Assembly (NCBI GenBank): GCA_000720535.1
Contig: JOAZ01000013.1
Location: 62,001 to 126,000 of the forward strand
Reading direction: 5' to 3'
DNA: 64,000 nt
Source: Streptomyces halstedii
Lineage (GTDB): Bacteria; Actinomycetota; Actinomycetes; Streptomycetales; Streptomycetaceae
The notes below the pieces were generated by a model, which was given only the letters and a program-made list of their open reading frames with translations, had not been told where the DNA came from and made no database searches. Each line of letters starts with the position of its first letter. The stretch's first letter is position 1. The position numbers and the translations under genes are program-made. Of this stretch, positions 1-64,000 are shown piece by piece.

Positions 1-806
1 GTGAGGCCGGAGCAGTCGAAGGAGTCGGGGCCGGTGGCGCCCCAGACGTACGGCTTGCCGAGGGCCGTGAACGCGAACGCGACGGCCTGTGCGGCGCGGG
101 CGTTGGGGGCGGCGGCCAGACCTCGGGGCGCGCTCCGGTCGGCGCGCGCGGACCCGGTGGAGCGGTCGTAGGCGGCGCGCTGGTCGGCGTCCAGGGTGGC
201 CAGGAGCTTCTGGGCGTCGGCCAGCTTGGCGCGGACCGCGTCCTTGTGCTTCTTCAGTTCGGCCCGGCGGGAGGTGAGGACGTCGAGCTCGTTCTCGGCG
301 CGGGCGCGGAGTTGGGCGATCTGGCTCATCTGCCGGCGTACGCCGTTGAGCGCGCCCGCCTGGCGGTCGAGCGCCCGGTCCTCGTAGGAGGCGCGGGCGA
401 GGTACTGGTCCGGGTCGGAGGAGAGGGCCAGCCGGACGCCGGGGTCGATGCCGCCGCCGCGGTACTGGGCGGTGGCGTAGGAACCGAGGGCGTTGCGCGC
501 GGTGTTGAGGCGTTCGGTCCTGCGGGCGGCCTCGTCGCGCAGCGCGTCGAGGGACTTCTCCGCGGCGGCGGCCTTCTCCTTGGTGCCGTTGTACTTCTCG
601 GTGGCGATCTCCGCGTCCTCGTACAGCCGGTCCACCTTGGCCTTGACCTGCGCCGGGGTGAGTTGGGGCTCGGCCTGGGCGGCGCCTTCGAAGGCGGTGG
701 CGGTCGCCGCCCCGGCGAGGGCCAGGGAGGCCGCGGTGCGGGCAGCAGGCCCGGTGAACAGGCGCTGCTTGGGTTTGCGGTGAGCGGCTTTGCGCTGGGC
801 GGCCAC
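1..806 (-). CDS. NlpC/P60 (C40) secreted peptidoglycan endopeptidase, C-terminus cut by window edge
   Basis: Secreted D,L-endopeptidase that would cleave peptidoglycan stem peptides. The 268 visible residues begin with a GTG start at 806, preceded by GGAAGGA about 10 nt upstream. A signal peptide follows (basic run, then LALAGAATATAFEG), then a long coiled-coil segment rich in Ala/Lys/Glu. The window edge cuts the start of the NlpC/P60 catalytic domain just after GKPYVWGATGP and FDCSGL, which contains the catalytic Cys. It is a paralogue of the gene ending at 1579, with the same N-terminal pattern and catalytic motif. Unlike that gene, its upstream region (807-1050) holds no recognisable c-di-AMP riboswitch. 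The His and third polar catalytic residues lie outside the window. Confidence 0.93.
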   Translation of the reverse strand, partial: MAAQRKAAHRKPKQRLFTGPAARTAASLALAGAATATAFEGAAQAEPQLTPAQVKAKVDRLYEDAEIATEKYNGTKEKAAAAEKSLDALRDEAARRTERLNTARNALGSYATAQYRGGGIDPGVRLALSSDPDQYLARASYEDRALDRQAGALNGVRRQMSQIAQLRARAENELDVLTSRRAELKKHKDAVRAKLADAQKLLATLDADQRAAYDRSTGSARADRSAPRGLAAAPNARAAQAVAFAFTALGKPYVWGATGPDSFDCSGL

Positions 807-1059
807 GGGGGCGTGGGTCCTTCCGTTCGACTGCCCGTCGGGAGGTGCCGGCGGGCCCGCCGGATTCCGGCGGTACCTGGAAGGGACGCTAAGCCCGGGA
901 CACCGGCAGGAGTCGTAATGACTGCTATTTGCCCTGGTGTGACGTTTCGGTTATCGAACATGACCGGAATGGACAAACGGAGTCCGGTAGTCCGTTCTGC
1001 TCGCGAGCACGCTCGTAGGTAAGTCGTACCTGACTGAAGAGTGGTGATATGGCCGTGGC

Positions 1060-1065
1060 TAGGCT
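1060..1065 (+). promoter_or_regulatory. -10 hexamer for a leaderless transcript
   Basis: TAGGCT ends 7 nt before the ATG at 1073, the spacing expected when transcription starts at the A of the start codon. No Shine-Dalgarno sequence is visible before that ATG, and no clear -35 box. It supports 1073 over the in-frame ATG at 1049. Confidence 0.5.
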
Positions 1066-1072
1066 GCGGGCC

Positions 1073-1426
1073 ATGAACGAACTCATCCGTGTCGTCCTGG
1101 CCCTGCACATCATCGGCATCGCCTCCCTGCTGGGCGGTTTCCTGACCCAGATGAAGGCCATGGGGGCCGGTACGGCCCGCTTCGTGCCCGCGATGCTGCA
1201 CGGTGCGCTCACCATGCTCGTGACGGGCGTCGCCCTCGTCGGTCTCAACCAGGCCGACGGCATGAGCGTGAACAACATCAAGATCGGCGTCAAGCTGCTG
1301 ATCCTCATCGTGATCCTCGCGCTCGTCTATGTGAAGCGGGACGAGGAGAAGGTCGACAAGGGCGCGTTCGCGGCGGTCGGCGCGCTGACGGCCGCCAACA
1401 TCTTCATCGCCACGCTCTGGACCTGA
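1073..1426 (+). CDS. Small four-helix integral membrane protein, function unknown
   Basis: A 117-residue, mostly hydrophobic protein. Four membrane segments can be drawn, roughly residues 4-24, 38-60, 66-86 and 97-115. A charged stretch (KRDEEKVDK) lies between the last two. I recognise no catalytic motif. It sits alone on the plus strand between two minus-strand NlpC/P60 paralogues, a conserved arrangement in Streptomyces as I recall it. The start at 1073 is preferred because TAGGCT lies 7 nt upstream (leaderless). The downstream region contains a 15-bp tandem duplication spanning the stop codon, then a strong hairpin. Confidence 0.8.
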   Translation: MNELIRVVLALHIIGIASLLGGFLTQMKAMGAGTARFVPAMLHGALTMLVTGVALVGLNQADGMSVNNIKIGVKLLILIVILALVYVKRDEEKVDKGAFAAVGALTAANIFIATLWT

Positions 1427-1448
1427 GCGCGCCGGACCTGAGCGCGCC
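1419..1448 (+). repeat. 15-bp tandem duplication across the stop codon
   Basis: GGACCTGAGCGCGCC occurs twice head to tail (1419-1433 and 1434-1448). The first copy contains the TGA stop of the membrane protein gene. Related GCGCCGGAGCGGAG and GCGCGAGTGCGG repeats continue to about 1520. Confidence 0.85.
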
Positions 1449-1522
1449 GGAGCGGAGGGCGCCGGAGCGGAGCGCGGAGCGAGCATGGCGCGAGTGCGGC
1501 GCGAGTGCGGCGCGGAGTGCGG

Positions 1523-1558
1523 AAGGGGGCGGGCCCGGTGGCCCGCCCCCTTCTCTTC
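1523..1558. terminator. Hairpin terminator between convergent genes
   Basis: GGGGGCGGGC and GCCCGCCCCC form a long GC stem around a short loop, followed by a pyrimidine run (TTCTCTTCTC). It lies between a plus gene and a convergent minus gene and could serve both. Confidence 0.75.
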
Positions 1559-1578
1559 TCGCCTTGCCGTGCTCCGGG

Positions 1579-2745
1579 TCACGCCGGGCGCACGCTCCCG
1601 TAGATGGGCATGTAGTAGATCGACTCCTCGCGGACGTTCGCCCCCGGCTTCGGCGCGTGGATCATCATCCCGTCGCCCTTGTAGATGCCCACGTGGCTGA
1701 TGTCGTCGTAGAAGAAGACGAGGTCACCCGGTTGCAGGTCCGCCGTGGCGACCCGGGTTCCGACCTTGACCTGGTCCCAGGTGGTGCGGGGCAGGGTGAC
1801 CCCCGCCTCCTTCCACGCGGCCTGGGTGAGCCCGGAGCAGTCGTACGAGGAGGGGCCCGTCGCCCCCCAGACGTACGGCTTGCCGATCTGGGCGCGGGCG
1901 AACGCCAGGACCTTCTCGGCCTTCGACGCGTAGCCGGCGTCCGAGCCGGTGCCGCCGGTCCCCGTGCCCGTACCGGAGCCGGTGCCCGAACCGGTGCCCT
2001 GGCCGGCGGCCTTCTCCTTGGCGGCGCGGTCGGCCTCGGCCTTCGCGGCGGCCTGCTGGCGGGCCAGTTCCTCGGCCTTCCGCTTCGCCTCCGCCTCCTT
2101 CTTCCGCTCCAGCTCCGCGAGGCGCGCCTTCTCCTCGGCGGTCAGCTTCGACAGCAGGGTGCGCGCCTCGGACAGCTTCTCCTGGACCTCCTGCTTGCTG
2201 GTCCGCAGCTCCGCCTGGGACGCGGTGAGCGTCTGGAGGCTCTTCGTCGCCTCGACCCGCTTGGCGGCCGCCTCGCGCTGCTGGGTACGGAAGTCGGCGA
2301 CCGCCTTCTGCTGCCGGCTGGTCATCCGGCTCATCAACTGGTCCTGGTCGAAGTACGACTGCGGGTCGTCCGCCAGGAAGAAGGTGGCCGTGGGGGCGAT
2401 CGAGCCCCCGCGGTACTGCGCCGTCGCGTAGCGGCCCAGTTCACGCCGCGTCTCGTTGAGCTTGTCGGCACGCTCGGCGGCGGCCTTGAGCAGGGCGTCC
2501 ACCTCGTCGCGCTGCTTCGCGGAGGCGGACTTGGCCTCGTTGTACTTCTGCGTCGCGGTGCCCGCCTGCCGGAACAGGCCGTCGACCTTCTTCTGCACTT
2601 CCTCGATGGTGGGTGCCGGTTTCGCGGGGGCGGCCGTCGCGGTCTGCGTGGAGAGCAGGGTCACGGAGGCGAGCGCGGCCGTGGTGAGGCCGACGGCGGG
2701 GGTGGTGGTGCGCAGGCGGGTGCGCGGTTTGCGATGCGACGCCAA
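1579..2745 (-). CDS. NlpC/P60 (C40) secreted peptidoglycan endopeptidase under c-di-AMP riboswitch control
   Basis: A 388-residue secreted cell-wall hydrolase. It has a signal peptide (about residues 1-40, ending near TATAAPA), a long coiled coil (about 45-235), a Gly/Thr/Ser linker, and a C-terminal NlpC/P60 domain (about 275-388). The domain has YDCSGL (catalytic Cys), a His in DDISHVGIY, and a second His in MMIHAP. TTG at 2745 is preferred as the start: GGAAGGAG lies 9 nt upstream and the resulting N-terminus (ASHRKPR) matches the paralogue at 806. An ATG at 2754 abuts the Shine-Dalgarno sequence and is unlikely. The roughly 240-nt leader carries a ydaO-type riboswitch, so expression should respond to c-di-AMP, which links to osmotic and cell-wall control. 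Confidence 0.93.
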   Translation of the reverse strand: MASHRKPRTRLRTTTPAVGLTTAALASVTLLSTQTATAAPAKPAPTIEEVQKKVDGLFRQAGTATQKYNEAKSASAKQRDEVDALLKAAAERADKLNETRRELGRYATAQYRGGSIAPTATFFLADDPQSYFDQDQLMSRMTSRQQKAVADFRTQQREAAAKRVEATKSLQTLTASQAELRTSKQEVQEKLSEARTLLSKLTAEEKARLAELERKKEAEAKRKAEELARQQAAAKAEADRAAKEKAAGQGTGSGTGSGTGTGTGGTGSDAGYASKAEKVLAFARAQIGKPYVWGATGPSSYDCSGLTQAAWKEAGVTLPRTTWDQVKVGTRVATADLQPGDLVFFYDDISHVGIYKGDGMMIHAPKPGANVREESIYYMPIYGSVRPA

Positions 2746-2765
2746 GGCCGGCATCTCCTTCCGTG

Positions 2766-2940
2766 GACCGCCTACCGGGTTAGCGATGGGGGTCCCCCCA
2801 GGCCCTTCAGGCACTGGGGGAGGGTTCGGGCGGAACGGAAGGCTGCCCTACGGTCCCATCGGGCCGGACCGATTCACCCCGGTGCTGCGTGTGGGTCCCC
2901 GGTTCCGGTCTCCCGCGAGGGAGGACGGATTCGGCGGAGG
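2766..2940 (-). ncRNA. ydaO-yuaA (c-di-AMP) riboswitch
   Basis: On the minus strand the leader carries the conserved blocks of this class in order: CCGCCGAATCCG (2937-2926), GGGGACCCAC (2900-2891), GGGGTGAATCGG (about 2880-2869), GAACCC (near 2827-2822), and GCTAACCCGGTAGGCGG (2784-2768), followed by the ribosome-binding site of the NlpC/P60 gene. These are the diagnostic ligand-pocket segments of RF00379. An internal stem of CCCCCAG pairing with CTGGGGG (about 2800-2822) occupies the variable helix. The element should turn down the downstream hydrolase when c-di-AMP is high, as known for this class. I did not fold it computationally. Confidence 0.9.
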
Positions 2941-2992
2941 CGCCCGCGTGGCGTGGTTCGCCTCAGAGGGGGAACGGGTCACCTGACCGAGC

Positions 2993-3021
2993 ACGCTAGC
3001 CAACCGTGGTGTCCCTGTGAA
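2993..3021 (-). promoter_or_regulatory. Vegetative promoter of the riboswitch leader
   Basis: On the minus strand TTCACA (3021-3016) is followed after 17 bp by TAGCGT (2998-2993). This fits a HrdB-type promoter, with transcription starting near 2986, about 45 nt before the first riboswitch block. Confidence 0.65.
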
Positions 3022-3170
3022 GGTTGATGTTCGATATGCCCGATACGTTTTCGTGACCTTTCCCGGACGGCAGCCGCCGGCCCTGTCCGGGGCCCCGGAA
3101 TCGTACGGTCCGCATGCCCGTCGTCGCTGTGGGTGACCGGTTGGGTCCTTCCTGTCGATGCCGCTCCGGA

Positions 3171-3193
3171 GTGTCGGTGGGTCGGCCTAGACT
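3171..3193 (+). promoter_or_regulatory. Candidate DNA-damage (RecA-independent, PafBC-type) promoter of pcrA
   Basis: GTGTCGGTGGG (3171-3181), then 6 bp, then TAGACT (3188-3193). The actinobacterial RecA-NDp consensus is TTGTCAGTGGC, six bases, TAGggT. Here 8 of 11 positions of the upstream block match and the spacing is exact. The pcrA ATG starts at 3203, 9 nt after the -10, so the leader is very short or absent. Confidence 0.55.
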
Positions 3194-3202
3194 CGTGAGG
3201 CG

Positions 3203-5641
3203 ATGAGCAGCCTCTTTGACGACAGTTTCCTGGCCGGCCTCCAGCAGGCGGACGACGGCCCCCCGCCGCCTCCCGAGGAGCAGGTACCCGAAGCGGTGCC
3301 GGAGGGTCTCTTCGGCGATGTCTTCGACACCCCTCCGCCGCCACGCGAGACGCACTACCGCGACGGCGCCCCGCGGCCCGTCATCGACTCCGCCGCACTG
3401 CTCGACGGGCTGAACACCGAGCAGCGCGCCGCCGTCGTGCACGCCGGTTCCCCCCTGCTCATCGTGGCCGGTGCCGGCTCCGGCAAGACCCGGGTGCTGA
3501 CCCACCGGATCGCCCACCTGCTGGCCGAGCGCGGGGTGCATCCGGGGCAGATCCTCGCGATCACCTTCACCAACAAGGCCGCCGGTGAGATGAAGGAGCG
3601 CGTCGAGGAGCTCGTCGGCCCGCGCGCCAACGCCATGTGGGTCATGACGTTCCACAGCGCCTGCGTGCGGATCCTGCGCCGCGAGTCCAAGCTCCTCGGC
3701 TTCACCTCGTCGTTCTCCATCTACGACGCGGCCGACTCCAAGCGTCTGATGGCCCTGGTCTGCCGCGACCTGGACCTCGACCCGAAGCGCTACCCGCCGA
3801 AGTCGTTCACCGCGAAGGTCTCCAACCTCAAGAACGAGCTGATCGACGAGGAGACGTTCGCCGGGCAGGCCTCGGACGGTTTCGAGAAGACGCTGGCCCA
3901 GGCGTACGCGCTCTACCAGGCACGGCTGCGCGAGGCCAACGCCCTCGACTTCGACGACATCATCATGACGACGGTGCACCTGCTCCAGGCGTTCCCCGAC
4001 GTCGCCGAGCACTACCGCCGCCGCTTCCGGCACGTCCTGGTCGACGAGTACCAGGACACCAACCACGCCCAGTACACCCTGGTGCGTGAGCTGGTCGGAC
4101 CGTCCGGAGAGGCCGACGCCCCCGGTGAGCTGTGCGTCGTCGGTGACGCGGACCAGTCGATCTATGCCTTCCGGGGCGCGACGATCCGCAACATCCTCCA
4201 GTTCGAGGAGGACTACCCGGACGCCACGACGATCATGCTGGAGCAGAACTACCGCTCCACGCAGACGATCCTGTCCGCGGCCAACGCCGTCATCGAGCGC
4301 AACGAGAGCCGCCGCCCCAAGAACCTCTGGACGAACGCCGGCGCCGGTACCCGGATCACGGGGTACGTGGCGGACACCGAGCACGACGAGGCGCAGTTCG
4401 TCGCCGAGGAGATCGACCGGCTGACGGACGCCGGGGAGGCGAAGGCCGGCGACGTCGCGGTCTTCTACCGGACGAACGCCCAGTCCCGTGTCTTCGAAGA
4501 GATCTTCATCCGGGTCGGCCTGCCGTACAAGGTCGTCGGCGGCGTCCGCTTCTACGAGCGCAAGGAGGTCAGGGACGTCCTTGCCTATCTGCGGGTTCTC
4601 GCCAACCCCGAGGACACCGTCCCGCTGCGCCGCATCCTCAACGTGCCCAAGCGCGGCATCGGGGACCGGGCCGAGGCGATGATCGACGCCCTGTCGATGC
4701 GCGAGAAGATCTCCTTCCCGCAGGCGCTGCGCCGCGTGGACGAGGCGTACGGCATGGCGGCCCGCTCGGCCAACGCCGTGAAGCGGTTCAACACGCTGAT
4801 GGAGGAGCTCCGCACGATCGTGGAGTCGGGCGCCGGGCCCGCGGTCGTGCTGGAAGCCGTCCTGGAGCGCACGGGCTATCTCGCCGAACTCCAGACGTCC
4901 ACCGACCCGCAGGACGAGACCCGCGTCGAGAACCTTCAGGAACTCGCGGCCGTAGCCCTGGAGTTCGAGCAGGACCGGGCCGAGGAGGAGGGTGCGGGCA
5001 CGCTCGCGGAGTTCCTGGAGAAGGTCGCGCTCGTCGCCGACTCCGACCAGATCCCCGACGAGGACGCGGACGGGGCCGGAGTCATCACGCTGATGACGCT
5101 GCACACCGCGAAGGGCCTGGAGTTCCCCGTGGTCTTCCTGACCGGCATGGAGGACGGCGTCTTCCCGCACATGCGCGCGCTGGGCCAGGTCAAGGAGCTG
5201 GAGGAGGAGCGCCGGCTCGCCTACGTCGGCATCACGCGCGCCCGCGAGCGGCTGTACCTGACGCGGGCGGCGATGCGGAGCGCCTGGGGCCAGCCCTCGT
5301 ACAACCCGCCGTCGCGGTTCCTGGAGGAGATCCCGGACCAGCACCTGGAGTGGAAGCGCAAGGGCCCGATGGCGGCCCCGGCGGGACCCACCTCGGGCAT
5401 CACCTCGTCGCTGTCCTCGTCCCGTTCGAAGTCCGGCCCGTCCGGGTTCGCGACCCGGCGCGCGTCGGAGAAGCCGGTCGTCACCCTGGTGGTGGGGGAC
5501 CGGGTCACGCACGACCAGTTCGGGCTGGGCACCGTGACGGCGGTCGAGGGGTTCGGTGACCAGGCCAAGGCCACGGTCGACTTCGGTGACGAGCGGCCGA
5601 AGAAGCTGCTCCTGCGGTACGCGCCGGTCGAGAAGCTCTGA
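3203..5641 (+). CDS. pcrA: ATP-dependent 3'-5' DNA helicase PcrA/UvrD
   Basis: An 812-residue superfamily 1 helicase for nucleotide-excision and recombination repair and for removing RecA or replication blocks. Visible motifs: Q-motif region NTEQRAAV (about 71-78), Walker A GAGSGKT (90-96), motif Ia TFTNKAAGEM, Walker B VDEYQDTN, GDADQSIYAFRG (motif III), EQNYRS (motif IV), TAKGLEFP (motif V) and VGITRARERL (motif VI). The C-terminal 50 residues (DRVTHDQFGLGTV...) match the Tudor-like tail of PcrA that contacts RNA polymerase. The first ~65 residues are an acidic, Pro-rich actinobacterial extension. It is a single gene, terminated by the strong hairpin at 5647-5689, and its promoter resembles DNA-damage promoters. 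Confidence 0.97.
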   Translation: MSSLFDDSFLAGLQQADDGPPPPPEEQVPEAVPEGLFGDVFDTPPPPRETHYRDGAPRPVIDSAALLDGLNTEQRAAVVHAGSPLLIVAGAGSGKTRVLTHRIAHLLAERGVHPGQILAITFTNKAAGEMKERVEELVGPRANAMWVMTFHSACVRILRRESKLLGFTSSFSIYDAADSKRLMALVCRDLDLDPKRYPPKSFTAKVSNLKNELIDEETFAGQASDGFEKTLAQAYALYQARLREANALDFDDIIMTTVHLLQAFPDVAEHYRRRFRHVLVDEYQDTNHAQYTLVRELVGPSGEADAPGELCVVGDADQSIYAFRGATIRNILQFEEDYPDATTIMLEQNYRSTQTILSAANAVIERNESRRPKNLWTNAGAGTRITGYVADTEHDEAQFVAEEIDRLTDAGEAKAGDVAVFYRTNAQSRVFEEIFIRVGLPYKVVGGVRFYERKEVRDVLAYLRVLANPEDTVPLRRILNVPKRGIGDRAEAMIDALSMREKISFPQALRRVDEAYGMAARSANAVKRFNTLMEELRTIVESGAGPAVVLEAVLERTGYLAELQTSTDPQDETRVENLQELAAVALEFEQDRAEEEGAGTLAEFLEKVALVADSDQIPDEDADGAGVITLMTLHTAKGLEFPVVFLTGMEDGVFPHMRALGQVKELEEERRLAYVGITRARERLYLTRAAMRSAWGQPSYNPPSRFLEEIPDQHLEWKRKGPMAAPAGPTSGITSSLSSSRSKSGPSGFATRRASEKPVVTLVVGDRVTHDQFGLGTVTAVEGFGDQAKATVDFGDERPKKLLLRYAPVEKL

Positions 5642-5646
5642 CGGGC

Positions 5647-5689
5647 GGAGGGCGGGGGCACCGGCGGACCGCCGGTGCCCCCGCCCTCC
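5647..5689. terminator. Perfect-stem bidirectional terminator
   Basis: A 20-bp perfect stem (GGAGGGCGGGGGCACCGGC... paired with its complement) with a 3-base loop lies between convergent pcrA and the M23 peptidase gene. Confidence 0.85.
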
Positions 5690-5690
5690 G

Positions 5691-5742
5691 TTCGCGGTGC
5701 GTCAGTCGGGGTTGACTTCGCGGTGCGTCAGTTGGGGTTGAC
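5691..5742 (-). repeat. 26-bp tandem duplication across the stop codon of the M23 gene
   Basis: Positions 5691-5716 and 5717-5742 are head-to-tail copies with one mismatch. Each contains the minus-strand codons for V-N-P-(N/D) followed by TGA. The working stop is at 5728-5730. The second, downstream copy is a vestigial C-terminus. Confidence 0.9.
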
Positions 5743-7527
5743 GCCATGGCTGCGGAGCCAGGGCGTCGGGTCGATCGCCGCGCCGCCACCGGGGCGTACC
5801 TCGAAGTGGAGGTGCGGGCCGGTGGAGTTGCCGGAGCTTCCGGAGTACGCGATGACGTCGCCCGCCTTGACCGAACCGGCACGGATCTTGGTGGTGCTGA
5901 GGTGGCAGTACCAGGTCTCCGTGCCGTCGGCCGCGGTGACGATGGCCATGTTCCCGTAGGCGCTGTTGTACTGGGTGCGCACGGTGCCGTCGGTCGCCGC
6001 CATCACCGGGGTGCCGTACGAGACGGGGAAGTCGATGCCGGTGTGGACGGACATCCAGTTCACGCCCGCCTGGCCGTACGACGCGCTGAGCCCGTGCTGC
6101 TTCACCGGGAGCATGAACTTGGGGCGCAGCGCCTCACGGCGGGCGGCCTCCTCCTCCCGCTTCTTCTTCTCCGCCGCCTGACGCTCTTTCAGGTCGATGC
6201 GCTCCTGGGTGCGGCTGGCGCGGTCCGCGAAGTTCTCGGCGTCGGCACTGAGGTTGGCGAGCTGCGTGTCGAGCTTGTTGTTGGCGACGGCCGGCTTGAC
6301 GGTGTCGGCGGCCGCCATGGACGTGGTGTCGTCCTTCTTCTCGTCCGCGTCCGTCACGCCGCTCACGGAGGCGGCGGCGATACCCGCGACGCTCATCACG
6401 CAGGCGGAGGGAACGGCCACGGTGAGCAGGGCGGAACGCTTCGCGGGGGTACGGCGCCGTCCGCGGCCGCCCCCACGCTGGACCGAACGCCCCACCGGGG
6501 CCGAGGGGGAGGGGACACGGGCCGCGGGCACGTCGATGACCTCGGCCAACTCGGTGACCGCGTCGTGGATACCGGCGGGCTCCCTGGCGGGCTCCCCAGC
6601 GGACTCGTGCTCACCCCGCGCGTCCATGAACGGTCCGTCCGTGAACGACTCGTTCGCGATCGGCCCGTCGGTGAACGGTCCGTCCGTGGGCGGCTCGTGT
6701 CCGGCCATGGACGAGGGGTCGGCGGAGGAGGCCGAGGGCTGCGGACCGGTGGCCTCGCGGGCGTAGTCGTGGTCGCGGAAGTCGTGGCCGCTGAACTCGG
6801 CCGTCTCGTACGGCTGGTGGGAATCGCCCCGGTGTTCGTACGGCGGGTACGACGTCTGTTCGGTGGCGTATGCCGTGGTCTCGGGCGTGTCGCCGGTGTT
6901 CCAGGCGGTGGCGTCCCAGGCCCCGGTGTCGGCCGGAGCGTACGCGGAGGAGCCGAGGGCGTCCGCCGCGAAGGCTGGTGCCGTGTACGTGCCCGTGGCG
7001 TACGCCGTGTCCGCGAACGTGGCGGTGGGGAAGGCGCCGGTGTCCCCGCTGCCCCACGGATCGGCGGGGGCGGTGTTCCAGCCGCTGGTGTCCCACTGGC
7101 CCGTCGCGTCGGGGGTGACCATCTGGGTGGGGAGGCCCACTTCGGGCATCCAGATGGCGGTGGTGTCGTAGCTCTGCTGGGGCTGCGGGTGGCCCTGGGC
7201 GCCGTAACTCTCGTACGGGGCGGCCTGCTGGTGGGCTCCGGTGTCCCACTGGCCGCTGTCCCATTGGCCGGTGTGGTGCGCGCCTGTGTCGTACTGGCCG
7301 GTGGGGTGCGGCTGTTGCCCGGATCCCGTGGTGTCGCCGTAGCCGCCGTACGGGGTGTCCGGCGTGCCGTACGCGGCGCTGAAGCCGCTGCCGTACGTCG
7401 TGCTGTGGCTGTCGTCGTGGCTCTCGCCGTGGCCCGGGAGCGTTCCGAAGAGCGGATCGGTGGTGTAGCTGCCGGTGGTGCCGCTGTCGTATCCGGCATA
7501 CCCGGCGTGGGGGTGCTGGTCGTTCAC
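5728..7527 (-). CDS. Large M23-family metallopeptidase with Gly/Thr/Tyr/Gln-rich N-terminal region and one membrane segment
   Basis: About 599 residues. A long low-complexity N-terminal half (repeats such as GQWDTG, ATAWNTG and TDGPF) precedes a basic stretch (RRTPAKR) and one hydrophobic segment (LLTVAVPSACVMSVAGIAA, about 360-385). A coiled coil follows (about 410-465), then a C-terminal peptidase M23/LytM domain (about 475-599) with zinc-ligand motifs HTGID and HLHFEV. It probably sits in the membrane with its N-terminus inside and the peptidoglycan-cleaving domain outside. GTG at 7527 is taken as the start; an in-frame TTG is immediately upstream at 7530. The repetitive cytoplasmic half is typical of Streptomyces M23 proteins and its role is unknown. 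Confidence 0.9.
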   Translation of the reverse strand: MNDQHPHAGYAGYDSGTTGSYTTDPLFGTLPGHGESHDDSHSTTYGSGFSAAYGTPDTPYGGYGDTTGSGQQPHPTGQYDTGAHHTGQWDSGQWDTGAHQQAAPYESYGAQGHPQPQQSYDTTAIWMPEVGLPTQMVTPDATGQWDTSGWNTAPADPWGSGDTGAFPTATFADTAYATGTYTAPAFAADALGSSAYAPADTGAWDATAWNTGDTPETTAYATEQTSYPPYEHRGDSHQPYETAEFSGHDFRDHDYAREATGPQPSASSADPSSMAGHEPPTDGPFTDGPIANESFTDGPFMDARGEHESAGEPAREPAGIHDAVTELAEVIDVPAARVPSPSAPVGRSVQRGGGRGRRRTPAKRSALLTVAVPSACVMSVAGIAAASVSGVTDADEKKDDTTSMAAADTVKPAVANNKLDTQLANLSADAENFADRASRTQERIDLKERQAAEKKKREEEAARREALRPKFMLPVKQHGLSASYGQAGVNWMSVHTGIDFPVSYGTPVMAATDGTVRTQYNSAYGNMAIVTAADGTETWYCHLSTTKIRAGSVKAGDVIAYSGSSGNSTGPHLHFEVRPGGGAAIDPTPWLRSHGVNPN

Positions 7528-8497
7528 CAACTTCTCTCTCGCCTCGGCAGCAGGACCTGTGCTGGGGTCCGGTGGGGGGATCCCAGGGGGGAGCAGTGGC
7601 CGCGACTGTACCCGGCGGTATGCGACGACGACAATCTTCCACAGGGTTCAGCCGCTCAGGAAACGGGCAATCGGCCGCCTTTTGGTGGACGGGATGCGGA
7701 GGCTTGGCCCTACGTTCGATGTTTGTTCTATTCCTGGGCGTGGGGCCGGGTGGCCGGGGTGTGCCGATGCGTGGTGGGGCGCGCGGGGCTGCTGGGGTTC
7801 ACGCGGGGATGCGGATGCCTGGGTTCACGCGGGGATGCCGGGGTTCAGGGGCGGCTGAAGCCGTGCAGGAGGAGGGTGGGGGGTGCCCGTGCCCCTGCCC
7901 GTCGCCCTCTGTCCCTGCCGTCGCCCCGTGCCGTCGCCCTCTGTTCCTGCCGTCGCCCTCTGTTCCTGCCGTCGCCACGTGCCGTGCCTGTCGCCCGTCC
8001 GGCCGTCTCGGCGCTCGGGGTGTCGCCGCACGGTGTGCTCCGGGGCGTGCTCTTCGGCTCTCCGGCGTGTTCTCAGGCCCGGTCCCAGGCTGGTCCCGGG
8101 CCTGTCCTCCGGCGTGGCGGCCTGCCTGGTCGCGGGCGGTCCGGAACGGTCCTGGGGTCTGGCGGACCTGGGGGACCGGCGGTTCTGGCGGACCGGCGGA
8201 GCCGCCAGGACCCGGCGGACCCGGCGGACCTGGGGTCGCACCACCGTGCCGTGCGGCTGACGGCGCGGTGGTACGACGAACTCGTGCGGCTCCCCTGGCG
8301 CCGGTCCGTGTGCGGCAGGTGTGCGGCGGGTATCGGCAGATGTGCCGCAGGACGCGGAAAGCGAGCTCGGCGAACATGTCCCATGTGTGATTTCCCCCTC
8401 CCCGCCCACCGCGAAACGGCGCCGTGCGGGATGCTGTGGATAACGTTCGTTCACATCCCCGGCCCGTCAGGCACGGGAGACGCAGGTGGAGGCATTG
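7528..8497. other. 970-bp non-coding, repeat-rich divergent intergenic region
   Basis: This lies between the minus-strand M23 gene and plus-strand icmB. The open frames here lack family resemblance, have no convincing start signals and run through repeats, so I see no gene. It holds a near-duplicate GGGTTCACGCGGGGATGC pair (about 7796-7845), a 21-bp repeat array (see the separate entry), a GGCGGACC-rich tract (8150-8235) and two DnaA-box-like sites. The sites are TCTTCCACA at 7635-7643 and TTATCCACA on the minus strand at 8435-8443. Promoters of both flanking genes must lie here, but I could not place them with confidence. Confidence 0.7.
7903..7984. repeat. Degenerate 21-bp direct repeats
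   Basis: Units of the form GCCCTCTGTTCCTGCCGTCGC recur three times, with diverged CCCGTGCCGTC spacers between copies. They lie in non-coding DNA upstream of icmB. Confidence 0.75.
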
Positions 8498-8911
8498 ATG
8501 GGTGTGACCGGTCCGATCCGTGTCGTGGTGGCCAAGCCGGGCCTCGACGGCCATGACCGCGGGGCGAAGGTGATCGCGCGGGCGCTGCGGGACGCGGGTA
8601 TGGAGGTCATCTATACCGGCCTCCACCAGACCCCCGAACAGATCGTGGACACCGCGATCCAGGAGGACGCCGACGCGATCGGCCTCTCGATCCTCTCGGG
8701 CGCGCACAACACGCTGTTCGCCAAGGTCATCGAGCTGCTGAAGGAGCGCGACGCGGAGGACATCAAGGTCTTCGGCGGCGGCATCATCCCCGAGGCGGAC
8801 ATTCCCCCGCTGAAGGCGGTGGGCGTCGCGGAGATCTTCACGCCCGGCGCGACGACGGCCTCGATCGTCGACTGGGTGAACGCCCACGTCCGTCAGCCGG
8901 CGGGCGCCTGA
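8498..8911 (+). CDS. icmB: Isobutyryl-CoA mutase small (B12-binding) subunit
   Basis: A 137-residue adenosylcobalamin-binding subunit. With a large IcmA subunit encoded elsewhere, it interconverts isobutyryl-CoA and n-butyryl-CoA, supplying precursors for polyketides and branched-chain metabolism. The motif [10 protein letters not shown] holds the DxHxxG lower-ligand His that coordinates cobalt. IGLSILSG and FGGGI complete the B12 fold. The length matches the family (about 136). ATG 8498 is chosen because GGTGGAGG lies 5 nt upstream; a GTG at 8486 lies inside that site. A general methylmalonyl-CoA-mutase-type B12 subunit is the alternative, but size and sequence recall Streptomyces IcmB. Confidence 0.9.
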
Positions 8912-9390
8912 GACGCCCGGCCGCCCGGTTGGCCGACGGTCCCCTCCGCCACGGGTCGCTCCTGGCCGGCGCACGCCCGCAGCCCGCGCCGGCGTCGTCG
9001 TACACGCGCAACCGCGCTGTGTCGCGGGCCGAGCGCCATGCCTCGGCGGTACGCGGAGACGTTGTGCCATGCGCCGGGCAGTGCGGCGGCGCGGTTTCGT
9101 GTGCCGGGCAGCGCGGCGGTGCGGTGCCCACGCGCTGGGTGCCGGGCAGTGCCGTGGTGCGGTGTGCCAGGCGCCGGTGGGTCGGTGGGGTACGCCGTCG
9201 TCGTGGGGCGGGCTGGAGTGCGGGGCACCTCCCGGAAGCAGGTAGGTCATCCGCATACTGCGGAAGCGGGCGGGTCACCCGCGTGCTCCGGGGCAGGAGG
9301 GTCACCCGTATGTTCCAAGGCGGGAAGGTCACCCGCACCCGCATGCTCCGAAGGTGGCCAGGTCACCCCCATGCTCCCGGGGCGGGCAGG
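8912..9390. other. 479-bp convergent intergenic region made largely of degenerate repeats
   Basis: No gene seen. The first part (about 9050-9180) has three imperfect copies of a block containing GCCGGGCAGTGCGGCGG. The second part is a six-unit 28-bp array described separately. No simple hairpin terminator was identified, so the repeats may themselves end transcription between icmB and the DUF5691 gene. Confidence 0.65.
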
Positions 9391-9405
9391 TCATCCCCAT
9401 GCGTC
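9234..9405 (-). repeat. Six degenerate ~28-bp tandem repeats that include the DUF5691 stop region
   Basis: Units at 9234-9261, 9262-9289, 9290-9316, 9317-9349 (6-bp insertion), 9350-9377 and 9378-9405. The shared core on the plus strand is GGTCAYCC, 2-4 bases, then ATGCTCC. The unit nearest the gene contains the codons and TGA stop (9391-9393) of the DUF5691 protein. The other five read as successive copies of that 3' end. Confidence 0.85.
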
Positions 9406-11304
9406 GGGGCCAGCCGGGTGCCGCGTCGTCTCGCCGTGGTCCGGCTCCGGATCGGGGTCAGGATCGGGGTCAGGACCGGGGTCCGGCGACGGTCGCCCGC
9501 CGTCGTTCCCCGTCAGCTCCCTCTCCATGGCGGCGCGCAGGCGCAGGGTGGCGACCAGGCGCCGGAACGCCTCCGACCAGTAGCCGCCCGCGCCCGGTGA
9601 GGCGTCTTCCGGCTCGTCCTGTGTCGTGGTGAGCACTTCGAGCCGGTCCGCCTCCGCCGGGTCGAGACAACGCTCGGCCAGGCCCATGACACCGCTGAAG
9701 CTCCACGGGTAACTCCCCGCGTCGCGCGCGATGTCCAGCGCGTCGACCACCGAACGGCCGAGCGGTCCGGCCCAGGGGACGGCACAGACGCCGAGTAGTT
9801 GGAAGGCCTCGGACAGGCCGTGCGCCGCGACGAAACCGGCTGCCCAGTCCGCCCGCTCGGCCGGAGGCAGGGTCGCCAGGAGCTGTGAGCGTTCGGACAG
9901 GGAGGCCGTGCCGGGGCCGCTCGCCGGAGGTATGGAGGGGGCACCCAGCAGCGCCCTGGCCCATGCCGGGTCCCGTTGCCGCACCGCCGCCCGGCACCAC
10001 GCGGCGTGCAGTTCGGCCTCCCAGCCGTCGGCCACCGGCAGGGCGACGATCTCCTGAGCGGTGCGGCCCCCGAACCGCTCCCGCCAGACGGTGAGCGGGG
10101 CGGCTTCCACCAACTGACCCAGCCACCAGGAGCGTTCACCACGCCCGGACGGGGGGACCGGTGTCACGCCGTCCCGCTGCATGTCGGCGTCGCATTCGTG
10201 CGGGGCCTCCACGGCGACCGTCAGCCCTTCGCCCGTACGGTCGGCGTTCACACACGTCAGCGCCCGCGAAGCCATCCGCCGGGCCAGTGCCGATGCGGGC
10301 AGGGTGGACAGCAACTCGGCCGCCACGGAACGGACGTTGCGGCTACGGTCCGACAACGCCGCCTCCAGGAAGGGCTCGTCGGCGTCACCGAGACCCTCGC
10401 GGAGGGCGTCGAGGAACATCAGCCGGTCTTCCGCGCGCTCGGCGGACCACGTACCGGCGAGCAGGGTCCGTCCGGCAGAGGGATCCTGCGCCCGTATCGC
10501 ACCGAGCAGCGCGACCCGTTCCGCGAAGAGCCCCTCTTCCCAGAGCCGCCGCACCGCGTCCGGGTCGTCGGCGGCGGTGAGACGGGCGCCGTTCGAGGCG
10601 CGCAGGGCGAACCTCCACTCCGGGTTCAGAGCCGCCAGCCAGAGCCCGCGCGGCCCCGCGAAGGACAGCACGTACGGCCGTAGATCCGTGCGTGCTCTGG
10701 CCGCGTCCAGCAGCGCGGGCAACAACTCGGCCGGGGCACGGAAACCGCGCTCACCGGCCAGGGCCAGCCATTGTGGGATGAGCTCGGTGAGATCGGGTGC
10801 CGCGCCCCGGCGGCCGCCGCCGGACGGCGCGGAACGGTCGGCCAGCAGGTGCGCGAGCCGTCTGCGCGCCGCTCCAGGCAGCGGCGGCCGGAGGTCGGGA
10901 GGCGCCGGTACGGGCGGTGTGGCGCCGACCGAGGGGAGCAGCGCGGCCCGACGCCGCACGGTGTGCAGCGCGGCCGCCTCCAGAAGCGCCGCCGGACCGT
11001 CCGTGGGGCGCGGAGCCGATGAGCCGGGAGCCGACAAGCCCGGAGCCGATGAGCCCGGAGTCGGCGGGCGGGGTGCCGATGAGCCGGCGCCTGTCCTACC
11101 GGTCCGCAGCGGGCGGCGGTCCGTGCCCAGCAGCGCCGAGGTGACCAACTCCTCCCAGGGGATGGTCACGGCCGACGGGCCGGGCTCGGAGGCGGCGGGG
11201 GACGTCGGTGCCGAGGACGAGGCAGTGGTGGCGGGACTGGCGGAAGTAGTGGACGTGGTGGGGGTGATGGACGTGGTGGAGGTGATGGACGTGGTGCCGG
11301 ACAT
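9391..11304 (-). CDS. DUF5691 family protein of the MoxR/VWA locus
   Basis: A 637-residue soluble protein. The first ~45 residues are Thr/Ser-rich. The recognisable family start is IPWEELVTSALLGTDRRPL (about 49-67). The middle has helical, HEAT-like stretches (FLEAALSDRSRNVRSVAAELLSTLP). The tail ends in a Pro-Asp alternation (PDPGPDPDPDPDPEPD). The start ATG at 11304 has GGAGGG 7-8 nt upstream. It follows the truncated SWIM-family gene with 78 nt between them, so both are probably co-transcribed away from the MoxR operon. No catalytic motif is visible. I infer a scaffold or adaptor role in the same system. Confidence 0.85.
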   Translation of the reverse strand: MSGTTSITSTTSITPTTSTTSASPATTASSSAPTSPAASEPGPSAVTIPWEELVTSALLGTDRRPLRTGRTGAGSSAPRPPTPGSSAPGLSAPGSSAPRPTDGPAALLEAAALHTVRRRAALLPSVGATPPVPAPPDLRPPLPGAARRRLAHLLADRSAPSGGGRRGAAPDLTELIPQWLALAGERGFRAPAELLPALLDAARARTDLRPYVLSFAGPRGLWLAALNPEWRFALRASNGARLTAADDPDAVRRLWEEGLFAERVALLGAIRAQDPSAGRTLLAGTWSAERAEDRLMFLDALREGLGDADEPFLEAALSDRSRNVRSVAAELLSTLPASALARRMASRALTCVNADRTGEGLTVAVEAPHECDADMQRDGVTPVPPSGRGERSWWLGQLVEAAPLTVWRERFGGRTAQEIVALPVADGWEAELHAAWCRAAVRQRDPAWARALLGAPSIPPASGPGTASLSERSQLLATLPPAERADWAAGFVAAHGLSEAFQLLGVCAVPWAGPLGRSVVDALDIARDAGSYPWSFSGVMGLAERCLDPAEADRLEVLTTTQDEPEDASPGAGGYWSEAFRRLVATLRLRAAMERELTGNDGGRPSPDPGPDPDPDPDPEPDHGETTRHPAGPDAWG

Positions 11305-11320
11305 GTGGTGCCCTCCGATA

Positions 11321-11350
11321 TCGGTCGATCACGGTCGATCGCGGTCGATC
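11321..11350. repeat. Three 10-bp tandem repeats in the gap before DUF5691
   Basis: The units TCGGTCGATC, ACGGTCGATC and GCGGTCGATC run without gaps between the SWIM-family stop and the DUF5691 ribosome-binding site. They could be an operator or an mRNA-processing site; the sequence does not say. Confidence 0.8.
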
Positions 11351-11382
11351 GCAGCCGGGTCACGGGGCGTCAGGAGGGGGCG

Positions 11383-12654
11383 TCAGACGAGGGCGACGAT
11401 CGGGCAGCCGTCCGCTTCCTGTGCGCTCGCACGCGACGCGTCGGCTTCCCGCACGCCGGTGACCTGTGCGGTCGGGCCCGCACCGCCCATGTCGCGGGCG
11501 CCCACGCCTCGTTCGGACCCGCCCCGTTCGTGGGTGTCAGGTCCGTGAGCGTCTGCCTCGCCCGGGTGCCACGCGGCCAGCGGGTCGAATCCCCGGTGAC
11601 CGCACTCGCCGAACACCGAGACGGGTCGGCCCCCGGCGAGCGCGACCAGCTTCCACAGGCCGGAGCGGGACAGCGCCTCGGGTGTGATCGGCAGGGCGGA
11701 GCCGTCCGAGGCCCCCACCAACTGCCAACCTCCCCCCGACGGCACGGGTATCGCGTCCCGCAGGGTGACCGGCCACGTGTCCAGCCAGGGATCGTCGCGC
11801 AGCGCCCGTCCGTACGCGGCGGTGGCCTCGGCCGTCGTGCCACCACGCGGCGGTGCGGCCCCGGTGGCCAGGGTCCCGAACGGCTCACCCAGATCGCCCC
11901 GCAGCCGCCCGCCGCCCGGATACCGCGTGACCTCCGCGTCGATCGTCGTGCCCACCGTGAGGGAACGGGCAGGGGCTCGCCCGGGGGCCCCGAAGGACAG
12001 CAGCAGCGTCGTGCGTCCGGACTCCTGTCCGTACAGCCAGATGCGTCGGGCCACCAGCTTGCCGTCCGGTGTGTCGTGCTGGGCGAGGACCAGCCACCGG
12101 TCGCGGAGGGGCGGCCCCTCGGCGGCTGCCGTCAGCCCGACCCGCGTGCGGACCGTGGCGGCCAACGGGGCCGGCAGATGCTCTCTCCGGAGCCAGGCGG
12201 AGTCCAGCAGATGCAGCAACGCGCACTCTTCGAGCAGCCGGACCGGCCAGTCCGGGCCCGATGTGGTGATCGCCCCCAGCTTCCGCACCCGGGCGGCGAG
12301 TCCCGGGGCCTGTGCGTCGACCATGCGGGCCGCCGTCTCCTCCCACAGGCCGTAGTCCGGGCGGTCCGCGGCGGCGATCCCGCCGCGCAGCAGGTCGGTG
12401 AGGCGCTGCTCCAACTCCAGGGCCCCGCCGGTGATCCGCTCGGCACGACGCTCCGCGCGCCGCCTGGCCGCCTCCGGATCGACGGGGCCGCCACCCGTCG
12501 TGGCCCTCACTCCGGCTCCCTGGCGTGCCGGGCCAGGTGCCGCCCCGGCGACGCGTGAGGCGTCGTCAGGCACGCCTGCCCGCGCCTCTTCCGCCGTCCC
12601 GCGCACCGACGGGCAGGCGGTGTGCGTGGGTTCTCCCCCGTGAGATCTCAGCAT
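11383..12654 (-). CDS. SWIM-family protein lacking the N-terminal SWIM zinc finger
   Basis: 423 residues. From about residue 64 (PEAARRRAERRAERITGG) to the end it matches the Streptomyces SWIM zinc-finger family as I know it, including ARMVDAQAPGLAARVR, LLEECALLHLLD, DRWLVLAQHD and VFGECGHRGF. That family normally begins with ~100 residues carrying a CxCx(n)CxH finger. Here the first ~60 residues are unrelated Ala/Pro/Gly-rich sequence. No finger motif occurs in the other two frames of 12480-12660, and the divergent MoxR gene starts at 12783, leaving no room. The start at 12654 is supported by a promoter whose -10 lies 7 nt upstream. The last ~40 residues are low-complexity. The product is either a functional short form or a decayed one. 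Confidence 0.75.
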   Translation of the reverse strand: MLRSHGGEPTHTACPSVRGTAEEARAGVPDDASRVAGAAPGPARQGAGVRATTGGGPVDPEAARRRAERRAERITGGALELEQRLTDLLRGGIAAADRPDYGLWEETAARMVDAQAPGLAARVRKLGAITTSGPDWPVRLLEECALLHLLDSAWLRREHLPAPLAATVRTRVGLTAAAEGPPLRDRWLVLAQHDTPDGKLVARRIWLYGQESGRTTLLLSFGAPGRAPARSLTVGTTIDAEVTRYPGGGRLRGDLGEPFGTLATGAAPPRGGTTAEATAAYGRALRDDPWLDTWPVTLRDAIPVPSGGGWQLVGASDGSALPITPEALSRSGLWKLVALAGGRPVSVFGECGHRGFDPLAAWHPGEADAHGPDTHERGGSERGVGARDMGGAGPTAQVTGVREADASRASAQEADGCPIVALV

Positions 12655-12661
12655 GGTGAAG

Positions 12662-12684
12662 ACGGTAGAAGGCACCACTGACAA
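12662..12684 (-). promoter_or_regulatory. RecA-independent DNA-damage (PafBC-type) promoter, minus strand
   Basis: On the minus strand TTGTCAGTGGT (12684-12674), then GCCTTC, then TACCGT (12667-12662), then 7 nt and ATG. Ten of 11 positions of the RecA-NDp upstream block match with exact 6-bp spacing. The -10 to ATG distance predicts a leaderless mRNA for the SWIM-family gene. Confidence 0.75.
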
Positions 12685-12721
12685 CGGCCTCCGACCTGCG
12701 CTTTCGTCGCCCGGCGGTCGA

Positions 12722-12744
12722 TTGTCAGTGCCATGGTGCACGGT
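12722..12744 (+). promoter_or_regulatory. RecA-independent DNA-damage (PafBC-type) promoter, plus strand
   Basis: TTGTCAGTGCC (12722-12732), six bases, then CACGGT (12739-12744). The upstream block matches the consensus at 10 of 11 positions. The -10 is weak because the first base is C rather than T. Together with the minus-strand element it forms an inverted repeat (CACTGACAA ... TTGTCAGTG). The predicted leader to the MoxR ATG is ~32 nt with GGAGGGGG as ribosome-binding site. Confidence 0.6.
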
Positions 12745-12782
12745 GGAGGACACATCGGGTCGAACGATCTGGAGGGGGATCC

Positions 12783-13967
12783 ATGACCGTGTCCGAGTCC
12801 GTACACACCGCTTCGACCACCACCGCCTCGACCACCGCTTCGACGCCCGTCGTGCCCACTGCCGCGGGGGCCGGCGCCGCCACGCCGGACGGGGTGCTGA
12901 GGCCGCACGCCGAGCACGCCTTCGCGGACGAGCTCAGGGCCCTCGCCGCCGCGGACGACCGTCCCCGGCCGGCCCGTTGGCGGCTTTCGCCGTGGGGCGT
13001 CGCCACCTACCTGCTCGGCGGCACCCTGCCGGACGGCACGGTGATCACTCCCAAGTACGTGGGGCCCCGCCGCCTCGTCGAAGTCGCCGTCAGCACGCTC
13101 GCCACCGACCGGGCGCTGCTGCTCCTCGGTGTGCCGGGCACCGCCAAGACCTGGGTGTCCGAGCATCTCGCCGCGGCGGTCAGCGGGGACTCGACCCTGC
13201 TCGTGCAGGGCACGGCCGGCACCCCGGAGGAGGCCGTCCGCTACGGCTGGGACTACGCGCAACTGCTCGCCCACGGCCCCAGCCGGGCCGCGCTCGTGCC
13301 GAGCCCCGTCATGCGGGCCATGGCCGAGGGCACGACCGCCCGGGTGGAGGAGCTCACCCGCATACCGGCCGATGTGCAGGACGCGCTGATCACCATCCTG
13401 TCGGAGAAGACACTGCCCGTACCGGAGCTCGGGCAGGAGGTCCAGGCCGTGCGCGGGTTCAACCTCATCGCCACCGCCAACGACCGTGACCGGGGGGTCA
13501 ACGAGCTCTCCAGCGCGCTGCGTCGGCGCTTCAACACGGTGGTGCTGCCGCTGCCCGCCACCCCCGACGCGGAGGTGGACATCGTGTCCCGCCGTGTGGA
13601 GCAGATCGGCCGCTCACTGGATCTGCCCCCGACGCCGGACGGGACGGCGGAGATCCGGCGGGTCGTCACCATCTTCCGTGAACTGCGCGACGGCGCCACC
13701 ACGGACGGCCGGTCCAAGCTCAAGTCGCCGTCGGGAACGCTGTCCACGGCCGAGGCGATCTCCGTCGTCACCGGCGGCCTCGCGCTCGCCGCCCACTTCG
13801 GTGACGGTGTCCTGCGGCCCGGCGACGTCGCGGCCGGCATCATGGGCGCGGTCGTCCGGGACTCCGCCACGGACCGGGTGGTGTGGCAGGAGTACCTGGA
13901 GACCGTGGTGCGTGAGCGGGACGGCTGGCAGGACTTCTACCGCGCCTGCCGTGAGGTCTCCGCATGA
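12783..13967 (+). CDS. MoxR-type AAA+ ATPase
   Basis: A 394-residue AAA+ ATPase. Walker A GVPGTAKT is at residues 116-123. The Walker B region is RVEELTRIP, with Glu-Glu where MoxR proteins usually have Asp-Glu. Sensor 1 is LIATANDRDRG, followed by SSALRRRF with the candidate Arg finger. The first ~35 residues are a Thr/Ser-rich tail. MoxR ATPases act as chaperone-like remodelers with VWA partners, and a VWA gene lies two genes downstream in the same operon. The start ATG 12783 has GGAGGGGG upstream. The stop overlaps the next start by 4 nt (ATGA), implying coupled translation. Confidence 0.92.
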   Translation: MTVSESVHTASTTTASTTASTPVVPTAAGAGAATPDGVLRPHAEHAFADELRALAAADDRPRPARWRLSPWGVATYLLGGTLPDGTVITPKYVGPRRLVEVAVSTLATDRALLLLGVPGTAKTWVSEHLAAAVSGDSTLLVQGTAGTPEEAVRYGWDYAQLLAHGPSRAALVPSPVMRAMAEGTTARVEELTRIPADVQDALITILSEKTLPVPELGQEVQAVRGFNLIATANDRDRGVNELSSALRRRFNTVVLPLPATPDAEVDIVSRRVEQIGRSLDLPPTPDGTAEIRRVVTIFRELRDGATTDGRSKLKSPSGTLSTAEAISVVTGGLALAAHFGDGVLRPGDVAAGIMGAVVRDSATDRVVWQEYLETVVRERDGWQDFYRACREVSA

Positions 13968-16636
13968 CGGCCCGTGCACCCGCGCGTGCGCCCGGCCGTG
14001 CCGCTCGTGGCGGTGCGGCCGGGGCGGATCCCGCGACGCCCGGCGGGCCGCTGCTGCTCGGGGTACGCCACCACGGACCGGGCTCCGCCCGAGCGGTTCT
14101 CGCCGCCCTGGAGCACGTCCGGCCGCGAGCCGTGCTCATCGAGGGGCCGCCGGAGGGCGACGCCCTGCTGTCGCTCGCCGCCGACGAGCGGATGCGTCCG
14201 CCCGTGGCCCTGCTTGCCCACGCCGTGGACGACCCGGGGAGGGCCGCGTTCTGGCCGATGGCGGCCTTCTCGCCGGAATGGGTGGCGATCCGCTGGGCGT
14301 CGGCGCACCAGGTCCCGGTGCGGTTCATGGACCTGCCCGCCGCGCATGCCCTGGCGGTGCCGGAGCAGCCCGAGCCCCGGCAGGAGGACGCCCGGTCGTT
14401 CGACCCGATCGGCGTCCTGGCCTCGACCGCCGGATACGACGATCCGGAGCGCTGGTGGGAGGACGTGGTCGAGCACCGTGCGGCAGACGGGGCACCGGGC
14501 GACCCACGGGCACCGTTCGCCGCGCTCGCCGAGGCGATGGGCGCGCTGCGTGAGGCGTACGGCGACGGCGGGCACCCCCGGGACGCGGTCCGGGAGGCCT
14601 GCATGCGGCTGCGGTTGCGGGCCGCCCGGAAGGAGTTCGGGGACGGCGTCGCCGTCGTCTGCGGCGCGTGGCACGTTCCCGCACTGGCCGCGCGGACGAC
14701 GGTCGCCGCCGACAAGGCGCTCCTCAAGGGCATCCCCAAGGTGCGGACCGAGACGACCTGGGTGCCCTGGACCCACCGCAGGCTCGCCCGGCACAGCGGA
14801 TACGGCGCGGGGATCGAGTCGCCCGGCTGGTACGGCCACCTCTTCGACGCCCCGGACAGGCCCCTCGAACGCTGGATGACCAAGGTCGCCAGGCTGCTCC
14901 GCGAGGAGGACCGCCTCGTCTCCTCCGCCCATGTCATCGAAGCGGTGCGTCTCGCCGAGGCCCTGGCCGCGGTGCGGGGCCGCCCGGCCGCCGGTCTCAC
15001 GGAGGCCACCGACGCGGTCCGTGCGGTCATGTGCGAGGGGTCCGACGTCCCGCTGGCCCTCGTCCACGACCGGCTCGTCGTCGGTGAGGCACTCGGGGCG
15101 GTCCCGGACGGCGCACCCGCCGTGCCGTTGCAGCGGGACCTCGCCGGACAGCAGCGCACGCTCAGGCTCAGGCCGGAGGCGGAGCGACGCGGGCTGGAGC
15201 TCGACCTGCGCAAGGACACCGACGCGGCCCGCAGCCGGCTCCTGCACCGGCTGAGGCTCCTCGGCGTCGGCTGGGGCGAACCGTCGGCGGGCCGGGGCGG
15301 CACCGGTACCTTCCGGGAGAGCTGGCAGCTGCACTGGCAGCCCGAGCTGTTCGTCCGGGTCGCGGAGGCCGGGGCGTGGGGCACCACCGTGCTCTCCGCC
15401 GCGTCCGTCCGCGCCGAGTCCGACGCGGTGTCGGCGACGACGCTCGCCGAGGTGACCGCGCTCGCCGAGCACTGCCTGCTGGCCGGGCTGCCCGACGTGC
15501 TGGCCGCCGTCATGGACGCCCTCGCGGCCCGCGCCGCCCTCGACGCGGACGTCGGCCACCTCGCGGACGCGCTGCCGGCGCTGGCCCGTGCCCTGCGCTA
15601 CGGAGACGTACGTGCCACGGACACGGCCGCACTCTCGACCGTGGCCCTCGGCCTCGCCGAACGGGTCTGCGTGGGCCTGCCGTCCGCCTGTACGGGCCTC
15701 GACCCGGCCGCCGCCGAGGAACAGCGTGGTCGGGTGGACGGGATACACACCGCCGTCACCCTGCTGGCGGGAGCAGGAGCGGGAGCAGGAGCGGGAGCGG
15801 GAGCGGGAGCAGGAGAGGGAGAGGAGAGTGCGGGTCCGGGGCCCGGCGGAGGGGCGGGCGCAGAGAGCGGAGCGGGCACAGGGGGTGGAGCGGAAGGCGG
15901 GGCCGAAGCGGGCGCAGTGGCTGGCGCCGGATCGCCGGGCGGCGGGCTGAGGGAGCGCTGGACGGGTGTCCTGCGCAGGCTCGCGGCCCGGGACACGGTC
16001 GCGGGCGTCCTTCGGGGCCGGGCCACCCGGCTGCTCCTCGACGACGGGCACCTCCCCGAGGAGGAGGCGGCACGGCTGATGGGCCTGGCCCTCTCACCCG
16101 GCGCGCCACCCACCGACGCGGCGGCCTGGATCGAGGGCTTCGTCGGCGGGGCGGCAGGGGGCGGAACGCTGCTCGTCCACGACGAACGTCTGCTGGGCCT
16201 GGTGGACGGCTGGCTGACCTCCATACCTCCCGCGTCGTTCACCGCCGTGCTGCCCCTGCTCCGGCGCACCTTCTCCACGTACGAACCAGGGGTGCGCCGC
16301 ACCCTGGGCGAGCTCGTCCGCCGCGGCCCGGCTCCGGGCGGTGACCACCGTGCGAGCGACGCCGAGACCGACGGCTTCGGACCGGGACTCGATGGGGAAC
16401 GGGCCGACGCGGTGGTTCCGGTATTGCGGTTGCTGCTCGGCCTCGACACCGGAGAGGGGAGCACCGGAGGCGAGAGAGCGGCGACGGAGACCGCGGCGAC
16501 GGAGAGCGCGAACACCGAACAGACAGCCGGAACGGAGCAGATCGCCGGAACGGAACAGACAGCCGGGACGGAACAGACAGCCGGGACGGAACAGATCGCG
16601 GCGGGTACCGAAGCGGGGAGGACGGCGACGCGATGA
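13964..16636 (+). CDS. DUF5682 family protein, middle gene of the MoxR-VWA operon
   Basis: An 890-residue protein of unknown biochemistry. The conserved start LLGVRHHGPGSARAVL (about 31-46) with EGPPEGDALL shortly after is characteristic of DUF5682. The His-rich strand and following acidic motif recall TraB/ChaN/erythromycin-esterase-type folds, which is an inference. An internal Gly-Ala-Glu tract (about 603-650) and a C-terminal run of TEQTAG/TEQIAG units look like recent expansions. It overlaps both neighbours by 4 nt, so the three proteins are probably made in fixed ratio and act together. Confidence 0.88.
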   Translation: MTARAPARAPGRAARGGAAGADPATPGGPLLLGVRHHGPGSARAVLAALEHVRPRAVLIEGPPEGDALLSLAADERMRPPVALLAHAVDDPGRAAFWPMAAFSPEWVAIRWASAHQVPVRFMDLPAAHALAVPEQPEPRQEDARSFDPIGVLASTAGYDDPERWWEDVVEHRAADGAPGDPRAPFAALAEAMGALREAYGDGGHPRDAVREACMRLRLRAARKEFGDGVAVVCGAWHVPALAARTTVAADKALLKGIPKVRTETTWVPWTHRRLARHSGYGAGIESPGWYGHLFDAPDRPLERWMTKVARLLREEDRLVSSAHVIEAVRLAEALAAVRGRPAAGLTEATDAVRAVMCEGSDVPLALVHDRLVVGEALGAVPDGAPAVPLQRDLAGQQRTLRLRPEAERRGLELDLRKDTDAARSRLLHRLRLLGVGWGEPSAGRGGTGTFRESWQLHWQPELFVRVAEAGAWGTTVLSAASVRAESDAVSATTLAEVTALAEHCLLAGLPDVLAAVMDALAARAALDADVGHLADALPALARALRYGDVRATDTAALSTVALGLAERVCVGLPSACTGLDPAAAEEQRGRVDGIHTAVTLLAGAGAGAGAGAGAGAGEGEESAGPGPGGGAGAESGAGTGGGAEGGAEAGAVAGAGSPGGGLRERWTGVLRRLAARDTVAGVLRGRATRLLLDDGHLPEEEAARLMGLALSPGAPPTDAAAWIEGFVGGAAGGGTLLVHDERLLGLVDGWLTSIPPASFTAVLPLLRRTFSTYEPGVRRTLGELVRRGPAPGGDHRASDAETDGFGPGLDGERADAVVPVLRLLLGLDTGEGSTGGERAATETAATESANTEQTAGTEQIAGTEQTAGTEQTAGTEQIAAGTEAGRTATR
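15768..15815 (+). repeat. Six-base GGAGCA/GGAGCG microsatellite inside DUF5682
   Basis: About eight units of GGAGC(A/G) encode an alternating Gly-Ala tract. The unit length is a multiple of three, so slippage keeps the frame. Confidence 0.85.
16514..16610 (+). repeat. 18-bp tandem repeats at the 3' end of DUF5682
   Basis: Five units resembling ACGGAACAGACAGCCGGG encode TEQTAG or TEQIAG. The repeat is in frame and near-identical between copies, suggesting recent expansion. Confidence 0.85.
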
Positions 16637-17946
16637 CCACGTCCAGGGAGACCACCGGCGCGAAGGAGCGGCAGATGGCGGCGGCGGGTGCCGGCGGCGC
16701 GAAGGGTGTCGGCGGACATGCCGGTCACGGAAGACACGGCGGACACGACGCGCACGACGAGCGGTTGCGGCGCTGGCGCCTGGTGCTCGGACCGGACGGT
16801 GCCGAGAGCACCGGACGCGCGCTCACCGGCCAGGACGCGGCGCGGGACGGTGCGTTGTCCGCGTTGTACGGCGGCGGGAAGAAGCCCGGCGGCCGTGGCG
16901 GGATCGAGCGTTCCGCAGGGCTCGGGGCGTCCGCCCCGGCTGTCGCCCGCTGGCTCGGCGACATCCGTACGTACTTCCCGGGCCCCGTCGTCCAGGTCAT
17001 GCAGCGTGACGCGATCGACCGCCTGGGACTGTCCGCACTGCTGCTGGAGCCGGAGATGCTGGAGGCCGTGGAGCCGGACGTCCACCTCGTCGGCACCCTG
17101 CTCTCCCTGAACAAGGCGATGCCCGAGACCACCAGGGAGACCGCACGGGCCGTCGTCCGCAAGGTCGTCGAGGACCTGGAGAGGCGACTGGCATCCCGCA
17201 CCAGGGCCACGCTCACCGGCGCGCTGGACCGTTCGGCCGTCACGGCCCGGCCGCGCCCAGGGGACATCGACTGGGACCGCACCATCCGGGCCAACCTCAA
17301 GAACTACCTGCCCGAGCACCGCACGGTCGTCCCCGAACGGCTCGTCGGACACCGCCGCGCCGCCCGGTCGGTGAGGAAGGAGGTCATCCTCTGCATCGAC
17401 CAGTCCGGGTCCATGGCCGCGTCCGTCGTCCACGCCGCGGTCTTCGGCGCGGTGCTCGCCTCCATGCGCACCCTGTCGACGCGGCTGGTCGTGTTCGACA
17501 CCGCCGTGGCCGACCTCACCGACCAGTTGGACGACCCGGTCGACGTGCTGTTCGGCACCCAACTCGGGGGCGGTACGGACATCAACCGCGCGCTCGCCTA
17601 CTGCCAGTCGAGGATCACCCGGCCCGCCGACACCGTCGTCGTACTCATCAGCGATCTCTACGAAGGCGGCATCCGCGACGAGATGCTCGAACGAGCGGCG
17701 GCGATGACGGCCTCCGGCGTCCAGTTCGTGACATTGCTCTCCCTTTCGGACGAGGGGGCGCCGGCGTACGACCGGGCACACGCAGCGGCGCTGGGCGCAC
17801 TCGGTGCCCCTGCCTTCGCCTGCACGCCCGACCTGTTCCCCGAGGTCATGGCCGCCGCACTGGAGAAGCGGCCGCTTCCCGTACCGGACCCCGGCGCCGA
17901 CGTGCCGTTCCGTCCTCCGTACCCCGGTCACCAGGGGGGTCTGTGA
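16633..17946 (+). CDS. VWA-domain protein of the MoxR/DUF5682 operon
   Basis: 437 residues. The C-terminal half is a von Willebrand factor A domain with a full MIDAS metal site: DQSGSM (about 256-261), the Thr in GGGTD and the Asp in VLISDLYEGG. The N-terminal ~65 residues are Gly/His-rich, then a conserved helical region (about 65-245) typical of these MoxR-linked VWA proteins. It lacks a signal peptide, so it is cytoplasmic. The start at 16633 overlaps the DUF5682 stop by 4 nt. It is the presumed partner or substrate adaptor of the ATPase encoded two genes upstream. Confidence 0.92.
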   Translation: MTTSRETTGAKERQMAAAGAGGAKGVGGHAGHGRHGGHDAHDERLRRWRLVLGPDGAESTGRALTGQDAARDGALSALYGGGKKPGGRGGIERSAGLGASAPAVARWLGDIRTYFPGPVVQVMQRDAIDRLGLSALLLEPEMLEAVEPDVHLVGTLLSLNKAMPETTRETARAVVRKVVEDLERRLASRTRATLTGALDRSAVTARPRPGDIDWDRTIRANLKNYLPEHRTVVPERLVGHRRAARSVRKEVILCIDQSGSMAASVVHAAVFGAVLASMRTLSTRLVVFDTAVADLTDQLDDPVDVLFGTQLGGGTDINRALAYCQSRITRPADTVVVLISDLYEGGIRDEMLERAAAMTASGVQFVTLLSLSDEGAPAYDRAHAAALGALGAPAFACTPDLFPEVMAAALEKRPLPVPDPGADVPFRPPYPGHQGGL

Positions 17947-18135
17947 CCGTTATCACCGCTCAGGTGTGATCTGCGATTTAGGGTCCTGCCGAGCGCGGGG
18001 ATAACCTGCCGGGTGGACATGCCGCGTGCCGGAAACACCGAGTGCGCCTCCCCTGTGACCGCGCAGTCACGTTGCCCTCGCGGCACGCCCACGCAGAAAA
18101 CGAACCGCGAGACCACTAAATAGGGACGGACGCGC

Positions 18136-19317
18136 GTGGACCTGTTCGAGTACCAGGCGAGGGACCTCTTCGCCAAGCACGGTGTACCGGTGCTGGCCGG
18201 TGAAGTCATCGACACGCCTGAGGCAGCCCGCGAGGCGACCGAGCGGCTGGGCGGCAAGTCCGTCGTCAAGGCGCAGGTGAAGGTCGGAGGCCGCGGCAAG
18301 GCCGGCGGCGTCAAGCTGGCCTCCACCCCCGACGAGGCGGTCGCCCGCGCGACCGACATCCTCGGCATGGACATCAAGGGCCACACGGTCCACAAGGTGA
18401 TGATCGCCGAGACCGCGCCGGAGATCCTGGAGGAGTACTACGTCTCCTACCTCCTCGACCGCACCAACCGCACCTTCCTGGCCATGGCCTCGGTGCAGGG
18501 CGGCATGGACATCGAGGAGGTCGCGGAGAAGACCCCCGAGGCCCTCGCGAAGGTCCCGGTCGACTCCAACACCGGTGTCACGATCGAGAAGGCCCGCGAG
18601 ATCGTCGCCCAGGCGAAGTTCCCGGCCGAGGTGGCCGAGAAGGTCGCCGAGGTCATGGTGACGCTGTGGGCGACCTTCGTCGCCGAGGACGCGCTCCTCG
18701 TCGAGGTCAACCCGCTCGCCAAGGTCGCCTCCGGTGACGTCCTGGCGCTGGACGGCAAGGTCTCGCTCGACGAGAACGCCGCCTTCCGCCAGCCCGGCCA
18801 CGAGGCCCTTGAGGACAAGGCCGCGGCCAACCCCCTCGAAGCCGCCGCCAAGGCCAAGAACCTCAACTACGTCAAGCTCGAAGGCGAGGTCGGCATCATC
18901 GGTAACGGTGCCGGTCTGGTCATGTCGACGCTGGACGTCGTCGCGTACGCCGGTGAGAAGCACGGCGATGTGAAGCCCGCCAACTTCCTCGACATCGGTG
19001 GCGGCGCCTCCGCCGAGGTCATGGCGAACGGCCTGGAGATCATCCTCGGCGACCCGGACGTCAAGTCCGTCTTCGTCAACGTCTTCGGTGGCATCACCGC
19101 CTGCGACGAGGTCGCCAACGGCATCGTCCAGGCCCTGGAGCTGCTCAAGTCCAAGGGCGAGGACGTCACCAAGCCGCTGGTCGTGCGCCTCGACGGCAAC
19201 AACGCGGAGCTGGGTCGCAAGATCCTCTCCGACGCCAACCACCCGCTCGTGCAGCGCGTGGACACCATGGACGGCGCGGCCGACAAGGCCGCCGAGCTCG
19301 CCGCGGCTGCGAAGTAA
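18136..19317 (+). CDS. sucC: Succinyl-CoA synthetase beta subunit (ADP-forming)
   Basis: 393 residues. It couples succinyl-CoA cleavage to nucleotide triphosphate synthesis in the TCA cycle, with SucD. The N-terminal ATP-grasp domain starts at [32 protein letters not shown] (nucleotide-binding lysines) and VEVNPLAKV (metal ligands) are visible. The C-terminal CoA-ligase domain has GNGAGLVM and [13 protein letters not shown]. The start is GTG at 18136. The gap to sucD is 21 nt. The long leader (17947-18135) contains candidate -10 boxes (TAGGGT near 17979), but I cannot choose between them. Confidence 0.97.
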
Positions 19318-19338
19318 AGGACGAGGGACTCCAACACC

Positions 19339-20223
19339 ATGGCTATCTTCCTCACCAAGGACAGCAAGGTCATCGTCCAGGGGATGACCGGCGCCACGGG
19401 CATGAAGCACACCAAGCTCATGCTGGCCGACGGCACGAACATCGTCGGTGGCGTGAACCCGCGCAAGGCCGGTACGTCCGTCGACTTCGACGGCACCGAG
19501 GTACCCGTATTCGGTTCCGTCAAGGAAGCGATGGAGAAGACGGGCGCCGACGTGTCCGTCCTCTTCGTACCGCCGGCCTTCGCGAAGGCCGCCGTCGTCG
19601 AGGCGATCGACGCCGAGATCCCGCTGGCCGTCGTGATCACCGAAGGCATCGCCGTCCACGACTCGGCCGCCTTCTGGGCGTACGCCGGCGCGAAGGGCAA
19701 CAAGACCCGGATCATCGGCCCGAACTGCCCCGGCCTGATCACCCCCGGCCAGTCCAACGCCGGCATCATCCCGGGCGACATCACCAAGCCCGGCCGCATC
19801 GGTCTCGTGTCCAAGTCGGGCACGCTGACCTACCAGATGATGTACGAGCTCCGGGACATCGGCTTCTCGTCGGCCGTCGGCATCGGTGGCGACCCGGTCA
19901 TCGGTACGACCCACATCGACGCCCTCGCGGCGTTCGAGGCCGACCCCGAGACCGACCTCATCGTGATGATCGGCGAGATCGGCGGCGACGCCGAGGAGCG
20001 CGCGGCCGACTACATCGCGAAGAACGTCACGAAGCCGGTCGTCGGTTACGTCGCGGGCTTCACCGCCCCCGAGGGCAAGACCATGGGCCACGCCGGTGCC
20101 ATCGTCTCCGGCTCCTCCGGTACGGCCGCGGCCAAGAAGGAGGCCCTTGAGGCCGCCGGTGTGAAGGTCGGCAAGACGCCGACCGAGACCGCCAAGCTGG
20201 CCCGCGAGATCCTCGCCGGCTGA
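19339..20223 (+). CDS. sucD: Succinyl-CoA synthetase alpha subunit
   Basis: 294 residues with ATG start at 19339. It carries the CoA-binding Rossmann domain ([17 protein letters not shown]) and the second domain with the phospho-histidine in [15 protein letters not shown] (about residue 250). It forms the alpha-beta unit with SucC immediately upstream. The gene is followed by a very long perfect-stem terminator. Confidence 0.97.
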
Positions 20224-20250
20224 CCTCCCGCACGCGGCACCGCCGCACCG

Positions 20251-20312
20251 CGCGGAAACGGCGTGGGCCCGCACCCCTCTCGCAGGGGGCGCGGGCCCAC
20301 GCCGTTTCCGCG
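20251..20312. terminator. Long hairpin terminator after sucD
   Basis: CGCGGAAACGGCGTGGGCCC pairs with its exact complement at 20293-20312, around a shorter inner stem (CCCCT/AGGGG). It ends the sucCD operon and could also stop the convergent minus-strand gene. Confidence 0.85.
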
Positions 20313-20313
20313 T

Positions 20314-20421
20314 CCGTGTGGTTCCGGGCCCAAGCCGTGTCCGCGTGGTTCCGGGCCCACGCCGATTCCGTGTGGTTCCGGGGCCGGGCCCTGCCCGGGT
20401 GGTTCCGGGGCCGGGCCCGTC
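20314..20421. repeat. Four 27-bp tandem repeats in the sucD convergent intergenic region
   Basis: Units at 20314-20340, 20341-20367, 20368-20394 and 20395-20421 share CCGNGTGGTTCCGGG. The first two contain GGGCCCA(A/C)GCCG, the same string as the terminator stem arm just upstream, so the array may derive from it. Confidence 0.85.
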
Positions 20422-20430
20422 GGGGCGGTG

Positions 20431-21774
20431 TCAGGGGATCCGCGGCACCAGGCGTTCCGGGCCGTGCGCGAGTTCGCCGCGCAGCGCCTTCTGGAGCTTG
20501 AGGTCCTGGGCCGTGAGCTTCTCCGGTCCGGCCAGCGGTGGCACGCCCGCCACTCGGGCGGCCGGTGCGATCGGCTGCTCGTAGTGGGTGGGGGCGGTGT
20601 TCAGCGTGAAGGCCGTGGCCCCGGCGAGCAGTACGCCGAAGCACACCGTCGCCCGGGTCCACCGCTGGGCACGGCGCTCGCCGCCGGTACGCACGACCGG
20701 GGCGGACGACGGCGCGGGCACCCGTTCGGCGAGGGCGAGGGCCCCCAACCGCTCGCGAAGGACCACCGACTGTCCGGCCGGGGACGAGCACCGGGCCAGT
20801 TCCGGCAGCCGCTCGGCGACGGTGGCCCGCGCGTTCACCAGCCGTCCCGCCGTGGCGGGGGTGCTCGCCTCGGTCTCGGCCGCCGTCTCCGCGAGGCCCA
20901 GTCCCACACCGTCGTGGAGCAGCAGGGTGCGGCGGTAGGAGGCCGGCATCTCCAGCAGGGCGTGGAGGAGCGCGCGGCGCCCTGGCTCCTCGGGCAGCGC
21001 GTCCGGACGGCGGTGGGCCCGGCGCACCCGGTTCCAGGGTGACATCGCGTACTCGTACGCCGCCGCCCGCACCCATCCCGCCGGGTCGCGGTCCCTGGCC
21101 ACCTCGGGCCAGCGGTGCCAGGCGAGTTGGAAGGCGCGCTCGACGGACTCCCTGGCGAGGTTCCGGCGCCCGGTCAGCACGTAGGCCTGACGGACGAGAC
21201 CGGGTGCGGTGTGGGTGTAGAGGGCGTCGAACGCCTCCGCGGCGGTGAGGCCCGCCGGGGCGGGAGGAGTGACGGGAGCGGGGTCGGGAGCGGGGTCGGA
21301 AACCGTGTCAGGAACGGTTTCGGGGACGGTCTCGGGGGCGGGGACGGGGACGGGGGCGCGGTCCGGTGCGCCCGCGCCTGCCTCCTCCACCGCCGTCTCC
21401 CGGCCCACCGGTGCCTTCCGGTCCGCCGCCGTCTCCTGGTCCACCCGCGTCTTCGGGGACTTCGTGCCGCTGTCCGCCGTCTTCGCCTCTGCCCTCTTCT
21501 CCGCCCCCGTCCCCGGTGCCGTCTCCGCGTTCGTCGCCGTGGCCTTCGGCGGTGTCGGCGGACCGGCCGAGCCGATCACCTTGGCGTACGCCGCTCGGCG
21601 ACGGCCTCGGGGGCTGGTCCGGCCGGTCTCCCAGGCGCGGACGGTGGCCGGGGTGACTCCGACGGCCGTCGCGACCTGTTCCTCGGTCAGTTGCCGTGCC
21701 TCACGCAGCCTTCGGCGTTCTTTGGGCGAGGGCAGAGGGGGCGAGGTGCCCGGGCCGGTGGGCTTGCGCGTCAT
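20431..21774 (-). CDS. Three-part regulator: XRE-type HTH, sigma-70-like helical region and C-terminal membrane segment
   Basis: 447 residues. ATG 21774 has GGAGGACGAAC directly upstream. Residues ~10-70 form a lambda-repressor-like HTH (LTEEQVATAVGVTPATVRAWETG). A ~110-residue Ala/Pro/Glu/Thr-rich linker follows. Residues ~185-340 resemble ECF sigma regions 2 and 4: AFDALYTHTAPGLVRQAYVLTG, then RTLLLHDGVGLGLAETAAETE. A hydrophobic helix (CFGVLLAGATAFTL) is near residue 385, with ~55 residues outside. This could be a membrane-held DNA-binding regulator or a degenerate sigma factor. The region 4 HTH looks altered, so initiation activity is doubtful. It is divergent from perM. Confidence 0.75.
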   Translation of the reverse strand: MTRKPTGPGTSPPLPSPKERRRLREARQLTEEQVATAVGVTPATVRAWETGRTSPRGRRRAAYAKVIGSAGPPTPPKATATNAETAPGTGAEKRAEAKTADSGTKSPKTRVDQETAADRKAPVGRETAVEEAGAGAPDRAPVPVPAPETVPETVPDTVSDPAPDPAPVTPPAPAGLTAAEAFDALYTHTAPGLVRQAYVLTGRRNLARESVERAFQLAWHRWPEVARDRDPAGWVRAAAYEYAMSPWNRVRRAHRRPDALPEEPGRRALLHALLEMPASYRRTLLLHDGVGLGLAETAAETEASTPATAGRLVNARATVAERLPELARCSSPAGQSVVLRERLGALALAERVPAPSSAPVVRTGGERRAQRWTRATVCFGVLLAGATAFTLNTAPTHYEQPIAPAARVAGVPPLAGPEKLTAQDLKLQKALRGELAHGPERLVPRIP

Positions 21775-21789
21775 GTTCGTCCTCCACCT

Positions 21790-21835
21790 ACACTCAATGG
21801 GTGAAAAAGTACATAAACATATATTGAGCGACACA
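21790..21835. promoter_or_regulatory. AT-rich divergent promoter/operator island
   Basis: CTCAAT (21793-21798) and ATTGAG (21823-21828) are inverted halves around AAAAAGTACATAAACATATA, strikingly AT-rich for this genome. It lies between the HTH/sigma-like gene and perM and is a plausible autoregulatory or Lsr2-type binding site. Confidence 0.45.
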
Positions 21836-21881
21836 GCGACCATTCGTCCGTTACGCGAAAAAGGCGCGTGTCGTTGGCAGC

Positions 21882-23834
21882 ATGGCCCGGGTGACCCAAG
21901 TGACCGAACGCAGCCCGATGTTGTCGGCCGAGCGGAGCCGATCCGCCGTCCTGGCCTCCGCTTTCGTACGCGGGACGTTCGCCGCGGGGCTGGGACTGGG
22001 TGCGATCACGGTCCTGGTCATGGTGCTGTGGATCAGCTCCTCCTCCCCCGACAGCGGGCCGGGCGGGGCCCTGCACGTCGCCACCGGTCTGTGGCTCCTG
22101 GCGCACGGTGCGGAGCTGGTCAGGACCGAGACCCTGAGCGGGCACCCGGCCCCCGTGGCGACCGTGCCGCTGCTGCTCACGGTCCTGCCGCTGTGGCTGG
22201 CGTACCGGGCCGGCCGCGACTCCACCGAGTCCGGCGGCGCCGAGGACCCCGCCGGCAGACGTTCCGCGGTGGGTGTCTGCTGTGCCGTGAGCGCCGGATA
22301 CCTGCTGGTCGTGCTGGGTGTCGCGGCGTACGCACGGAACAGCGGGCTGCCCGCCGACCGGGCCTCACTCGCCTTCCCGCCGGCCGTCCTCGTGGTGCTC
22401 GTGGTCGCGGCGGGGGTGTGGGCCTCGCGGGGTCGCCCGTGGGGGCCGGTGCTGGCCTGGGCTCCGCTGAGGGTGCAGGAAGCCGCGGCTCGGGCCCGGT
22501 TCCGTGCGGGGCTGGAGGCGGCACTGCGTGCGGCCGCGGCCGGTGTGGCGATGCTGCTCGGTGGCGGGGCCCTGCTGGTGGCCGTGGCGCTGGTGTGGCA
22601 CGCGGGGGAGGTGCAGGAGTCGTTCCTGACCCTGGCCGGTCACTGGGCGGGCCGGATCTGCGTCCTGCTGCTGGCCCTGGCCTTCGTCCCGAACGCCGCG
22701 ATGTGGGCGGCCTCCTACGGCCTGGGGCCGGGCTTCGCACTCGGTACGGCGTCCACGGCCACGCCGCTCACCTTCGGCGGACACCCGGCACTGCCCGACT
22801 TCCCGCTCCTGGCCGCCGTGCCCGCGCAGGGACCGGGAACGGCGGCGAACTGGGCGTCCGTCGCGGTGCCGCTCGCCGCGGGTCTGGTCCTGGCCCGGTT
22901 CACCGCCCGTGCCGCCGTTCCGGTGAGCGGCAGCAGGGAGGGGGCGTGGGGCGCCGGGGGTACGGCGGCGGTGGCGGCACTGGCCGCCGCCGGGTGCGGT
23001 GCGGGCGCGGCGCTGCTGGCGGCGGCGTCGGGCGGAGCGCTGGGGACGGGGGCGCTGGCGGAGTTCGGTCCGGTGTGGTGGCTCGTGGGCCCGGCCGCAC
23101 TGGTCTGGGCGGCGGTGATCGGTGTGCCTGCGGCGCTGCTGACACGGGCCTGGCGGCTGCGGGAACAGGGGTGGAGCTGGCGACGGGACGTCAGTTCCAC
23201 CGAGGACGAGCGTCCGGAGCCTGCCCCGGACGAGGGGACGGGCGGCAAGCCGCGGGCCTCGGGTCCGCTCGCGGAGCGGTACGACTTCCTGTCGGCCGGG
23301 TCGTGGCACGGGGAGGGCGCGCGCAAGGCCCGTTGGGCGTCGCTCAGGAGGGGGTCCGGCGGGCTGATGGCGGACTTCCCGGCCGGCCACACCGGCGCGC
23401 GGACCGACCCGCGCGCCGACCTGGTGGCGGACCCGCGTCCCGACCCGCGCGCCGACCTGGTCGCGGACCCACGCTCCGACGCGGTCCCCGTACCGCAGGA
23501 CCCGCGTCCCGACCCGGCCCCCGTACCGCAGGACTCCCCTCGGCGCGCCGCCTCCCAGGACCTCCCTCGGGACGCGGTCCAGGACGCGGAGAAGACCGGC
23601 GACACGAGCGGCAACGAGACGGAGAGCGCGGGCACGGGTGCGGGTGCGGACACAGGCACGGACACAGGCACAGGCACAGGCACGGACACCGGCACAGGCA
23701 CGAGCGCGAGCCGGGCCGAGAACGGCGGCGCCGGGGCCGAAGACGGGGCGGGTACCGGCGGCGGTGGAACAGGGACCGGCCGGCTTCCGGATGCCCAGGG
23801 GCACGCGGAAACCGGCCGGGAGGACGCGCCGTGA
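21882..23834 (+). CDS. perM: DUF6350 / PerM-type polytopic membrane protein
   Basis: 650 residues. About ten membrane helices cover residues ~20-430 (e.g. LGLGAITVLVMVLWISSS, AVLVVLVVAAGVWA). A long hydrophilic C-terminal tail follows with repeats of DPRADLVADPR and TGTDTGTGTG. In mycobacteria PerM sits beside purN-purH and supports cell division. The same neighbourhood here (purN-purH 1.3 kb downstream) supports the call. Start ATG 21882 is used; GTG 21891 is possible. The tail repeats are 18- and 6-bp in-frame expansions. It is not a PerM/AI-2E transporter. Confidence 0.82.
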   Translation: MARVTQVTERSPMLSAERSRSAVLASAFVRGTFAAGLGLGAITVLVMVLWISSSSPDSGPGGALHVATGLWLLAHGAELVRTETLSGHPAPVATVPLLLTVLPLWLAYRAGRDSTESGGAEDPAGRRSAVGVCCAVSAGYLLVVLGVAAYARNSGLPADRASLAFPPAVLVVLVVAAGVWASRGRPWGPVLAWAPLRVQEAAARARFRAGLEAALRAAAAGVAMLLGGGALLVAVALVWHAGEVQESFLTLAGHWAGRICVLLLALAFVPNAAMWAASYGLGPGFALGTASTATPLTFGGHPALPDFPLLAAVPAQGPGTAANWASVAVPLAAGLVLARFTARAAVPVSGSREGAWGAGGTAAVAALAAAGCGAGAALLAAASGGALGTGALAEFGPVWWLVGPAALVWAAVIGVPAALLTRAWRLREQGWSWRRDVSSTEDERPEPAPDEGTGGKPRASGPLAERYDFLSAGSWHGEGARKARWASLRRGSGGLMADFPAGHTGARTDPRADLVADPRPDPRADLVADPRSDAVPVPQDPRPDPAPVPQDSPRRAASQDLPRDAVQDAEKTGDTSGNETESAGTGAGADTGTDTGTGTGTDTGTGTSASRAENGGAGAEDGAGTGGGGTGTGRLPDAQGHAETGREDAP

Positions 23835-23855
23835 CGGTGGAGGACGCCGGAGCGG

Positions 23856-24884
23856 CTACTCCTTGATGCCGAAGAACGGCCGCAGCGGGTCGGGCAGCTT
23901 GTCGTTGCACGCCACGGCACCGGACTTGGTGAGGGCGTCGTTCACGCAGGTGTAGTAGTCGCGGTAGAGCAGCTGGACCGTGTAGGTCGTGGCGACGATC
24001 GACAGCGCCAGCAGGGCCGTCACCAGACCGCTCACGGCGGCCGTGGTCAGCTGCCGGCCGCTGTTCTGCGGGGTGCCCGGCCGGGCCGGCGGGGCGGCGC
24101 CCTCCGCGGGGGTGTCGGAGGTCGCGGCATCGGTCGGCTTGGCCTTGCGCGGGCCCGCGCGCAGGGCGCTGACGGCCCAGTACACGGCGAGCGCACCGAG
24201 AAGCAGGGCGATCTCGGGGAAGTCGAAGAGGGCGAAGAAGAACGCCCACATGCCGCCGAGCACCGCGTAGCGGGCACGCCGCTGAGCGGGGTCGGTCGGG
24301 TCCCAGCGCATCCCGCCGGGGTTGCCTTCGGGTCCGCCCTGTCCGCGCGGGCCACCGGTGCCGCCCGGCCGGTCGCCGAAGCCGCCGTCCTCCCGGCCCG
24401 GCTGCCGGTCGCTCCACTGGCTGCCCCAGACCGGGCGGTCGCCGGACGGCCGTTCGCCCTCGCCGCCACCGTCGCCGTGGTCTCCGTCACCCGCTCCGGG
24501 GGAGGGGCGGCGCGGCTGCCAGGGCTGGTCGGGCCGGTTCTCGGGGGGTGCCGCGAACGGATTGTCGTCGCCCTGCCCCGAGGCGGAGCCGGAACCCGAC
24601 GCCGAGGAGCCCGGCCCCGAAGAACCCGAAGAACCAGAAGAGCCGGAAGGACCCGAAGAACCCGAAGTACCCGAAGAACCGGAGGCCGAAGAACCGGAAG
24701 AACCCGAGGAGTCCGACGCCGAAGGACCCGAGGAGCCCGAAGAACCCGACCCCGAAGAACCCGAGGCCGAAGAGGGACCCGGCGGCGTCGACGGGTCCGG
24801 CGAAGAGGACTGGCGTTCCCGCATCAGCGTGGATGCCCGCTCGGGCAGCGGGTGGCCATAGGCGGTGCGGAGGCGGTCCGGCAT
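23856..24884 (-). CDS. Membrane protein with Ser/Gly-repeat N-terminus, unknown function
   Basis: 342 residues. Residues ~25-100 are almost pure Ser-Gly with Pro and Ala (units GSSGSSG), followed by Asp/Gly/Pro-rich sequence. Two or three membrane segments lie at the C-terminal end (AVLGGMWAFFFALFDFPEIALLLGA and VSGLVTALLALSIVATTY), followed by a short tail with two Cys (YTCVND and VACND). ATG 24884 is used; an internal ATG 60 nt downstream is possible. It is convergent with perM, with only 21 nt between stops and no hairpin seen there. Confidence 0.8.
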   Translation of the reverse strand: MPDRLRTAYGHPLPERASTLMRERQSSSPDPSTPPGPSSASGSSGSGSSGSSGPSASDSSGSSGSSASGSSGTSGSSGPSGSSGSSGSSGPGSSASGSGSASGQGDDNPFAAPPENRPDQPWQPRRPSPGAGDGDHGDGGGEGERPSGDRPVWGSQWSDRQPGREDGGFGDRPGGTGGPRGQGGPEGNPGGMRWDPTDPAQRRARYAVLGGMWAFFFALFDFPEIALLLGALAVYWAVSALRAGPRKAKPTDAATSDTPAEGAAPPARPGTPQNSGRQLTTAAVSGLVTALLALSIVATTYTVQLLYRDYYTCVNDALTKSGAVACNDKLPDPLRPFFGIKE

Positions 24885-25000
24885 GTGGTGAACGTCTTCC
24901 CCATCTCGTCATGTCCGCCCGGAGGACGGTTCCCTGTCCCCAGACGCTACCTCCCGGTCACGCCCCCGTCCCGTGGGGGCCGCCGGGTGTGCCGGTATCG

Positions 25001-25028
25001 TTGCTGACGGTCGGACCGTTCGTAGAGT
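25001..25028 (+). promoter_or_regulatory. Candidate purNH promoter
   Basis: TTGCTG, 16 bp, TAGAGT. The fit to HrdB-type promoters is good. The leader to the purN GTG would be about 100 nt. Confidence 0.5.
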
Positions 25029-25137
25029 TCCCCGTATCCCGGGGCGAGATTCTTTCGTACGACCATACAAACGCCGGCCCGCGCCCATCCACCCCGGCAC
25101 ATCCGCATCTGCCTGACCCGCGAGAAAGGGCCCCGTC

Positions 25138-25794
25138 GTGGCCTCCCCGCTCCCTTCCGCCACCCCGGCCCGCCTGGTCGTACTCGTCTCCGGCTCGGGT
25201 ACGAACCTGCAAGCCCTGCTCGACGCCATCGACGCCGACCCCCAGGGCTACGGCGCCCGGGTCGTCGCGGTCGGCGCGGACCGTCCCGGCACGCTCGGCG
25301 TCGAGCGTGCCGAGCGGGCCGGGATCCCCACCTTCGTGTGCAAGCTCGGCACCTACCCGAACCGCGAGGAATGGGACGCCGCGCTCACCGAGGCCGTGGC
25401 GGAGCACCGTCCGGACCTGGTGGTCTCCGCGGGGTTCATGAAGATCGTGGGCAAGGGCTTCCTCGCCGAGTTCGGCGGACGCGTCGTCAACACCCACCCC
25501 GCCCTGCTGCCCAGCTTTCCCGGTGCCCACGGGGTGCGCGACGCGCTCGCGTACGGCGTGAAGGTCACCGGGTGCACCGTCCACTTCGTCGACGACGGTG
25601 TCGACACCGGTCCGATCATCGCGCAGGGCGTGGTCGAGGTGACCGAAGAGGACACTCCTGAGGGCGAGTCCGCCCTCCATGAACGCATCAAGGAAGTCGA
25701 GCGCACGCTGCTCGTCGAGGCCGTGGGGCGGCTCGCCCGCGACGGCTATCGCATTGAGGGACGAAAGGTTCATCTCGGTCATGTCGGTGAATAA
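25138..25794 (+). CDS. purN: Phosphoribosylglycinamide formyltransferase
   Basis: 218 residues. It transfers formyl from 10-formyl-THF to GAR, the third step of purine synthesis. [13 protein letters not shown] is the phosphate-binding start. The catalytic Asn/His segment is [15 protein letters not shown], and the catalytic Asp lies in [10 protein letters not shown]. The start is GTG 25138 after GAAAGGG. Its stop overlaps purH by 14 nt, so translation is coupled. Confidence 0.96.
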
Positions 25795-27334
25795 GCCCAT
25801 CCGCCGCGCCCTGGTCAGTGTCTACGACAAGACGGGGCTCGAAGACCTCGCCCGCGGTCTGCACGAGGCGGGTGTCGAGCTGGTCTCCACCGGCTCCACC
25901 GCCGGGAAGATCGCCGCCGCCGGAGTCCCGGTCACCAAGGTGGAGGAGCTCACCGGCTTCCCCGAGTGCCTCGACGGCCGTGTGAAGACGCTGCACCCGC
26001 GGGTGCACGCCGGCATCCTCGCCGACCTGCGTCTGGACGCCCACCGCGAGCAGCTCGCCGAGCTGGGCGTGGAGCCGTTCGACCTGGTGGTCGTCAACCT
26101 GTACCCGTTCAAGGAGACCGTCGCCTCCGGCGCGTCCGACGACGAGTGCGTGGAGCAGATCGACATCGGCGGCCCCTCCATGGTCCGCGCCGCCGCCAAG
26201 AATCACCCGTCCGTGGCCGTCGTGACCAGCCCGGAGCGTTACGCCGACGTCCTGGCCGCGGTCGGGGCGGGCGGCTTCGACCTGACCGCCCGCAAGCGGC
26301 TCGCCGCCGAGGCCTTCCAGCACACCGCCGCGTACGACGTGGCCGTCGCCTCCTGGTTCGCGGACGGATACGCCGCCGCCGACGACTCCGGCTTCCCCGA
26401 CTTCACCGGTGCGACGTACGCGCGCAAGAACGTCCTGCGCTACGGCGAGAACCCGCACCAGCCCGCCGCGCTCTACACCTCGGGCGAGGGCGGCCTCGCG
26501 GAGGCCGAGCAGCTGCACGGCAAGGAGATGTCCTACAACAACTACACGGACACCGACGCCGCCCGCCGCGCCGCCTACGACCACGCCGAGCCGTGCGTCG
26601 CGATCATCAAGCACGCCAACCCGTGCGGCATCGCCGTCGCCGACGACATCGCCGAGGCCCACCGCAAGGCGCACGCCTGCGACCCGCTCTCCGCGTTCGG
26701 CGGGGTCATCGCGGTCAACCGCCCGGTGACCGTCGCGCTGGCCGAGCAGGTCGCGGAGATCTTCACCGAGGTCGTCGTCGCCCCGGCGTACGAGGACGGC
26801 GCCGTCGAGGTGCTCGCCCGCAAGAAGAACATCCGGGTCCTGCGCTGCCCCGACGCCCCGGCCTCCACCGTGGAGACCAAGCCGATCGACGGCGGCGCGC
26901 TGCTCCAGGTCACCGACCGGCTCCAGGCCGAGGGCGACGACCCGGCCCACTGGACCCTGGCCACCGGCCAAGCGCTGTCCGCCGAGGAGCTGAAGGAGCT
27001 CGCCTTCGCGTGGAAGGCCTGCCGGGCCGTCAAGTCCAACGCCATCCTGCTCGCCAAGGACGGCGCCTCGGTCGGCGTCGGCATGGGCCAGGTCAACCGC
27101 GTCGACTCCGCGAAGCTCGCCGTCGAGCGGGCCGGTGAGGAGCGCGCCCGCGGTTCCTACGCCGCCTCCGACGCCTTCTTCCCCTTCCCGGACGGGCTGG
27201 AGATCCTCACCGCCGCCGGTGTCAAGGCCGTGGTCCAGCCGGGCGGTTCGGTCCGTGACGAGCTGGTCGTCGAGGCCGCGGAGAAGGCGGGCGTGACCAT
27301 GTACTTCACGGGCACGCGCCACTTCTTCCACTGA
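25781..27334 (+). CDS. purH: Bifunctional AICAR formyltransferase / IMP cyclohydrolase
   Basis: 517 residues for the last two steps of IMP synthesis. The N-terminal MGS-like cyclohydrolase domain begins [17 protein letters not shown] and includes STGSTAGKI and [12 protein letters not shown]. The C-terminal transformylase has the Lys-His pair in IIKHANPCG and ends with the family-typical [13 protein letters not shown] 25781 lies inside the end of purN. Confidence 0.97.
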
Positions 27335-27349
27335 CCCTCGTCTCCCGCG

Positions 27350-27376
27350 CGGGCCGCACCTCCCCGGGTGCGGCCC
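27350..27376 (+). terminator. Terminator of purNH
   Basis: CGGGCCGCACC and GGGTGCGGCCCG pair around TCCCC, 15 nt after the purH stop. Confidence 0.75.
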
Positions 27377-27511
27377 GTGTCCGTACCGGGGTCTCCCGAG
27401 GTACGAACACGGCTCGTCCCTCTGTTCTAATGAATGGCCTTGTCGGGGCTGCCCCTGCGGCACGCGCGCGACCGGCAACGACCAGCGAGGGATTCGGCCA
27501 GCGGGGGCATC

Positions 27512-29083
27512 GTGCTTGACCTGAACCAGAGCGGGACCGACACGCCAGGGGACGGGAACAAGAACAGCGACGGAAACGGGAACGGCGACCGGAACGGGAA
27601 CGGGAACGGGAACGACGACCGGAACGGAAACGGGAACGGGACCGGGGGCCGGAACGGGGAGCCCGGCCCGGCCCCCGGGACCGCCGCCCGCGCCCTCCAC
27701 CCCGCCCCGGTACGCCCGTACCTGATCACGGCCGCCGTGCTGTGCGCGCTGTACTTCCTCTACGCCTACCTGCGGTACAGCCACTTCCACTCGCCCTCCT
27801 GGGACCTGGGGATCTTCGAGCAGGAGGTACGGGCGTACGCCGGCTTCCACGCCCCCGTCGTGGACATCAAGGGCCCCGGCTACCTCATACTCGGCGACCA
27901 CTTCAGCCCCGTGGTCGCGCTGCTGGTCCCCCTGTACTGGATCTGGCCGTCGGCCCTCGCCCTGCTCTTCGCGCAGGCCGCCCTGTTCGCCGCTTCCGCC
28001 GTCGTCGTCGGTCGTACCGCCCAGCAGATCCTGGGCGGCCGCGCGGGCCTGTGCGTCACGGTCGCGTACGGGCTGTCCTGGGGACTCCAGGAAGCGGTCA
28101 AGTCGGAGTTCCACGAGATAGCCCTCGCCGTCCCGCTGATCGCCCTGGTCTGCCGGGCGCTGCTGCTGGAGCGGTGGTGGGCCGCCGTCCTGTGGGCGCT
28201 GCCCCTGGTCCTGGTCAAGGAGGACCTCGGGGTCACCGTCGCGGTCGTCGGGGCGGTCCTGGCCCTGCTCGGCCGCCGGCTCCAGGGGATGCTGCTGGCG
28301 GCGTTCGGGATGTTCGCGTTCGCACTGACCGTCCTCGTCCTCATACCGGCGGCCAGCAGCGCGGGCACCTACGACTACTGGACGAAGATCGAGAAGAACG
28401 GCGAGCGGGAGGTGTCCCTGCTCGACTCCGTCCTCGGCGTCCTCAACTCCTCCGTGAAGCTGGAGATGCTCGTCTTCCTGGTCGGCATCACGGCCTTCCT
28501 GGCCCTGCGGTCACCGCTGATCCTGCTGGTCCTGCCCACGCTCGGCTGGCGCCTGCTCTCCCAGGACTCCAACCACTGGGGCATGGTCTGGCACTACAGC
28601 GCGATCCTCATGCCGGTGGTCTTCCTGGCCATGGTCGACGGTGTCCGCCGCAGCCGCGCCTCGAAGCGCCCCTGGCTCGTCTCGTACGCGAACGTGGCCG
28701 TCCCCGTCGCCACCGCGATCGCCGTGACCCTCACCCAGCACCTCCCGTTGCGCGATTTGCTGCGCCCCGAGACGTACGCCGCCGACGCGAAGGCCGAGGC
28801 GGCCCGGCGGACCCTGGAGGCGATTCCGGTGGGTGCCCGGGTGGAGACCGACATCACGCTCATGTCGCATCTGACCTCGGACCGTACCGTCTACTGGATC
28901 GGCGGGGCTCCGGGCACCGCGCCCGACGTCGTGGCGATCAACCTGGACTTCTGGTCACAGCCGATCGACGACCCGGTGCGGTACGCCGAGCAGCTCCACC
29001 CCGAGGCGGAGTACCGGATCACCCACCGGGCCGACCCGTTCGTGGTCATGGAACGGACCACACCGGCGCCCGGAAACGGCTGA
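27512..29083 (+). CDS. DUF2079 family polytopic membrane protein
   Basis: About 523 residues. After an Asn/Gly/Asp repeat tail (GNGNGDRNGNGNG, 6-bp in-frame units), some ten membrane helices follow. The conserved first loop is SPSWDLGIFEQEVRAYA, with HFSPVVALLVPLYW and VKEDLGVTVAVVGAV further on. This layout is that of DUF2079, related to GT-C/mannosyltransferase-like membrane enzymes. The Asp and Glu in the first loop would be the catalytic candidates; no substrate can be inferred. GTG 27512 (G-rich site upstream) is preferred; ATG 27434 is in frame and possible. TCTAAT at 27426-27431 may be its -10. Confidence 0.8.
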   Translation: MLDLNQSGTDTPGDGNKNSDGNGNGDRNGNGNGNDDRNGNGNGTGGRNGEPGPAPGTAARALHPAPVRPYLITAAVLCALYFLYAYLRYSHFHSPSWDLGIFEQEVRAYAGFHAPVVDIKGPGYLILGDHFSPVVALLVPLYWIWPSALALLFAQAALFAASAVVVGRTAQQILGGRAGLCVTVAYGLSWGLQEAVKSEFHEIALAVPLIALVCRALLLERWWAAVLWALPLVLVKEDLGVTVAVVGAVLALLGRRLQGMLLAAFGMFAFALTVLVLIPAASSAGTYDYWTKIEKNGEREVSLLDSVLGVLNSSVKLEMLVFLVGITAFLALRSPLILLVLPTLGWRLLSQDSNHWGMVWHYSAILMPVVFLAMVDGVRRSRASKRPWLVSYANVAVPVATAIAVTLTQHLPLRDLLRPETYAADAKAEAARRTLEAIPVGARVETDITLMSHLTSDRTVYWIGGAPGTAPDVVAINLDFWSQPIDDPVRYAEQLHPEAEYRITHRADPFVVMERTTPAPGNG

Positions 29084-29121
29084 AGGCCGTACACCCGCCG
29101 GGGTACGGGTGTGACGGCCTT
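29083..29121. terminator. Bidirectional hairpin terminator
   Basis: AAGGCCGTACACCCG pairs, with one mismatch or bulge, with CGGGTGTGACGGCCTT between two convergent genes. Confidence 0.8.
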
Positions 29122-29166
29122 CGCGCGGAACCCCGCACCGGAGCGCGGACGGGGTGACGCCGTGCG

Positions 29167-29772
29167 TCAGTAACGCGGACGCTGGAACCACTGGGCGCCG
29201 TCCTGCCGGGCGCAGAAGACGATGACCATGATGCCGAGCGCGACGCTGATGAGGGCGAAGACGTTCGCCGTCAGCAGGCTGATGACACTGAAGAGCGTCA
29301 CGAGCGAGCCGTAGATGATCGCCGAGATGCGGATGCCGTTGCCGCCGGTGGAGAACTTGGCGGCGGTCAGGATCGCCCAGAGCGCGATCCCGAGCGTCAG
29401 GATCCCGATGACCACGAACACACCCATGCCGATGTTCGCCATGTCCTGGCTGCTGGAGGAGCCGTAGGTCTCCGTGTCGGAGAGCTGGTCGCTCAGCCAG
29501 GCGCCCGCGGCGACCATGATGATCGCGCCGATGACCTGGAAGCCGCCCAGGACGTAGAGCATGACGCGCGCGGCCTTCACACCGCCGGGCATCTCCCCGG
29601 GGACGCCCGGGTAGCCGCCGTAACCGCCCGGGACCGGGGGTGCCTGCGGGTAGCCGTAACCCTGCTGCGGGACGCCCTGCGGGGTCTGCTGGGGATAGCC
29701 GTAGCCCGGCTGCCCTTCCGGCTGCCCGCCTTGCTGCTGGCCGTAGGGATTGTTCGGGTCGCCGAAGCTCAT
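29167..29772 (-). CDS. Small membrane protein with Gln/Gly/Tyr/Pro-rich N-terminus
   Basis: 201 residues with ATG at 29772 and GGAGGAAT 8 nt upstream. Residues 1-60 are YGYPQ-type repeats. Four membrane helices follow (about 67-88, 112-133, 145-165, 170-190). No enzymatic motif. Proteins of this layout are common in Streptomyces and have no assigned role that I know of. Confidence 0.85.
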
Positions 29773-30009
29773 GGCGAGATTCCTCCGTTGCCGATCTGTG
29801 GGGACGACGCGATCCGGGTGGAGGAATGCTGCGCGAGGTGCACGGTTGGTCCCCCCGACACCGTCCGCGGTTCTGCGCGACTTATCGTCGTCGTGACATC
29901 GCCGTTCTGTCCAGTCGTATGCCGGATGCGTTGTGCAAGTGCAACCTCCTGTCCATTCCGGCCACCCGCAATTGGTATGCGGGACGGTTCATCCGCGAAG
30001 ATGGGTGCT

Positions 30010-30882
30010 ATGACTGCCCAGATTCTCGATGGCAAGGCCACCGCAGCAGCGATCAAGTCCGATCTGACCGTCCGCGTGGCGGCCCTCAAGGCACAGGGCG
30101 TCACTCCTGGCCTGGGAACCCTGCTGGTCGGCGACGATCCGGGCAGCCGGTGGTACGTGAACGGCAAGCACCGTGACTGCGCCGAGGTCGGCATGGGGTC
30201 CATCCAGCGCGAACTCCCCGGCACGGCCACCCAGGAGGAGATCGAGGACGTCGTACGGGAACTCAACGCCGACCCCGAATGCACGGGTTACATCGTGCAG
30301 TTGCCCCTGCCCGAGGGGATCGACACCAACCGGATCCTGGAGCTGATGGACCCGGCGAAGGACGCGGACGGGCTGCACCCGATGAACCTCGGCCGGCTCG
30401 TGCTGAACGAGGCCGCCCCGCTGCCCTGCACCCCGCAGGGCGTCGTCACCCTGCTCCGCCGGCACGGTGTGGAGATCAACGGCGCCCATGTGGTGGTCGT
30501 CGGTCGGGGCGTCACCATCGGCCGCCCGCTGCCGCTGCTGCTGACCCGTAGGTCGGAGAACGCCACCGTCACCCAGTGCCACACGGGCACCCGCGACCTC
30601 TCGGCACACCTGCGGGAGGCGGACATCATCGTCGCCGCCGCCGGTGTCCCGCACCTCGTCAAGCCCGAGGACGTCAAGCCGGGCGCGGCCGTACTGGACG
30701 TCGGCGTCAGCCGCGACGAGAACGGCAAGATCGTCGGGGACGTGCACCCCGGCGTCCGCGAGGTGGCCGCGTGGGTCGCCCCGAACCCGGGCGGTGTCGG
30801 TCCCATGACCCGCGCCCAACTGCTGGTCAACGTGGTCGAGGCGGCCGAGCGCGCCGCCGGGTCCGCTGTCTCCGCCGGCTGA
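30010..30882 (+). CDS. folD: Methylene-THF dehydrogenase / methenyl-THF cyclohydrolase
   Basis: 290 residues. It interconverts 5,10-methylene- and 10-formyl-THF, supplying formyl groups to PurN and PurH encoded 3 kb upstream. Motifs: [20 protein letters not shown] (catalytic Tyr/Lys), [10 protein letters not shown], and [18 protein letters not shown] (NADP site). [10 protein letters not shown] is the family signature near the C-terminus. ATG 30010 is taken as the start; ATG 30001 is in frame. The next gene begins 20 nt after the stop. Confidence 0.96.
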
Positions 30883-30902
30883 TCCGGCCCGGAAGGAACG
30901 CC

Positions 30903-31901
30903 ATGGGTGCTGGTACGAGTCCGGCGGACGGGACGCGGCCGGAGGGCTCGCGCACGGAAGGGCCGCGCGAGTCGGCCGGAGCGGCCGTGACGACGGTGAC
31001 GGCCGGGTCTGCCGCGACGGCTGAGGCCGACAAGGCGACCGTGACGGCTGAGGCCGACAAGGCGACAGGGTCCGACGAGACGGCCGGGTCCGACGCGGCC
31101 ACCGATGCCGTGGCGGGGCCGGACACGGTAGGTGCGACCGGGCCCGGCGCTGAGGCCGGGGCCGGTACGGCGGCGGGCGCGGAGCCCGAGGCGGCTGCCC
31201 AGGCGGCGGCCGGGTCCGGCAAGGCGGCCGGGCCCGACGCTGCGACCGGGGCCTCCGGGGCCTCTGCGGCCTCCGGGGCCTCCGGGGCCGATGCGGCAGT
31301 GGCAGCCGGGCCCGACAAGGCAGCCGGGCCCGGGACGCCCGCCGCTGCCGATGCCGGGCCGGACACGTCGGGGCCTGCGGGGTCCGGCGCCGATGCCGGG
31401 TCCGACGCGGCAGCCGGGTCCGATCCCGACGCGGCAGCCGGGCGCGACGCAGCCGCCGATGCCGGGCCCGACGCGGCGCCCGCCGAGGACGGTGCTCCGG
31501 CGTCGGCTCCTTCGCGGCGGTTCTCCCTCACCCACGACACCGCCCGTCCGGAGGGCGGCGGCCGGGCGGCGGCGGGTGACGCGTCCGCCCCCGCGCGGCA
31601 GTGGCCCCTGCTGACGGTGCTCTGCGTGGCCGGTGCCGGGCTGCTGATCGTCGCCGTCGAACCCTTCGCCGAGGCCTTCAGGATCGGCGCCATGCTGATC
31701 GGGGCCGCCCTCCTCGCGGGCGGCGTACTGCGCTGGGTCGTGCCGTCCGTCGGCATGCTCGCCGTGCGGTCCCGGTTCACCGACCTCGTCACCTACGGGG
31801 TGATGGGGGCCCTGATCGTGCTGCTCGCGCTGACCGCGCAGCCCAAGCCGTGGCTGGACGTCCCGTTCCTCCAGAACGTCGTCCACTTCACGATCCGCTG
31901 A
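30903..31901 (+). CDS. DUF3017 membrane protein with a long Ala/Gly/Pro-rich N-terminal extension
   Basis: 332 residues. The last ~110 carry three membrane helices in the DUF3017 pattern (PLLTVLCVAGAGLLIVAVEPF, GAMLIGAALLAGGVLRWVV, VTYGVMGALIVLLALTAQP). The first ~205 residues are compositionally simple (AGPDAAAGSD-type units). DUF3017 proteins are, as I recall, usually under 150 residues, so the extension is unusual. GGAAGGAACGCC precedes ATG 30903. It is co-transcribed with folD. Confidence 0.82.
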   Translation: MGAGTSPADGTRPEGSRTEGPRESAGAAVTTVTAGSAATAEADKATVTAEADKATGSDETAGSDAATDAVAGPDTVGATGPGAEAGAGTAAGAEPEAAAQAAAGSGKAAGPDAATGASGASAASGASGADAAVAAGPDKAAGPGTPAAADAGPDTSGPAGSGADAGSDAAAGSDPDAAAGRDAAADAGPDAAPAEDGAPASAPSRRFSLTHDTARPEGGGRAAAGDASAPARQWPLLTVLCVAGAGLLIVAVEPFAEAFRIGAMLIGAALLAGGVLRWVVPSVGMLAVRSRFTDLVTYGVMGALIVLLALTAQPKPWLDVPFLQNVVHFTIR

Positions 31902-31927
31902 GGGCTGTCCCGCCCACGCACGAGAGT

Positions 31928-31963
31928 GGTGTCCGTCCCCTCCCCCGAAGAGGGACGGACACC
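31928..31963 (+). terminator. Terminator of folD-DUF3017
   Basis: GGTGTCCGTCCC and GGGACGGACACC are a perfect 12-bp stem around a 12-nt loop, 27 nt after the DUF3017 stop. Confidence 0.85.
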
Positions 31964-32287
31964 CGACGGGGCGGCGCACCCTGATGCAAGAAGCCCCGGA
32001 ATACGGTGACTTGAGCGGCCTTGCCCCGTCCTGCCTCCAGCGTCATGGACATGCCGTGGCGCTTCAAGGGGTGCCTGGTGCCTGTGGCACGGAAGTGACC
32101 ATTCCGCCATCGTGTGATCGCCGTGCAACGACCTGTCACCACCCGGCGTCCACACGCCCTCGGCCAGGGCGCGCGAGGGATGGCCGGACAACGCCGAATG
32201 CACCTGTGCGCCCCCCTTCTCCCGAAACTGGCCCCCCTTCCCCCGCATCCTCCTGAATAGTCCGGGGGGAACCGACTGGGGGGAACG
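31964..32287. other. 324-bp intergenic region upstream of the XRE-DUF2690 gene
   Basis: The short frames here show no family resemblance or codon bias. GC is lower than in the neighbours. It probably contains the XRE gene's promoter, but no -10/-35 pair stands out. Confidence 0.5.
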
Positions 32288-33673
32288 ATGCCGCGTTGGA
32301 AGGCGCTTCCGCAGGAACTCGATCCACAGGTGAAGGAGTTCGCGGGGCATGTGCGCAGACTGATCGACCGCAACGGGCTCGGCCTGGCCGCGGTCGCCGA
32401 CCGTACGGGGTACAGCAAGACGTCGTGGGAGCGGTATCTGAACGGCAGGCTGCTCCCGCCGAAGGGGGCCGTCGTCGCGCTCGCCGAGGTGACCGGCACG
32501 CACCCGGCTCATCTGACGACGCTGTGGGAGCTGGCCGAACGCGCCTGGAGCCGTGCGGAGATGCGGCACGACATGACGATGGAGGCCATCAGGATCTCCC
32601 AGGCGCGTGCGGCGCTGGCCGAGGCCACGACGCCCACCACGGCCGCGCCGGCCACCACAGCCGCGAGGCCCACCACGGCCACCACAGCCACGACGCCCAC
32701 CACAGCCACCACGGCCACGACGGCCGCGCGGGGCGGGCGCGCCGGCCGGAGCCTCGACACCGCGCGCGCCGCCACCGCCGCCCCGGTGCCCACCGTCGCA
32801 CCCGAGCCCGTCCTCGGCCCCGGTGCCGCCGGTGCCCGTGACATGGACCCCTGGCGGGAGCCCGTGTGGGAGCCGCTCTCGCCGCGCAGAGGCGGGGGCG
32901 AGGCCGCTCCGAGCGGTCTCCGCCGCCCCAGGCGCCCGGCCCGTCCGTACGGGGGAACCCACCCGCACGAGGGAGGCCGCCCGAGCACGGCGGACGGCCC
33001 GCACACGACCGACCGTCCGCACAAGGCGTTCCGCACGACCGACCGCCCGCGCGCGGCGGACCGTCCGCGCGGAACAAGCCGCCCGCGCCGAACAGCCCGT
33101 TCGCACGAGCGGGACCGTCCGGGTGACGTGCGCCGCCCGGACGCCGCTCCCGGCCCGGACGGGCGCGGCGGTCGGCGCCGTACCGTGACGACGCTCCTCG
33201 CCGGTGCCCTCGGCGCCCTGCTGGTGACGGCCGCGGCCGTCCTGCTCACCGGCCTCGGCGCGGGCGACGGCGACGCGACGGCGGACGCCGCCCCGTCCAC
33301 CGCGCCCGGCCCCGCCACCGGCGTCCCCCGCACGTCGGACGGTGTCGGCTGCGTCGGTGCGGACTGCACCGGTCAGGACCCCGAAGCCATGGGCTGCGGC
33401 GGTCAGTTCGCGAGCACCGCCACCAGGGCGACGGTCGGCGGCCGCCTCGTCGAGGTGCGCTACAGCAAGACGTGCGCGGCGGCGTGGGCCCGCCTCACCG
33501 AGGCCGAGCCGGGGGACACCGTGCGCGTCGAGGCGGGATCCGTACGGCAGGACGGCACCGTGGACGCGGACCGGGACGCCTATACGCCGATGGTGGCGGT
33601 GGAGGACGCGGCGGACGCGCGGGCCTGCGCCACCCTCACCTCCGGGAGGACGGGCTGCGCGGCGCCCGGCTGA
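32288..33673 (+). CDS. XRE-type HTH protein with a membrane segment and an external DUF2690 domain
   Basis: 461 residues. The N-terminal HTH (about 10-75) includes LAAVADRTGYSKTSWERYLNG. A Thr/Ala repeat (TTATTATTPTT) and a long Arg/Pro/Gly linker follow, then one membrane helix (TTLLAGALGALLVTAAAVLLTGLG, about 300-322). An outside domain of ~120 residues carries paired cysteines (GCVGADCTG, MGCGGQFAS, SKTCAAAW, ARACATL, GCAAPG) matching DUF2690. The layout suggests a one-component transmembrane regulator sensing something outside through a disulfide-rich domain. GGGGGAACG precedes ATG 32288. Confidence 0.85.
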   Translation: MPRWKALPQELDPQVKEFAGHVRRLIDRNGLGLAAVADRTGYSKTSWERYLNGRLLPPKGAVVALAEVTGTHPAHLTTLWELAERAWSRAEMRHDMTMEAIRISQARAALAEATTPTTAAPATTAARPTTATTATTPTTATTATTAARGGRAGRSLDTARAATAAPVPTVAPEPVLGPGAAGARDMDPWREPVWEPLSPRRGGGEAAPSGLRRPRRPARPYGGTHPHEGGRPSTADGPHTTDRPHKAFRTTDRPRAADRPRGTSRPRRTARSHERDRPGDVRRPDAAPGPDGRGGRRRTVTTLLAGALGALLVTAAAVLLTGLGAGDGDATADAAPSTAPGPATGVPRTSDGVGCVGADCTGQDPEAMGCGGQFASTATRATVGGRLVEVRYSKTCAAAWARLTEAEPGDTVRVEAGSVRQDGTVDADRDAYTPMVAVEDAADARACATLTSGRTGCAAPG

Positions 33674-33769
33674 CCCGGCCGGACGCTGCGCAGCGTGACC
33701 GGCTGTGTGCGGGGACACAGGGGGGCGGGCGGCCGGGAACGGGCGCGTCGGATAGCCTGGCGGCTGGAT

Positions 33770-33787
33770 ATCTCTTCACGTCAAGAT
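33770..33787. promoter_or_regulatory. Imperfect dyad upstream of mdh
   Basis: ATCT (33770-33773) and AGAT (33784-33787) flank CTTCACGTCA. The right half TCAAGAT is intact and the left is degenerate. It resembles the ATCTTGA-type dyads bound by MarR-family proteins. The TCA-cycle context recalls TamR, but this is only a suggestion. Confidence 0.3.
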
Positions 33788-33835
33788 TCAGGGGTGTCCA
33801 GCACCGGGGCAGTGCCCCTACCGCCAGCTGTCTAA

Positions 33836-34837
<1,002 letters not shown>

Positions 34838-34873
34838 CCGGACCCCGGCCCCGCGCCGGATCCGAACCGTACG

Positions 34874-34914
34874 GAAGGGGCGCCCCCGGCACACGCTGCC
34901 AGGGGCGCCCCTTC
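34874..34914. terminator. Bidirectional terminator after mdh
   Basis: GAAGGGGCGCCCC(C/T)GGCA pairs with TGCCAGGGGCGCCCCTTC around CACGC between convergent genes. Confidence 0.85.
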
Positions 34915-34942
34915 ACGCGTGCTCAGACCCTGAGCACCGTGC

Positions 34943-35680
34943 TCAGGCCGTCATCAGCCGCTTCGCGAGGTCCCGTACGGCGTCCGTGGCGCGCAGCTGG
35001 AGCAGCGGGCCGAAGGTGATCCGGGCCGCGCCCAGTTCGCCCAGGCGCCGGGCGCACGCGGGGTCGTCGGGCGTGCCGTTGGCGTTGAGCGGGACGGGCA
35101 CGCCCGCCGACAGCCGGGGCAGGTCGTCGGCCGGGGCGGTGATCGGGTAGACGCAGTCCGCACCGGCCGCGGCGTAGAGACCGGCCCGGGTGAGCGTCTC
35201 CTCGACCACGTCCGTACCGTCCGGCAGTGCGGTGAGGTACGTGTCCACGCGGGCGTTGACGAAGAGGCGCCCGTCCGCCGCCGCGCACACCTCGGCGAGC
35301 CGGTCCGCCTGCTTCCGGGGGTCGAGGAGCGTCCCGTCGACGGAGTCCTCCAGGTTGCAGCCGACGGCGCCGGCCTCCAGGAGGCGTTCCACCAGCTCCG
35401 CCGGGGGCAGGCCGTACCCGGCCTCGACGTCCGCCGACACGGGTACGGACACGGCGGCCGTGATCCGGGCGACGGCCGCGAACATCTCGGCGGCGGGGGT
35501 CTGCCCGTCCGCGTACCCGAGGGCCGCCGCGACCCCGGCGCTCGGGGTGGCCAGCGCCGGGAACCCGGCCTCCTCGAAGACGCGGGCGCTCGCGGCGTCC
35601 CAGGGGCCGGGCAGCACCAGCGGATCGTCCGCCGGGCGGCCGTGGTGCAGGGTGCGGAAGACCGCTGCGGGATCGTTCAA
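34943..35680 (-). CDS. Isocitrate lyase / PEP mutase superfamily enzyme
   Basis: 245 residues of a single TIM-barrel domain. PGPWDAASARVFEEAGFPALATPSAG (start of the fold), VSADVEAGYG (metal ligands) and CNLEDSVDG are visible. The KKCGH motif of true isocitrate lyase is absent, so the reaction is probably a C-C or C-P lyase or hydrolase on a small 2-oxo acid. TTG start at 35680 with GGGAGG 5 nt upstream. It begins 14 nt after the AhpD-like gene on the same strand, so they form an operon. Confidence 0.88.
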   Translation of the reverse strand: MNDPAAVFRTLHHGRPADDPLVLPGPWDAASARVFEEAGFPALATPSAGVAAALGYADGQTPAAEMFAAVARITAAVSVPVSADVEAGYGLPPAELVERLLEAGAVGCNLEDSVDGTLLDPRKQADRLAEVCAAADGRLFVNARVDTYLTALPDGTDVVEETLTRAGLYAAAGADCVYPITAPADDLPRLSAGVPVPLNANGTPDDPACARRLGELGAARITFGPLLQLRATDAVRDLAKRLMTA

Positions 35681-35694
35681 CGGTGCCTCCCGGG

Positions 35695-36210
35695 TCAGTG
35701 CTTGATGTCCCCGGGAGTGTAGTGACCAGGGGTCTGCCGGGTCGTCACCCCGAAGCGGTTCCAGGCGTTGATCACCGTGATGGCGGCGATCAACTGGGCG
35801 AGTTCGGCCTCCTCGAAGTGGCGCGCGGCCTTCGCGTAGACCTCGTCCGGGACGAAGCCGTCGGTCAGGACCGTGACGGCCTCGGTCAGCTCGATCGCCG
35901 CCAGTTCCTTCTCCGTGTAGAAGTGCCGCGACTCCTCCCAGGCGCCGAGCTGGACGATCCGCTCGACGGACTCACCCGCCGCGAGCGCGTCCTTGGAGTG
36001 CATGTCCAGGCAGAGGGCGCAGCGGTTGATCTGCGAGGCGCGGATCTTGACCAGTTCGAGGAGGGCCGGGTCCAGTCCCTTACGGGCCGCGACGTCCAGC
36101 CGGATCATGGCCTTGTAGACCTCGGGCGCGAGGGTGGCCCAGGACAGGCGGGCGGGGTGTTCGGGGGCGTACGCGGAGGGTGCGTGGTGCGCGTGTGCTT
36201 CGGTCGTCAT
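35695..36210 (-). CDS. Carboxymuconolactone decarboxylase / AhpD-like protein
   Basis: 171 residues. AhpD-type motif CALCLDMHSKDA with the CxxC pair and downstream His, and the Glu of LLELVKIRASQ. This family reduces peroxides or disulfides. ATG 36210 is preferred over an upstream ATG because TAGCTT lies 7 nt before it (leaderless). It is divergent from a MocR/PdxR-type regulator and heads a two-gene operon, so it is the likely regulatory target. Confidence 0.9.
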   Translation of the reverse strand: MTTEAHAHHAPSAYAPEHPARLSWATLAPEVYKAMIRLDVAARKGLDPALLELVKIRASQINRCALCLDMHSKDALAAGESVERIVQLGAWEESRHFYTEKELAAIELTEAVTVLTDGFVPDEVYAKAARHFEEAELAQLIAAITVINAWNRFGVTTRQTPGHYTPGDIKH

Positions 36211-36217
36211 GGGGATG

Positions 36218-36223
36218 AAGCTA
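36218..36223 (-). promoter_or_regulatory. -10 of the AhpD-like operon, leaderless
   Basis: Minus-strand TAGCTT, 7 nt before ATG 36210. It sits in a 47-bp divergent region that also holds the promoter of the MocR gene, so one bound regulator could affect both. Confidence 0.5.
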
Positions 36224-36243
36224 CCGGGCCGGTGGCGCACCGG

Positions 36244-36249
36244 TATGGT
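36244..36249 (+). promoter_or_regulatory. -10 of the MocR-type regulator gene, leaderless
   Basis: TATGGT, 8 nt before ATG 36258. The overlapping ATGGTCCAT is a near-palindrome and may be part of the autoregulatory site. Confidence 0.45.
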
Positions 36250-36257
36250 CCATTTCC

Positions 36258-37658
36258 ATGACGGATTCCTGGGCCGCTTTCGGTGCCGACCTGCACATCG
36301 AACCGGTCGGGTCCGGGCTCCGCAGCGGGCTCACGACCGCGCTGCGGGACGCCGTACGGTCGGGGCGGCTGCCCCCGGGGACCCGGCTGCCCTCGTCCCG
36401 GACGCTCGCAGCCGACCTGGGCATGGCCCGCAACACCGTCGCCGACGCCTACGCCGACCTGGTCGCCGAGGGCTGGCTCACGGCACGGCAGGGCTCGGGG
36501 ACGAGGGTCGCCGAGCGGGTCCCCGCCGCCCGGGGGTCCTCGGCTGCCGCCCCCGCCCCGCCGGTGCGGCGGCGCCCGGCCCACACACTGATGGCCGGAT
36601 CGCCCGACGTCTCGGCCTTCCCGCGCGCGGCCTGGCTGAAGGCCGCCCGCCGCGCCCTCACCGCGGCACCCAACGAGGCCTTCGGGTACGGCGACCCCCA
36701 GGGCCGTGTCGAACTGCGCACCGTGCTGGCGGAGTACCTGGCGCGGGCGCGCGGGGTGTACGCCGCCCCCGAACGCGTCGTCGTCTGCGCCGGGTTCGTC
36801 CACGGACTGTCGCTGCTGGGGCAGGCGCTGAGACGGCGCGGGGTGCGGGAGGTGGCCGTGGAGTCGTACGGGCTGCACATCCACCGGGACCTGCTGACCG
36901 CGGCCGGACTGCGCACCCCGGGCCTGCCGGTGGACGCGCTCGGCGCCAGGACGGAGCTGCTCGCCGGGATGCGCGGGGCCGGCGCGGTCCTGATGACACC
37001 CGCGCACCAGTTCCCCACCGGGGTGCCGCTGCACGCCGACCGGCGGGCCGCGGCGATCGACTGGGCGCGGTCACGGGCGGGCCTGATCCTGGAGGACGAC
37101 TACGACGGGGAGTTCCGCTACGACCGGCAGTCGGTCGGCGCGCTCCAGGGCCTCGACCCGGAGCGGGTCGTCTACCTCGGGACCGCCAGCAAGTCCCTGG
37201 CGCCGGGGCTGCGGCTGGCCTGGATGGTGCTCCCGGGGAATCTGGTGGACGAGGTCCGCGCGGTGAAGGGGGGAGCCGAGTGGATGCCGCCCGCGCCGGA
37301 CCAGCTGACGCTCGCGGAGTTCATCGCGTCGGGGGCGTACGACCGGCACGTGCGGTCCATGCGGCTGCGCTACCGGCGCCGCCGCGACGCGCTCGTGGCC
37401 GCCCTCGCCGAGCGGGCGCCGGACGTCCGGGTCAGCGGTATCGCGGCGGGACTGCACGCCGTCCTCGAACTCCCGGCGGACACGGAGCGGTCGGTGGTGC
37501 AGGCGGCCGCCTGGCAGGGGCTCGCCCTGGAGGGGCTGAGCCGCTTCCGGCACCCGGAGGCGGAGCCGGGCCGCGAGGGGCTGGTGATCGGCTACGGCTC
37601 GCCCGCCGAGAGCGCCTGGGCGGGCGCGCTCGACGCCCTGTGCCGGGTGCTGCCGTAG
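36258..37658 (+). CDS. MocR/PdxR-type regulator (GntR HTH fused to PLP-dependent aminotransferase fold)
   Basis: 466 residues. Winged HTH at about 15-90 (GTRLPSSRTLAADLGMARNTVADAYADL). The aminotransferase-like domain from ~115 to the end has GYGDPQGRVELR, DDYDGEFRYD and TASKSLAPGLRLAW, with the PLP-binding Lys in ASKS. Such proteins sense PLP or an amine and usually control the divergent gene, here the AhpD-like/ICL-like operon. The name PdxR would require a pdxST target, which is not present here. Confidence 0.92.
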   Translation: MTDSWAAFGADLHIEPVGSGLRSGLTTALRDAVRSGRLPPGTRLPSSRTLAADLGMARNTVADAYADLVAEGWLTARQGSGTRVAERVPAARGSSAAAPAPPVRRRPAHTLMAGSPDVSAFPRAAWLKAARRALTAAPNEAFGYGDPQGRVELRTVLAEYLARARGVYAAPERVVVCAGFVHGLSLLGQALRRRGVREVAVESYGLHIHRDLLTAAGLRTPGLPVDALGARTELLAGMRGAGAVLMTPAHQFPTGVPLHADRRAAAIDWARSRAGLILEDDYDGEFRYDRQSVGALQGLDPERVVYLGTASKSLAPGLRLAWMVLPGNLVDEVRAVKGGAEWMPPAPDQLTLAEFIASGAYDRHVRSMRLRYRRRRDALVAALAERAPDVRVSGIAAGLHAVLELPADTERSVVQAAAWQGLALEGLSRFRHPEAEPGREGLVIGYGSPAESAWAGALDALCRVLP

Positions 37659-37803
37659 GGGCCGGGCACCCCGAACCGCCGTGCCCCGCCCGGAGATTCG
37701 TGAGGCAACGCCTTCAGACGGAGGGGCTATGCATCTAATCTGACAGGCGGTAGGAGGTCGGCCGCGCCGGGCGCGCGGCACGTACGACGGGGGAGAACCG
37801 GCC

Positions 37804-38076
37804 ATGGCCACACGCAGACTGAGGTCGAGCACCGTGGTGCTCGGCGGCATGGGGATGCTCGCGCTGACGATCACCTCGTGCGGCTCGGAACCGGACCGGC
37901 GGTGCGTCGACCCGGTGACCCGGGACAAGCTGCCGAGCTACGAGTGCCGCGGCGGTGGCAGCGGCTCGTACTACTACGGCGGCAGCGACAAGAACGGCAG
38001 GTACTCCGGCGGCAGTTTCGACAAGTCCGCCGTCGACCGGGGCGGTCTCGGCTGCTCCCGTACGGGCGGTGGCTGA
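37804..38076 (+). CDS. Small secreted lipoprotein, YgiB-like partner of the downstream ligase
   Basis: 90 residues. Twin-basic start, hydrophobic stretch and lipobox ITSC (Cys about residue 27). The mature part has Gly/Tyr/Ser-rich sequence (GSGSYYYGGSDKNGRYSGG), four cysteines in all, and ends in RGGLGCSRTGGG. The stop is 5 nt before the start of the glutathionylspermidine-synthase-like gene. In E. coli the small lipoprotein YgiB (RGGFG-type tail) precedes YgiC of the same ligase family, so this looks like the actinobacterial version. GGGGGAGAACC precedes ATG 37804. Confidence 0.82.
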   Translation: MATRRLRSSTVVLGGMGMLALTITSCGSEPDRRCVDPVTRDKLPSYECRGGGSGSYYYGGSDKNGRYSGGSFDKSAVDRGGLGCSRTGGG

Positions 38077-38081
38077 GCACC

Positions 38082-39269
38082 GTGGAACGCCGCACCACCG
38101 AGCCGCGCCCCGGCTGGCAGGAGACCGTCGAGGCACAGGGGCTGGTGTACCCGCTGACCCGGTACCCGGACGGATCGCTGCGCCCGTACTGGGACGAGAG
38201 CGCCTACTACGTCTTCACGCTGCCCGAGGTCGAGGCGCTGGAGGAGGTCGTCGAGGACCTGCACACCATGTGCCTGGCCGCCGCCGCCCACATCGTGGAG
38301 CAGGACCGTTTCGCCGATCTGGGCATCACCGATCCCCGGCTGGCCGCCCTGGTCGCCGAGTCCTGGCATCGCCGCGCCGAACTGCCCTCCCTGTACGGGC
38401 GGTTCGACCTCCGCTACGACGGTCGGGGCCCGGCGAAGATGCTGGAGTACAACGCCGACACGCCCACCTCGCTGGTGGAGGCCGCCGTCCCGCAGTGGTT
38501 CTGGATGGAGGACCGCTTCCCCGGCGCCGACCAGTGGAACTCCCTGCACGAACGCCTCGTGGACGCCTGGCGGCGGCAGGCGGCCCTGCTGCCGCCGGGA
38601 CCGCTGCACTTCGTCCACACCGACGGCGACGAGAGCGGCGAGGACCTGATGACCGTCGCCTATCTGCGCGAGACCGCCGAACAGGCCGGCGTGGAGACGG
38701 AGGCGCTCTCCGTCGAGGGCATCGGCTGGGACCGGCTGAGCGGCCGTTTCGTGGACGACCGGCTCCGCTTCATCCGGGGCTGCTTCAAGCTCTACCCCTG
38801 GGAATGGCTGGCCACCGACCGCTTCGGGCCGCATGTGCTGGACACCCTCGACAACGGGGGCGGTACCGGCTCCACCTGCTGGATCGAGCCCGCCTGGAAG
38901 ATGCTGCTCTCCAACAAGGCGCTGCTGGCCGTCCTCTGGGAGCTCTATCCCGGCCACCCCAACCTGCTCCCCTCCTACCTCGACGGACCCCGTGAGCTGG
39001 CCGGGCCCCGGGGCGCCGGATACGTGGCCAAGCCGCTGCTCGGCCGTGAGGGCGAGGGGGTCACCCTGCACGGTCCGGGCAGCGGGGCGGTACGGCGTGA
39101 CGAGGCCTGCTGCTACCAGGAGCTCGCCCCGCTGCCCGACTTCGACGGCAACCGCGTGGTCCTCGGCGCCTGGGTGGTCCAGGACGAGGCCGCCGGGCTC
39201 GGCATCAGGGAATCGGCGGGGCCGGTCACGGACGGGTACGCCCGCTTCCTGCCCCACGTCATCCTCTGA
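38082..39269 (+). CDS. Glutathionylspermidine synthase-like ATP-grasp ligase (YgiC-type)
   Basis: 395 residues. GTG start at 38082, 5 nt after the lipoprotein stop. The family start RPGWQETVEAQGLVYPL and YWDESAYYVFTLPEVEALE are visible, with LEYNADTPTSLVEAAVPQW (conserved Asn/Asp/Thr) and GREGEGVTLHG (nucleotide site) further on. It lacks the amidase domain of true glutathionylspermidine synthase. Streptomyces does not make glutathione, so the ligation substrate must differ, perhaps the protein tail of the neighbouring lipoprotein or a small peptide. Confidence 0.88.
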   Translation: MERRTTEPRPGWQETVEAQGLVYPLTRYPDGSLRPYWDESAYYVFTLPEVEALEEVVEDLHTMCLAAAAHIVEQDRFADLGITDPRLAALVAESWHRRAELPSLYGRFDLRYDGRGPAKMLEYNADTPTSLVEAAVPQWFWMEDRFPGADQWNSLHERLVDAWRRQAALLPPGPLHFVHTDGDESGEDLMTVAYLRETAEQAGVETEALSVEGIGWDRLSGRFVDDRLRFIRGCFKLYPWEWLATDRFGPHVLDTLDNGGGTGSTCWIEPAWKMLLSNKALLAVLWELYPGHPNLLPSYLDGPRELAGPRGAGYVAKPLLGREGEGVTLHGPGSGAVRRDEACCYQELAPLPDFDGNRVVLGAWVVQDEAAGLGIRESAGPVTDGYARFLPHVIL

Positions 39270-39277
39270 TCCGGCCG

Positions 39278-39318
39278 CCGGAGCCGCTGCCCCGCGCGAA
39301 AGCGGGCACCGGCTCCGG
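39278..39318. terminator. Bidirectional terminator
   Basis: CCGGAGCCG(C)TGCCCCGC pairs with GCGGGCACCGGCTCCGG around GCGAAA, between the ligase gene and convergent rocD. Confidence 0.8.
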
Positions 39319-39330
39319 AGGGGGCCCCGC

Positions 39331-40536
39331 TCAGCCGGCCAGCACCGTGCGGAGCTGGTCCAGGCCCCAGTCCAGGTCCTCCTTGGTGATGACCAGGGGC
39401 GGGGCGATCCGGATGGTGGAGCCGTGGGTGTCCTTGACCAGCACACCCCGGTCCATCAGCTTCTCCGAGATCTCCCGTCCGGTCCCGAGGCGCGGGGAGA
39501 TGTCCACCCCCGCCCACAGCCCGCGCCCGCGCACCGCCGTCACCGCGTCGCCGCCCGTCAGCAGCCCCAGCTCGTGGTGGAGGTGGTCACCCAGCTCCGC
39601 CGCCCGCTGCTGGTACTCACCGGTGCGCAGCATCGCGATCACCTCCAGGGCGACCGCGCAGGCCAGCGGGTTCCCGCCGAACGTCGAGCCGTGCTCACCG
39701 GGCCGGAACACCCCCAGCACGTCGGCCGAGGAGACCACGGCCGACACCGGCACCACCCCGCCGCCCAGCGCCTTGCCCAGGAGGTACATGTCGGGGACGA
39801 CCCCCTCGTGCTCCAGGGCGAACGTCCGCCCGGTGCGCCCGAGCCCCGACTGGATCTCGTCCGCCACGAAGAGCACGTTCCGCTGCCGGGTCAGCTCGCG
39901 CACCCCGGCCATGTAGCCCGCGGGCGGCACCAGGACGCCCGCCTCGCCCTGGATCGGCTCCAGCAGCACCGCCACCGTGTTCTCGGTCATCGCCGCGTCG
40001 AGCGCGGTCAGATCCCCGTACGGCACGATCTCGAACCCCGGGGTGTACGGACCGTAGTCGGCGCGTGCCTCCTGGTCCGTGGAGAAGCTGATGACGGTGG
40101 TCGTCCGGCCGTGGAAGTTGTCGGCGGCCACGATGATCTTCGCCATGCCGTCCGGGACGCCCTTGACGCGGTAGCCCCACTTGCGGGCGGTCTTCACGGC
40201 CGTCTCCACCGCCTCCGCCCCGGTGTTCATGGGCAGGACCATCTCCATGCCGCACAGCTCGGCCAGTTGGGTACAGAAGTCGGCGAAGCGGTCGTGGTGG
40301 AAGGCGCGTGAGGTCAGCGTCACCCGCTCCAGCTGCGCCCGTGCCGCGTCGATCAGCCGGCGGTTGCCATGGCCGAAATTGAGTGCCGAGTAACCGGCCA
40401 GCATGTCGAGATAACGGCGGCCCTCCACGTCGGTCATCCAGGCGCCGTCCGCGGTCGCGACGACGACCGGCAACGGGTGGTAGTTGTGCGCGCTGTGCGC
40501 CTCGGCGGAGGCGAGGGCGTTCTCCGTGGTCGACAC
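39331..40536 (-). CDS. rocD: Ornithine aminotransferase
   Basis: 401 residues. It converts ornithine and 2-oxoglutarate to glutamate semialdehyde and glutamate. Class III aminotransferase motifs: LDMLAGYSALNFGHGN, MNTGAEAVETAVKTARKW, FVADEIQSGLGRTG, and LLGKALGGGVVPVSAVV with the PLP Lys in GKALGG. HGSTFGGNPLAC closes the active site. GTG 40536 with GGAGATCCC upstream is the chosen start. No arginase or other rocA-type gene is adjacent. Confidence 0.93.
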   Translation of the reverse strand: MSTTENALASAEAHSAHNYHPLPVVVATADGAWMTDVEGRRYLDMLAGYSALNFGHGNRRLIDAARAQLERVTLTSRAFHHDRFADFCTQLAELCGMEMVLPMNTGAEAVETAVKTARKWGYRVKGVPDGMAKIIVAADNFHGRTTTVISFSTDQEARADYGPYTPGFEIVPYGDLTALDAAMTENTVAVLLEPIQGEAGVLVPPAGYMAGVRELTRQRNVLFVADEIQSGLGRTGRTFALEHEGVVPDMYLLGKALGGGVVPVSAVVSSADVLGVFRPGEHGSTFGGNPLACAVALEVIAMLRTGEYQQRAAELGDHLHHELGLLTGGDAVTAVRGRGLWAGVDISPRLGTGREISEKLMDRGVLVKDTHGSTIRIAPPLVITKEDLDWGLDQLRTVLAG

Positions 40537-40746
40537 GGGATCTCCGTTCGTCGTGAAAGGTGGGCGGGGTGTGCCCACTTTGTATCGTCGGTCGGATCAC
40601 CGGCCGGGAAACCTCCGGGGCGCGGCGTGCCTTCGCCGGCCCGCCCGAACGCCCTGCCCGCATCCCCTCCCACGGCGTGCCGGAGACCCGCCGCGCACGT
40701 CCGGCGCATTCCCGCACCGGCTGCCGGGGAACGCCCCCGCACCTGA

Positions 40747-41772
<1,026 letters not shown>

Positions 41773-41898
41773 GTCCAAGGACCCTGGCGAGATCGCTGCC
41801 CGAGGGGTCACACTGACGTCGGCACGAGTGACGCACGGCGTTCGGCGTGGCGCTCGGGCAGGGTCGAGAACCGGCCACAGACAACAGAGGAGAACGAT

Positions 41899-42489
41899 GT
41901 GGGGACCGTAACGCTTGGCGTTTCGATCGCGGTCCCGGAGCCCTACGGCAGCCTGCTCCAGGAGCGGCGCGCGAGCTTCGGGGACCCTGCCGCGTACGGC
42001 ATTCCCACCCACGTCACCCTCCTCCCGCCGACCGAGGCCGAGGCGGCCGTCCTGCCCGCGGTCGAGACACACCTCGCGAAGATCGCCACGGCGGGCCGGC
42101 CGTTCCCGATGCGGCTGTCCGGCACGGGTACCTTCCGGCCGCTCTCGCCGGTCGTCTTCGTCCAGGTCGTCGAGGGCGCCTCGGCCTGCTCCTGGCTCCA
42201 GAAGCGGGTCCGGGAGCGCTCGGGACCGCTGGTGCGCGAGCTCCAGTTCCCGTACCACCCGCACGTGACCGTGGCGCACGGCATCGCGGAGGAGGCCATG
42301 GACCGCGCGTACGAGGAGCTCTCCTCCTACGAGGCGGCCTGGACCTGCGGTTCCTTCGCGCTGTACGAGCAGGGCACCGACAGCGTCTGGCGCAAGATCC
42401 GGGAGTTCCCGTTCGGGGGCGGCGACGGCTCACCCGCGGTACCGGCCCAGGGCGGCTCGTCCGTGGACCGGCCCTCGCTGCACCCCTGA
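41899..42489 (+). CDS. 2H phosphoesterase / 2'-5' RNA ligase family protein
   Basis: 196 residues. Two HxT motifs define the family: IPTHVTLLPP (about 34-43) and YHPHVTVAHG (about 120-129). These enzymes cleave cyclic or 2'-5' phosphodiester bonds, for example 2',3'-cyclic nucleotide or tRNA intermediates. GTG 41899 with GAGGAG 6 nt upstream fixes the start. It lies 126 nt after trpS on the same strand; a link to tRNA metabolism is only suggestive. Confidence 0.9.
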   Translation: MGTVTLGVSIAVPEPYGSLLQERRASFGDPAAYGIPTHVTLLPPTEAEAAVLPAVETHLAKIATAGRPFPMRLSGTGTFRPLSPVVFVQVVEGASACSWLQKRVRERSGPLVRELQFPYHPHVTVAHGIAEEAMDRAYEELSSYEAAWTCGSFALYEQGTDSVWRKIREFPFGGGDGSPAVPAQGGSSVDRPSLHP

Positions 42490-42544
42490 CCCGGTCCTGA
42501 CCCGCGGGCACCCCGGACTCCAGGAGCACCGGCCCCCAGCCCCT

Positions 42545-43303
42545 CTACCTGACCGGCAGCCGCCGGAACAGCGGGCGCGGCACATGCCGCAGGGCCGACA
42601 TCACCACCCGCAGGGCGCCCGGCACCCACACCGTCTCGGAGCGGCGCCGCAGCCCCGTCACGATCGCGTCCGCCACGGCGCCCGGGGTCGTCGCGAGGGG
42701 CGCCTCCTCCCGCCCGGCGGTCATCCGCGACCGTACGAAGCCGGGGCGCACCACCATCACGTGCACACCCGTGCCGTGCAGCGCGTCCCCGAGGCCCTGG
42801 GCGAACGCGTCCAGCCCCGCCTTGCTGGAGCCGTAGATGAAGTCGGCGCGCCGGGCCCGTTCGCCCGCCACCGAGGAGAGCACCACCAGTGAACCGTGGC
42901 CCTGCGCCTGGAGGGCGCCGGCGCACACCAGACCGGCGGAGACCGCGCCGGTGTAGTTGGTCTGCGCCACCTGGACCGCGCTGAGGGGTTCCTCCTCGTC
43001 GCGCGCCTGGTCGCCCAGGATGCCGAAGGCCAGCAGCACCATGTCGATGTCGCCGTCGCTGAACACCTTGCCGAGCACCTCCTCGTGCGAGGCGGGGTCC
43101 AGCGCGTCGAAGGCCACGGTGCGCACCTCGGCGCCCAGTTCACGCAGCTCGGCGGCGGCGCGTTCCAGCGCGGGTGACGGGCGCCCGGCCAGCCGGACCG
43201 TACGGGTGCGGCGGGCGATCAGCCGGCGTGCGGTGGCCAGGCCGATCTCCGAGGTGCCGCCGAGGACGAGCAGGGACTGCGGGGCACCGAAGGCGTCCTT
43301 CAC
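42545..43303 (-). CDS. dprE2: Short-chain dehydrogenase resembling DprE2 (decaprenylphosphoryl-2-keto-ribose reductase)
   Basis: 252 residues. The SDR cofactor motif is the family-typical variant GGTSEIGLATARRL. The active site YxxxK is in FIYGSSKAG with Ser in VVLSSVAG. It follows the DprE1-like oxidase gene by 47 nt on the same strand, the same order as in mycobacteria. The pair epimerises polyprenyl-phospho-ribose to arabinose. Streptomyces is not known for arabinogalactan, so the product's destination is unclear. Confidence 0.88.
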   Translation of the reverse strand: MKDAFGAPQSLLVLGGTSEIGLATARRLIARRTRTVRLAGRPSPALERAAAELRELGAEVRTVAFDALDPASHEEVLGKVFSDGDIDMVLLAFGILGDQARDEEEPLSAVQVAQTNYTGAVSAGLVCAGALQAQGHGSLVVLSSVAGERARRADFIYGSSKAGLDAFAQGLGDALHGTGVHVMVVRPGFVRSRMTAGREEAPLATTPGAVADAIVTGLRRRSETVWVPGALRVVMSALRHVPRPLFRRLPVR

Positions 43304-43350
43304 GGGGGGAGCTCCTAGCGACGGGGGCGGGACGGCGGGACGGCGGGCGG

Positions 43351-44700
43351 TCAGAGGGCGAGGCGGCGGGAGAGGTCCGAGCGGAAGGCTCCGTCCGGGT
43401 CCAGCTCCGCGCGCAGCGCCCGGAAGTCCGCCAGCCTCGGGTACATCGCGGCCAGCGTCTCCGGCCGCATCCGGGAGTCCTCGGCGAGGCAGACCCGGCC
43501 GCCGGCCGCCGCCACCTCGTCGTCCAGGCGGTCGAGCAGCCGTGCCAGCCCGGGGAGCCCGGCCGGCAGGCCGAAGGAGAGCGTCCAGCCGGGCACCGGG
43601 AAGGAGAGCCAGCCGGAACCGCCCTCCCCGAACCGCTGGAGCACGGCGTGGAAGGCCGGGCAGCGCCGCAGTGAGAGCCGCCGGACGACGCGGTGCAGGG
43701 CCTCCTCCTGGCCCCCGCCCACCGCGAACCGGTACTGCACGAAGCCGCCCCGGCCGTGGAGCCGGTTCCAGCCGGGGAGCGCGTCCAGCGGGTGGAGGAA
43801 GGCGGAGAGGCGCTGGAGCCGCCGGGCGCGCGCGGCGCGTGTGCCCCGGAAGCGGAGTTCGGCCAGGAGCGCCGCCGAGGTCCGGCCGAGCAGCCCCTCC
43901 GGTACGTACGCCGGGGCGGCGGGCAGCCTCGCCGGGCGGAACTCCAGCGGGGCCTGACGGGCGCGCGCCGGGAGTGCGTCCAGGGGCGTGTGCTCCCCCC
44001 GGGTCAGGACGGCGCGCCCGGTGGCCTTCCCGCGCGCCATGAGGTCGATCCGCGCCGCCGCGTACGGGAGGCGGTCGTCCGTCGCGGCGAGCCCGGCCAG
44101 TGCCGCGTCCAGGTCGGCGGCGCGCTCGGTCTCCACGGACATCAGGGAGGTGTCGACCGGGCGCAGCGCGAGCGTGGCGGACAGGACGACGCCGGTCAGC
44201 CCCAGCCCGCCCGCCGTCGCGTCGAACAGGTCGGTGCCCGGCAGCACCGTGCGCACCGTGCCGTCGGCGGTCAGCAGGTCCAGGGAGCGCACATGCCGGG
44301 TGAAGGAACCCGCGCTCGGGTGGTTGCGGCCGTGGACGTCGGCGCCGATCGCGCCGCCGACGGTGACGAACCGGGTCGAGGGGGTCACCGGGACGAACCG
44401 GCCCAGCGGCAGCAGCTCCTCCATCAGCCGGTGCAGGCTCACCCCGGCGTCACAGACGACCGTGCCGGCGGCGGGGTCGATCGCGTGGACGCGGTCCAGC
44501 GCGCTCATGTCGACGACCGAGCCGCCCGCGTTCTGCGCCGCGTCGCCGTGGGCCCGGCCCAGCCCCCGGGCGACGACCCCGCGCGGACCCCGGCCCGTCA
44601 CGGCGATCACCGCCTCCTCGTAGGTACGGGGGCGGAACCGGAGCGCGGTCGTCGGGGCGGTGCGGCCCCAGCCGGTCATGGACACCGTGTCGACGGACAT
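43351..44700 (-). CDS. dprE1: FAD-dependent oxidase resembling DprE1
   Basis: 449 residues. VAO-type FAD domain: ARGLGRAHGDAAQNAGG, then PSTRFVTVGGAIGADVHG and HPSAGSFTRHV. The C-terminal substrate domain includes GRGGFVQYRFAVGG, close to the DprE1 Tyr/Phe region around its conserved Lys. The benzothiazinone-target Cys of mycobacteria corresponds to a position I could not align by eye. ATG 44700 is chosen because TACGGT lies 7 nt upstream (leaderless). First gene of the dprE1-dprE2 operon. Confidence 0.9.
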   Translation of the reverse strand: MSVDTVSMTGWGRTAPTTALRFRPRTYEEAVIAVTGRGPRGVVARGLGRAHGDAAQNAGGSVVDMSALDRVHAIDPAAGTVVCDAGVSLHRLMEELLPLGRFVPVTPSTRFVTVGGAIGADVHGRNHPSAGSFTRHVRSLDLLTADGTVRTVLPGTDLFDATAGGLGLTGVVLSATLALRPVDTSLMSVETERAADLDAALAGLAATDDRLPYAAARIDLMARGKATGRAVLTRGEHTPLDALPARARQAPLEFRPARLPAAPAYVPEGLLGRTSAALLAELRFRGTRAARARRLQRLSAFLHPLDALPGWNRLHGRGGFVQYRFAVGGGQEEALHRVVRRLSLRRCPAFHAVLQRFGEGGSGWLSFPVPGWTLSFGLPAGLPGLARLLDRLDDEVAAAGGRVCLAEDSRMRPETLAAMYPRLADFRALRAELDPDGAFRSDLSRRLAL

Positions 44701-44707
44701 GGGGGTG

Positions 44708-44713
44708 ACCGTA
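44708..44713 (-). promoter_or_regulatory. -10 of dprE1-dprE2, leaderless
   Basis: Minus-strand TACGGT, 7 nt before ATG 44700. No ribosome-binding site is visible. Confidence 0.5.
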
Positions 44714-44811
44714 TCGCCCACGAAAACCCTTTTGAGGGATTTGTTACATCCCTCACCGAAATGGGTGATTGGCTCCTCAGCTGGCCCCCGAGGCCGGTTT
44801 TCCGCGGCCGG

Positions 44812-44817
44812 TAGGGT
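44812..44817 (+). promoter_or_regulatory. -10 of the YihY/BrkB gene
   Basis: TAGGGT, 11 nt before ATG 44829, predicting a leader of only a few nucleotides. Confidence 0.5.
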
Positions 44818-44828
44818 ACGCGTACGTC

Positions 44829-45827
44829 ATGGACTGGCTGAAAAAACTTCCCGTCGTCGGCCCGCTCGTCGGCCGGCTGATGGAGACACACGCCTGGCGC
44901 TCGTACGAGACGCTGGAACGGGTCCACTGGGCCAGGCTCGCCGCGGCGATCACCTTTCTCAGCTTCCTGGCGCTCTTCCCGCTGATCGCGGTCGGTGCCG
45001 CCGTCGGTGCGGCGCTCCTGTCGGACCAGCAGTTGCACAAGATCGAGAAGCAGCTCGCCGAGCAGGTGCCGGGCATCTCCGACCAGCTGGGCATCGGCAA
45101 CCTGGTGGACCACGCGGGCACGGTCGGACTGGTCGCCGGTGCGCTGCTGCTCTTCACCGGCATCGGCTGGGTCGGGTCCATGCGCGACTGCCTGCTCGCC
45201 GTCTGGGAGAAGGACGACACCGAGAAGGGGAACCCCGTCGTCCGCAAGCTCAAGGACGCCGGTCTGCTGCTCGGTCTCGGCGGCGCGGCGCTCGCCACGC
45301 TCGCCGTCACCACCATCGGCTCGACGGCCATCGGCTGGACCGCCGAACAGATCGGCATCCCGGAGAACGGCGTCGGAGGCGTGCTGCTCCAGGTGGCCGC
45401 TTTGCTGGTGGCGGTCGGCGCGGACTTCCTGCTGCTGCTCTACATGCTGACCCTGCTGCCGGGTGTGGAGCCGCCCCGGCACCGCCTCGTCGTCGCCGGG
45501 CTGGTCGGCGCGGTCGGCTTCGAACTCCTCAAGCTGCTGCTCGGCAGCTATATGAAGGGCGTCGCCTCGAAGAGCATGTACGGCGCCTTCGGCGTGCCGA
45601 TCGCGCTCCTGCTGTGGATCAACTTCAGCGCCAAGCTGCTGCTGGTCTGCGCCGCCTGGACGGCGACGCCGGAGCGCGACGGCGAGGACGCGCCGGCGGA
45701 CGGCACGGACGCGCCCGCCGGTGGCACGGACGGGTCCCCGGCCGACAAGGGTGCTCCCGCCGGGAACCCGTCCGTCAACGGCGGGGGAGGCGGCGCACCA
45801 GGTCGGGCAGCGGCCAGCGCCGGTTGA
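44829..45827 (+). CDS. YihY/BrkB family inner-membrane protein
   Basis: 332 residues. Six membrane helices between ~37 and 270 (AAAITFLSFLALFPLIAVGAA, VGLVAGALLLFTGIGWVGSM, GVLLQVAALLVAVGADFLLLL and others). YGAFGVPIALLLWINFSA is the family's last helix. Formerly called ribonuclease BN, but no nuclease activity is supported for this family. The tail is low-complexity (APAGGTDGSPADKG). Its last 53 nt overlap the 3' end of the convergent carboxypeptidase gene. Confidence 0.9.
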   Translation: MDWLKKLPVVGPLVGRLMETHAWRSYETLERVHWARLAAAITFLSFLALFPLIAVGAAVGAALLSDQQLHKIEKQLAEQVPGISDQLGIGNLVDHAGTVGLVAGALLLFTGIGWVGSMRDCLLAVWEKDDTEKGNPVVRKLKDAGLLLGLGGAALATLAVTTIGSTAIGWTAEQIGIPENGVGGVLLQVAALLVAVGADFLLLLYMLTLLPGVEPPRHRLVVAGLVGAVGFELLKLLLGSYMKGVASKSMYGAFGVPIALLLWINFSAKLLLVCAAWTATPERDGEDAPADGTDAPAGGTDGSPADKGAPAGNPSVNGGGGGAPGRAAASAG

Positions 45828-47022
45828 CGAGGTACGCCCCCGCGGCCAGGACCACCAGCACCCCGGCGACGACCGACAGTGCGATCCAGACCCCCGAGCC
45901 GGCGGGCGAGGCGCTCGCGGCCGCCGCCTGCTTCCCGGCGGCCGCCGCCGGTGTCGAGCCGGCGTCGGGCTCGGTGCCCTTGCCGGCCTCGGTGACGGCG
46001 GACTTCGGCGGCACCAGTGTGCCGACCGGAGTCACCTTGCCGCTCGCGGCGAAGCCCCAGTCGAGCAGGCTCGCGGCTTCCTTGTAGACGGCGTGGCTCA
46101 CGTCGGACGACGGGTTCATGACGGTGACCAGCAGCACCCGCCCGTCGCGTTCGGCGATGCCGGTGAACGTGTTGCCGGCATGGGTGGTGTAGCCGTTCTT
46201 GACGCCCGCGATGCCCTGGTACTGCTCCACGCCGTCGGCGCCGGTGAGCAGCCGGTTGGTGTTCTGGATGCCGAAGGACTGCCGCTTCTTGCCCTTCTTC
46301 TTCTCCCCGGGGAACTGCGCGGTGGCCGTCGCCGCGTACTCGCGGAAGTCCGCCTTCTGCATCCCGCTGCGGGCGAACAGGGTCAGGTCGTACGCGCTGG
46401 AGACCTGCTTCGGGGAGTCGTAGCCGTCCGGTGAGACGACCCGGGTGTCGAGTGCCTGGAGCTCGTCCGCGTGCCGCTGCATCGCCGCGACCGTCGCGTC
46501 CACACCCCCGTACATCGAGGACAGCACGTGCACCGCGTCGTTGCCCGACTGGAGGAACACCCCCAGCCACAGGTCGTGGACCGTATAGGTGTAGTCCTCC
46601 TTGACGCCCACCAGGCTGCTGCCCTCACCGACCCCGGCGAGCTCGTCCTCGGTCACCAGATGGGTCGTGGTCGGCTGGAGGGCCGGCAGGACGGTGTCGG
46701 CGAAGAGCATCTTCAGCGTGGACGCGGGCGGCAGCCGCCAGTGGGAGTTGTGCGATGCCAGCACCTCGCCGTTCTCCGCGTCCGCGACGATCCACGACCG
46801 GGCGGTGAGGTCCTTCGGCAGCACCGGCGCGCCCGGTCCCAGCTCGACCTGGGTGCCGATCTCGCCCAGGCGCTTCCCGCCGACGGTGGACATGGGACCG
46901 GTCGGCTTCGGCTGCTTGTCACCGGGTTTGTCCTTGTCGGCCGCCGTGGCCGGACTGAGGACGCAAACGGACAGCAAAGCGGCAGAGAGGACCGTCATTA
47001 CGGTCTTTCTTAGAGCAGGCAC
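45775..47022 (-). CDS. D-alanyl-D-alanine carboxypeptidase (PBP5/6 type)
   Basis: 415 residues. It trims the terminal D-Ala of peptidoglycan stem peptides. Signal peptide (TVLSAALLSVCVLSPATA, about 8-25), catalytic Ser/Lys in PASTLKM, SxN in LQSGNDAV, and KTG-equivalent KNGYTTHAG. A C-terminal membrane anchor (WIALSVVAGVLVVLAAGAYL) precedes a basic tail, so the enzyme is held on the outer face of the membrane. GTG 47022 is chosen because TACGTT lies 7 nt upstream (leaderless) and it gives a proper signal peptide. Confidence 0.93.
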   Translation of the reverse strand: MPALRKTVMTVLSAALLSVCVLSPATAADKDKPGDKQPKPTGPMSTVGGKRLGEIGTQVELGPGAPVLPKDLTARSWIVADAENGEVLASHNSHWRLPPASTLKMLFADTVLPALQPTTTHLVTEDELAGVGEGSSLVGVKEDYTYTVHDLWLGVFLQSGNDAVHVLSSMYGGVDATVAAMQRHADELQALDTRVVSPDGYDSPKQVSSAYDLTLFARSGMQKADFREYAATATAQFPGEKKKGKKRQSFGIQNTNRLLTGADGVEQYQGIAGVKNGYTTHAGNTFTGIAERDGRVLLVTVMNPSSDVSHAVYKEAASLLDWGFAASGKVTPVGTLVPPKSAVTEAGKGTEPDAGSTPAAAAGKQAAAASASPAGSGVWIALSVVAGVLVVLAAGAYLVNRRWPLPDLVRRLPRR

Positions 47023-47029
47023 GGTCGGA

Positions 47030-47035
47030 AACGTA
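47030..47035 (-). promoter_or_regulatory. -10 of the carboxypeptidase gene, leaderless
   Basis: Minus-strand TACGTT, 7 nt before GTG 47022. Confidence 0.45.
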
Positions 47036-47143
47036 CATGGCCTGGCCATGGACCGGGACCCGGATAGGCTGACCCGCCGTGTATACCGCCGGGACAGCCC
47101 ACCCCGGGCGAAGGCCCCGGAGCGCGGTGGCGATACTGATTCC

Positions 47144-47389
47144 ATGAAGCTCAGCCGCCCCGTGTCCTGGTTCCTGCTCGTGTTCGGGGTGTGGAGCTGG
47201 TTCATCTGGATCACTTTCGTCAAGAACCTGTGGAAGGACAGCAGCGGACTCGCGTTCGACGACGCGGGTGACCCGACCGCGTACTTCTGGGTCCATCTGC
47301 TGCTCGCCGTGACGTCGTTTCTTCTGGGGACGGCTGTCGGGTTCATCGGGTTCCGTGGTGTCAGGGCACTGCGCCGCGCACGCACATGA
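47144..47389 (+). CDS. SCO4848-family small membrane protein
   Basis: 81 residues. Two membrane helices (SWFLLVFGVWSWFIWITFV and FWVHLLLAVTSFLLGTAVGF) separated by a short acidic loop, ending in RRART. I recognise it as the SCO4848 family, which has no known function. ATG 47144 follows GATACT by 6 nt, so it may be leaderless. The metallophosphoesterase gene starts 48 nt after its stop. Confidence 0.88.
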   Translation: MKLSRPVSWFLLVFGVWSWFIWITFVKNLWKDSSGLAFDDAGDPTAYFWVHLLLAVTSFLLGTAVGFIGFRGVRALRRART

Positions 47390-47436
47390 ACGAGACACGG
47401 ACGGACGCGGTCCGGCGGGGGAGCGGGGGAACGTAA

Positions 47437-48879
47437 GTGGTGGTCGTCTTCGTCCTGGTGGCGGTCGCGGTGCTCGCGCTGCTGGCCGGTGTGCACCGCT
47501 ATGTGTGGCGCCGCCTCGTCGGTGACACGACGGCCGAGGGCGGCCTCGCTCGCCGCGCCGGGACGGTCGCGGTGTGGGTGCTGCCCCTGCTGAGCGTGGG
47601 CGCCTTCGCCGGAGGGCGGGCGGGATTCCCCTTCTGGCTCCAGCAGGTGCTGGCCTGGCCGGGCTATCTGTGGCTGGCCGTGCTGCTTTATCTGACGCTG
47701 GCTCTGCTGGTGGGCGAGGCGGCGCGGCCGCTGCTGCGGCGTGTCCTGGCGCGCCGTGCCTCGCGCGCGGCCGCCGCCGCGCCGGCCGTGCCGGGGGCGG
47801 AACCGGCCGCGACGGCCGGACCGGCGGGCGCCGAAGCGGAACCGGCGGTCGCCGAAGCGGAACCGGCCGCGGTGCCACGTACCGCCGCCCTCGCCGCCGC
47901 CTCCGCGACCAAGACCCTGCCGGGGACCCCGGCGGCGGCCCCGGTGGAGGCCGCGACCGACACCGACGCCCCCGCCGCGTCACCGGCGCCGGAACCCGCG
48001 CCGGAACCGGAAGCGGAACCCGCGCCGGAACCCGCCCCGCACGCCCCCACCGGCCCCTCGCGGCGGCTGTTCGTCGCGCGGGCCGTCGGTGGCGCCGCCG
48101 CCCTCGCGGGGCTCGGCACGGTGGGGTACGGCACCTACGGGGTGCTGCGCGGCCCCCGGGTCAAGCGGATCACCGTCCCGCTCGCCAGGCTGCCGCGCTC
48201 CGCGCACGGCTTCCGGATCGCGGTCGTCAGCGACATCCACCTCGGCCCGATCCTCGGCCGCGCCCACACCCGGCGCATCGTCGACACCATCAACGCGACC
48301 TCGCCCGATCTGGTCGCCGTGGTGGGGGACCTCGTGGACGGTACGGTCGCCGACCTCGGCACCGCCGCCGAACCGCTCGCCGGGCTCGAAGCGCGGCACG
48401 GCAGCTACTTCGTCACCGGGAACCACGAGTACTTCTCCGGCGCCGCCGAGTGGGTCGATCACGTACGCGACCTGGGGCTGCGGCCGTTGGAGAACGCCCG
48501 GGTCGAGATCGCCGGGTTCGACCTCGCCGGTGTCAACGACGTCGCCGGTGAAAGCGAGGGCCAGGGACCGGACTTCGCCGCCGCGCTCGGCGACCGCGAC
48601 CGGGGCCGGGCCTCCGTCCTCCTCGCGCACCAGCCGGTCGTCATCGACGACGCCGTCGCGCACGGCGTCGACCTCCAGCTCTCCGGTCACACGCACGGGG
48701 GGCAGCTCTGGCCCGGTAACCTGCTGGCAGAGCTGGCGAATCCCACCGTCGCGGGGCTCGAACGCTACGGTGACACCCAGCTGTACGTGTCGCGGGGCGC
48801 GGGCGCGTGGGGTCCTCCGGTGCGGGTCGGCGCGCCCTCGGACATCACCGTCGTGGAGCTCGCCTCCAAGCGGACCTGA
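47437..48879 (+). CDS. Membrane-anchored metallophosphoesterase (YkuE-like)
   Basis: 480 residues. Three N-terminal membrane helices (about 2-20, 45-62, 70-92) and an Ala/Pro/Glu-rich linker (about 105-205) come first. A fourth hydrophobic segment follows RRLFVARAVGG and looks like a Tat signal. The calcineurin-like domain (about 250-478) has VSDIHLG, VGDLVDG, GNHEYF and SGHTHGGQLW, which hold all the metal ligands. The catalytic domain is probably outside the membrane. GTG 47437 after GGGGGAAC is the start. The substrate is unknown; relatives act on undecaprenyl-type or UDP-diacylglucosamine substrates. Confidence 0.9.
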   Translation: MVVVFVLVAVAVLALLAGVHRYVWRRLVGDTTAEGGLARRAGTVAVWVLPLLSVGAFAGGRAGFPFWLQQVLAWPGYLWLAVLLYLTLALLVGEAARPLLRRVLARRASRAAAAAPAVPGAEPAATAGPAGAEAEPAVAEAEPAAVPRTAALAAASATKTLPGTPAAAPVEAATDTDAPAASPAPEPAPEPEAEPAPEPAPHAPTGPSRRLFVARAVGGAAALAGLGTVGYGTYGVLRGPRVKRITVPLARLPRSAHGFRIAVVSDIHLGPILGRAHTRRIVDTINATSPDLVAVVGDLVDGTVADLGTAAEPLAGLEARHGSYFVTGNHEYFSGAAEWVDHVRDLGLRPLENARVEIAGFDLAGVNDVAGESEGQGPDFAAALGDRDRGRASVLLAHQPVVIDDAVAHGVDLQLSGHTHGGQLWPGNLLAELANPTVAGLERYGDTQLYVSRGAGAWGPPVRVGAPSDITVVELASKRT

Positions 48880-48933
48880 ACGCCGCCGGACGTGGCTCGG
48901 AACGAACACGCAAACGGCATGCCGCCCTTACGC

Positions 48934-48953
48934 CCAGCAACGAAAGTTGCTGG
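48934..48953 (+). terminator. Short GAAA-loop hairpin after the metallophosphoesterase gene
   Basis: CCAGCAAC-GAAA-GTTGCTGG, a perfect 8-bp stem with a GNRA tetraloop, 55 nt after the stop. The following sequence is not T-rich, so it may be an mRNA 3'-end or regulatory hairpin rather than a classical terminator. Confidence 0.5.
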
Positions 48954-49136
48954 TAGGAGGCGGTGTGGCCCTGCTTTCGAAGCCATATCCAGTTTTTCGG
49001 CGAACAAGTCCCTGTGAGTACCCCATTTGCTCTTCCAGATGTGAAAATCGTGTGATTGGCTGAGTCCGAACATGCGGCAATGTGCGCGAACTCAGCACAT
49101 GGGCCGCGGTGGGCTGGTAAGGGAGAGCACGGCAAC

Positions 49137-50690
49137 ATGCGGTCGATCCGGATACGGATTCTCGCGATTCTCGCGGTACTGATCATTGTCGGCGTCGGCG
49201 CCTGGCAGCTGCTCCCCTCGGACGAGGCGAAGAAGGACCCCGTCACGGTCGGGACCTCGGACGTGGTGAGCTCCCTCGATCCGGCCGGGGCCTACGACGC
49301 CGGTTCCTGGGCGATCTACAGCAACATCTACCAGTCTCTCCTGACCTTCAAGGCCGGTGCGATCGTCCCGGAGCCGGACGCGGCCGAGAGTTGCACCTTC
49401 ATCGGGCAGAAGTTCCAGACGTACCAGTGCAAGCTGCGCGACGACCTGACCTTCTCCAACGGGCACAAGATCACCGCGGAGGTCGTCAAGTACTCCTTCG
49501 ACCGGATCCTGAAGATCAACGCGGACTCCGGCCCGGCACCGCTCTTCCCCAGCCTCGACACGATCGTGGTCGACGGGCGCACCATCACCTTCAACCTCTC
49601 CGCGCGTGACGCGACCTTCCCGCTGAAGCTCGCCACCGGCGCCGGGTCCATCGTCGACCCCGCCGAGTACCCCAAGGACAAGCTCCGCACCGGGAACCAG
49701 GCCGACGGGTCGGGCCCGTTCACGCTGAAGTCGTACGAGCCCGGAGTCCAGGCGGAGTTGACGCCGAACGGGTCCTACAAGGGCGCGGTGAAGAACCCCG
49801 GCGGACCGGTCCGCATCCGGTACTTCGAGGGCTCCAGCCAGCTCCAGGCGGCCTGGGACGCCGGCAGCGTCGACGTGACGCACCGTCAACTCCCCGCCGA
49901 GACACTGGCGGAGCTCAACCCCGGTGCGACCGAGCAGCGCATCACCGAGGCCGGCAGCGCCGAGATCCGCAACCTCATCTTCAACGTCCGCGACGGTTCG
50001 GCGTTCTCCGACAAGCGGGTCCGGCAGGCCGTCGCGTGGATCATCGACCGCGGGCCGCTGGTCGGCGACGTCTACCACAGCACCGTCGAGCCCCTGTACT
50101 CCCTGATCCCCCAGGGTTACATCGGGCACAGCACTCCCTTCTTCGACGCCTACCCGCATCCCGACAGGGACGAGGCGAAGCGGCTGATGCAGGAGGCCGG
50201 CGTGCAGATCCCGCTGCCGGTCACCTTCGCGCACCGCGACGACGACGCGAACAAGAAGGAGAGCACCGAGCTGGTCCGGCAGCTGGAGAAGAGCGGGCTG
50301 TTCAAGGTCACCGAGAAGGCCGTGGAGTGGACGGCCTTCCAGAAGGGGTACGCGTCCGGTGACTACGACGTGTACACCGTCGGATGGTTCCCCGACTTCC
50401 CGGACTCCGACAACTTCAGCCAGCCGCTCGTCGGCAAGGGCAACAGCCTCAACAACGGCTACCAGAGCAAGAAGGTCGACGATCTCATCGCCGCCACCCA
50501 GCAGTACAGCGACCGCAGCCGCACCTCGAACGACTTCAAGGAGCTTCAGCGGCTGGTCGGCGAGGACGTCCCGCTGATCCCGCTGTGGCAGAAGAAGGAC
50601 TACGTCGTCGCCAAGGGCGAGGTCTCCGGCTCCCAGTACCTCTCCGACGGCACCGGGATCTGGCGTCTGTGGGAACTCAGCTGGATCTGA
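49137..50690 (+). CDS. ABC-type peptide-binding protein (SBP family 5), membrane-anchored and orphan
   Basis: 517 residues. The N-terminal segment IRIRILAILAVLIIVGVGAW is a membrane helix with no lipobox Cys, unlike most Gram-positive binding proteins. The mature region shows the family-5 layout: VGTSDVVSSLDPAGAYDAGS, then NIYQSLLTF and LRDDLTFSNGHKITAEVVKYS. VRQAVAWIIDRGPLV and YDVYTVGWFPDFPDSDNF come later. ATG 49137 has GGGAGAGC upstream. No permease or ATPase gene is adjacent; the next gene is a convergent TetR regulator. It may feed a distant Opp/Dpp-type transporter or act as a sensor. Confidence 0.9.
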   Translation: MRSIRIRILAILAVLIIVGVGAWQLLPSDEAKKDPVTVGTSDVVSSLDPAGAYDAGSWAIYSNIYQSLLTFKAGAIVPEPDAAESCTFIGQKFQTYQCKLRDDLTFSNGHKITAEVVKYSFDRILKINADSGPAPLFPSLDTIVVDGRTITFNLSARDATFPLKLATGAGSIVDPAEYPKDKLRTGNQADGSGPFTLKSYEPGVQAELTPNGSYKGAVKNPGGPVRIRYFEGSSQLQAAWDAGSVDVTHRQLPAETLAELNPGATEQRITEAGSAEIRNLIFNVRDGSAFSDKRVRQAVAWIIDRGPLVGDVYHSTVEPLYSLIPQGYIGHSTPFFDAYPHPDRDEAKRLMQEAGVQIPLPVTFAHRDDDANKKESTELVRQLEKSGLFKVTEKAVEWTAFQKGYASGDYDVYTVGWFPDFPDSDNFSQPLVGKGNSLNNGYQSKKVDDLIAATQQYSDRSRTSNDFKELQRLVGEDVPLIPLWQKKDYVVAKGEVSGSQYLSDGTGIWRLWELSWI

Positions 50691-51390
50691 CGCCCTCGCC
50701 CGCACGGGCCCCGGGCATGAACTCCACCAGCACCTCGTGGAGTTGCCGCACGAGCGGTCGCAGCACCCGGAACCGGGAGAGCGCGATCGCCCGTGCGGCC
50801 AGCGGCGCGGTGCGCTCCACCAGCCGACGGCTGCGCGCCGCGCCGTCGCTCCGGTCGTAGACCCAGAAGAGCACCAGCCCCATCTGCATCAGCCACATCA
50901 ACTGCGGAAGTTCCCGGCCGAGTTCCGGGTCGTACCGGGTGCTGGACCCGGACAGGCAGCGCTCGTGGAGGGAGATCACCGCCTCGCGGGCGGCGGCCGA
51001 GTCCTCGGAGAACGGCGAGAGCGGGCTCTCCGGGTCGGCGGCGTTCCTGAAGAACTGGGCGGCGAAGCGGTGGTACGGCTGGGCCACGTCCAGCCAGCCC
51101 AGCAGGACGCCCCGGATGCGTACGGCGAGATCCGGGTCCCCGTCCAGGACCGGCCGCACCGCCGCCGCGTGATCGGCCGCGATCCGGTCGTAGAAGCCCT
51201 GGACCAGGTGTTCCTTCGAGGCGAAGTAGTAGTAGGCGTTCCCCACGGAGACCCCGGCCTCCTGGGCGACGGCACGCATGGTCGTCCGGTCGTACCCGCG
51301 CTCCTCGAAGAGCCTGAGGGCCGTCTCCAGGATCAGGGTGCGGGTCTGCTCGCTCTTCGGGGCCTTCGCCGTCTTCTCTTCCTTCGCCAC
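50677..51390 (-). CDS. TetR-family transcriptional regulator
   Basis: 237 residues. HTH at about 17-63 (RTLILETALRLFEERGYDRTTMRAVAQEAGVSVGNAYYYFASKE region). The C-terminal helical domain has YHRFAAQFFRNAADPESPLSPFSEDS, typical of the actinobacterial TetR_C type. The GTG start at 51390 has TAGCCT 7 nt before it, so it is leaderless. Its stop overlaps the end of the binding-protein gene by 14 nt. The ligand is unknown. Confidence 0.92.
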   Translation of the reverse strand: MAKEEKTAKAPKSEQTRTLILETALRLFEERGYDRTTMRAVAQEAGVSVGNAYYYFASKEHLVQGFYDRIAADHAAAVRPVLDGDPDLAVRIRGVLLGWLDVAQPYHRFAAQFFRNAADPESPLSPFSEDSAAAREAVISLHERCLSGSSTRYDPELGRELPQLMWLMQMGLVLFWVYDRSDGAARSRRLVERTAPLAARAIALSRFRVLRPLVRQLHEVLVEFMPGARAGEGVRSS

Positions 51391-51397
51391 GGTCCCC

Positions 51398-51403
51398 AGG
51401 CTA
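51398..51403 (-). promoter_or_regulatory. -10 of the TetR gene, embedded in the upstream stop codon
   Basis: Minus-strand TAGCCT, 7 nt before GTG 51390. Its TAG is also the stop codon of the upstream gene (51401-51403), so one triplet serves as stop and promoter. Confidence 0.5.
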
Positions 51404-52270
51404 TCCGGGGCCCGCTTCCCCCGGATTCCGCGTCACCACGGCCTCGGTGAACTCCGCCCGCAACTCCTCGGGGGAGGGCAGACCCGCCTCCACCACCTCG
51501 TTCCACCGGGCGGCCGTCTCGTCGATCCCCTGACGGAACGCGCGCTTGAGGGGGACCCGGAACAGCAGCAGCACGAGCGCGGCGGGCGGCCGCAGCAGCG
51601 CCCGCCCGCGCACGGTCACGGTGACGCCCACCTCCCACACCCCCGCACCGGCCTTACGCCCGTCCGTGCCGGCCTTCCGCGCCCCGTCGCCGGCCGGACG
51701 GACGGCGATCGACAGGTCCGCGCGCCCGAGCGGGTGCCGGGCACGCGCCGATACCGGGGGCCGGGCCGCCGGAAGGGCGCCGGCAGGCCCCGCCACGGCC
51801 GCCCACCAGGCGGCCAGGTCGATCCTCGCGCGCCCCGAGATCCGCCGGAGGAAGCCCCCGGCGGGATCGCGCAGGGTGCACCGCGCCTCCAGCCCCGACG
51901 GCCGGTCGGGGGTGCGCAGGCGCAGCGTCACCCGGCCCACGGCGTCGGCCGACGCCACCCGCTGCTCCACCGCGATCGCGGTCGAGCGCCGCCACTCCCG
52001 TATGCCTATGGTCAGCGTCTCCACGGGGGCTTGGGGCGCCTCACCTGGCGTGGGCGGGGCCGGGTCCTGGGTGACCGTGTACCGGGCCCCCGCGCGCAGG
52101 TGACGGCCTTTCACCAGCCGTACGCCCGGCACGGGTTCACCGCCCTCCAGCAGGGTGCCGTCCGGCCCTGTCCGGGTGGACTCCACGACGTCCAGGAGGA
52201 GCGCCGCGCACTCCTCGAACCAGCAGCGGTCGAGGGCCGCGACGGTGACGGTGTGCTGGAGGCGGGCCAT
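51401..52270 (-). CDS. Uncharacterised soluble protein
   Basis: 289 residues, no family recognised. It starts MARLQHTVTVAALDRCWFEE. It has beta-rich character (GVRLVKGRHLRAGARYTVTQ, VETLTIGIREWRRSTAIAVEQ) that could suit an SRPBCC/START-like fold. It ends with a helical segment (TAARWNEVVEAGLPSPEELRA). No signal peptide. It begins 12 nt after the stop of the upstream membrane protein, so the two are co-transcribed, and the downstream TetR promoter is built into its end. Confidence 0.75.
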   Translation of the reverse strand: MARLQHTVTVAALDRCWFEECAALLLDVVESTRTGPDGTLLEGGEPVPGVRLVKGRHLRAGARYTVTQDPAPPTPGEAPQAPVETLTIGIREWRRSTAIAVEQRVASADAVGRVTLRLRTPDRPSGLEARCTLRDPAGGFLRRISGRARIDLAAWWAAVAGPAGALPAARPPVSARARHPLGRADLSIAVRPAGDGARKAGTDGRKAGAGVWEVGVTVTVRGRALLRPPAALVLLLFRVPLKRAFRQGIDETAARWNEVVEAGLPSPEELRAEFTEAVVTRNPGEAGPG

Positions 52271-52282
52271 GGGGCGAGGGGC

Positions 52283-52897
52283 TCAGGCGCTCATCGACCG
52301 GGCGGTGTTGACCTGCGCCATGACCATCTGGAAGGTCTCGGGAGCGTTGGCCGGGATCATGGTCGAGTGGTGGCGCCCCCCACTGGTCACCGTGACCTGG
52401 ACGAAGCCCGTCGTCTTCTTCTCCTTCATCAGGAGGAAGAGCAGACCGACCAGACAGAACAGCGCGAACACGATGGCGAGCACGATCGCCACGGTCGGGA
52501 TCTTCTCCTCCGTACGCGACATGTCGGTCGCCGTCCACACCGCGCCCTTGAGCGGCATCGTGCCCGACGGCGTCACGATGCCGTCGTTCATGACGGTGAT
52601 GTCACCGAACGACAGCATCGCCGTCTGGCCCCCCGGCTGCCCCTGACCCGGGTGCTGCGCCGGGAGGTTGTAGCCGGGCTGCGTCGGCTGCCCGCCGGGG
52701 CCCGGGTAGCCGTACCCGGGACCGGGCTGCGCGGCCGAGTCGGGCAGCGTCTGCGGGTAGCCGTACGCGGGAGCCGCACCCGGCGGCGTGGAGCCGTAGC
52801 CCTGGCCCGGCCCGTCCGGCATCGTCGGCGGGTTGCCCGGCTGCTGGGGCGGGCCCCACTTGTATGAGTCGTCCGCGTACGGATTCGGATCGCTCAT
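52283..52897 (-). CDS. Membrane protein with Pro/Gly/Tyr-rich N-terminus and one helix
   Basis: 204 residues. Residues 1-92 are YGYPQ/GPGQ-type low complexity. About 95-130 form a beta-rich segment (LSFGDITVMNDGIVTPSGTMPLKG). One helix follows at about 135-156 (IPTVAIVLAIVFALFCLVGLLFLL), then a C-terminal domain starting KKTTGFVQVTVTSGGRHHSTMIPA. ATG 52897 is preceded by GGGGAACG. First gene of a two-gene unit with the protein ending at 51401. Confidence 0.85.
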   Translation of the reverse strand: MSDPNPYADDSYKWGPPQQPGNPPTMPDGPGQGYGSTPPGAAPAYGYPQTLPDSAAQPGPGYGYPGPGGQPTQPGYNLPAQHPGQGQPGGQTAMLSFGDITVMNDGIVTPSGTMPLKGAVWTATDMSRTEEKIPTVAIVLAIVFALFCLVGLLFLLMKEKKTTGFVQVTVTSGGRHHSTMIPANAPETFQMVMAQVNTARSMSA

Positions 52898-53014
52898 GAC
52901 GTTCCCCGTTCTCCATCAAGCCATCTGCTCCCGCGCCTGCCGCGTCGGGAACCGCGGGCCGGTCACCGGCCCCGCATGACCGTACCGTTCCCGCCCCCGC
53001 GACGCAGCAGGAGA

Positions 53015-53049
53015 CCCCGCCTCCCGCACGGACGGTGCGGGAGACGGGG
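53015..53049 (-). terminator. Terminator of the sdh operon
   Basis: CCCCG(C/T)CTCCCGCAC pairs with GTGCGGGAGACGGGG around GGACG, about 40 nt beyond the sdhB stop. Confidence 0.8.
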
Positions 53050-53089
53050 CCTTCACGGTGCGACGGACGGAGCCGGACGGGCCGTCGGG

Positions 53090-53857
53090 TCAGAAGCGGC
53101 GCGTGATCAGCGCGCGCTTGACCTCCTGGATCGCCTTGGTGACCTCGATGCCACGGGGGCAGGCGTCCGTGCAGTTGAACGTCGTGCGGCAACGCCACAC
53201 ACCGTCACGGTCGTTGAGGATCTCCAGGCGCTGCTCGCCGCCCTCGTCACGCGAGTCGAAGATGAACCGGTGCGCGTTGACGATGGCCGCCGGGCCGAAG
53301 TACTGCCCGTCGTTCCAGAACACCGGGCACGAGGACGTGCACGCGGCGCACAGGATGCACTTGGTGGTGTCGTCGAAGCGCTCACGGTCCTCGGGGGACT
53401 GGAGCCGCTCACGGGTCGGCTCGTTGCCCTTGGTGATGAGGAAGGGCATGACATCGCGGTAGGCCTGGAAGAAGGGATCCATGTCGACCACGAGGTCCTT
53501 GAGGACCGTGAGGCCCTTGATGGCCTCGATCAGGATCGGCTTCTCCGGGTTGATGTCCTTGATCAGCGTCTTGCAGGCGAGCCTGTTCTTGCCGTTGATC
53601 CGCATCGCGTCGGAGCCGCAGATGCCGTGCGCGCAGGACCGGCGGAACGTCAGGGTGCCGTCCAGCTCCCACTTGATCTTGTGAAGGGCGTCGAGGACAC
53701 GCTCCTTCGGGTCGATCGAGATCTGGAAGTCCTGCCACTGGGCCTCGTCGGAGACCTCGGGGTTGAAGCGGCGGATGCGGAACGTGGCCGTGATGTACGG
53801 GGTGTCGGCGAAGCCGGCCTCGGCGGTGCCGTTCTTCTCCAGGGTCGGGGTAGCCAT
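53090..53857 (-). CDS. sdhB: Succinate dehydrogenase iron-sulfur subunit
   Basis: 255 residues. Carries electrons from FAD to quinone. The N-terminal ferredoxin-like domain holds the [2Fe-2S] ligands (SCAHGICGSDAM, LACKTL). The C-terminal domain holds CILCAACTSSCPV, CRTTFNCTDACPRG and the remaining ligands for the [4Fe-4S] and [3Fe-4S] clusters. ATG 53857 shares one base with the sdhA stop (TGATG), so translation is coupled. Confidence 0.97.
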   Translation of the reverse strand: MATPTLEKNGTAEAGFADTPYITATFRIRRFNPEVSDEAQWQDFQISIDPKERVLDALHKIKWELDGTLTFRRSCAHGICGSDAMRINGKNRLACKTLIKDINPEKPILIEAIKGLTVLKDLVVDMDPFFQAYRDVMPFLITKGNEPTRERLQSPEDRERFDDTTKCILCAACTSSCPVFWNDGQYFGPAAIVNAHRFIFDSRDEGGEQRLEILNDRDGVWRCRTTFNCTDACPRGIEVTKAIQEVKRALITRRF

Positions 53858-55611
53858 CAGTACTTACGCTCCATCGGCTGGTAGCGGGTCGTGACGACCG
53901 GCTTGTAGTCGAGCCGGATCGACTCGGTGCCGTCGTCCGCGACCTCGCGGTACGCCATGGTGTGGCGCATGAAGTTGACGTCGTCGCGGTTCGGGTAGTC
54001 CTCGCGGTAGTGACCGCCGCGGGACTCCTTGCGGGCCAGCGCGGAGGTCGCCATGACCTCGGCCAGGTCGAGCAGGTTACCCAGCTCGATGGCCTCCAGC
54101 AGGTCGGTGTTGAACCGCTTGCCCTTGTCCTGGATGGACACGTCCAGGTAGCGCCTGCGCAGCTCGGCGATCTTGTCGACCGCGGTCTTGATCGTCTGCT
54201 CGGTGCGGAACACCATCACGTTGGCGTCCATGGTCTCCTGGAGCTCCAGGCGCAGCGCGGCGACGCGCTCGGTGCCCGTGGAGTTCCGCAGCCGCTCGAC
54301 CTGGTCCTGGACCAGCTGCGCCGGGTTCTCGGGAAGCGCGACGAAGTCGTTCTTCGCGGAGTACTCGGCGGCGGCGATGCCCGAACGGCGTCCGAAGACG
54401 TTGATGTCGAGCAGCGAGTTGGTGCCGAGGCGGTTGGCGCCGTGCACGGAGACACAGGCGACCTCCCCGGCGGCGTACAGGCCCGGCACGACGGTGGTGT
54501 TGTCGGCCAGCACCTCGCCCTCGACGTTGGTCGGGATGCCGCCCATGGCGTAGTGCGCGGTCGGCTGGATCGGGATCGGGTCCGTGTAGGGCTCGATACC
54601 GAGGTAGGTGCGCGCGAACTCGGTGATGTCCGGGAGCTTGGCGTCCAGCTGCTCCGGCGGGAGGTGCGTGAGGTCGAGGTAGACGTGGTCGCCCTCGGGA
54701 CCGCAGCCGCGGCCCTCACGGATCTCCGTGTAGATGGAGCGGGAGACGACGTCACGGGACGCGAGGTCCTTCATGACCGGCGCGTACTTCTCCATGAAGC
54801 GCTCGCCGTCCTTGTTGCGGAGGATGCCGCCCTCACCGCGGGCGCCCTCCGTCAGCAGGATGCCCATGCGCCAGATGCCCGTCGGGTGGAACTGGAAGAA
54901 CTCCATGTCCTCCAGCGGCAGACCCCGGCGGTAGCAGGCGGCCTGGCCGTCACCGGTCAGGGTGTGCGCGTTCGACGTCACCTTGAAGAACTTGCCGGTG
55001 CCGCCCGAGGCGTAGATGACCGACTTCGCCTGGAAGACGTGGATCTCGCCGGTGGCCAGCTCGTAGGCGACGACGCCGGCGGACTTCTTGACGCCGTCCT
55101 CCTCGACGACCAGCTGGTCCAGGACGTAGAACTCGTTGAAGAACTCCACGCCCTCCTTGACGCAGTTCTGGTACAGCGTCTGGAGGATCATGTGGCCGGT
55201 GCGGTCGCCCGAGTAGCAGGCGCGACGGACCGGGGCCTCACCGTGGTTGCGGGAGTGACCGCCGAAGCGGCGCTGGTCGATCTTGCCCTCGGGCGTACGG
55301 CCGAACGGCAGGCCCATCTTCTCCAGGTCGAGGACGGCGTCGATGGCCTCCTTCGCGAGGATCTCGGCGGCGTCCTGGTCGACCAGGTAGTCGCCGCCCT
55401 TGATCGTGTCGAAGGTGTGCCACTCCCAGTTGTCCTCCTCCACGTTGGCCAGCGCGGCGGCCATGCCGCCCTGCGCGGCGCCCGTGTGGGAGCGGGTGGG
55501 GTAGAGCTTCGTCAGCACGGCGGTGCGGCTGCGCTTGGTCGACTCGATGGCCGCGCGCATGCCGGCGCCGCCGGCGCCGACGATGACGGTGTCGTACTTG
55601 TGGATCTGCAT
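53857..55611 (-). CDS. sdhA: Succinate dehydrogenase flavoprotein subunit
   Basis: 584 residues. FAD-binding start YDTVIVGAGGAGMRAAIES. The covalent-FAD His lies in TRSHTGAAQGGMAAALAN. The active-site Arg/His region includes FQFHPTGIW and PTAHYAMGGIPTN. ATG 55611 has GAGGAAACC upstream. The longer frame to 55809 lies inside sdhD and is not coding here. Third gene of sdhCDAB. Confidence 0.97.
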   Translation of the reverse strand: MQIHKYDTVIVGAGGAGMRAAIESTKRSRTAVLTKLYPTRSHTGAAQGGMAAALANVEEDNWEWHTFDTIKGGDYLVDQDAAEILAKEAIDAVLDLEKMGLPFGRTPEGKIDQRRFGGHSRNHGEAPVRRACYSGDRTGHMILQTLYQNCVKEGVEFFNEFYVLDQLVVEEDGVKKSAGVVAYELATGEIHVFQAKSVIYASGGTGKFFKVTSNAHTLTGDGQAACYRRGLPLEDMEFFQFHPTGIWRMGILLTEGARGEGGILRNKDGERFMEKYAPVMKDLASRDVVSRSIYTEIREGRGCGPEGDHVYLDLTHLPPEQLDAKLPDITEFARTYLGIEPYTDPIPIQPTAHYAMGGIPTNVEGEVLADNTTVVPGLYAAGEVACVSVHGANRLGTNSLLDINVFGRRSGIAAAEYSAKNDFVALPENPAQLVQDQVERLRNSTGTERVAALRLELQETMDANVMVFRTEQTIKTAVDKIAELRRRYLDVSIQDKGKRFNTDLLEAIELGNLLDLAEVMATSALARKESRGGHYREDYPNRDDVNFMRHTMAYREVADDGTESIRLDYKPVVTTRYQPMERKY

Positions 55612-55640
55612 GGTTTCCTCTGGTCCCTCTGTCCCGGCGC

Positions 55641-56123
55641 CTAGCGGATGTTCGGGTCGAAGGTGAAGATCACCAGCGTGCCCAGCAGGACGGTGAACAC
55701 CGTGGCGGTGTACAGGAGCATCTTCAGCCAGAAGCGGGTGTTGTCCCGTTCGGCGTAGTCGTTGATGACCGTACGGAGGCCGTTGGCGCCGTGCAGCATG
55801 GCGAGCCACAGCATCGCCAGGTCCCAGACCTGCCAGAACGGCGAGGCCCAGCGGCCGGCCACGAAGGCGAAGCCGATCTTGGAGACGCCGCCGTCGAGCA
55901 CCAGCTGGATCAGCAGGTGGCCGATGACGAGGACGACCAGCACGATGCCCGACAGGCGCATGAAGAGCCAGGCGTACATCTCGAAGTTGGTACGCGAACC
56001 CTTGGGCGTCTTGCCCGTGCGCTTGCGCGGGGGCTCGATCACCGGCGCGGGGTGGTCGACGTCGTACAGGCTCACGCCCTCGACGTCGCTGATCGCGGAC
56101 GAGGAAGAGGTCTCGGCGGACAT
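55641..56123 (-). CDS. sdhD: Succinate dehydrogenase membrane anchor subunit SdhD
   Basis: 160 residues. A cytoplasmic head of ~45 residues precedes three membrane helices (LFMRLSGIVLVVLVIGHLLIQL, QVWDLAMLWLAMLHGANGL, WLKMLLYTATVFTVLLGTLVIF). Conserved His in VIGHLL and MLHGANGLR are candidate heme ligands. ATG 56123 starts 5 nt after the sdhC stop. Confidence 0.94.
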   Translation of the reverse strand: MSAETSSSSAISDVEGVSLYDVDHPAPVIEPPRKRTGKTPKGSRTNFEMYAWLFMRLSGIVLVVLVIGHLLIQLVLDGGVSKIGFAFVAGRWASPFWQVWDLAMLWLAMLHGANGLRTVINDYAERDNTRFWLKMLLYTATVFTVLLGTLVIFTFDPNIR

Positions 56124-56128
56124 GGGCC

Positions 56129-56509
56129 TCAGCTCCCGAAGACTTCGCGTACGGCGTGACCGAGGACGGGGTACAGGGCCCCGACCATCAGCACGATCCA
56201 GATGCCCAGGACGGTCCAGAGCATCGTCTTCTGGTGGCGCGGGCCCTTGGCCCAGAAGTCCACGGCGACGATACGGAGACCGTTCAGGGCGTGGAAGAGG
56301 ATGGCGGCCACCAGGCCGTACTCGAGCAGGGCGACGAGCGGGGTCTTGTAGGTGGCCACGACCTCGTCGTACGCCTCGGGGGAGACACGCACGAGAGCGG
56401 TGTCCAGGACGTGTACGAACAGGAAGAAGAAAATGAGGACACCGGTGACTCGATGAGCCACCCAGGACCACATGCCTTCCCGGCCGCGGTACAGCGTTCC
56501 AGCCGGCAC
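56129..56509 (-). CDS. sdhC: Succinate dehydrogenase cytochrome b556 subunit SdhC
   Basis: 126 residues. Start YRGREGMWSWVAHRVTGVLI. Three helices, with His in AHRVTG, FVHVLDT and FHALNGLRI suitable for heme b. GTG 56509 with GGAGGG 8 nt upstream fits family length; the open frame extends to 56584, but those extra residues are not family-like. First gene of sdhCDAB. A possible -10 (TACGAT) lies at 56596-56601 on the minus strand. Confidence 0.94.
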   Translation of the reverse strand: MPAGTLYRGREGMWSWVAHRVTGVLIFFFLFVHVLDTALVRVSPEAYDEVVATYKTPLVALLEYGLVAAILFHALNGLRIVAVDFWAKGPRHQKTMLWTVLGIWIVLMVGALYPVLGHAVREVFGS

Positions 56510-56595
56510 GGAAAAACCCTCCGGGAGCGGGGATCGGGGTCGGCCGGCTTGACTGTCGGTCTGACCCGGCCGGGTACGGTCCACCGGCCCCGGCC

Positions 56596-56601
56596 ATCGT
56601 A
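56596..56601 (-). promoter_or_regulatory. Possible -10 of sdhCDAB
   Basis: Minus-strand TACGAT. No good -35 is visible at the expected distance. The leader would be about 80 nt. Confidence 0.3.
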
Positions 56602-56701
56602 GCGACGGTTTGTCGGTTCCATGGCGGCGGGGCCTGGAGGTGTGATCAAAGTGGCAGCCAAACGGGCACGGACGGGCTATTGCGGGCCTTATACGCCCTG
56701 G

Positions 56702-57454
56702 TCAGAGCAGCGGATCCGGCCGTCCCGCGGCGGTCACGAGCTCGATGATGCGTCCCCGGGCGAGTCGTCGCATCTCCTCCGCGGTGAGCGAACGCTCCTC
56801 GTCGGGGTCGTTGGCCAGCCGGGCCCGGATGGCGGTGAGGACCTGGTCCACGTGCTGGGAGGGCGGCACCCCGTCCATGCAGATGACGAACACGTGTCCG
56901 AAGCTGTGCTCGTACGCGGCGTGCGCCGCCCGGAGCGCGAGGTGCGCGGCACGGGGCGCCTCGTGGTGCAGGCAGGGCGCGCACTCGGAGGCGAGGGCCT
57001 CGGCGAGATCGGTGGGGCCGAGGTCGTACCCCGCTTCGTCGGAGGCGGCCAGCAGCGAGGCCAGGTCCGGGTACGGGCGGTGGGCCGCCATCCGCTGCGC
57101 CCAGCGGCGGCTGCCGCAGCACTCCAGGAGGGCCGCTTCGGCGAGGTCGCCCGTCCAGCCGTTGAAGCGGCCGAGTCCCTTCGAGTGGGCACTGGTGCGG
57201 GTGCTCGCGGAGACTGGTTCCGGAACCGGGATCCGGGCGGGGGTCCGGACCGGGTTCCGGGTCCGGGCCTCTTGCGGGACCGGGACGGAGCCGTGGCTCT
57301 GGACGGGGCCGTGGCCCTGGACCAGTCCTTGGCTCTGGACCAGTCCTTGGCTCTGGACGGGGACGGCCGCCCGGCCGGCCCGGCGCCCTCGCTCCGGCAG
57401 GCCTGCGGGGGACTCGCTGGACCTGGACAGCGGAACTCCTCGGACGAATGGCAT
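56702..57454 (-). CDS. uraD: OHCU decarboxylase (uraD-like) with N-terminal repeat extension
   Basis: About 250 residues. Residues ~90-250 match 2-oxo-4-hydroxy-4-carboxy-5-ureidoimidazoline decarboxylase, which makes S-allantoin from the urate oxidation product. GLGRFNGWTGDLAEAALLECCGS starts the fold, then AYEHSFGHVFVICMDG and ARLANDPDEERSLTAEEMRR. The first ~85 residues are Pro/Arg-rich with six-residue repeats (VQSQGL, VQSQGL, VQGHGP, VQSHGS). ATG 57454 is the first start that avoids the poorly coding upstream stretch. It has no Shine-Dalgarno sequence, so the true start may be later. No urate oxidase or HIU hydrolase gene is adjacent. Confidence 0.78.
   Translation of the reverse strand: MPFVRGVPLSRSSESPAGLPERGRRAGRAAVPVQSQGLVQSQGLVQGHGPVQSHGSVPVPQEARTRNPVRTPARIPVPEPVSASTRTSAHSKGLGRFNGWTGDLAEAALLECCGSRRWAQRMAAHRPYPDLASLLAASDEAGYDLGPTDLAEALASECAPCLHHEAPRAAHLALRAAHAAYEHSFGHVFVICMDGVPPSQHVDQVLTAIRARLANDPDEERSLTAEEMRRLARGRIIELVTAAGRPDPLL
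57289..57362 (-). repeat. 18-bp tandem repeats inside uraD
   Basis: Four units of the type CTCTGGACCAGTCCTTGG (two perfect, two diverged) encode the VQSQGL hexapeptides on the minus strand. Confidence 0.85.
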
Positions 57455-57904
57455 CTGTGACCCTGGAGAGGGTTCGGAGAGCGACGAGGTTGCGCGGGGG
57501 AGAGAGAAGGCTGATGAATGTGTCGCAACGGTAGCGAGACCGGGCAACGAGTACCTCAAGCGCACCCCGGAATTCACCCGGACGGGAGAGTTCCGGAACG
57601 CTTGATGGACGCCCTTCCGGGGTGAACGCCCACTTTTCTCCACCTCTGTCCGCGCCTCGGTTTCGGCCATGGGGTTCCCTGGGCCCCGGGCCCGGCGTGC
57701 GTCCCCCCGCCTCTCCCTGGCACGGTTCGTCCTTTCGCCCAGCCCCTTCCGCCCCTCCCCACGCTTCCGCCCCTCCCGCCCCACGGGCCCCAGCCCGCCC
57801 CCCCCAGCTCCCCCCAACTCTCCGTAGCTCCCCAGCTCCCCCAACTCCCCGCGATTCCGTCCCCACGGGATTCGCCTCCCCCACGATCCGGAGGATTCTG
57901 ACCG
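57455..57904. other. 450-bp divergent intergenic region with a pyrimidine-rich tract
   Basis: No gene seen. From ~57690 to 57860 the plus strand is dominated by C/T (CCCCTCCC, CAACTCCCC, AGCTCCCC repeats). Long minus-strand frames here are by-products of that composition. It should hold the promoters of uraD and the hexosaminidase gene. I see no DasR-type (ACTGGTCTAGACCACT) site for the latter. Confidence 0.6.
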
Positions 57905-59518
57905 ATGTCGCCCTCGCACAGAGCCACATCACGCTCACGCGGAGCCCTGGTGGCCGGCGCGGCCGCCACGGCGGCAGCCGCAGTCACCCTCACCGTCGTC
58001 CTGTGGCCCGACGGTTCCGGCTCCGGACCGCAGAACGGCTCCGCCTCCTCCCGTACGGACGCCTCACCGTCCCCGTCCCGCAGCTACCCGCTCTCGACGA
58101 CGCCGCGGACCGTTCCCGCGGTCCGTGAGCACACTCCCGCCCGCGGACCGGGCTGGAAGCCCGGGAAGAACAGCACGGTCGTCGCCGCCGACCACGAGCT
58201 GGCCGACGAGGCGCAGCTGCTCGCCAAGGAGCTGAAGATCAGCTACCGGGGTGAGACCGCGGCCCGCGCCGGTGACGTCGAGCTGGCGCTCGGCACCCCC
58301 GGCAAGGGCTCGGCGGAGTCGTACACGCTGAAGACCGCGGACGGCCGGGTCACGATCAGCGGGCCCGACGAGGCCGGTGTCTTCTACGGCACCCGCACCC
58401 TCAAGCAGTCGCTCGCGGCGGACGACACCGTGCCCGAGGGCGTCATACGCGACGCTCCCGACCGGCCGCAGCGCGGGCTCAACCTCGACATCGCGCGCAA
58501 GTACTACACCCCCGCCTGGATCGAGGACCGGCTGCGCGAGATGGCCGACCTCAAGCTCAACCAGCTCGGCCTGCACTTCTCGGACGACCAGGCCTTCCGG
58601 ATCGAGTCCGAGTCGCACCCGGAGATCGTCTCCCCGGAGCATCTGACCAAGGCCGAGGTCCGCGGCATCCTGAAGCTCGCCGCGAGCCTGCACATCACGG
58701 TCGTCGCAGAGATCGACTCGCCCGGACACCTGGGGGCCGTGCTGAAGGCCCACCCCGACCTGCAACTGCGCAACACCCAGGGCACTCCCCGGCAGGGGGC
58801 CATCGACATCTCCAAGCCGCAGGCGGCCGAGATCGTGGACGACCTGCTGCGCGAGTACGCCGAGCTGTTCCCCGGCCAGTGGTTCCACATCGGGGCCGAC
58901 GAGTACCAGGCGCTCACGGTGAGCGACCCGGCCTCCTCGTACCCGCAGCTCGCCGTCGCGGCCCGCGAGAAGTACGGCGACGGCGCGACCGTCCAGGACC
59001 TCACCGAGGGCTGGCTGAACGACCGGGCGGCCGTCGTCCGCGAGGCGGAGAAGATCCCCAAGGCGTGGAACGACGGCTTCTTCAGCGGGGGCACGGTCAC
59101 CGCGGACAAGGGCATCGAGGTCGAGTACTGGACCGGCAAGGAGATCGGCGCCCGGCCGCCGCAGGACTACCTCGCCGAGGGCCGCAAGGTGGTCAACCTC
59201 AACGACGAGTTCCTCTACTACGTGCTCGGCGAGCCCAACAACTTCGTCTATCCGACGGGCGAGCGGATCTACAAGCAGTGGACCCCGCTCGTGCTGCGCG
59301 GCACCGAGCCGGTGCCGGAGCGCTACTCGAAGCAGATCCTGGGCGGGCGCTTCGCGGTCTGGGGCGACTTCCCGAACGCGCAGACGCAGGCGCAGGTGGC
59401 CGACGGCATCCGGATGCCGCTCAACGCGGTCTCCCAGAAGCTGTGGGACCCGAGGAAGCCGGAGCTGAGCTGGGCGCAGTTCAAGAAGCTCGCGGACGAG
59501 GTCGACGCGACCAGCTGA
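57905..59518 (+). CDS. Secreted GH20 beta-N-acetylhexosaminidase
   Basis: 537 residues. It removes terminal GlcNAc or GalNAc from chitin or glycan oligomers. Signal or anchor segment at about 13-34 (GALVAGAAATAAAAVTLTVVLW, with RSRG before it), Ser/Pro-rich linker, GH20b-type domain (about 85-165), and catalytic TIM barrel (about 170-530). The Asp-Glu pair is in HIGADEYQ, with GLNLDIARKYY and HFSDDQAFR near the start of the barrel. GGAGGATTCTGACCG precedes ATG 57905. Single gene ended by a perfect hairpin. Confidence 0.93.
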   Translation: MSPSHRATSRSRGALVAGAAATAAAAVTLTVVLWPDGSGSGPQNGSASSRTDASPSPSRSYPLSTTPRTVPAVREHTPARGPGWKPGKNSTVVAADHELADEAQLLAKELKISYRGETAARAGDVELALGTPGKGSAESYTLKTADGRVTISGPDEAGVFYGTRTLKQSLAADDTVPEGVIRDAPDRPQRGLNLDIARKYYTPAWIEDRLREMADLKLNQLGLHFSDDQAFRIESESHPEIVSPEHLTKAEVRGILKLAASLHITVVAEIDSPGHLGAVLKAHPDLQLRNTQGTPRQGAIDISKPQAAEIVDDLLREYAELFPGQWFHIGADEYQALTVSDPASSYPQLAVAAREKYGDGATVQDLTEGWLNDRAAVVREAEKIPKAWNDGFFSGGTVTADKGIEVEYWTGKEIGARPPQDYLAEGRKVVNLNDEFLYYVLGEPNNFVYPTGERIYKQWTPLVLRGTEPVPERYSKQILGGRFAVWGDFPNAQTQAQVADGIRMPLNAVSQKLWDPRKPELSWAQFKKLADEVDATS

Positions 59519-59580
59519 TCCCGCCGGACGACCGGTCCGGGTCCCGCCGGCCGTCCCGGATGACCGATTGTTTTCGGCCG

Positions 59581-59616
59581 CGATCCCCCGGGAGCCCCTG
59601 CGCTCCCGGGGGATCG
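59581..59616 (+). terminator. Terminator of the hexosaminidase gene
   Basis: CGATCCCCCGGGAGC and GCTCCCGGGGGATCG form a perfect 15-bp stem around CCCTGC. Confidence 0.85.
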
Positions 59617-59779
59617 ATCATTCGAACACCCTCCGAAATTCCCCCGGAAACCCCTCGGAAATGCCCTCGGGCCGGTAAGGGGTCCACCCCTCCGTATCGC
59701 CTGAGTGACGCTTTTCAGCCATTCGGCGCAGTACGCGGTAAGTGGAGCGAGCGACCGAGAAACCGAGGGGGGCACGTCG

Positions 59780-60358
59780 ATGAGCGTGCTGGAGCTGATC
59801 ACCCGCGCGGACGAGCGGGGCCTGGCGGCGAGCGGGATCGCCTGCCTGGAGCGGTGCCTGCCGTCCTCGGACGACGGCACCGGCGCGGAGGCGCTGCGCC
59901 CGCTCTGGGCGAGCTGCGGGAACGGGAAGGACTGGGCCGCCCGGCTGGTGGCCGCGGGCGAGGCCCTGGAGGGCGCGACCCCGCCGGACGCCGGGCGTGC
60001 GGCGGCCGACCGGGTCCGGGACCTGGTCCACGCGGCGCCGGAGGAGTTCGCCGAGGAGCCGCTGCGTGCCTGGTCCGACGCCTGCTCGCTCCTCGCGCTG
60101 GAGGTCCACCAGGAGTACGACCTGCCCGCCCCGGACGGCGGGGAGGGGCTGGAGCGTCTGCGAACGGGAGAGGCGGAGGACGCCGGCCCGCTCGTCATGG
60201 GTGAACTCCGCCGCCAGATCGCGATCCTGGAACTGCTCGCGGAGACCGAGGGCCCGGCCGGCGGCGGAGCGGGCCTGCGCCGTGCGCTCGACCTGTCGAC
60301 CGAGGGGCAACGGGTACTGAAGGCGGCCCTGTCCCGCCGGGCCCGCGGCCGGACCTGA
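59780..60358 (+). CDS. Uncharacterised acidic helical protein
   Basis: 192 residues, no family recognised. No signal peptide or membrane helix. Acidic and helical (VRDLVHAAPEEFAEEPLRAW, LGELRRQ-type segments), ending in KAALSRRARGRT. ATG 59780 has GAGGGGGGCACG upstream, a strong ribosome-binding site, and third-position GC is that of a real gene. It is the last gene before base composition drops. Confidence 0.75.
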   Translation: MSVLELITRADERGLAASGIACLERCLPSSDDGTGAEALRPLWASCGNGKDWAARLVAAGEALEGATPPDAGRAAADRVRDLVHAAPEEFAEEPLRAWSDACSLLALEVHQEYDLPAPDGGEGLERLRTGEAEDAGPLVMGELRRQIAILELLAETEGPAGGGAGLRRALDLSTEGQRVLKAALSRRARGRT

Positions 60359-60508
60359 CTGGGTGCCGTTCCCGGGCGGCGGTGCGGGTGCCGTCCGGGA
60401 CGCCTCCATACCCGTATGCCCCCGGGCCGGCGAACAGGACCGTCGGTTCTGGCGACGCTCGTGTTCAGCTCTGCGGCCACCTTCCCGGGCGTCTGGCAGG
60501 CAGGCGGT

Positions 60509-61861
60509 TCATGCCCGCACGGCCATCAGCCGCTGGTGTGCGTACGAGCGCAGGTCGCGAACGGCGGCACAGCCCCTATGGGGTTCGAGTGACTCCCGCA
60601 GCGTGCTGAGCACCAGGTCGAGACAGCGTGAAGCACCTGTCCCCAGAGCGGTGTCCAGGGCTGTCCGCGTGTCCGCCGTGGCGGCGTCGATGTCATGGTT
60701 GGCGAGGGCCGCGTGGGCACGATAGGTGAGCATGATGGCTCGGGTCCTCTCCCGTGCGGGAACCAGCAAGCCCAGGCCCTCCTCCAACGCGGCCGTGGCT
60801 CGCCGTGGATCTTCCAGGTCCAGCCAGCAGCGCCCGGCATCGACAGCGAGGTCGGCGGATGACATCCAGGACACCCACGTGGGTGCCGACTGCGTCCGGC
60901 CGCGGTCCAGTTGATGTTCGGCTTCTTTCAGCGCGCGAGCGGTGCCGACGTCGTCCTTGAGAACAGCGAGGGCGCGGGCCCGTCGCACATCCAGGAGTGA
61001 GCGAGCGGTGGCGTGGCGAGTTCGCGTGCGGGCGTGGGCGAGGATGTCGACCGCTTCGCCAGGGTGGCCGAGCCAGGTGGCGGAGTAGGCGAGGTCGGAG
61101 AGGACCCCGGCTCCGAGGTCGCGGTCGTCGGCGCTGTGAGCTGAGTGCAGGGCGGTGCGCCAGTGGTGCTGAGCCGAGGCATGGCGGCCTTGGTCGAAGT
61201 GGAGCCAGGCAGCGCTCTGGGCTGCCTGAGCCAGGACGGTGCGCAGGCGACGGCCGGTGGGTTCGTCGTAGCGGGCTGAGTCGAGCAAGTTGATGGCGAC
61301 GCGCATGGCCGCGCCGAGGAGATCGGCGCACTGCTGAGGGGATGCGTTTGCCAGGCCGGGTAGACGTCCGACGCTGCTCTCCAGCCAGATGAGCAGACTG
61401 TCATCGACGCGTTGCCCGGCCAGTGCCCCGGCCAGGCGTTCGGGTTCGACACGAGCCCATTCGGTCGCCATTCCGACTAAGGATCCGGCGGCCAGGACGA
61501 GGAAGGTGCGGCGGTCAGGCTGGTTGAGATCCACCAGTAACTCCGTGTGGGCGGCGCGGGCGCCGGCCGGGCTGAAGGGGAAGGGGCGGTCGTAGGCGGG
61601 GAGCCACCACGGCCAAGCCACAGTCTCCGATCGGGTGGAATCGATGCCCAGAACGTCGGCCAGCAACTCTTGATAGAGGTCGCTGGGAGTGCCTACTCGC
61701 CTGTGCTCCCACCGGTAGATGCGGCTGCGGTCGGCGGCGATGCGAAGACCGCGGCGTTGCGCGGCCAGGTTCAGGTGATGGGCGAGCTTTTCCATGCTCC
61801 ACCCGCGCTGTTGGCGCACGTAGGTCAGGGGATGCCCTACTCCCTCTGTGGTCATGCACAT
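60509..61861 (-). CDS. XRE-type HTH regulator with long helical (TPR-like) C-terminal domain; two TTA codons
   Basis: About 450 residues. The N-terminal HTH (about 8-70) includes LTYVRQQRGWSMEKLAHHLN and SRIYRWEHRR. A long all-helical region follows with TPR-like periodicity (ALHSAHSADDRDLGAGVLSD, WLGHPGEAVDILAHAR, RATAALEEGLGLLVPARERT). Such proteins often answer signalling molecules in Streptomyces. Two leucines are encoded by TTA (61478-61480 and 61538-61540, minus strand), so translation should need bldA tRNA. ATG 61861 (GAGG 7 nt upstream) or 61855 is the start. It is divergent from the dehydratase/ATP-grasp pair. GC is lower than in the rest of the window. Confidence 0.88.
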   Translation of the reverse strand: MCMTTEGVGHPLTYVRQQRGWSMEKLAHHLNLAAQRRGLRIAADRSRIYRWEHRRVGTPSDLYQELLADVLGIDSTRSETVAWPWWLPAYDRPFPFSPAGARAAHTELLVDLNQPDRRTFLVLAAGSLVGMATEWARVEPERLAGALAGQRVDDSLLIWLESSVGRLPGLANASPQQCADLLGAAMRVAINLLDSARYDEPTGRRLRTVLAQAAQSAAWLHFDQGRHASAQHHWRTALHSAHSADDRDLGAGVLSDLAYSATWLGHPGEAVDILAHARTRTRHATARSLLDVRRARALAVLKDDVGTARALKEAEHQLDRGRTQSAPTWVSWMSSADLAVDAGRCWLDLEDPRRATAALEEGLGLLVPARERTRAIMLTYRAHAALANHDIDAATADTRTALDTALGTGASRCLDLVLSTLRESLEPHRGCAAVRDLRSYAHQRLMAVRA

Positions 61862-62056
61862 CCCCCAATCCTCGTGTCCGCACGGCACCGTGGCGACCTG
61901 CTTCGCAGAGCGAGCCCACAACGGGGATACAGACGCCGAGAGGGTGTACGGACCACCGTGGAGGCAGCTCGGCGAGATGCCGGGCATCTCTCGACGGCAT
62001 ACGGGCATCGGGCCTCTGCGTAATGCGCCGGGCCGTCACTCTTCCAGGAGGCGTGC

Positions 62057-63094
62057 GTGAAACACGTACTCGTCACTGGAGGTGCGGGCTTCATCGGCTC
62101 GCACTTCGTCAGGCGGATCATTCAGACCGAGGACGTCGCCCGTGTGACCGTCCTCGACGCCCTCACCTATGCCGGTCACATCGAGAACCTGGGCATGGCG
62201 TTCCTGTCCGACAAGCTGCGGTTCGTTCACGGCGACGTTCGAGACGCAACTGCTGTTGACAACGTGATGGCGTCCGGTCCCACAGCAGTGGTGCATTTCG
62301 CTGCCGAGTCCCATGTCGATCGCTCCTACGCGGCGGCCGACGGGTTTCTGTCCACGAATGCTCTCGGTACCCGGGTACTTGTGGACGCGGCTCACCGCCA
62401 TGGCATCGACAAATTCGTCCACGTCTCGACCGACGAGGTCTACGGCCCGCTGCCGAAGGGATCAGCGACCGAGGAGTCGCCCCTGCGCCCGTCGGTCCCG
62501 TACGCGGTGTCGAAGGCGGCTGCCGACCTGGTAGCCCTGGGCGCTCACCAGACCCTTGGGATCCCGTTGTGCGTAACTCGCAGCAGCAACAACTATGGGC
62601 CTCGCCAGTACCCCGAAAAGATCATCCCGCTGTTCGTGACCCGGCTCTTGCGAGGTGCGTCCGTCACCCTCCACGACCAGGGACAGCACGTACGTAACTG
62701 GCTGCACGTAGAAGACAACTGTGCCGGGATCGAAGCGGTGCTGCGTGGTGGGGAGCCGGGAGCCGTCTACAACCTCGGTGGGGGCACTGACCTGTCCAGC
62801 AAGGAGCTGACCGGCCACCTGCTCGACATCTGCGGCGCGACGTGGGACGCCGTCACGTACATCCCCGACCGACCCTCGAACGACGTCCGCTACTCGATCG
62901 ACTGGTCCAAGGCCCGCAACCAGCTCGGATACCGGCCTGCTCACCGACTGGAGGACGGGCTGGCTGAAACCGCTGAGTGGTACCGCCGCAACCCCGACCG
63001 GTGGGCCCCGCTCGCGAGCGGCGGTCTGCGGCGCACCACTCCGCCGGCCCCCCGCCCCGCGCTCGCATCTCTGGAGGACGACCGTGTCCGCTGA
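62057..63094 (+). CDS. NAD-dependent epimerase/dehydratase, dTDP-glucose 4,6-dehydratase type
   Basis: 345 residues. Extended SDR: VTGGAGFIGSHFVRR at 6-20, DALTYAGHIENL, HFAAESHVDRS, catalytic Thr-Asp-Glu in VSTDEVYG and Tyr-Lys in PYAVSKAAAD. SSNNYGPRQYPEKIIP and HDQGQHVRNWLHVEDNC match RfbB/StrE closely. The ~25-residue tail after WYRRNPDRW is Pro/Ala/Arg-rich. GTG 62057 follows AGGAGG by 7 nt. It overlaps the ATP-grasp gene by 11 nt. The usual partners (thymidylyltransferase, rmlC, rmlD) are not in view, so its nucleotide sugar could differ from dTDP-glucose. Confidence 0.92.
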   Translation: MKHVLVTGGAGFIGSHFVRRIIQTEDVARVTVLDALTYAGHIENLGMAFLSDKLRFVHGDVRDATAVDNVMASGPTAVVHFAAESHVDRSYAAADGFLSTNALGTRVLVDAAHRHGIDKFVHVSTDEVYGPLPKGSATEESPLRPSVPYAVSKAAADLVALGAHQTLGIPLCVTRSSNNYGPRQYPEKIIPLFVTRLLRGASVTLHDQGQHVRNWLHVEDNCAGIEAVLRGGEPGAVYNLGGGTDLSSKELTGHLLDICGATWDAVTYIPDRPSNDVRYSIDWSKARNQLGYRPAHRLEDGLAETAEWYRRNPDRWAPLASGGLRRTTPPAPRPALASLEDDRVR

Positions 63095-64000
63095 CCAGAT
63101 CGCACCGCGCCGGATCCTGGTCACCGGCACCGGTGCCAACCCCGGCTTCGGGCTGGCCCGGAGCCTTACCCGCCTGGGCCACCACGTCATCGCCGCCGAC
63201 GCCAACCCTCTTGCCCCGGGGTTCCTTCTCCCACAAGTCGTCCCCCTGGTGATTCCGCCGGCTGACGACCAGGGCTACCGAGCCCGCATGGCCGGACTGT
63301 GCCGGGAGCTGGCGGTGGACGCGGTGGTACCCGCCATCGAGAACGATCTCCCGCCGCTGCTGCGCATGAGTTCTCGGCTGGAGGAGATCGGCGTGCACAT
63401 GTGGCTGCCCGAACCCGCATCGGTGCACGCGTGCATCGACAAGGCAGCCTTTCATCGAGTGCTCACCAAGCACGGAGTGCCCACCCCCCGGTCTTGGTGG
63501 GGCGACACCCTCGACCGGGTTCCCGAGAACAGGCAGCTGGTGGTCAAGCCCCGGCGCGGCCATGGTGCCCAGCACGTCCACTTCGTCGAGAAGAAGCGGC
63601 ACGCCCTGTTGCTGAGCGAGGTGGTCCCTGGCGCACTGGTGCAGGAGCGCGTGCACGGAACCGAGTTCACGGCCGACTGCCTCGTGGACCGCACAGGACG
63701 AGCGTCGGTGATCCTGCGCCGACGGGACCTGGTGAAGGCCGGGCTCGCCGCCGTCTCCACCACCTTCCAGGACGCCGTCGTGCTCGATCTTGTGCGGCGG
63801 GTCCTACGCGCCGTACGCGCCGAGGGTCTGTGCTGTGTACAGGGCTTCGTCCAGGACGACGGCCAGGTCACCATCACCGAACTGAACGTCCGGATCGCAG
63901 GCGGCTTCCCGCTGACCGAGGCGGCCGGAGCTGATCTGGTCGGCCAGATGGTCAACGGGCTGTTCGGCCTTCCGATCGACCATGACCGCCTGACCTACCG
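63084..64000 (+). CDS. ATP-grasp ligase (CarB/carboxylate-amine ligase type), C-terminus outside window
   Basis: At least 305 residues; the frame runs off the window end. GTG 63084 has GGAGGACGACC upstream, inside the end of the dehydratase gene. The N-terminal Rossmann-like pre-ATP-grasp domain is ILVTGTGANPGFGLARSLTRLG. The ATP-grasp domain follows: DKAAFHRVLTKHGVPTPRSW, then LVVKPRRGHGAQHVHFV, VQERVHGTEFTADCLVDRTG and ITELNVRIAGGFPLTEAAG (Mg-binding Glu/Asn). Substrates are unknown. Pairing with a sugar-nucleotide dehydratase suggests a step joining an amino acid or acid to a sugar or small metabolite. Confidence 0.88.
   Translation, partial: MSADQIAPRRILVTGTGANPGFGLARSLTRLGHHVIAADANPLAPGFLLPQVVPLVIPPADDQGYRARMAGLCRELAVDAVVPAIENDLPPLLRMSSRLEEIGVHMWLPEPASVHACIDKAAFHRVLTKHGVPTPRSWWGDTLDRVPENRQLVVKPRRGHGAQHVHFVEKKRHALLLSEVVPGALVQERVHGTEFTADCLVDRTGRASVILRRRDLVKAGLAAVSTTFQDAVVLDLVRRVLRAVRAEGLCCVQGFVQDDGQVTITELNVRIAGGFPLTEAAGADLVGQMVNGLFGLPIDHDRLTY

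What the first reader, a model, noticed from the sequence alone, without database searches (positions are those of the whole stretch)
12655..12782. Back-to-back RecA-independent DNA-damage promoter elements drive both arms of the MoxR/VWA locus
TTGTCAGTGGT, six bases, TACCGT occurs on the minus strand (12684-12662), exactly 7 nt before the SWIM-family ATG. TTGTCAGTGCC with the same spacing to CACGGT occurs on the plus strand (12722-12744). This is the RecA-NDp / PafBC motif class of actinobacteria. Two such elements facing apart in 128 bp make chance unlikely and tie this uncharacterised system to the DNA-damage response.
Basis: partly seen in the sequence, partly recalled or inferred. Interest (0 to 1): 0.8.

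Follow-up and report, generated by a model that had tools for sequence, protein, structure and literature searches.

The report
Twin DNA-damage promoters, helically phased
In this Streptomyces genome two promoters of the DNA-damage (PafBC) type stand back to back and appear to switch on an uncharacterised protein-remodelling gene system; the pair recurs at every Streptomyces copy of the locus that was compared, with a third DNA site between them at spacings that suggest the sites must face the same side of the double helix.

Summary
A perfect RecA-NDp/PafBC element (TTGTCRGTG-N8-TANNNT) lies at 12684-12662 (-), 7 nt before its ATG; a one-mismatch element lies at 12722-12744 (+). Both recur at 107 of 107 Streptomyces loci compared. 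In another family (f17), where the five genes run one way, the element precedes the first gene in 18 of 22 loci. The genome has adjacent pafB and pafC and 18 perfect elements, including before recA, uvrB, a uracil-DNA glycosylase, an exonuclease III-type gene and dnaX. A 2022 paper's first search suggested the motif is not conserved in S. venezuelae; across the genus it is plain.

There is also something new. A third box, GCAGGTCRG, sharing GTCRG with the PafBC element, lies between the two at a phased place in 88 of 107 loci. Short spacings change repeatedly in the tree, mostly in steps of about 11.6 bp, within the range of in vivo helical repeats. I infer one phased nucleoprotein array serving both arms.

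DNA-damage induction and PafBC dependence are inferred, not measured. Correction: the 'SWIM-family' gene here lacks its SWIM zinc finger.

The parts
12662..12684 (-). RecA-NDp/PafBC element of the left arm, TTGTCAGTG-N8-TACCGT, 0 mismatches
   Evidence: conserved in 107 of 107 loci
12722..12744 (+). RecA-NDp/PafBC element of the right arm, TTGTCAGTG-N8-CACGGT, 1 mismatch; the -10 starts CA at 107 of 107 loci and the spacer ..TGGTG is well conserved
12693..12699 (-). third conserved box GCAGGTC, extended GCAGGTCRG, 8 nt upstream of the minus element and 22 nt from the plus element
   Evidence: at a phased place in 88 of 107 loci
12685..12721 (.). 37-nt gap between the two elements; its length classes across the genus are stepped (25-27, 36-39, 49, 59-61)
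11383..12654 (-). left-arm gene 1 (P0001), orthologue of SWIM-domain proteins but without the zinc finger; ATG 7 nt after the -10, so probably a leaderless mRNA
9391..11304 (-). left-arm gene 2 (P0005), DUF5691; predicted all-alpha, solenoid-like
12783..13967 (+). right-arm gene 1 (P0002), MoxR-type AAA+ ATPase (AAA_5); sequence relatives in the PDB are midasin and NorQ
13964..16636 (+). right-arm gene 2 (P0003), DUF5682; model weakly suggests an EreA/ChaN-like N-terminal domain, then helical repeats
16633..17946 (+). right-arm gene 3 (P0004), CoxE-type VWA protein

Best explanation
The 128-bp region holds two divergent PafBC-dependent (RecA-NDp) promoters. Single-stranded DNA formed on DNA damage activates PafBC, which lets housekeeping RNA polymerase start at both; this step is taken from work on mycobacteria. 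The left promoter makes a leaderless mRNA for the SWIM-gene orthologue and DUF5691; the right one makes MoxR, DUF5682 and VWA. One damage signal thus produces both halves of an AAA+ protein-remodelling machine that in related families lies in one-way order, in one family mostly with one such promoter in front. Between the promoters lies a third box, GCAGGTCRG, with the same GTCRG core. It is held in helical phase with both elements, probably so that proteins on one face of the DNA can cooperate at both promoters. Shown here: sequences, conservation, spacing, gene content, pafBC presence. Inferred: PafBC binding, induction, what binds the third box, and the machine's task (remodelling or removing damaged or stalled protein complexes).
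For: Elements. Conservation: both elements in 80 of 80 best-matching named loci, in 26 of 26 further genus genomes whose orthologue was fetched and in the window, 107 in all. Start codon 7 nt after the minus -10 in 101 of 107 and 6 nt in 6. With gaps of 446-764 nt (20 loci) both elements are still there, and a third reading frame with a lipoprotein-like start lies between in 16 of 20 by a regular-expression test. One-way gene order in 34 of 34 non-genus loci for the genes detected, with an in-frame leaderless element (at most 2 mismatches) before the first gene in 18 of 22 f17 loci. Regulon: recA, uvrB, a RecD2-type domain protein, UDG, an exonuclease III-type gene, dnaX and a DEAD-box helicase among the 18 perfect sites. 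UV induction (5-fold) of a Streptomyces gene with such a promoter is published (PMC5087735, passages read). pafB and pafC adjacent. Second island: element upstream in 15 of 15 genus loci fetched. Perfect sites 699 against 4 reversed-pattern controls in 28 genus genomes, and 304 against 1 in 10 named Streptomyces. Phasing.
Against: No expression or binding data. The right-arm -10 starts CA instead of TA at 107 of 107 loci, so that promoter may be weaker or work differently. Before the SWIM gene of other families no leaderless element with at most 2 mismatches was found: f18 0 of 6, f4 0 of 2 (both f4 loci have a site with 1 or 2 mismatches, not at the leaderless place), f26 0 of 1, f42 0 of 1; also 4 of 22 in f17, one of them cut by the contig end. 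The second island has no site with at most 1 mismatch in 5 of 5 non-genus loci. 13 of 107 loci lack an exact GCAGGTC in the gap and 19 of 107 lack it at a phased place. Of the 30 PafBC-type sites of this genome read, only the window's minus element has the box 7-8 nt upstream. Gaps of 89 and of 125-187 nt do not fit the steps well. The in vivo helical repeat of 11.60 is one of three fitted data sets; the others gave 11.08 and 10.95.
Confidence: 0.8

Rival explanations
1. The elements are of the RecA-NDp type but the activator is another WYL-domain regulator, not PafBC.
For: WYL regulators are frequent in Actinobacteria (PMC6789036, passages read), and another one, SiwR, answers genotoxic stress in M. 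smegmatis (PMC10693628, passages read). The third box hints at an extra factor.
Against: The motif matches the PafBC class; pafB and pafC are adjacent in this genome; the same element precedes recA and uvrB here.
Confidence: 0.1
2. The 11-12-bp steps in the gap come from a mutational habit (insertions and deletions of about 12 bp), not from selection for helical phase.
For: Steps of exactly 12 are common (37 to 49 to 61), and the GTCRG cores of box and near element lie 12-13 bp apart.
Against: In sister pairs aligned the added 11, 12 or 24 bp sit at different places and are, by eye, not copies of the neighbouring sequence. The box keeps phase with both elements: distance to the far element 11-12, 22-23, 34-35, 45-46, 57, 70. 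The same offsets appear at other TTGTCAGTG sites of the genus.
Confidence: 0.2
3. Only the left element works; the right one, with CA in the -10, is a weak or silent relic or serves a constitutive promoter.
For: CA at the first two -10 positions in 107 of 107 loci.
Against: The right element's TTGTCAGTG is as conserved as the left one's, and its spacer is more conserved. The site before polA in this genome also has CA in its -10 (CAGGAT).
Confidence: 0.12
4. Chance similarity without regulatory meaning.
For: The loose pattern (up to 3 mismatches) is reached in 6 of 100 shuffles.
Against: Conservation in 107 of 107 loci with fixed distance to the left start codon, and 1 comparable site elsewhere in 0.93 Mb of the 80 named loci.
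Confidence: 0.01

Closest known systems
RecA-NDp promoters activated by PafBC (mycobacteria; recA and SCO6735 of S. coelicolor)
   Same: Same -26 motif, spacing and -10 class; pafB and pafC present; start codon close to the predicted transcript start; DNA-repair genes share the element.
   Different: Two elements back to back with a third, phased GCAGGTCRG box. I saw no mention of such a box or pair in the listings or in the passages; whole texts were not read.
Helically phased sites in E. coli (lac looping)
   Same: Stepped spacing of about 11.6 bp; a fit of one lac data set in vivo gave 11.60 bp per turn, two others 11.08 and 10.95 (PMC1762422, passages read).
   Different: Here an activator-type system with two promoters; the step is read from evolution across a genus, not from constructs; the bound protein is unknown.
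MoxR-vWA ternary conflict systems (Kaur et al. 2020, PMC7159879, passages read)
   Same: MoxR AAA+ and VWA proteins encoded together.
   Different: Partners here are DUF5682, DUF5691 and a SWIM-type gene, not VMAP, iSTAND, FtsH-type or beta-propeller proteins; 'SWIM' and 'DUF5682' do not occur in that paper.
E. coli yehLMPQ (MoxR, DUF5682-like, VWA, SWIM); recalled, from no call
   Same: Same set of protein types in one locus.
   Different: No PafBC in E. coli (recalled); function not known to me.

Membership tests
RecA-NDp/PafBC promoter | TTGTCRGTG block | tested here: met
   both elements
RecA-NDp/PafBC promoter | N8 spacer and TANNNT -10 hexamer | tested here: inconclusive
   minus element met (TACCGT); plus element has CACGGT, one mismatch, with CA in 107 of 107 loci
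RecA-NDp/PafBC promoter | pafB and pafC encoded in the genome | tested here: met
   L179:2384-3397 (WYL, WCX; taken as PafB by its place) and L179:3416-4369 (HTH_PafC, WYL, WCX)
RecA-NDp/PafBC promoter | same element before DNA-repair genes of the same genome | tested here: met
   recA, uvrB, UDG, exonuclease III-type, dnaX and others
RecA-NDp/PafBC promoter | transcript starts at the predicted place; induction by DNA damage; dependence on PafBC and not on RecA/LexA | not testable with these tools
   needs expression data; only side evidence: no GAAC-N4-GTTC site (SOS-box core, recalled) with at most 1 mismatch at 12501-12900, two with 2 mismatches
MoxR-vWA ternary systems (Kaur et al. 2020) | MoxR AAA+ plus VWA protein | tested here: met
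   AAA_5 128.5 bits, VWA_CoxE 199.9 bits
MoxR-vWA ternary systems (Kaur et al. 2020) | a third core partner of the named kinds (VMAP, iSTAND, FtsH-type, beta-propeller) | tested here: not met
   partners match DUF5682 and DUF5691 over their whole profiles and no other Pfam family; bpMoxR 20.9 bits, below its cut-off of 27
SWIM zinc-finger proteins | SWIM zinc finger (PF04434) | tested here: not met
   P0001: no Pfam match; orthologue L018 has it at residues 73-91

The most novel reading that the evidence does not exclude
GCAGGTCRG is a second binding site for PafBC itself: it shares GTC-R-G with the known element, and R stands at the same place in 88 of 88 phased copies. In Streptomyces two or more PafBC-RNA polymerase complexes would assemble as a phased array on one face of negatively supercoiled DNA, so that one small loop or filament fires both arms together. 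A subset of PafBC-type promoters, those of SWIM-type genes above all, would use this array, and damage-induced changes of supercoiling would tune it.
Probability: 0.35. Interest if true: 0.85.

Novelty: new variant of a known kind. Interest (0 to 1): 0.76.

Why it matters
It bears on a question left open in print: whether Streptomyces has a RecA/LexA-independent damage response (PMC9380542, passages read, reported that an initial motif search suggested the M. smegmatis PafBC motif is not conserved in S. venezuelae). Here the motif is plain across the genus and stands before recA, uvrB and others, so the question can be tested at once with a pafBC deletion. It also gives an uncharacterised AAA+ system (MoxR, VWA, DUF5682, DUF5691, SWIM-type) a predicted condition of use, DNA damage, in two paralogous islands. 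The phased third box is a concrete, cheap prediction about promoter architecture, read from evolution.

Tried and rejected

Papers: searches. The source of the RecA-NDp consensus (Gamulin et al. 2004) was seen only in reference lists; the consensus itself is recalled.

Full report
WHAT IS THERE. The window is a stretch of a 7.74-Mb genome, G000:C13:62001-126000; its 80 best orthologous loci in named genomes are Streptomyces. Between a minus-strand gene starting at 12654 and a plus-strand gene starting at 12783 lie two sequences of the RecA-NDp type. The minus one, 12684-12662, is TTGTCAGTG-N8-TACCGT, a perfect match to TTGTCRGTG-N8-TANNNT (consensus recalled). The plus one, 12722-12744, has CACGGT as its -10, one mismatch. 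The -10 of the minus element is followed by 7 nt and then the ATG. In 60 dinucleotide shuffles of the window, sites with at most one mismatch averaged 0.067 and never formed a divergent pair within 128 bp; the window has three such sites.

GENES. Left arm: P0001, without any Pfam match, then P0005, DUF5691. Right arm: P0002, a MoxR-type AAA+ ATPase (AAA_5; relatives in the PDB by sequence are midasin and NorQ); P0003, DUF5682; P0004, a CoxE-type VWA protein. P0001 is the orthologue of SWIM-domain proteins: 97 of 107 loci keep a CxC..PCKH motif near the N-terminus, which Pfam recognises as SWIM in L018. The window's copy lacks it.

CONSERVATION. The 80 best matches to MoxR in named genomes, chosen without regard to the motif, all carry both elements in divergent orientation: 156 of 160 with at most one mismatch and 4 with two, while the same 934,727 bases hold one other site with at most one mismatch. 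All 26 further genus genomes whose orthologue was fetched carry both; one genus genome of that draw, G234, has only a paralogue. With the window this makes 107 of 107 loci, 105 of them with different MoxR DNA. The start codon of the left gene lies 7 nt after the -10 in 101 and 6 nt in 6, which points to a leaderless mRNA. In 20 loci the gap is 446-764 nt; both elements are still there, and a reading frame with a lipoprotein-like start lies between them in 16 of the 20 by a regular-expression test.

OTHER FAMILIES. In 34 loci from other families of the class (codes f17, f4, f18, f26, f42; names not given) the genes run one way: SWIM gene, DUF5691, MoxR, DUF5682, VWA (some contigs are cut, so not all five genes were seen in each). 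No conserved element stands before MoxR there. In 18 of the 22 f17 loci with a SWIM gene, an element with at most two mismatches ends 6-8 nt before an in-frame start codon of that first gene; of the other four, one is cut by the contig end. In the remaining families there is none at that place and threshold (f18 0 of 6, f4 0 of 2, f26 0 of 1, f42 0 of 1). Four f18 loci and the f42 locus have a three-mismatch version there, and the two f4 loci have a site with one or two mismatches elsewhere nearby. The simplest history is one operon with one leaderless PafBC-type promoter, which in the Streptomyces line was split into two divergent arms, the MoxR arm gaining its own element. This is inference from gene order.

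THE REGULON AND ITS REGULATOR. The genome has 18 perfect sites and 80 with at most one mismatch, against 5 for the reversed pattern. Judged by the reading frame downstream, the perfect ones precede genes for RecA, UvrB, a protein with a RecD2-type helix-hairpin-helix domain, a DEAD-box helicase, a uracil-DNA glycosylase, an exonuclease III-type protein and DnaX. They also precede a SWIM protein, an ECF sigma factor, a SUKH-4 protein, an ABC permease, a DUF4132 protein, weak macrodomain (21.0 bits, cut-off 22) and VWA (21.6 bits, cut-off 27) matches, three unassigned frames and the window's own gene. Only 30 of the 80 sites were fetched. Of the 12 one-mismatch sites among them, four precede DNA polymerase III alpha, DNA polymerase I, a 6-O-methylguanine methyltransferase and a PD-(D/E)XK nuclease; four precede other genes, and four showed no convincing gene. 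The macrodomain gene SCO6735 of S. coelicolor, with this promoter, was shown UV-inducible (5-fold; PMC5087735, passages read); that the window genome's macrodomain-like gene is its orthologue was not tested. Adjacent genes with WYL/WCX and HTH_PafC/WYL/WCX domains, taken as pafB and pafC, lie about 1.6 kb downstream of a Pup-ligase-family gene. In 28 genus genomes there are 699 perfect sites against 4 for the reversed pattern, and over the class 216 of 296 genomes have at least one; in 10 named Streptomyces there are 304 against 1. This sits badly with the remark in PMC9380542 (passages read) that an initial search suggested the motif is not conserved in S. venezuelae and that a RecA/LexA-independent response remains to be shown; that species was not itself searched here.

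A SECOND ISLAND. The same genome has a paralogous MoxR/DUF5682/VWA island on contig C11. A perfect element lies about 6 kb upstream of its MoxR on the same strand, before a DUF4132 gene. A corresponding element (at most one mismatch, 6.0-6.6 kb upstream) is present in 15 of 15 genus islands fetched, the window's genome included, and in 0 of 5 from other families. The DUF4132 gene itself was detected in 8 of these 15 by tblastn. Two separate islands of the same machine with the same type of element argue for a real link to the damage response.

THE THIRD BOX AND THE PHASING. The gap between the two elements is 25-27 nt (8 loci), 36-39 (48), 49 (16), 59-61 (8), one each at 71, 85, 89, 125, 155, 171 and 187, and 446-764 (20); none lies at 28-35, 40-48, 50-58 or 62-70. 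On a quick tree of MoxR DNA the gap class changes at least 28 times; the 49 class alone needs 9 changes, 7 of them forced by well-supported branches. Sister loci differ by insertions of 11, 12 or 24 bp at different places that, by eye, are not copies of the neighbouring sequence. Within the gap, GCAGGTC occurs exactly in 94 of 107 loci, in long gaps partly by chance; at 7-8, 19-20 or 30 nt upstream of the element it points to it stands in 88 of 107, and in 75 of the 83 loci with gaps up to 100 nt. In those 75 its distance to the other element is 11-12, 22-23, 34-35, 45-46, 57 or 70 nt, a series with a fitted step of 11.59 bp (turn numbers assigned beforehand) and a best period of 11.65 bp in a free scan. 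The period that best fits the gaps is 11.55-11.85 bp, with both random models at the floor of 5000 draws; this test was made after the pattern was seen. Fits of lac repression data in E. coli gave in vivo helical repeats of 11.60, 11.08 and 10.95 bp per turn for three data sets; the first is explained there by negative supercoiling (PMC1762422, passages read). The box extends to GCAGGTCRG: the base after GTC is A or G in 88 of 88 copies and the next is G in 81 of 88, so it shares GTCRG with TTGTCRGTG.

THE BOX ELSEWHERE. In 21 genus genomes, GCAGGTC upstream of TTGTCAGTG lies at 7-8 nt in 33 of 44 hits, at 18-20 in 7 and at 30 in 1, with 3 out of step. The reverse form lies at 11-12 nt in 8, 22-23 in 11 and 34 in 5 of 43 hits, with 16 at 24 nt that I set aside as one apparent coding locus and 3 at 31 or 37. 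With TTGTCGGTG, mostly coding background, the clusters lie elsewhere (16 nt forward; 30 and 36 nt reverse) and seem to be recurrent coding loci. These counts include the locus in question. In 61 genomes, 29 perfect elements in 27 genomes have the box at 7-8 nt. By their downstream reading frames (by eye from the first residues) 18 are this SWIM locus, 5 are a second SWIM gene (the family of L088, where Pfam finds the zinc finger), and 6 are others, among them an ECF sigma factor. Of the 30 sites of the window's genome read, recA's included, only the window's minus element has the box at 7-8 nt; the ECF sigma site L091 has the reverse form at 23 nt.

WHAT REMAINS OPEN. Induction, PafBC dependence, start sites, the protein on the third box, and the reason for the conserved CA -10 and TGGTG spacer of the right element.

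Noticed in passing
window 3171-3193 (+): A third RecA-NDp-like site in the window, GTGTCGGTGGGTCGGCCTAGACT (1 mismatch), lies 9 nt before the start of a UvrD/PcrA-type helicase gene, 3203-5641 (Pfam).
   Followed up: partly
window 11383-12654 (-); L023, L052, L054, L058, L120, L136, L137, L219; f17 loci L148, L149, L151, L152, L153; f4 locus L155: The SWIM zinc finger seems to have been lost repeatedly from this gene while its C-terminal part remains: 10 of 107 genus loci lack it (two of these, L073 and L125, are very short frames), as do six non-genus loci read; L219 by eye.
   Followed up: partly
L177 (G000:C11), element at 3245-3267: Second MoxR/DUF5682/VWA island of the same genome with a perfect element before a DUF4132 gene; DUF5682 and VWA are read there as one frame.
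   Followed up: yes
loci with gaps of 446-764 nt, such as L002, L004, L007, L013: A short reading frame with a lipoprotein-like start (..LGLGACS..) lies between the two arms in 16 of 20 large-gap Streptomyces loci by a regular-expression test.
   Followed up: partly
window 12731-12740 and orthologues: The spacer of the right element keeps ..TGGTG at most loci and its -10 starts CA in 107 of 107; no reason known.
   Followed up: no
L199 (G073:C10), 6818-6840: A further kind of MoxR/VWA locus in another genus genome also has a perfect element, about 3.5 kb upstream of its MoxR.
   Followed up: no
L088, L207, L208, L214, L215, L226: A second SWIM-protein gene family has a leaderless perfect element and, in five loci, the GCAGGTC box.
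   Followed up: partly
L155 and L157 (family f4): Both f4 loci have a RecA-NDp-like site (1 and 2 mismatches) upstream of the SWIM-type gene but not at the leaderless place.
   Followed up: no
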